Shown here piece by piece: positions 1-20,670 of a DNA stretch of 20,670 nt. Location of the stretch: the IMG/VR virus record IMGVR_UViG_3300046002_003411, positions 1-20,670 of that record. One strand, written 5' to 3'. A program made the position numbers and the translations under genes. Below the pieces are notes generated by a model. The model did no database searches and had not been told where the DNA came from. It saw only the letters and a program-made list of their open reading frames with translations. The stretch is from a virus. The stretch's first letter is position 1, and the number at the start of each line of letters is the position of its first letter.

Positions 1-1
1 A

Positions 2-76
2 TCTGAACATATCGTAAAATATGTACAGCAAGAATACAACCCAGTTACACGACTAATGCAAGCTGCATTTGATTAA
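2..76 (+). CDS. C-terminal end of a plus-strand gene (partial, unknown)
   Basis: An open frame enters from the left edge and gives 24 residues, starting SEHIVKYVQQ and ending LMQAAFD, before a TAA at 74-76. A hairpin terminator follows about 25 nt later, as expected for the end of a real transcription unit. Too little is visible to name the product. It converges on the minus-strand capsid operon. Confidence 0.55.
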   Translation, partial: SEHIVKYVQQEYNPVTRLMQAAFD

Positions 77-100
77 AAAAAACATATTAGCTAACAAATT

Positions 101-130
101 AAAACCCCTAGAAATAGGGGTTTTTTATTT
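101..130 (+). terminator. Intrinsic terminator after the left-edge gene
   Basis: A 10-bp perfect stem (AAAACCCCTA / TAGGGGTTTT) closes a GAAA tetraloop at 111-114 and runs into a T-rich tail (TTTTTTATTTTAT). The GNRA loop, the GC core and the U tract fit a rho-independent terminator for the partial plus-strand gene. Confidence 0.85.
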
Positions 131-145
131 TATCTATTAAAAAAA

Positions 146-238
146 ATGGAAACAATAATAGTAAAAAAAGAATTCGACGAACAAAATAGAGAAATTTATC
201 GCGAATTAGCCAACGTTATCTTGTTTTTCATGTTTTAA
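146..238 (+). CDS. Possible 30-residue peptide (doubtful)
   Basis: ATG at 146 follows an A-rich leader of the kind used elsewhere in the window, and the frame closes with TAA at 236-238. The peptide has a charged N-terminal half (KKEFDEQNREIYRELA) and a short hydrophobic end (NVILFFMF). It lies between two terminators with no recognisable promoter. I see no family match, and it may be a chance ORF. Confidence 0.25.
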   Translation: METIIVKKEFDEQNREIYRELANVILFFMF

Positions 239-296
239 TTATTTAACACAAATATACCTATAAATATTAAAACATAAACCTTTTTAATTTTTAACC

Positions 297-335
297 AAAA
301 AAAAGGAGGTTGACACTTGGCCAACCCCCTTTTTT
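297..335. terminator. Bidirectional terminator between convergent units
   Basis: GGAGGTTG (305-312) pairs with CAACCCCC (322-329) around a 9-nt loop, with one G-T wobble on the minus-strand RNA. The outer arms are A8 on the left and T6 on the right, so either strand yields a GC stem followed by a U tract. It sits 18 nt past the capsid stop codon and should end the late head transcript. It can also stop plus-strand readthrough from the left. Confidence 0.88.
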
Positions 336-352
336 ATTAAAGACACTATTGA

Positions 353-2185
353 TTAACGCAGCTCTGCTGTGTTAAAGGTAGGTACACCATCTACGCGGAT
401 GTGACCGTAGAAGCGGTTATTAACCGATTTCTTCGCGTACCTTGTCATAATTCCTTTTACTGGTGCGAAATTGAAAGGATTGTACATAGTTGGGGTCAAC
501 TGCATAGGCACGTAAGGTGCGTAAACATAACCTGTGTCCAACAAAGATTTTCCTTTGTGACCAATAATCAGTGAGTATGCTGGAGCATATGGGTCACGGT
601 ACACTTGGTAACGACCACCCAAAGAACCAATACGCTCGATACCCATGTTATACTGATCCTGTTCAGGAGAAGCATCACTTACGTGGAAGTACTCAAGGTC
701 ATCGAAGATTGCAGAAATCTCTGAAGATACTACGATGAAGTTAGCACCACCGCGAAGGGTTGATTTATGGATTTGAGCTGAAACTTGGTTAACCTTAGTG
801 ATAAGAGTCTGATTCCAGTCCTTCTGAGTGTAGGCGTTAGAAGCAAGGGCAGCCTTTCTCCATCCGTAGTAATCCCAACGCAACTGCCAAGCACCAAGGC
901 TACGGAGGTCACGAAGAATTTCGCGGTCGATTTCAGAAGCAACTTGCTCAGAAAGAAGAGCAGTAAGTTCAGCTTCAGCATCGATGTTATGGAATGCACT
1001 TACGTCTTGAGCAAGCTCAGGAGACCAAGTAGCACGAAGCTTACGCTCTTCAACAGATACTACAACCTCATCAAGACGGAAGGATACCTCACCCATTTCA
1101 GTCTCCAATTCAAGAGTAGCGTACTCAGCCCAAGCAACACCGAATGTGGTACCGCTGGCAACTGATTGGTTAGGTGTTCCACCTGAAATACCGATGTAAC
1201 CGTCAAAAGTAGATGTGCCGATAGCAGCAGGTGCTGTCGTATCTACTCCTAGATAGATATCACCAAGTGCATCGCAGATATCACTGTATTGAACAATACC
1301 TTTACCATATTTCTGTGTAACAACTCTAAATGGCACCTTAGCTACGGTAGCAGCAACAACTGTACCGTCAGGAGCAGTCAAAGGTGTACCAGCGTTAAAT
1401 ACCATTAAAGAGGCCAAGAAAGACTCAGTATCCATGTCGTTACCATCAGGACCGTTCAAACGACCTTTGTCAGATGAACTGAATCCAGATACCTTAAGGA
1501 TAATTTCTCTAACTGTACCATCGGTAGCGGTTTGTAAAGCTTGTAATGGGTTGGTTATAACGGTAAATGCACCATCAGTACCCAATGTTACTTTTTGTAC
1601 ATTATTAACTGTAGCTCCCGAACTATAATATGACTTAATGGTGATTGCACCTTTTGAATTATCAAAAAGACCATCATTGTAGAATAAATCATACAAGTTT
1701 TTAACCATAAAATCGGTAGCTCGGCAAGTTTCACCATTAATTACACAATCAGGCAGCTGGTTCATACCAGTGTGAGCCGAAAACTTAGCGGTATATGGAA
1801 CTGTAGAATATGGGTCACCATATGTACCACTAGCGTTATCAACCCTAGAAGATGTAACAGGCACAAAGAAGAACAACTTACCAATAGGTAGGTTCATAGC
1901 TTGTACAGATACGATATCATTAGCCAAAAGCTTAGAGAATACGCGTCTCACGATTGGGAACACAACAGTTTCGAATGATCCAGAAGATAGCGCAGCAGTA
2001 GTGCTTTCAGTAATCAAGCTAGAAGCTTGGTTCTCATACAACTGTGCAATATTTTCTTTTACGTGGCCTTGAAGACCTGTAAGGAAGCCTGTTTGATCCC
2101 ATTTTTCTTGGACTTTCTTCCTTACTTCTTTCATGTGGTTAAGGCCGATATTACCGACCATACCAGAAGTTAATAGATGTGACAT
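353..2185 (-). CDS. 23: Major capsid protein, T4 gp23-like
   Basis: A 610-aa precursor of the hexameric head shell (T4 gp23 is 521 aa). The strongest stretch is residues 381-425 (RKLRATWSPELAQD, then IDAEAELTALL and EIDREI), matching the T4 RQLKAAYSIELAQD block. GGRYQVYRDPYA and GYVYAPYVPM near the C-terminus also match gp23. Residues 1-60 resemble the T4 propeptide and end in LITE, so the prohead protease should cut after Glu60, much as T4 gp23 is cut after FLTE at residue 65. About 140 residues at roughly 175-350 are extra relative to T4; they are Gly/Thr/Ser-rich and are probably a surface insertion. The gene is last in the head cluster, 38 nt after the scaffold gene. The leader is A-rich (CTAAAAAAAAACAAA before ATG) with no Shine-Dalgarno and no clear promoter motif, so it is likely co-transcribed with the scaffold. 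Confidence 0.95.
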   Translation of the reverse strand: MSHLLTSGMVGNIGLNHMKEVRKKVQEKWDQTGFLTGLQGHVKENIAQLYENQASSLITESTTAALSSGSFETVVFPIVRRVFSKLLANDIVSVQAMNLPIGKLFFFVPVTSSRVDNASGTYGDPYSTVPYTAKFSAHTGMNQLPDCVINGETCRATDFMVKNLYDLFYNDGLFDNSKGAITIKSYYSSGATVNNVQKVTLGTDGAFTVITNPLQALQTATDGTVREIILKVSGFSSSDKGRLNGPDGNDMDTESFLASLMVFNAGTPLTAPDGTVVAATVAKVPFRVVTQKYGKGIVQYSDICDALGDIYLGVDTTAPAAIGTSTFDGYIGISGGTPNQSVASGTTFGVAWAEYATLELETEMGEVSFRLDEVVVSVEERKLRATWSPELAQDVSAFHNIDAEAELTALLSEQVASEIDREILRDLRSLGAWQLRWDYYGWRKAALASNAYTQKDWNQTLITKVNQVSAQIHKSTLRGGANFIVVSSEISAIFDDLEYFHVSDASPEQDQYNMGIERIGSLGGRYQVYRDPYAPAYSLIIGHKGKSLLDTGYVYAPYVPMQLTPTMYNPFNFAPVKGIMTRYAKKSVNNRFYGHIRVDGVPTFNTAELR

Positions 2186-2223
2186 TTTGTTTTTTTTTTA
2201 GTTTTTAATTGTTATTGTTATTA

Positions 2224-3480
2224 TTAAAGTAATTTCTTACCTTCAACTCGCTCCATCAGTTCACGGATACGAGCAGTTTCATTATCTACATAAGCAGTAT
2301 GTTCGCTTAAGTTGGATTTTCCAGAGGCAACAGACCTATCTAGTTTCGATACGCTTTCACTGATTGTCTTCCTTGAACCCATTTCATTTACAATCTTATC
2401 ATAGAGAACTTTGGATTCTTTGATAGATTTAACGCCATCGAATCTTTCCATGATGCTAATTTTCTCGTCTTTAGTTGTAGCATGCTCCAAGAAAACTTTA
2501 GTAACATAGGTTAGATTGAAGTTATAAAGAGCGGTCTCAGCCAAAGTCTTTCTGAAACTAATCAGGTTTTCTTTGAAGATTTCGTTCTCTTTTTTAAGCT
2601 TCTTTGATTCGGTCAAAAGTTTTTCATATTCTGAAACCTTTGATTCCACCTTAACGCCTTTGGCGCCAGCACCTTTGATTGGGGTATTACGACCTGGCAT
2701 TCTACGAGCCTGAGCAATTCCGACAGGGATAGCTTCATCAAGCATATCTTCCTCATCAGCTTCCATTTCCATTTCCATTTCATAACCTTCTTCCATGTCA
2801 TGGGCTTCTTCGTCCATATACACTTCATATATGGCCTCATCCATATCCATTTCTTCTTCCATTCCCATTCCCATTCCTTCTTCCATTTCTTCTTCCATGT
2901 CCATTTCATCTTCAACTTCGATTGCGACAGCTGACTGTTTTGGTTTAAGGATGAACTTTCCAGGTTCCTTGATGTCCATATGAATCTCGTCACCAATGAC
3001 CTCAATTTCATCAGTATCGGTCAGTTCTTTATAAACTGATAATACCATATCATCAGAAGCGTCAGTCAAATCGATTTCCTCCTCATCTGGTGCATCTGAT
3101 AAATCAACATCAACCACGTCCATATCGTCCATGTCGAGTTCTTCATCACCACCCATTTCGGTGTCATCAAGTTCGATTTCAAGTTCATCGTCACCTTCTA
3201 ATGAATCAACATCCAGCTCATCACCTTCAGCCTCACCATCATAAGGATCGACATCGACATCAGCCTCAGCTTCAGCCTCCTCAGAACCTTCCATTTCACC
3301 TTCAACATCTTCTTCTTCAAAATCGTTAGCTTCTGATAACGACTCATTGATAACGCTGTCAATTTCTTCCCTAGCGATAGCCCGAAGTGTTTCTTTCGCG
3401 TTTTCAGTTAAAGCTGCTTTAATAGACTGAATGTCCAAAAGCGCTTCTTTCACAAAATCTGTTTCTTGTTGTTTTGCCAT
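2224..3480 (-). CDS. 22: Prohead core scaffold, gp22-like, highly acidic
   Basis: A 418-aa protein in the gp22 position between protease and capsid. The order is a helical N-terminus (1-50), a very acidic stretch (about 54-145), a less charged island (146-188, VLSVYKELTDTDEIEVIGDE), a second Met/Glu/Asp-rich stretch (190-250, including GMGMGMEEEMDMDE), a basic Gly/Arg hinge (257-275) and a coiled-coil C-terminus (280-418). T4 gp22 is likewise an acidic, helical internal scaffold degraded during maturation. Many possible protease sites of the form (L/I)-x-E are present, for example ALTE, LLTE, SIKE, TISE and NLSE. The acidic part is built of short degenerate codon repeats. Two copies of the late-promoter-like motif lie upstream, which suits high expression. 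The gp22 call rests on position and composition more than on sequence identity. Confidence 0.85.
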   Translation of the reverse strand: MAKQQETDFVKEALLDIQSIKAALTENAKETLRAIAREEIDSVINESLSEANDFEEEDVEGEMEGSEEAEAEADVDVDPYDGEAEGDELDVDSLEGDDELEIELDDTEMGGDEELDMDDMDVVDVDLSDAPDEEEIDLTDASDDMVLSVYKELTDTDEIEVIGDEIHMDIKEPGKFILKPKQSAVAIEVEDEMDMEEEMEEGMGMGMEEEMDMDEAIYEVYMDEEAHDMEEGYEMEMEMEADEEDMLDEAIPVGIAQARRMPGRNTPIKGAGAKGVKVESKVSEYEKLLTESKKLKKENEIFKENLISFRKTLAETALYNFNLTYVTKVFLEHATTKDEKISIMERFDGVKSIKESKVLYDKIVNEMGSRKTISESVSKLDRSVASGKSNLSEHTAYVDNETARIRELMERVEGKKLL

Positions 3481-3517
3481 TTTTTTTAATTTGTATTTTT
3501 TTTATTAATGGTTTTTT

Positions 3518-3530
3518 TATAATAAATATG
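3518..3530 (-). promoter_or_regulatory. Late-promoter-like motif, proximal copy, scaffold gene
   Basis: On the minus strand this reads CATATTTATTATA followed by A's, 37 nt before the scaffold ATG. It is the downstream member of a tandem pair 53 bp apart. The core is shared with motifs ahead of the protease, terminase and other genes. Confidence 0.55.
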
Positions 3531-3570
3531 CAATAGTGTCATAAACGAATAAAAAAAGTTGTATCAGTTT

Positions 3571-3583
3571 TATAATAAATATG
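3571..3583 (-). promoter_or_regulatory. Late-promoter-like motif, distal copy, scaffold gene
   Basis: An identical 13-bp core, CATATTTATTATA on the minus strand, 90 nt before the scaffold ATG. The pair fills the 125-nt gap after the protease gene, the longest gap between consecutive genes of the head module. Two promoters would raise output of scaffold and capsid, the most abundant head proteins. Confidence 0.55.
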
Positions 3584-3605
3584 TTATAATGTTGAAAAAA
3601 ATTAT

Positions 3606-4301
3606 TTAACCTAATAAAAATTTATCTAATCCGCTGATTATCTTATGTTTAGATTCTACCACTTCCATTTTCATTTCTGAAGATTTATTTAAATCATTGA
3701 AAATCCATGACCCTGGAGTACTTGGATTCGTTACAATATCCCAACAAATAAGCTCAAAGTCGTTCTGTACGACCTGTATTCCGTGAACATCCTCAACGGA
3801 ACCAACACCTCTTGATGAGACGCCTATTTTAATTCTATGTCTAAGTAAGTTTGCAACTTGGTCGCCTGTGGTGGATACTATGCCTAGATTAATGAAACCT
3901 GGAGACATTAAAATTTCAATCTTCCCCATAAGTACATTTCCTTCCCACCACATCTCAACAATGTTATGTGAAATCCTATCACCTGCAATGATTGATTCAG
4001 CAGGGTGGTCAAGCTCGCCTATTGCGCGTCTCTCATCTATTAATACTTGGTAAGCTTTAGATTGTGATTTAAGTATATCTTCAGGATACACCCTTCCGTT
4101 TCGGTTCTTAACTCCGTATTTTTGTAGAACAGCGTAGATATAATAGGGTTCAGCGATAACATTCGAGCCTTGCTCGAACTTTTTCATTTCATTTATAAAC
4201 GCATGGTTTCTTTTGTCGTCAGGCGAAATATAACCCGCGTCACGTTCAATTAGATATCCAAATCCAGTTTCTCCAGCTCTTAAAATCGATAAATTCGACA
4301 T
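3606..4301 (-). CDS. 21: Prohead core protease, T4 gp21-like serine protease
   Basis: A 231-aa homologue of T4 gp21 (212 aa), the enzyme that cleaves capsid and scaffold inside the prohead. The family signature is visible: NGRVYP at 68-73, catalytic His99 in GELDHP, nucleophile Ser in GVSSRG (Ser162 or Ser163), and Asp188 in CWDIVTNPSTPGSW, matching the T4 VDVVADPSAP segment. GDRISHNIVEMWWEGN (107-122) matches the conserved strand pair after the His. The C-terminal 30 residues are Lys/Glu-rich and may be removed on activation. It has its own promoter-like motif 10 nt before the start codon and lies directly upstream of the substrates it cuts. Confidence 0.93.
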   Translation of the reverse strand: MSNLSILRAGETGFGYLIERDAGYISPDDKRNHAFINEMKKFEQGSNVIAEPYYIYAVLQKYGVKNRNGRVYPEDILKSQSKAYQVLIDERRAIGELDHPAESIIAGDRISHNIVEMWWEGNVLMGKIEILMSPGFINLGIVSTTGDQVANLLRHRIKIGVSSRGVGSVEDVHGIQVVQNDFELICWDIVTNPSTPGSWIFNDLNKSSEMKMEVVESKHKIISGLDKFLLG

Positions 4302-4311
4302 AGTTGCATTT

Positions 4312-4324
4312 TATGATAAATATG
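4312..4324 (-). promoter_or_regulatory. Late-promoter-like motif, protease gene
   Basis: The minus strand reads CATATTTATCATA then AAATG, 10 nt before the protease ATG at 4301. It differs by one base from the scaffold copies in the 13-bp core. Confidence 0.55.
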
Positions 4325-4339
4325 CGCTATGTCGATAAA

Positions 4340-4765
4340 TTATTTTTTATTCTTGCTGAATTCCAATAATTGAGCGTAATCTGTTTCGATATTTGTTATA
4401 ACATACTCTGACATTCTTTCAATATAATCAGAAATATTATCAAATCTGGTATTAACATATAATGTGATATCTGATGACATAAAACTTTTTTTACCTGTTC
4501 GAATACCTGAACTTCTTAGGTCGGTATCTACGATATATTTAAATCCGTGATTAGTAACACCATTTAGGTATGTGTGTACGTGTGTCCTAACGCGCTTATT
4601 AATTGCGCTTACCAATTGGTTTGGTTGTGTGTTAGCGTTTTTTGGTGTAATCCAAGTTGATAGATTCAAATAAACTGATTTATTATCAGTTACGTCAATT
4701 GTGCCGTATTTTACCTTATGGTTATTAAAGTTATTTAATTGTACGGTTTTTCCTTTTTTATGCAT
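4340..4765 (-). CDS. Conserved-looking hypothetical protein (141 aa)
   Basis: I do not recognise this protein. It is 141 aa, basic at the N-terminus, with predicted beta segments (VKYGTIDVTDNKSVYLNLSTW), a mid region with His and Arg (RVRTHVHTYLNGV) and a C-terminal helix (ISDYIERMSEYVITNIETDY). There is no signal peptide or membrane segment. It lies between the cupin gene and the protease, where T4 has small core genes 67 and 68. A role in the prohead core is possible on position alone. The leader lacks a Shine-Dalgarno sequence and a clear copy of the promoter motif. Confidence 0.75.
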   Translation of the reverse strand: MHKKGKTVQLNNFNNHKVKYGTIDVTDNKSVYLNLSTWITPKNANTQPNQLVSAINKRVRTHVHTYLNGVTNHGFKYIVDTDLRSSGIRTGKKSFMSSDITLYVNTRFDNISDYIERMSEYVITNIETDYAQLLEFSKNKK

Positions 4766-4828
4766 TATTAGAATTTATTTAATAATACTCGTATAATCCA
4801 CCTCTGTCAAGTGATTTTAGGAAAATAA

Positions 4829-5209
4829 TTAAATTAATTTTTTTACGACTTCGTAATTATCAGTCATCATACAAAAGATATATGCCTCCTCAATACATTT
4901 TAGCTGGTGTTCTTGTCCTTTATCAAATACTACAGTATCCCCTTTAGTATAAACCTCATTTGTGACTAAATCTACCACTACACCATCTTTAACTTGAAGT
5001 ATATGATACTCATCATTATTTCTATGCTTAGGTATACTTAAACCTTTTTTATATCTTAGCAAAAATCCGTTATAGTCTTCAGGTGTTTTGATTCGCTTGC
5101 ATAGCGCACCTTCACAAAGTTCCAACTCAAACCATTGGCCATAACTCACGTTAGGTATCAAATCACGGCTGGAAACTTCTAATATATTCTGTTTTACTTC
5201 TATCGGCAT
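4829..5209 (-). CDS. Small cupin-fold protein
   Basis: A 126-aa single-domain cupin. Motif 1 is GLSIPKH at 56-62 followed by N64 and Glu67 (G-x5-H-x-N-x2-E), with Asn in place of the usual second His. Motif 2 is GDTVVFDKGQEH at 90-101 (G-x5-D-x-G-x2-H), with Asp in place of the usual Pro. His62, Glu67 and His101 could still bind a metal. The start lies one base after the stop of the upstream 251-aa gene, so the two are probably translated together. Cupins range from enzymes to purely structural or sensor proteins, and the substrate cannot be told. T4 has no cupin in this position. Confidence 0.8.
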   Translation of the reverse strand: MPIEVKQNILEVSSRDLIPNVSYGQWFELELCEGALCKRIKTPEDYNGFLLRYKKGLSIPKHRNNDEYHILQVKDGVVVDLVTNEVYTKGDTVVFDKGQEHQLKCIEEAYIFCMMTDNYEVVKKLI

Positions 5210-5210
5210 A

Positions 5211-5966
5211 TTAATTCAACGAATCTTTTAAGTTTATCATTTTAAGCATATCTTCTTCGTAAGTTTTTGGATTAAAACCCATATCCAACAACCTTTCTTT
5301 AACTAACAATAGTTTTTCCTTTACATTCGTATCACTTTCTGAAATCTGACTATTCACCTTAGTCAAACACTCTTTGATTATACTATTGAATTCAGTTTCT
5401 TGTGTCTCTTTGTTATCACTCATCAATGATTTTACCAACGTTATATCGGATTCAGAAAGGTCAGCATACTTCTTATTGAATCTATCAACTAGAACTTTAG
5501 CCAACATATCAGTAGGTACATAATCACTTGTTGCAGGCTTCTCAATGATATTATTTTTAATATGCTCCTTGATACTACCTTTCACCGCAGCACGTTCTTT
5601 AACGTCATTGGAAAAAATGAGTTTAGAAACCGCCGTATTGATTGTGGTGGATTCAACCAATTCCGTTTTATTGGTTAATACATCCAAAGCTTCTTTAAAT
5701 AATCGGTTAGTTTTAACAATATCCTTTCGGCTTATACCGTCCAATTGTTTAACTGTTTCAGATATGAATTCTGATATAACGAAATCGTCTTCAGCGTGAT
5801 GCGTCCTAACGTTCTCAAACACTTTGAACTGTGTATATAAAATACGGTTTTCTTTAATAAGCCTAAGAATTGAACCTAATCGTTTCTTATCATAAGGTGT
5901 TTTATTGACAACTGAGTCTACAACGAATTCTTTTAGCGTGTCTAAAAGTGAGCCAAAATTATACAT
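5211..5966 (-). CDS. Helical hypothetical protein next to portal gene (251 aa)
   Basis: Not recognised by sequence. The 251 residues are rich in Lys, Glu, Leu and Ile and look almost wholly alpha-helical, with no Cys, no membrane segment and no signal. Its place, just after the portal and before the protease, is that of the T4 prohead core genes 67 and 68. Possible protease sites (LVE, LSE, ISE) occur. A core or portal-associated head protein is a reasonable guess only. A promoter-like motif sits 14 nt upstream of the ATG, and its stop lies one base before the cupin start. Confidence 0.78.
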   Translation of the reverse strand: MYNFGSLLDTLKEFVVDSVVNKTPYDKKRLGSILRLIKENRILYTQFKVFENVRTHHAEDDFVISEFISETVKQLDGISRKDIVKTNRLFKEALDVLTNKTELVESTTINTAVSKLIFSNDVKERAAVKGSIKEHIKNNIIEKPATSDYVPTDMLAKVLVDRFNKKYADLSESDITLVKSLMSDNKETQETEFNSIIKECLTKVNSQISESDTNVKEKLLLVKERLLDMGFNPKTYEEDMLKMINLKDSLN

Positions 5967-5980
5967 GGTGCGATGGTTTA

Positions 5981-5994
5981 TATTTATAAATATG
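5981..5994 (-). promoter_or_regulatory. Late-promoter-like motif, 251-aa gene
   Basis: The minus strand reads CATATTTATAAATA, ending 14 nt before the ATG at 5966. This copy contains both the local CATATTTAT core and, overlapping it, TATAAATA, the exact T4 late promoter box. Confidence 0.5.
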
Positions 5995-6011
5995 AATAAT
6001 GGTAGTAATTG

Positions 6012-9000
6012 TTATTTTTGTTTGATAACTCCGTCAATATCTTTTAAAATTTCATTTATCTCGTTATTAAGCTTAAATCCTTTATCATACATTTTAACTT
6101 TATTTTCGTTGATTTTGGCATCCTCACTAGGTGTTTTTATCGATTCCAAAAGACGATTCATGTAGATATCCTTATACTTATCAATCCTTGGTTGTACTTG
6201 TTTCTTAAGCTTTATTATTTCTTCAGTTAAAAGTTTTTCAGTTCGAATTAAACTTTCACCTATCTCTGGAACTGTTTCAGTAGCTGGCGCTTCAGGAACC
6301 GCTTCACCTTCATTTGGAGATGGTATTTCCTCACCTACGGCTTCCTCACCTTGGGCCTCTTCGAACCCAACGTCAGAGCCTCCCCCCAAATCCAAACCAC
6401 CACCGAAGCCGCCTCCGCCTCCGCCTCCGCCTCCGCCACCTGTATCAGCAGCTTCACCGTCCTCACCACCTTCTGGAAGAACGCCTCCCATTTTGGCTAT
6501 TTCTATGTCACCATATAGCTTATCGACCTTATCGAATACCCCAGTGTATTTAATGACATTCGCGGTGTTGGCCAATTCAGCTGAAGCAGCTTTTTCCATT
6601 CTCTGTTCAAGTAAGTCTTGTCGGTTATCATCGTCACTCCAACCGAGTATGTCACGTCTGGCTCTAGTTAATGACATCGTTCCGAAACCGTTACCGATAT
6701 CACTTACTGCATCCTTGACCAGTGTTACTTTTTGTTGCAAGTTCTGAATCCTCAACATTTGGGCCTGTGTTGATGGATTATTCATTGTTATCGTGAAGTT
6801 ATCTAGCTCATCATCAAAGCCCAATAGCAATAAGTGTATTATCGCAATCTTATTTAGTTCTTGAATAACTGCTTGTTGTATTCTATTGATTGTTCTAGCA
6901 AATCTAATGTCTAATAACGCCAAATTTTTACCCTCACCTTGAGCTTCATCAAACCCTAAAAATGCTTTAGGTACTCTCAAAGCAGTGAAAAGTTTACGCT
7001 GAAGATACTCAATATCTGCGATTTCTCCAAGGTTAGAATTTTTAATAAACACACCACTTTCGGTTGCGAATGTGTGATAATTATGATAAATTTCGTTACC
7101 GTCTACGGTTATAGTACCAGTATCAATGGTATCCTTCAACCATTCTATTGAAGTTATTTTATGGTTATAAAATTCAACTTCGGATAATTTATTTTTAAAT
7201 AAATCTTTAAAAGATGACTTACTATAATCCCAATAATCTTTAATATTATTAAATATCATTAGGTTATTAGGTGAACAATTTCTAGTATCTAAATTTATAA
7301 AGTGAACAATATTTTTATCATTTTTTGTTTTATCGGATAAATATTCCTCAAACTCAGAATATATTGATTCGGAATAATCAATATAAAGTTGCTCATAAAA
7401 TTGATTTATCTTATCAATAAAAAAACTAATCATTAATTCCGAATTTTCATGTTTAATAATATAACCTTCATTATACAAGTCATTAGCTAAAATATCCTCA
7501 AATCTAAATTGATGACATTTACCATGTAGTGGTATTAAATTTTCATATTTAAATGAGTCCTCAATATTCTCGAATAACTTAGATGCTATGATATGATGAA
7601 CGTCCAAATTTTTACCTACTTTTTCTTTAAAACAAAATTGACATATATCATCATGATTTTTTCTAACTAAGTCAAAAATTTCGTAATGTTTTTTATAATA
7701 ACGTCTATTATTTCTAATATTTGAAAGATTATTCTTATTTTTAAAATAAAAATCTCTTTTACAATCTAATGTGCAAAAATTTTTATTTTTACCATTATCA
7801 CTAATTGTCATACTTTCCTCACAACCCATACATGGTTTTATGATTACATCGTATTTAATCATTGATTGATTACTACAGTTCTTACTACAGAATCTTTGTT
7901 GACTAGGTTTTTTAAACTCATTATTACAAAAATCACATTTTTGTATAGTGTCTTTAACTCCTTTATATTGTGTTAATTTTGAACCATTATATACTTCACT
8001 CCTTTTCTTATTGTAACAACTTCTAGAACATAATTTACTTCTATCGAAATGAGTATATGATCTATTGGATTTGATATTTCCATCACATTGTTCACATTTT
8101 TTTTGGTATGTTAATGAAGTACACCCCCTATGTCTATTTCTAAATTCTTTTAAAATTAAATTAAAATCCACATAATCCCCGATAGATTGGTCAAACACAA
8201 ATTGAGAATTTACATCCGTTTTCCTATAAAAAGGCATTAATGAATCACCGACAACCAAATCCTTAGCTTCGACAAAACCATTAGTTCTATGAACCCACTT
8301 ATGGTCTGGGGTTGTTGTGATGGACTCTCCATTATCTAATGTGATTTTAATCACCTCAGCATTCTTTCTAGTCTCACCTGCCCAAGTAATTGGTAATGGT
8401 GCTAATTCTCCTGTAATCGGATTACATGAATAAACCCATAAATCCCTATTACCGTTATCCCACTCATCTATTATTTCAGACAATTGAAGAGTTCGACCAT
8501 CTAAAAGTGGTATACGGGTATCTAATGCGATACATGCTCCTGGAAGTGTTTCAATAGGGCTTGGTGATGATTCCTCTCTAACGGGAACAAAAATATCTTG
8601 GTCGTTACCCAATACGTTCATCCTCAAATCCAATTGTCCAGTTTTTGGGTCGATTACAGGCATACGTTTAAATCTGTTCGCTATTTCATTGATATATGAT
8701 TGAACATCTTCTGGGTCGATATTACCTACGAATATTTTATACACCCTACGCTCAGGCGCTCTAGTAATCCTATACACCAACATTGCATCTTCCGATAACA
8801 TCAACAACTTCCATATGCGTCTGGCCTTTTCGAGGATGCTGGTTCCATACGGTAACCGTCTATCATCACCCAACAACCTAAAGTGCGCTATTTGCCAGTT
8901 CTGAAACTGTAAATCCTTACCTCTCCAGTAAAAGTTAACTTTATCATCTCTATCTTCTGATGAATTTACGGCTCTAGAATAAACTGCATCGTAAACACCA

Positions 9001-9554
9001 CCTTCTCTTCTCTCGATTTCAAAGTTCGGTAATTGTTTTGCACCAGTAACTCCTCGTGTATCATCTGTATTTAAAAATACGAAATTATCCCCATATTTCA
9101 CCAAATTCCTAATCCACATAGGTAAACTTGTGTGGATATCCAACCTATTAAAAAATAAATCCTCAAGAATACCCTTAACTCTTGGTGAGTTTGAATATAT
9201 GTTTAATACTCTACCTATGTCATTAACCGTTGTGGACTCTTCCGACATAATGTCAAGGGTTGCCGCGATTTCAGGGTAGAACTCCATGTTCTCAAAATCA
9301 GAATAACCACCAATTCGGCTTATTTCATACTGAACGGCTTTTTGGAAAGTCTCATTCTCAACCTTCTGCCAAAGACCACCTAAGAATTTATTCTGTCTAG
9401 CCTGTAATGTTTTTGTTTCGAACTCAGCTTTAGAAGTAGTTCGAAGTATTTCGTCTGGCTGTATTGAATATTTATTACTTAATTTGTTTTGATCTATACC
9501 ATACGGGGTAAACACACTGGTTAACCTTTGAAATATTGTTTGTTCTTTGTTCAT
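6012..9554 (-). CDS. 20: Portal vertex protein, gp20-like, with in-frame intein
   Basis: A 1180-aa precursor. Residues 1-340 and 840-1180 are the exteins and together make a 681-aa portal (T4 gp20 is 524 aa), the dodecameric ring for DNA entry and tail joining. Portal marks include ERRVYKIFVGN (268-278), the LPGA end of the first extein (337-340), and SNLGEIADIEYLQRKLFTAL directly after the intein. Joining the exteins gives LPGASNLGEI, the expected uninterrupted portal motif. The intein spans Cys341 to Asn839. The C-terminal extension, absent from T4, has a run of 11 Gly codons, then an acidic Pro/Glu region and a helical Lys-rich tail, and could contact the scaffold or core. The leader has no Shine-Dalgarno (AAACAAATTAAGATA before ATG). 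Confidence 0.93.
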   Translation of the reverse strand: MNKEQTIFQRLTSVFTPYGIDQNKLSNKYSIQPDEILRTTSKAEFETKTLQARQNKFLGGLWQKVENETFQKAVQYEISRIGGYSDFENMEFYPEIAATLDIMSEESTTVNDIGRVLNIYSNSPRVKGILEDLFFNRLDIHTSLPMWIRNLVKYGDNFVFLNTDDTRGVTGAKQLPNFEIERREGGVYDAVYSRAVNSSEDRDDKVNFYWRGKDLQFQNWQIAHFRLLGDDRRLPYGTSILEKARRIWKLLMLSEDAMLVYRITRAPERRVYKIFVGNIDPEDVQSYINEIANRFKRMPVIDPKTGQLDLRMNVLGNDQDIFVPVREESSPSPIETLPGACIALDTRIPLLDGRTLQLSEIIDEWDNGNRDLWVYSCNPITGELAPLPITWAGETRKNAEVIKITLDNGESITTTPDHKWVHRTNGFVEAKDLVVGDSLMPFYRKTDVNSQFVFDQSIGDYVDFNLILKEFRNRHRGCTSLTYQKKCEQCDGNIKSNRSYTHFDRSKLCSRSCYNKKRSEVYNGSKLTQYKGVKDTIQKCDFCNNEFKKPSQQRFCSKNCSNQSMIKYDVIIKPCMGCEESMTISDNGKNKNFCTLDCKRDFYFKNKNNLSNIRNNRRYYKKHYEIFDLVRKNHDDICQFCFKEKVGKNLDVHHIIASKLFENIEDSFKYENLIPLHGKCHQFRFEDILANDLYNEGYIIKHENSELMISFFIDKINQFYEQLYIDYSESIYSEFEEYLSDKTKNDKNIVHFINLDTRNCSPNNLMIFNNIKDYWDYSKSSFKDLFKNKLSEVEFYNHKITSIEWLKDTIDTGTITVDGNEIYHNYHTFATESGVFIKNSNLGEIADIEYLQRKLFTALRVPKAFLGFDEAQGEGKNLALLDIRFARTINRIQQAVIQELNKIAIIHLLLLGFDDELDNFTITMNNPSTQAQMLRIQNLQQKVTLVKDAVSDIGNGFGTMSLTRARRDILGWSDDDNRQDLLEQRMEKAASAELANTANVIKYTGVFDKVDKLYGDIEIAKMGGVLPEGGEDGEAADTGGGGGGGGGGGFGGGLDLGGGSDVGFEEAQGEEAVGEEIPSPNEGEAVPEAPATETVPEIGESLIRTEKLLTEEIIKLKKQVQPRIDKYKDIYMNRLLESIKTPSEDAKINENKVKMYDKGFKLNNEINEILKDIDGVIKQK
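7038..8534 (-). mobile_element. HNH homing-endonuclease intein inside portal gene
   Basis: This 499-codon intein (portal precursor residues 341-839) is in frame. Splicing blocks: Cys341 opens CIALDTRIPLLDG; the T-x-x-H block is TTTPDH with His418; the last block is YHTFATESGVFIKN ending in Asn839, followed by Ser840. The penultimate residue is Lys838, not the usual His. The core holds three finger-like pairs (C487/C490 with C509/C513; C540/C543 with C556/C560; C575/C578 with C594/C598). An HNH nuclease follows: C638/C641, DVHHI at 651-655, Asn672, C680/His681. The central part is visibly more AT-rich than the exteins, as expected for an acquired element. It interrupts a strongly conserved portal motif, typical of inteins. 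Confidence 0.93.
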
Positions 9555-9603
9555 TATCTTAATTTGTTTAAATATACTTTAGAATTCGAAAAAATAAATT
9601 CAA

Positions 9604-9846
9604 TTACGCGACATAATCACACGCAACGTAAGCAAGTCTTTTAACTTGTCCGTTAACGATTACCACTTCATAGACATAACCGTTTGTCCAATCCTCACCT
9701 TGACTATTGGGTAAGGCGTCACACCCCTTAACGACATTAGCTCTAGTGTTAGCTTTGTCTTGGGGTCCGATGGTCGTTGACCACCTGTATAAGGTTTGAG
9801 GGTTCTTACCGTAGGTCTGTCTAGTAAAGGTTCTTTGTGTTGCCAT
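9604..9846 (-). CDS. Small hypothetical protein between terminase and portal (80 aa)
   Basis: I do not recognise this protein. It is 80 aa and beta-rich by eye, with an N-terminal Thr/Arg/Gln-rich part (ATQRTFTRQTYGKNPQTLYRW) and a C-terminal strand pattern (YVYEVVIVNGQVKRLAYVACDYV). There is no signal or membrane segment. In T4 this interval holds the tail sheath and tail tube genes 18 and 19; this protein is far too small for a sheath and does not look like a tube protein. It is a candidate small virion protein by location. The leader contains TATAAATA only 6 nt before the start codon. Confidence 0.72.
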   Translation of the reverse strand: MATQRTFTRQTYGKNPQTLYRWSTTIGPQDKANTRANVVKGCDALPNSQGEDWTNGYVYEVVIVNGQVKRLAYVACDYVA

Positions 9847-9865
9847 AATATCTATTTATATATAA

Positions 9866-11665
9866 TTATCCGAAACCTCCGAAAAGCCACATGTATTCAC
9901 CAGTCGGATCTTGCATATTTTTAGATACGATTGGGTTGAAATTCGGTTTACTTTTATTTTTATTAATATTATTAACATCGGCCACTTTAAGTTCACCTGA
10001 ACTTGAAAACGATACCCAACTGGCCAACATAGCTTTAGTCTTCTGATCAATAGCTTTAAGTTGTTTGAATGAATTATCCAAGATGAATAAAGCCATCGCC
10101 ATTGCCATAATCAAGTCATCATGTTTACCTTTAGTGTGGTCAGCTCTGCCGTTTATATAGACAAACGAATTCAATTCGGATAAGAGTCTTGTCGAACGTA
10201 TTTTTATACCGTGGTCATCACCTTCATCTTTATTGATTCTAATCATTTTTTCAAACGTAGAAACCAATCTAGTTCTATCACTACCTACTTGGAACCCAGC
10301 GATTTCATTATCTGAGCTGTATTTATTCATATCCTTACGCTTCTTTAAACCTTGACCACCCTTTTCGCCGTAATACAAGTTAGGGTATTTCATATCCTGA
10401 AGTTTTAATACTGTGGCCACTCCCATACCACCAGTTATATCGACTACAATTAAAGCGTTATACAGCGTTCCGTATTCAAATAAAATGTGTGACAACTTAT
10501 CTGGTGGTATTCGACCCATGTATTCGGCAACTTGAGTCATGGTCGCAAAATCAATTATAGTAAATGTTGAATAGTCAGCGCCATCACCCCTACTTACGTC
10601 ACTCGCCAATATATATTCGTGACCCTCAATCGGAGATTCCCAGACCCAAAGCTCGCTTTCGCTCCCACTAACATATATGGGGTCTTGTACGTTTCTGTTT
10701 TTATGGTGTTGAACATATTCGTCAGACACAACGTTACCACCAGAACCTAAGAACGATACATCCAATTCTTGAGCAATCATTCTTGCGTCATTATTCATTC
10801 CTCGACACATCTCTTCATACCAAGGCGATGTTGGTTTATAACCATCGGCTATTTTATTACGATAGGAGTCAAATGTAAAATCATCTTCGTCAATAACTTC
10901 TTTATCCTTTTTTTCCTTATCAGTATACCGATACCATTTAAGTCCGATATTATATCTATCGTCTTGATACCAGCGCATTTCAATAATGTTGAAATTATTA
11001 AGTTTTTTTAATGCTAAATCGTAGGTCTCATAATATAGCTCATCTAGTCCATTTGGGGTTGATATAAGTACGCTTCTACCACCTGTGCCTAAAGCCGTTT
11101 GAGCTGCGCCGAACAGTTCTTTGCCGTCCTCAATGAACGCAGCTTCGTCCATAATCAACAAGGTCGGAGTATAACCCCTAAGAGCGTCTGGCGATGTCGC
11201 TACGGCCTTAACTCGACAACCATTAGGTAATCTTATCTCTTTCTTAGATTCGGATGAAAATATGGTCTTTTTCTCTTTTTCTGGTGAACCATAATAATCA
11301 GGCCCCCAAGCCCATCTAGGTATCTGATTCAAGAAATCCTTAATTTTAGAAAGGAATTCGAATGCCATATCTTGTTTGTTAGCAACAATCAAGATAGCCT
11401 CTGGGTTATTCTCATCGGCAAAACCTAGCAATACGGAAGTAGTCGCTGCTACAGTGGTAGATACACCTGCTTGCCTAGGTTTGGCGATTATATTATGGCG
11501 ATGGTTTTTAAGAGAGCGAACAATCTCTTTCTGTTTATCAAAAAGTTTAAATGGGACATAACCGTTATTGGTTTTATCAAACGTTTTAAAATAAGTCTCA
11601 ATGACATATGATTGGTCAATTAGACATTTGGTATATTCTTCATAAATTTCATTCGCAGTCAACAT
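9866..11665 (-). CDS. 17: Terminase large subunit, gp17-like
   Basis: The packaging motor ATPase and headful nuclease, about the size of T4 gp17 (610 aa). Numbering from the upstream GTG at 11671, the Walker A is AKPRQAGVST (63-72), the Walker B is LLIMDEAAF (171-179) with catalytic Glu176, and the coupling motif is ISTPNG (203-208). The RNase H-like nuclease has Asp357 (ASDVSRGDGADYS), Asp410 (VVDITGG) and Asp517/518 (GKHDDLIMAMAMA). I place the start at ATG 11665 (599 aa), not GTG 11671 two codons earlier, because ATG is the rule here and it keeps a 10-nt gap to the promoter-like motif. All catalytic residues are present, so it looks functional. No small terminase gene is recognisable nearby. 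Confidence 0.95.
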   Translation of the reverse strand: MLTANEIYEEYTKCLIDQSYVIETYFKTFDKTNNGYVPFKLFDKQKEIVRSLKNHRHNIIAKPRQAGVSTTVAATTSVLLGFADENNPEAILIVANKQDMAFEFLSKIKDFLNQIPRWAWGPDYYGSPEKEKKTIFSSESKKEIRLPNGCRVKAVATSPDALRGYTPTLLIMDEAAFIEDGKELFGAAQTALGTGGRSVLISTPNGLDELYYETYDLALKKLNNFNIIEMRWYQDDRYNIGLKWYRYTDKEKKDKEVIDEDDFTFDSYRNKIADGYKPTSPWYEEMCRGMNNDARMIAQELDVSFLGSGGNVVSDEYVQHHKNRNVQDPIYVSGSESELWVWESPIEGHEYILASDVSRGDGADYSTFTIIDFATMTQVAEYMGRIPPDKLSHILFEYGTLYNALIVVDITGGMGVATVLKLQDMKYPNLYYGEKGGQGLKKRKDMNKYSSDNEIAGFQVGSDRTRLVSTFEKMIRINKDEGDDHGIKIRSTRLLSELNSFVYINGRADHTKGKHDDLIMAMAMALFILDNSFKQLKAIDQKTKAMLASWVSFSSSGELKVADVNNINKNKSKPNFNPIVSKNMQDPTGEYMWLFGGFG

Positions 11666-11675
11666 ATTCACTATT

Positions 11676-11689
11676 TAATAGTAAATATG
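11676..11689 (-). promoter_or_regulatory. Late-promoter-like motif, terminase gene
   Basis: The minus strand reads CATATTTACTATTA, 10 nt before the chosen ATG at 11665. It shares the CATATTTACTATTA variant exactly with the motif before the 89-aa gene at 18984. Confidence 0.55.
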
Positions 11690-11704
11690 TTGATAGTTAA
11701 GTAA

Positions 11705-12958
11705 TTACCGTTCTAGTCGACTTATAAGACCTTGTACGCCTGATTTTAGCATATCTTTAAGTTCAGCAACAGCCTTTTCTTTAGATGAATTAACTTCAGA
11801 ATTAAGCTCTTCTTCCAATATATCTAAGTCAGCGTTCTCTTTTACTACTTTAATGATTTCTGACACGATTCGTTTACCTTCATTTGTACCAGCCATAATC
11901 TCTTTCATGGTCGAATTAAATTCGGCCACTGGTTTACGGACTAAGTTATTGAACACGTGGTGTTTCATATTATGGTCTTCATTCGGAATACAATTTAACA
12001 TACGACCCCATAGAGCTGGACCCATTCTCAAATCCCAAGGCTCAGCCGCTAAAAAGTCTGCTTGACTTACAACAAATTCATTCAACTTTTCGTTGTCAGT
12101 GAATCCGTGTAAAGATATTGCCTCCAAAACGCCCTTAACCAATTCATGGATAAGTACTGGAAAAATTAAAGCTTCTGCATTTATTCTGATTTTACCACCT
12201 TCGGTATAATCCACATTAACTACGCCCATAGGTTTACCTGTTTCTGGTTTAGGAGTGCTAAAATATAGATAATCGTTGAGTGACATTACCTTTTTATATT
12301 TATTCAAAAGCGTTGGATCGATATCGGTCAACTCCCTGTTTTTTAAATGATACATATGGTTACACCTATTAGCGCCACCTTGTATCATAGCATTGATGAA
12401 TCTACGTTTCATTATCTCACCCTCAGCACTATCCATATCATCAGCCTTATCGAACTCCATAGTGAATTTTTCATCCTCAAATTCCCTAGTCAATTTCTTC
12501 TCTTGGGTTAAACGGTCAACTAATTTTGCGTTGAATTCAATTAAATCTTCTCTGATACCATAATCTTCCATAATAGCTTCTATAGCAAGTTGCTCCAACA
12601 TAGGTCTATGTTTACGCTCACTCTCCATACAACCTACTATTAGATTGCTGGCGCTCTCAGATATCGCAGATAATGTATTCTCATCGATTGAATTGACATC
12701 GAAAGCCTCCTTACATGCGTTGGTGACCTCAACGAATCTATCCAATAGTAATTTTTGGTCAAAAGCTCTAACCCCAACCTTTGGTAACGCTGGGTGGTCA
12801 CCTATGGAGGTTTTTCGGTTTTTAATAGCGTCCTCAATATCAGGATGCATTCTTTCTGCGATAGTTTCAGGATAACCAAAACCCTCATACAACATACCTT
12901 TATCAGTTGACTGAGATAAGGCTTTACGAATTAGATTACTATATTTATTTTCTTTCAT
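11705..12958 (-). CDS. Hypothetical protein upstream of terminase (417 aa)
   Basis: Not confidently recognised. The 417-aa protein is mixed alpha/beta, with a helical N-terminal half and an amphipathic C-terminal helix (about 370-417). A notable segment is FPVLIHELVKGVLEAISLHGF, roughly residues 275-295. It contains an HEL start but lacks the second His of an HExxH zinc protease, so I do not call it one. Another distinctive block is GGANRCNHMYHL followed by LNDYLYFSTPKP. It ends 33 nt before the terminase start, a position that in T4 belongs to the small terminase and neck genes. A virion or packaging role is plausible but unproven. It starts 5 nt after the stop of the 232-aa gene. Confidence 0.8.
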   Translation of the reverse strand: MKENKYSNLIRKALSQSTDKGMLYEGFGYPETIAERMHPDIEDAIKNRKTSIGDHPALPKVGVRAFDQKLLLDRFVEVTNACKEAFDVNSIDENTLSAISESASNLIVGCMESERKHRPMLEQLAIEAIMEDYGIREDLIEFNAKLVDRLTQEKKLTREFEDEKFTMEFDKADDMDSAEGEIMKRRFINAMIQGGANRCNHMYHLKNRELTDIDPTLLNKYKKVMSLNDYLYFSTPKPETGKPMGVVNVDYTEGGKIRINAEALIFPVLIHELVKGVLEAISLHGFTDNEKLNEFVVSQADFLAAEPWDLRMGPALWGRMLNCIPNEDHNMKHHVFNNLVRKPVAEFNSTMKEIMAGTNEGKRIVSEIIKVVKENADLDILEEELNSEVNSSKEKAVAELKDMLKSGVQGLISRLER

Positions 12959-12963
12959 ATCGA

Positions 12964-13662
12964 TTATTTCTTACGTTTTGATTCGATGAGTGTATTAAGT
13001 TGGGCTTTAGTTATTTTTATCTTAGACTCTGAAAGATTTATTATTGAAACTAACCCACGTAGTGCTTCTACCGCTCTTTGCATTTCGTTATCGCTTAGAC
13101 TGAATTCATATATATTCAAGAATTGCTCTAATTCGTCTTTAATTTTTAATAATGCAATTTTTTTACTGATTTTAGGTGTCACCTTTTTGTCTTCTCCCAT
13201 ATCTTGTTTAATTTTCAACATTTCTTCGTAATTTTCCTCATCGGCTTCGATATCCTCGATGGTTTTAATATCTTTTGCTTCGTTAGTTCTAACGTACTCA
13301 TCTTCTGGTTTACGTCTATTAGCTTTTTTTATTGCGGATGAACCCAATGATGCTTGACATACTGCATAAGCATCCACTTCAGGACTCTTTTTCTTCACAT
13401 CAATAACACATCTGTCAAATTTAGCAGTATGTACTTTTTCAGCTCCAACCTCAACAACTACACCTTCTTCTTTAACAGCGTTAGAGATTGCGGCTGATGC
13501 CAACTGTTCAGCTTCATCTTTACCGATATTAGGTAGCCCTTTCATTTTACTTACGGTCGTATTATATGCCGACACGATGTCACTGGAAGATTTTGTAATC
13601 CTATTAGGTAACTCATTTTTAACTTCATTCAGTTTACTGATAATGTCCTTTCTGTAGCTCAT
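12964..13662 (-). CDS. Hypothetical protein with short RCV...YAVC cysteine module (232 aa)
   Basis: A 232-aa basic, helical protein. Its one recognisable part is the mid-protein block KFDRCVIDVKKKSPEVDAYA followed by VCQASLG. This is the K-F-x-R-C-V...Y-A-V-C-x-A-S module I know as a short recurring segment in many phage and metagenomic proteins; its function is unknown to me. The flanks are a helical N-terminus and a C-terminal coiled coil (about 165-232). The start overlaps the end of the 139-aa gene upstream by 29 nt, so the two are probably translationally coupled. The next gene begins 5 nt downstream. A virion role is suggested only by context. Confidence 0.8.
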   Translation of the reverse strand: MSYRKDIISKLNEVKNELPNRITKSSSDIVSAYNTTVSKMKGLPNIGKDEAEQLASAAISNAVKEEGVVVEVGAEKVHTAKFDRCVIDVKKKSPEVDAYAVCQASLGSSAIKKANRRKPEDEYVRTNEAKDIKTIEDIEADEENYEEMLKIKQDMGEDKKVTPKISKKIALLKIKDELEQFLNIYEFSLSDNEMQRAVEALRGLVSIINLSESKIKITKAQLNTLIESKRKK

Positions 13663-14053
13663 TTTTACTGTATTTCCACTCTATTGTTATGTCCTTAGCG
13701 TAAAGCTTATCTTTGACTATTGATACATCATCGCCAAAGAAAAATTTAAGTCTATTTTTTGGGTATTCTTCATACTCCGTTATATCTTCCCAGCATAATG
13801 CCACCACACCGTCAACGGAATCCCAAACCGAAAACGTATCACTATCTTGTATACATGTCAACGAGAATTCATCGGTCTCAATTCTACCTACAACATCAAT
13901 GAATTGTTTATCTGGTGGTTCAGGTTGACCGCTGGCTGGGTACGTATCCCAAGCTTCACCATCCACACCTTCAGTAGTCTTGGAAAAGATAAATTCGTAA
14001 ATTAACTTACCATCCCAATCCTTTCCGACCTTATTTATATAAATCAATTTCAT
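13634..14053 (-). CDS. Conserved hypothetical protein (139 aa)
   Basis: A 139-aa acidic, aromatic-rich, probably beta-structured protein. Blocks such as WDTYPASGQPEPP (about 35-47), SDTFSVWDSVDGVVALCWED (about 71-90) and KNRLKFFFGDD resemble a conserved protein I associate with uncultured T4-like phages, but I know no assigned role. There is no signal or membrane segment. It overlaps the 232-aa gene by 29 nt, and a small 53-codon gene ends 2 nt before its start, so the run is tightly packed. Confidence 0.8.
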   Translation of the reverse strand: MKLIYINKVGKDWDGKLIYEFIFSKTTEGVDGEAWDTYPASGQPEPPDKQFIDVVGRIETDEFSLTCIQDSDTFSVWDSVDGVVALCWEDITEYEEYPKNRLKFFFGDDVSIVKDKLYAKDITIEWKYSKNELQKGHYQ

Positions 14054-14055
14054 CG

Positions 14056-14217
14056 TTACGCTTTAGGTTTAGTTTTTGGTCGTTTAATCGGAGGTGTAAA
14101 TGGTGAATCGTTAGCTTTTCTCCTAGGTGAAACTTGAATATCTGGTTCCACTTCTGGCTCAATAACAATCGGTTCATTCATTTCGTATCTCCGTTCATCG
14201 TATCTATAAATACTCAT
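14056..14217 (-). CDS. Small basic Pro-rich protein (53 aa)
   Basis: A short gene filling the gap between two larger ones. ATG at 14217 gives 53 codons; ATG at 14220 is one codon longer; an in-frame ATG at 14181 would give 41. The sequence goes from an Arg/Tyr-rich start (MSIYRYDERRYE) through an acidic part to a basic Pro/Lys tail (KRPKTKPKA), which looks disordered. The stop lies 2 nt before the next start, the tight spacing seen for neighbouring genes. A GTATTTATAGATA match to the promoter core lies just inside the first codons and would favour the 41-codon start. No family recognised. Confidence 0.55.
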   Translation of the reverse strand: MSIYRYDERRYEMNEPIVIEPEVEPDIQVSPRRKANDSPFTPPIKRPKTKPKA

Positions 14218-14224
14218 CATTTAC

Positions 14225-15547
14225 TTAATTTTTAGGGTTAGCATAATCGTATATCAGATTTCTTATCAAAGATACGGTATTTTCGCTCTTCTTACCCCAT
14301 TTTTCTCCTTTATTCTTAGTTTTGCATGCGGAAGGTGTAGGTCGACATGCGGGATATTCAGAACGCGTCTCACCTTCTTTTCTACCACAAGGTTTACATT
14401 TCTTCCTACCAGTTTCTTTATCCGTTCGACATGTGTTGCAGTCAACCCAACCTTGAGAACCCTCACCGCCTCTTCTTTCGAACCAACCGTGAAGACCTTT
14501 TTCCTTCTCTTTTGAATAATCGGTTTTTTCTGATAATCTATCATGGACTTCGTATGTATTCTCATCAAAAACGTCTGGGTAATTCTCATGGTCATCATAT
14601 TCATCAAAAAGTTCAATCGACACAATACCATCATCACCCCAAATACACCCACTGGCCACATCCCAAGGATAATACCACATCATCGACATTCTAGCTTTAC
14701 TGATATATGGGTTTATTTCAATACCAGCATATTTTTCAGCCACCCTAACCCAATCAATATATACGTAATCTGGCCCCATACTACTAAGCTGACTGCCATA
14801 TTCATCAGTAAATGCTACTAATTCATCATAAGAACTAAGCCTTAGCACTCTATTCTTATTAATCTTAACTATATGGATATGTTCTGCTTCCCAGTCAGGC
14901 ATTTCACTCTTTACCCATTCCAACCAAGAATCCCCAAACCCGTACCAAAAACCACTAGGTTTTGATCCGACTTTTTGTTTATCTATGGGAGTTGGTCTAA
15001 AATTTATCTTTGCCTCATGTGACATGACAACTCTGATATTTCGATATGCTGTTAACAGTTTAGCCATGTAATCCGAAACTTCATTAACCTCAGATTCACC
15101 TTCTTCTAAACCCTCAGATTTATTACCCCAATTAGAAGCACCCACCTTTCTGCACTGAACTAAGGCACCTGACCCGTAGGCACTTGGCCAGACCGAGTAC
15201 CTACTTTTGACTTTATGATAACACGCATCTTTCTTACCTTTACCTTTTTTCTTGGCCTCATCCAATGAGTCAAATTCTTGAATTTCAACAACTAAGTTGC
15301 TATCACCTTTAATAACTCTATGATACGTTTCTTTAGGTATTATAACAGATTCACCTATAATCAACTTCTTAGGTAATTCATTATCAAACTGAATCATCCA
15401 ATCGTTCTCATTAGTAGGGGTTACTACTCGGTCCCGTTTATCCCTATGCCATACTAGTTCAGAAGGTTCTATGTTAATATCGAACGTTCTTTTTATTACA
15501 CCTGATTTTAATATTTCTTGTTCGTAAGGTTTATCATTTTTGGGCAT
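14225..15547 (-). CDS. Multi-domain protein: cupin-like, DUF5872-type and Cys modules
   Basis: A 440-aa mosaic. Residues 15-92 look cupin-like (ELVWHRDKRDR, then DNELPKKLIIGESVIIPKET and YHRVIKG). Residues 108-144 (CYHKVKSRYSVWPSAYGSGA, then LVQCRKVGASNWGNKS) match the pattern I associate with DUF5872, found in large phages and giant viruses. Residues 195-305 (KPSGFWYGFGDSWLEW, then IDWVRVAEKYAGIEINPY and WDVASGCIW) form a conserved domain whose start is weakly like ADP-ribosyltransferase folds; I would not assign the activity. Residues 351-410 (GLHGWFERRGG, then six Cys: 370, 373, 384, 387, 401, 408) look like a zinc-ribbon module. The role is unknown. The start overlaps the 83-aa gene by 14 nt. 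Confidence 0.82.
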   Translation of the reverse strand: MPKNDKPYEQEILKSGVIKRTFDINIEPSELVWHRDKRDRVVTPTNENDWMIQFDNELPKKLIIGESVIIPKETYHRVIKGDSNLVVEIQEFDSLDEAKKKGKGKKDACYHKVKSRYSVWPSAYGSGALVQCRKVGASNWGNKSEGLEEGESEVNEVSDYMAKLLTAYRNIRVVMSHEAKINFRPTPIDKQKVGSKPSGFWYGFGDSWLEWVKSEMPDWEAEHIHIVKINKNRVLRLSSYDELVAFTDEYGSQLSSMGPDYVYIDWVRVAEKYAGIEINPYISKARMSMMWYYPWDVASGCIWGDDGIVSIELFDEYDDHENYPDVFDENTYEVHDRLSEKTDYSKEKEKGLHGWFERRGGEGSQGWVDCNTCRTDKETGRKKCKPCGRKEGETRSEYPACRPTPSACKTKNKGEKWGKKSENTVSLIRNLIYDYANPKN

Positions 15548-15785
15548 CGGATGCGGAATTTTTTAAAAAGTTATGAACCTCTTCAACGTCATCTTTAGAT
15601 GTTGCAATATGATCAGACGCCCAATCGTGTCCGTTTGATAGTATCATATCGACCATACTCTCGTTCATGTTAAGTATTGCATCGGCTGCATCTCTTATAG
15701 TTTTAAGATTTTGGAAGAACATATAATTCTCATTTTCACTACCTTCAGAAAGGCTCCTAAGTGATTCTAATATTGTGTTACGCAT
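15534..15785 (-). CDS. Small conserved hypothetical protein (83 aa)
   Basis: An 83-aa acidic helical protein. Residues 20-75 (YMFFQNLKTIRDAADAIL, then SNGHDWASDHIATSKDDVEE) resemble a short protein I have seen repeatedly in uncultured large phages, without known function. No Cys, signal or membrane segment. The stop overlaps the start of the 440-aa gene by 14 nt, suggesting coupling. The AT-rich leader has no Shine-Dalgarno. Confidence 0.78.
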   Translation of the reverse strand: MRNTILESLRSLSEGSENENYMFFQNLKTIRDAADAILNMNESMVDMILSNGHDWASDHIATSKDDVEEVHNFLKNSASDAQK

Positions 15786-15809
15786 GGTTAATATTTTAAT
15801 TTAATAGTA

Positions 15810-16454
15810 TTATTTTTCGGTCATTTCGTAAAAAAAATCATCTTCATCACCAGAAGACCACTTTAACCCGTTTTCGCAGTTGAATGTGTGTGTTGACACT
15901 TTAAAATCGGGTATAGTTACACCTTTGGGTGTCAAAGATTGGTCATAGAATAAAATCCTATTATTCGGTTGCGCTGAAAATTGGCCATTATCCAATTTTA
16001 TTATGTTAAAACTCTTATGTTCATTAGGTGTTTCAGACAACGATGTGTTAAGTTCATTAGGTTCGCTGTGGCAGCTATCAATTGTAAACATATATGTACC
16101 GTTGTACATTTCTTTATCTTTCATTAGTACCTTGCACCTCAATCCGCTTAATGTTGATTTTTGGATTACTGATATGTTATAAGAAAAAACATCCCAAATT
16201 TCTAGGTAGTCTAAAGGGAATAATTTATCGATATCAATATCGATTTTCCATACGTAAGCTGAAATAGGTAACTTATCATATAAAGCCCCGAAGTTGGTCA
16301 ACAAGCTCTCAATATATAAGGCCTTACCCTTAACCGATTTAACTGATACCCAATAACACGGTTCATACTCACCAACGCCCTTTTGAAAATCATAAAGAAA
16401 TTCTTTTCTGACATAGCATTGTATAGGTGGTAAATTTGCTACTAAGTAACTCAT
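15810..16454 (-). CDS. Conserved hypothetical protein (214 aa)
   Basis: A 214-aa mainly beta protein, strongly patterned. NLPPIQCYVRKEFLYDFQKG (about 7-26), YWVSVKSVKGKALYIESLL, YDKLPISAYVWK and FNIIKLDNGQFSAQPNNRIL are blocks I recognise as conserved in uncultured T4-like and other large phages, but the function is not known to me. It has few Cys and no signal or membrane segment. It lies between the acidic 454-codon ORF and the small 83-aa gene with short gaps, so it probably belongs to the same late transcript. Confidence 0.82.
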   Translation of the reverse strand: MSYLVANLPPIQCYVRKEFLYDFQKGVGEYEPCYWVSVKSVKGKALYIESLLTNFGALYDKLPISAYVWKIDIDIDKLFPLDYLEIWDVFSYNISVIQKSTLSGLRCKVLMKDKEMYNGTYMFTIDSCHSEPNELNTSLSETPNEHKSFNIIKLDNGQFSAQPNNRILFYDQSLTPKGVTIPDFKVSTHTFNCENGLKWSSGDEDDFFYEMTEK

Positions 16455-16479
16455 GATTTAATTATATTTGTCTTTATTA

Positions 16480-17844
16480 TTACCAATAACGACCCCCTCC
16501 ACTAAGCCCAAGACTTTTTGCAAATCTTGGCAATGAGCAAGCCCAGTACCCTGCGGTCGTTTTATCTGTCTTTTCTGGACAATTATGTCTATCTGAGAAT
16601 GCTTTTCTAGCTTTAGGGTCTTTTAATTTAACGGCCAAATTACCACCACCTGCTTTAGCTCCGAATGAAACTTTCTTAATATTACCACTACTTGGGTCCT
16701 TAACGTAAACATAAAATTTCTTTGACCCACCTCGTTTAGGTTTATTAAGCTCAACGTTTTTACCTTTATATTCGGCCTCAGCGATAATCTGTTTGATTCC
16801 GTTTAATACGTCAGATTCGCTCACATTATCATTAGGTTTATCTTTTAATTCCTTATTTAAAATCTGTTTGGCTGATTTTTCATCACCTTTAAGGATATTA
16901 CGTATAATCAATGCCAACATTGGTGCGCCTAACGCGGCTATTTGTGTAAATGTTGGAAGATGTTCAACCATTTCATCCTCTGAAACCAAATCATCGTTAG
17001 ATTCTTCCTCATATATCGCATTTAACAGTATTTCTTTACCGTTAAGGTAAGTTAGCTTCGGTATAGCAGAATTAACAATGAATTCATCGTTCTCATTCAA
17101 TGATATAAGATTAGAACCCCTAAGAGCTTTAACTTCTTTTAATAATTGAATGTACTTGTCAGAACCATATCTGAATACAGACTCACCCAAAGGTATCTTA
17201 TTATCCAAATGGTACTTAAGACCACCTGAAACTGAAACGGGAACCGTCAACTCCATGGGTTTGGACCACTCTAAGAATATCTCTTCTATGTCATCGCCCA
17301 ACGACATCTCATCGATTTGTTCATCATCCATTCCATCGGAATCAGGTTGGTTATCGTCAACATTATTGTCGTCCTTAATCTCTGAATCAGATTCTTGATT
17401 ATTATCATCAGCACCGCTGGTTTCAATTTTATCTATTATATCCTTTCGGTCAGAATCATCCATATCAGCGGTATTAGTTGCTGATATTACAGAATTAATT
17501 ACGAATTTTTCCAATTCAAAATCAGGATTATCTAAACCCTTTTCATAATCCCTTAACGACTGTCCGATTTTACCCGCTAATTGTTGAATAAATTTCTTAG
17601 GGTCACTTTCCTCATCAGCCTCAACACCAGCGTCAAAAGGTTTTTTTTCAAAAGGATTATCATTATCACCACCTACTTCATCAGGTGTGTCTTGGTTGTC
17701 ATCACCAAAACTTGGCTCAGGAGCTGGTTGATCGCCAACGCTAGGTGCGGTGTCCATACCGCCATCAGATGCTGTCGGTGCGTCTAATTTAAGCTTATAT
17801 TTGGTTTCATCTAAGGCGTAACCGTTCTCTTCATCAGAAAACAA
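16480..17844 (-). CDS. Acidic protein with C-terminal RHNC...YWAC module; probable -1 frameshift extension
   Basis: The frame holds 454 codons from a TTG at 17844. It has no good start: the first ATG is at 17757, and the frame stays open further upstream into the A10 run at 17883-17892. A -1 shift there joins it to the 273-aa ORF without a stop, giving about 739 residues, so I think it is mainly made as a fusion. The first 200 residues are acidic, Asp/Pro/Asn-rich and probably disordered; a mid part (about 185-310) looks folded. The C-terminus has KKFYVYVKDPSSG followed by KARKAFSDRHNC and TTAGYWACSLPRFAKSL, a short cysteine module I have met in many phage proteins, and ends GGGRYW. Virion or head function is inferred from context. 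Confidence 0.78.
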   Translation of the reverse strand: MFSDEENGYALDETKYKLKLDAPTASDGGMDTAPSVGDQPAPEPSFGDDNQDTPDEVGGDNDNPFEKKPFDAGVEADEESDPKKFIQQLAGKIGQSLRDYEKGLDNPDFELEKFVINSVISATNTADMDDSDRKDIIDKIETSGADDNNQESDSEIKDDNNVDDNQPDSDGMDDEQIDEMSLGDDIEEIFLEWSKPMELTVPVSVSGGLKYHLDNKIPLGESVFRYGSDKYIQLLKEVKALRGSNLISLNENDEFIVNSAIPKLTYLNGKEILLNAIYEEESNDDLVSEDEMVEHLPTFTQIAALGAPMLALIIRNILKGDEKSAKQILNKELKDKPNDNVSESDVLNGIKQIIAEAEYKGKNVELNKPKRGGSKKFYVYVKDPSSGNIKKVSFGAKAGGGNLAVKLKDPKARKAFSDRHNCPEKTDKTTAGYWACSLPRFAKSLGLSGGGRYW

Positions 17845-17876
17845 ACCTGTTGAAATACCGTCAGCTTTAGTTTCGG

Positions 17877-18698
17877 TTAGTGTTTTTTTTTTCCAGTTAC
17901 TTTCTCAAGAATAGATATAATCTCCTCATTGGATAGATTTTTAAGTATTGACTCAGCTGTCAAAATCTGTTCTTTCTTACGCTCACCTGTGGCAACGGAA
18001 ACCGCTTCATCAATCTTGTTTATTGTTTCCAAGATGCTCAATTGACGCTTAACTGCGATATTACCATTCTTTACTGATACGTCTTTACCGTCACCCAACA
18101 AAACTCGGTTTATTCTGGATTCATTCTTAGATAGTTTTACATCTTCAAACTCATCCAAAACGTCTTGTTCAGCTAAATTATCACCGAACGCGTCCTCGTC
18201 TTTACCTTCTTTAGAATCAAATGACAACTCAGCACCCGCCTTATCAAGTATATATTCTTCATTACCACCCATACCTTTAGTGGCAGATAGTTTTTGATTC
18301 GATTTATACGGATGATGTTCTGAAATCAAATTATCATCTTCAAAAACATTAATATTTGATTTGGTACCCATAGCCTCACATAAGGACATGAATTTAAGGT
18401 TAAGCTGCTTTATCGCTTTTGCATATGATGGGAATACCCATTCTTTTTTATTCTTAAGGCCACCGATATATTTAAAATCTTCTTTAATCAAGTCACCAAC
18501 ACCATCACTGATTTTGATATAATACTCGTGATTCTCTCTTACGATTCCGTACACTTTACCATCTGGGCCCATTTTAGTTAGCTCAATGACCGAACGATCG
18601 ACACCTTCTTTTATTTGGGTCTGATTCATTAGTTCAATCATTCTGTTAATCTGTTCGTTACCCTTAAGGCCTGTCGGTTTGATTGCGATTTTACTCAT
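17877..18698 (-). CDS. Hypothetical late protein, zero-frame product of a frameshift pair (273 aa)
   Basis: A 273-aa product beginning MSKIAIKPTGLKGNEQINRM. The N-terminal third (SVIELTKMGPDGKVYGIVRE, then NHEYYIKIS, DFKYIGGLKNKKEW and YAKAIKQLNLKF) is a conserved block I recall from structural-region proteins of uncultured T4-like phages, where I believe it is the start of a much longer protein. Residues 140-200 are acidic; the end is helical (ILKNLSNEEIISILEKV). It terminates TGKKKH just two codons past an A10 run, while the next ORF is open in the -1 frame across that run. This could be programmed slippage, a real split, or a homopolymer error. The leader is A-rich, with no promoter motif. 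Confidence 0.82.
   Translation of the reverse strand: MSKIAIKPTGLKGNEQINRMIELMNQTQIKEGVDRSVIELTKMGPDGKVYGIVRENHEYYIKISDGVGDLIKEDFKYIGGLKNKKEWVFPSYAKAIKQLNLKFMSLCEAMGTKSNINVFEDDNLISEHHPYKSNQKLSATKGMGGNEEYILDKAGAELSFDSKEGKDEDAFGDNLAEQDVLDEFEDVKLSKNESRINRVLLGDGKDVSVKNGNIAVKRQLSILETINKIDEAVSVATGERKKEQILTAESILKNLSNEEIISILEKVTGKKKH
17883..17892 (-). promoter_or_regulatory. A10 slippery run, candidate -1 frameshift or slippage site
   Basis: On the minus strand the zero frame reads GGA AAA AAA AAA CAC TAA. A -1 slip, or one added A in the transcript, gives AAA ACA CTA ACC GAA and continues with no stop into the 454-codon ORF. The zero-frame stop lies 3 nt after the run. Confidence 0.6.
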
Positions 18699-18714
18699 TT
18701 TATATTATTTTTTT

Positions 18715-18984
18715 TTAAGCTACAGGGCCATAATAACCCCCTATTATTGACGTACCTCGCATTACGTTTATTGGTACTCCTAACAAATACACCGCACCAG
18801 TCACTGAAGATATTGAATTAATCATAATGTCAAAATTACTACCAGCGTCTAACGCCATAGATGTTCCATTAATTATTGCAGAACCACCACCAGTTCCGAC
18901 ATATACCTGCATATACGTATAGGCACTTAGTGTTGCACCGCTGGCTGGTTGAATTATTGGTAGTATTCCGTGAAAACTAGACAT
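18715..18984 (-). CDS. Small repeated-family protein, copy B (89 aa)
   Basis: An 89-aa beta-rich, Gly/Ser/Ile-rich protein paralogous to the first ~85 residues of the next gene upstream. The shared pattern runs from MSSF through PASGATLSAYTY, VYxGTGGGSAxING, I-M-x-NSIS and the YLxGxPI strand. There are no Cys, few charges and no signal peptide. The composition fits a compact beta domain such as a capsid decoration or fibre-tip protein, but I recognise no named family. It has its own promoter-like motif 12 nt upstream and an A-rich leader (CCTAAAAAA before ATG). Confidence 0.8.
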   Translation of the reverse strand: MSSFHGILPIIQPASGATLSAYTYMQVYVGTGGGSAIINGTSMALDAGSNFDIMINSISSVTGAVYLLGVPINVMRGTSIIGGYYGPVA

Positions 18985-18996
18985 TTTTTTAGGTTA

Positions 18997-19010
18997 TAAT
19001 AGTAAATATG
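18997..19010 (-). promoter_or_regulatory. Late-promoter-like motif, 89-aa gene
   Basis: The minus strand reads CATATTTACTATTA, identical over 14 bases to the terminase copy, and ends 12 nt before the ATG at 18984. Confidence 0.55.
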
Positions 19011-19031
19011 CGAATCTTTGTAAAATATCAT

Positions 19032-19481
19032 TTAGTTAAATATAATTATGCCACCATTAGTGAGCGTACCGTTTTGGAATATAACACCACTAGTTATAAT
19101 AAGCTTACCTCCTGACTGAATAATTAGCGTACCATTAATTGTAAGGTTCCCATTAACGGTATAAGTTTCCCCTGAATAAATCGTGAACGTACCCTCAATA
19201 AGGTTTGGTAAAATTAATGGCTCTATAATATAACCGCTTAAAGTAGGTGTACCTTGGAATACACTGATTGGTAAGCCGAATAAGTATAGGTTACCCATAA
19301 CCGCTGATATCGAATTAACCATTATTTTTATGTTCGACCGCGCCGAAATAACAAAGGGTAGACCGTTTATGGTGGCAGAACCACCACCTGTACCTGCATA
19401 GACCTCAATATACGTATATGCGCTTAATGTAGCACCGCTGGCTGGGTGAATTATCGAAGGCCTACCATAAAAGCTAGACAT
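19032..19481 (-). CDS. Repeated-family protein, copy A, with beta-helix-like tail (149 aa)
   Basis: A 149-aa protein. Residues 1-85 are paralogous to the 89-aa neighbour (MSSFYGRPSIIHPASGATLS against MSSFHGILPIIQPASGATLS). Residues 92-149 are extra and consist of short repeats alternating Ile/Leu/Thr strands with Asn-Gly and Ser-Gly turns (YTVNGNLTINGTLIIQSGGK). This pattern is typical of right-handed beta-helix or carbohydrate-facing fibre structures. A surface-exposed virion protein is therefore plausible, though not shown. The two genes probably arose by tandem duplication with later gain or loss of the tail. A promoter-like motif lies 9 nt upstream. Confidence 0.8.
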   Translation of the reverse strand: MSSFYGRPSIIHPASGATLSAYTYIEVYAGTGGGSATINGLPFVISARSNIKIMVNSISAVMGNLYLFGLPISVFQGTPTLSGYIIEPLILPNLIEGTFTIYSGETYTVNGNLTINGTLIIQSGGKLIITSGVIFQNGTLTNGGIIIFN

Positions 19482-19490
19482 TAGCAGTTT

Positions 19491-19504
19491 TTACTATAAA
19501 TATG
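19491..19504 (-). promoter_or_regulatory. Late-promoter-like motif, 149-aa gene
   Basis: The minus strand reads CATATTTATAGTAA followed by AAACTG, 9 nt before the ATG at 19481. On the plus strand the same bases contain the start codon of the 36-codon ORF, so the site lies between divergent units. Confidence 0.5.
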
Positions 19505-19612
19505 AATAATCTTAAAAGAATTAAGTCAACATGGTTTGAATTTCACGAGTTGAGTGAAATTGCTAAAGCGCGTTGGTGTATTAACTCGTTTATTTCTCAC
19601 ACGCTGTATTAG
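19502..19612 (+). CDS. Possible 36-residue peptide, divergent strand
   Basis: ATG at 19502 to TAG at 19610-19612 on the plus strand. The peptide, beginning MNNLKRIKSTWFEFHELSEI, is protein-like in composition, with Trp, Phe and His spaced as in an amphipathic helix. The gap before the next plus-strand gene is short (47 nt). Its ATG overlaps the promoter-like element of the minus-strand gene, so the start could be fortuitous. No family recognised. Confidence 0.4.
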   Translation: MNNLKRIKSTWFEFHELSEIAKARWCINSFISHTLY

Positions 19613-19659
19613 TTGATATATTAAAAATTAACGATTATATTTCCGATAAATTTAAATAT

Positions 19660-19899
19660 ATGGTCCAAGTAATTGAACTTACGCACTCTGAAAAAGTAAA
19701 AATGTATCAAACGGTAGAAAAAGATACGTTGATTGAAATGCTGATAACCGCAAACAATGTTATTACCCGACTAACGGAAGCAAACACCTTTCGTATAGCC
19801 GATGTTAGCAGTACATATTGTAGCTGTCAGCAATCTCAATGTTATTTAACGAATGGTAGTTATATTTGTGCGACTTGTAATAGAGTTATTGGAAAGTAG
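19660..19899 (+). CDS. Small protein with C-terminal Cys cluster (79 aa)
   Basis: A 79-aa plus-strand gene, one of few on this strand. The N-terminal half is helical, of the pattern EKVKMYQTVEKDTLIEMLIT, which I have seen in small phage proteins of unknown role. The C-terminal part carries YCSCQQSQC and YICATC (five Cys), a likely small zinc-binding knuckle. The ATG follows an AT-rich leader without Shine-Dalgarno. It is divergent from the late genes, so it may belong to a different expression class (early or middle). Its stop lies 9 nt from the stop of the truncated ORF on the other strand. Confidence 0.75.
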   Translation: MVQVIELTHSEKVKMYQTVEKDTLIEMLITANNVITRLTEANTFRIADVSSTYCSCQQSQCYLTNGSYICATCNRVIGK

Positions 19900-19908
19900 C
19901 CAAAATAT

Positions 19909-20049
19909 TTATGCTAGCGTTGGGGTTTGGTAGTTTATTGACACTTTTTCAACCAATCTAATAAACCAATCATTTAAAGTTTCCGTATCCAAAGGTGGTT
20001 TATTACATGTACCTTTTATTAAAACGTGTAGGTGGTCTGGTGTGAACAT
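19909..20049 (-). pseudogene. Truncated SAM-decarboxylase-like (SpeD-type) phage protein, 46 codons
   Basis: A 46-codon minus-strand ORF: MFTPDHLHVLIKG, then TCNKPPLDTETLNDWFIRLV, ending QTPTLA. The H-L-H-V-L-I-K-G...N-K-P-P-L...LVEKV pattern is the N-terminal part of a conserved phage protein related to S-adenosylmethionine decarboxylase, usually about 110-130 residues by my recollection. The later part, with conserved glycines and the IETSH motif, is missing: the frame stops 9 nt from the convergent 79-aa gene, leaving no room for it. A promoter-like element (GATATTTATGAGCAAAA) lies 16 nt upstream, so the fragment may still be expressed. Either a decayed remnant or a short derivative. Confidence 0.6.
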
Positions 20050-20065
20050 AGCATAATCTTTTGCT

Positions 20066-20075
20066 CATAAATATC
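20066..20075 (-). promoter_or_regulatory. Weak promoter-like motif before truncated SpeD-like ORF
   Basis: The minus strand reads GATATTTATG followed by AGCAAAA, close to the CATATTTAT core and placed 16 nt before the ATG at 20049. It is the poorest match of the set. Confidence 0.3.
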
Positions 20076-20117
20076 AGATTAAATCGGAAAAAATAACCCG
20101 ATGAATAATAAAATACA

Positions 20118-20144
20118 AGCGGTAAAAAAATAATTATAACCGCT
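20118..20144 (-). terminator. Weak hairpin after the KTSC gene
   Basis: AGCGGT and ACCGCT form a 6-bp stem with a 15-nt AT-rich loop, 50 nt past the stop of the 143-aa gene. On the minus strand it is followed by TTGTATTTTATTATT. The stem is short and the loop large, so this is only a possible terminator. The rest of the 20050-20193 gap holds a second weak hairpin (ATCGG/CCGAT at 20083-20102) and nothing else I can support. Confidence 0.3.
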
Positions 20145-20193
20145 ATCGACCCATCACCAATAACTTTATGTTAACCAAGTTCGTAATCGAATA

Positions 20194-20625
20194 TCATTGA
20201 AATCTTTTTGTCATCTCAATACCTTTCTCGCATTCTTTTACTATCTTAGCTAAAATATCAGGTGAGCTATACGTGTCGCTACTAGATATGATTGATAAGA
20301 CTCTATCCACTACCGATGATACTATATTGGTCACTTCTAATTCAACATATTTTTCGATATCCTCCTCAATTAATTTGGGTTCGATAGCATCCAACTTAGT
20401 GGCATTATATTTTTTTATGTGACTATCCAAGACCTTACCTTGACTATCCGCCAACTCGAATCGCGTGTAATCAATGTTTTCAACCCCTTCATAGATATAT
20501 CTGGCGCCTCTTTTGAAAGTAACCTCCAATGTTTTATTAGTTGAGTCATATACAGAACCCAGAATATTACTTGATTTGTAATAAGCAGTAGTCTTATTAC
20601 CCTTCGTCTCTTTTCTTATTATCAT
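20194..20625 (-). CDS. KTSC-domain protein (143 aa)
   Basis: Residues about 16-70 fit the KTSC domain: SSNILGSVYDSTNKTLEVTF, then KRGARYIYEGVENIDYTRFE and SQGKVLDSHIKK. This small beta domain is common in phages and bacteria and is sometimes fused to nucleic-acid enzymes; its own function is unknown. Residues 75-143 are a separate helical, acidic part (EEDIEKYVELEVTNIVSSVV). It may overlap the upstream partial frame by the sequence ATGA, a sign of translational coupling. Not obviously part of the head module; more likely an accessory gene next to it. Confidence 0.82.
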   Translation of the reverse strand: MIIRKETKGNKTTAYYKSSNILGSVYDSTNKTLEVTFKRGARYIYEGVENIDYTRFELADSQGKVLDSHIKKYNATKLDAIEPKLIEEDIEKYVELEVTNIVSSVVDRVLSIISSSDTYSSPDILAKIVKECEKGIEMTKRFQ

Positions 20626-20669
20626 AATTCGTTTCGTTTTAAAATCACGCTCGTTATCTTATTACTGTC
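20622..20669 (-). CDS. Possible C-terminal end of a gene cut by the right edge
   Basis: A minus-strand frame entering from the right edge gives 15 residues (DSNKITSVILKRNEL) and stops at TGA overlapping the KTSC gene ATG as ATGA. That junction is typical of coupled phage genes, but so short an open frame can occur by chance. Confidence 0.3.
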   Translation of the reverse strand, partial: DSNKITSVILKRNEL

Positions 20670-20670
20670 A

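Follow-up and report, generated by a model that had tools for sequence, protein, structure and literature searches.

The window analysed here, a 20,670-base IMG/VR virus record with T4-like head genes on its minus strand, contains a run of ten A residues at which two open reading frames, ORF1 and ORF2, would be joined by a -1 shift. Comparison with other viral contigs strongly supports a programmed transition into the -1 frame: divergent homologues keep the site, and both of its frames are coding. ORF1 and ORF2 probably constitute one gene with a programmed slip site. The programmed shifts known in tailed phages lie mostly in tail chaperone genes. Here the shift falls within a head-region gene, is shared by dozens of uncultured T4-like phage lineages and is coupled to a maturation-protease motif. 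No earlier description of this slip-site gene was found in a literature search which reached few subscription papers.

The slip junction

ORF1 (minus strand, 17877–18698) specifies 273 amino acids, which would serve both as the short product and as the N-terminal portion of a fusion. On the minus strand the 3' end of its coding sequence reads AAAAAAAAAA CAC TAA, such that a single sense codon lies between the A10 run (17883–17892; T10 on the plus strand) and the stop. ORF2 (minus strand, 16480–17904) is open solely in the -1 frame, which, as read by way of the identical contig L002, extends from 17904 to a stop ending at 16480. It would be reached by slippage, and its relatives share no independent start. 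The first ATG is 41 codons (~126 nt) beyond the run, and the sole earlier start-like codon is a TTG at 17844. The first-pass annotation had given these coordinates and sizes correctly, and its proposal that the A10 links the two ORFs through a -1 shift into a predicted fusion of about 739 residues is supported. Taken by itself the run is little proof of this, since the window has two runs of at least 10 (at 17883 and 2190) where about 0.76 would be expected over both strands.

Conservation of the run among relatives

Relatives were collected from viral contigs by querying with ORF2 and ORF1 in turn and finally with a profile of ORF1, and the contigs were sorted by HMM matches to ORF1 and ORF2, which gave 71 distinct junctions. 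Ten of these were picked up by scanning DNA for the run, and are biased accordingly; the other 61 were recovered by protein similarity, the run being unused. Contig L002, which is identical to the window over 10 kb, may belong to the population of the window and counts for little as independent support, and because the lineages share ancestry the junction counts are not counts of independent events.

An A run is found at the exact ORF1/ORF2 boundary at all 71 junctions (A10 in 62, A9 in four, A11 in four and A12 in one), and the run-independent set has A9–A12 at the boundary in 61 of 61. Along their coding strand these contigs otherwise have runs of at least nine A's at 0.054 per kb, or ~0.002 per 40-nt stretch. 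It is this conservation in the run-independent junctions, set against so rare a background, which is decisive for the slip site being real. The Lys codons at the run are always AAA; under the Lys codon usage of the same genes three AAA codons in every lineage would have a probability of ~1e-23, the lineages being taken as independent, although their independence is incomplete.

At 70 of the 71 junctions ORF2 occupies the -1 frame. The remaining one, L156 (A9 at 2975–2983), stands alone in having ORF2 at +1 relative to ORF1, and reflects either a genuine difference in run length or a fault of assembly. Codon phases 2, 0 and 1 were all seen, phase 2 dominating (61/71) among lineages which share ancestry. 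In L118, L119 and L120 (A11) and in L244 (A10, in another phase) ORF1 and ORF2 are read through in frame, and the other two frames both close within a few codons (KKKD*, KKKV*); the run is thus kept even where the long form needs no shift. With L070 and L071, in which ORF1 and ORF2 are fused without a run, a total of six relatives carry both parts in one ORF. The homologues, which we compared for the presence of one ORF or two as had been recommended, are either split with A9–A12 or consist of a single fused ORF, and a common nearby start was never found.

These comparisons dispose of the main alternative put forward with the original claim, namely that the run is a sequencing or assembly error, its true length being A11 and the two frames a single ORF. 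Homopolymers are error-prone and an A11 would indeed fuse the frames, but error is excluded by the roughly 70 homologous junctions, with A9–A12 and the -1 relation in 70 of 71 across many samples and with a zero-frame stop which is itself selected (see below); we assign this reading practically no likelihood. Variation at the level of the DNA, in which the run would mutate between A10 and A11 and thereby turn the long form on or off among the phages of a population, has in its favour that homopolymers are typical contingency sites and that both split and in-phase relatives exist. Nevertheless, assembled contigs which share a junction, and so stem from identical or closely similar phages met in separate samples, have runs of equal length, 70 of 71 junctions are in the -1 state with no mixture, and the stop right behind the run is selected. 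We hold phase variation to be very improbable.

Selection on both frames and on the ORF1 stop

When the window is compared with L003, L004 and L005, most substitutions just 3' of the run are silent in the ORF2 frame, and almost every one is non-synonymous in each of the other two; the coding constraint of ORF2 starts right at the run. A zero-frame stop is found no more than three codons behind the run in 57 of 60 lineages, as against 21% in the body of ORF2, which served as control. With Leu or Ile as second residue of ORF2, the codon at that position yields a zero-frame stop in 48 of 49 cases, compared with 34.6 ± 2.6 expected from codon usage, and CTA is used 20 times there though it accounts for 7% of Leu codons elsewhere. 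Judged by these codon and substitution patterns, selection acts on both frames and on the ORF1 stop, the TAA (minus strand, 17877–17879) being selected to sit just behind the run. The short form would thus be no accident of the long form.

The same region bears upon the possibility that ORF1 and ORF2 are two separate genes, with the A run acting as an A-rich leader which lets ORF2 be translated independently. A-rich runs do precede other starts in the window, such as the A10 at 2190–2199 before the capsid gene; 14 of 35 other runs of at least nine A's in the relatives have an ATG within 20 nt; and some relatives have an ATG 8–10 codons past the ORF1/ORF2 run. Over all relatives, however, the first ATG lies anywhere from 8 to 153 codons past the run, often beyond the conserved ETKYKLK segment, whereas the coding constraint starts at the run itself, and six relatives have the one-ORF arrangement. 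An independent start of ORF2 was rejected, its position being inconsistent among relatives, and we hold the two-gene reading to be exceedingly improbable.

Transcriptional or ribosomal slippage

The first-pass annotation spoke of a programmed frameshift. The transition into the -1 frame is upheld by the roughly 70 homologous junctions; as to its cause, slippage of RNA polymerase is at least as likely as ribosomal frameshifting. Bacterial RNA polymerase slips in vivo at nine A or T residues (PMC5009743), and transcriptional slippage occurs at A10 in Shigella spa13 (PMC6260861). The shortest run found here is nine A's, such that all 71 junctions have the length of about nine or more A/T associated with transcriptional slippage. 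We favour polymerase slippage, as a probable mechanism though short of proof, because the runs are never shorter than nine, their phase, though mostly 2, varies, in-phase relatives keep the run, Shine-Dalgarno-like sequences are not enriched and there is no close stem-loop.

The same -1 fusion could arise through ribosomal frameshifting on an in-frame A_AAA_AAA heptamer, the additional A's boosting efficiency, and this we regard as the less likely of the two mechanisms. Such a heptamer is contained in frame within any run of nine or more A's, whatever the phase; poly-A cassettes in E. coli reporters gave 10–63% shifting, rising with length (PMC3711429); and there is one structured RNA region downstream. 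Yet seven A's suffice for the heptamer and no run has fewer than nine. An upstream Shine-Dalgarno-like stimulator is not enriched (9/61, against a control of 10%), and a stem-loop ~5–9 nt downstream is absent, there being little structure directly behind the run and constraint starting ~25 or ~90 nt away. Furthermore, ribosome sliding in vitro is robust at A11 with little at A9–A10 (PMC4363877), and four relatives retain the run in the fused phase.

The downstream structure lies just 3' of the ORF2 KYKLK codons, where 48 representatives show RNA structure beyond that due to coding (z ~-2.0 ± 0.3 relative to synonymous shuffles). Four pairs have changed on both sides in a 15-member group of which the window is not a member. 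The hairpin is clear after the KYKLK codons in L015, L088, L159, L161, L218, L221 and L236; in the window the hairpin predicted at the place of the relatives' conserved structure (minus strand, 17735–17778) is weak. No known RNA family matched at the hairpin. In several relatives a U-rich stretch then follows it. Its distance from the run varies, being mostly ~25–40 nt, or ~90 nt and more, so it is no standard stimulator, and a role in stimulating the frameshift was dropped. As guesses, it might block internal initiation, or be an attenuator which is lifted by ribosomes reading through in the -1 frame. The hairpin is not accounted for by the model of slippage and carrier proposed below, and counts against it.

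Genome neighbourhood

The head genes of the window include those for a gp23-like capsid protein, a scaffold-like ORF in the position of gp22 (2224–3480), a prohead protease of the S77 (T4 gp21) family (minus strand, 3606–4301; PF03420, E 9.8e-24) and a large terminase, with ORF1 upstream of them in the transcribed direction. In most of the 28 relatives examined the order is ORF1, ORF2, an ORF of the type at 13634, an ORF of the type at 11705, and terminase. The genes downstream of the pair up to the terminase specify 83–440 amino acids, and none is tape-measure-like in place or size. This last point weighs against ORF1 and ORF2 being tail assembly chaperones like lambda G/GT. That pair is the most familiar case of a -1 shift in tailed phages, and it likewise gives a short and a long form. 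The enrichment of L/I-x-E motifs described below fits core proteins, and we consider the tail reading very unlikely.

A 1180-aa ORF at 6012–9554 resembles, by eye, a T4-type portal protein with an intein-like insert (ACIALDTRIPLLDG ... VFIKNSN) and an HNH-like stretch; from this reading of the sequence and from its position it looks like a portal gene with an intein. Two adjacent small ORFs at 18715–18984 and 19032–19481 have similar beginnings (MSSF.G..PII.PASGATLSAYTY...VGTGGGSA), and likely represent a tandem duplication, which relatives also have upstream of ORF1. The coding strand carries A-rich runs just before the starts of the capsid gene (A10, 2190–2199), the scaffold-like gene (A8, 3480–3503) and ORF1 (A9, 18708–18716), without an obvious Shine-Dalgarno motif.

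Putative prohead protease sites

T4 gp21 cleaves at L/I-x-E (PMC9026906). The -1 frame after the run mostly reads KKK-[STR]-[LI]-x-E, that is, a gp21-type prohead-protease motif. An [LI]xE is present within the first 14 ORF2 residues in 48 of 61 lineages, versus 7.8 in shuffles, while 13 of the 61 have none near the junction. The window has T-L-T-E (minus strand, 17872–17883, -1 frame), a predicted L-x-E site directly behind the slip site. Three further predicted sites lie elsewhere in the fusion. I-K-E at ORF1 residues 29–31 (minus strand, 18606–18614) may mark the end of a capsid-targeting propeptide; in alignment A1 E31 is invariant and I29 nearly so, and [ILV]xE occurs at residues 25–40 in 69 of 71. 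L-C-E at ORF1 residues 106–108 (minus strand, 18375–18383) follows the N-terminal domain, at a place where the strict pattern SLxE[AGSTV] is found in 48 of 71. In ORF2, I-A-E (minus strand, 16777–16785), followed by A-E-Y-K-G-K, precedes the C-terminal module, as does an equivalent site in 34 of 71 by strict pattern.

Across the 71 fusions L/I-x-E followed by A, G, S, T or N, counted as a motif only, occurs 630 times against 227.5 expected (2.8x). In the window alone the enrichment of L/I-x-E is marginal (p 0.06 for ORF1, p 0.09 for ORF2). The scaffold-like protein of the window is also enriched (p 0.004), and the terminase of the window showed no enrichment. A 251-aa protein encoded between the portal and protease genes (5211–5966) has five L/I-x-E motifs where 1.1 would be expected (p 0.004), and is a candidate for a further core protein on this count.

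Domains and relatives of the two proteins

The ORF1 domain is conserved in all relatives (for example, ELTKxGPDGKxYGIVRENHEYYIK). ORF1 gave no Pfam match and no confident PHROG match, and neither ORF1 nor ORF2 showed homology to T4 core or internal proteins, a Pfam match or membership of a PHROG head family. No isolate carrying ORF1 was found, relatives in bacterial and archaeal genomes were not confirmed, and no credible relative of either protein was seen among solved structures. AlphaFold models were poor (mean pLDDT 53); a fold search with the low-confidence ORF1 model returned only two uncharacterised viral proteins.

The C-terminal RHNC...YWAC module of ORF2 (minus strand, 16537–16782) matches phrog_7595 (E 1.3e-12), which is also present in Flavobacterium, Methylophilales and Pelagibacter phages. 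In several relatives ORF2 has extra modules, among them the domain which forms a separate 83-aa ORF in the window (15534–15785). This domain (NYMFFQNLK...HDWASDHIATSKDDVEEVHNFL) lies inside ORF2 of L006, L014, L083 and others, sometimes twice, and by this distribution is a putative mobile cargo module.

Proposed mechanism

We infer a prohead-core carrier and cargo polyprotein from the L/I-x-E sites, the propeptide-like I-x-E, the extra ORF2 modules and the synteny. RNA polymerase would add one A on a fraction of the mRNAs (or, less likely, ribosomes would slip -1), giving the short ORF1 protein and the ORF1-ORF2 fusion, the latter probably as the minor product. The shared ORF1 part would carry both into the prohead core, where the gp21-like protease, the proposed processing enzyme, would cut at L/I-x-E, including the site directly behind the slip site, and a set ratio of ORF2 cargo pieces would be freed inside the capsid during maturation. 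Processing in the head is supported by the S77 protease in the same cluster and by the conserved synteny with terminase and portal; against a head role are the lack of homology between ORF1 and known head proteins and the poor structure models. The idea that a slip might set the ratio of a short to a long virion protein would thereby be refined: the product resembles a polyprotein of the prohead core, processed by a protease of the gp21 kind, more than simply two forms of a virion protein.

As a whole, the model of programmed slip, ORF1 as head-core carrier, ORF2 as cargo and release by protease seems to us somewhat better than an even bet on the sequence evidence. That a group of T4-like phages doses its head cargo through poly-A slippage, with a protease site encoded in the shifted frame, we would put at evens. 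If right, this would show how phages set the number of copies in which internal and perhaps injected proteins are present, and would mean that plain gene calling wrongly splits this protein in these genomes.

Comparison with known systems

Lambda G/GT and the A2 head protein likewise owe their short and long forms to a late gene with a programmed -1 shift. Unlike these, the present case involves another gene at another genome position with a predicted protease site at the junction, and a poly-A run in place of their G- or C-containing heptamer.

To our knowledge the internal and core proteins of T4 are not made via a frame shift, and no sequence homology to them was found. The likeness is to the gp21-cut proteins IPI–III, Alt, gp22 and gp67, which have L/I-x-E sites and, possibly as here, an N-terminal targeting propeptide (PMC9026906); the I-x-E at ORF1 residues 29–31 is roughly where the capsid-targeting propeptide of the T4 internal proteins ends.

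The A9 or A10 runs recall Thermus thermophilus dnaX and Shigella spa13 (PMC5009743, PMC6260861). In T. thermophilus dnaX both non-zero frames are closed by nearby stops (PMC5009743), and L118–L120 and L244 resemble it, in that their long form is in frame and both other frames are closed nearby. Unlike the present gene, dnaX and spa13 are cellular genes, and the long form of dnaX is in frame, which is the case here in L118–L120 and L244 only. The multi-domain cargo proteins which phages deploy, described as polyvalent proteins of phages and conjugative elements, are also similar (PMC5512222), though the modules here are small and those proteins are not known to involve a slip site.

In retroviral Gag-Pol a shared N-terminal part is extended by a shift (PMC5009743). 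The proposed system would be like it in logic only, with an N-terminal carrier extended by a shift, packaging at a set ratio and release by a viral protease. It is unlike Gag-Pol in belonging to a DNA phage, in using a poly-A run without close structure and probably polymerase slippage, in having its protease encoded elsewhere and in sharing no homology. If the model is true, these phages would have a DNA-phage counterpart of Gag-Pol in which the protease site is built into the shifted frame.
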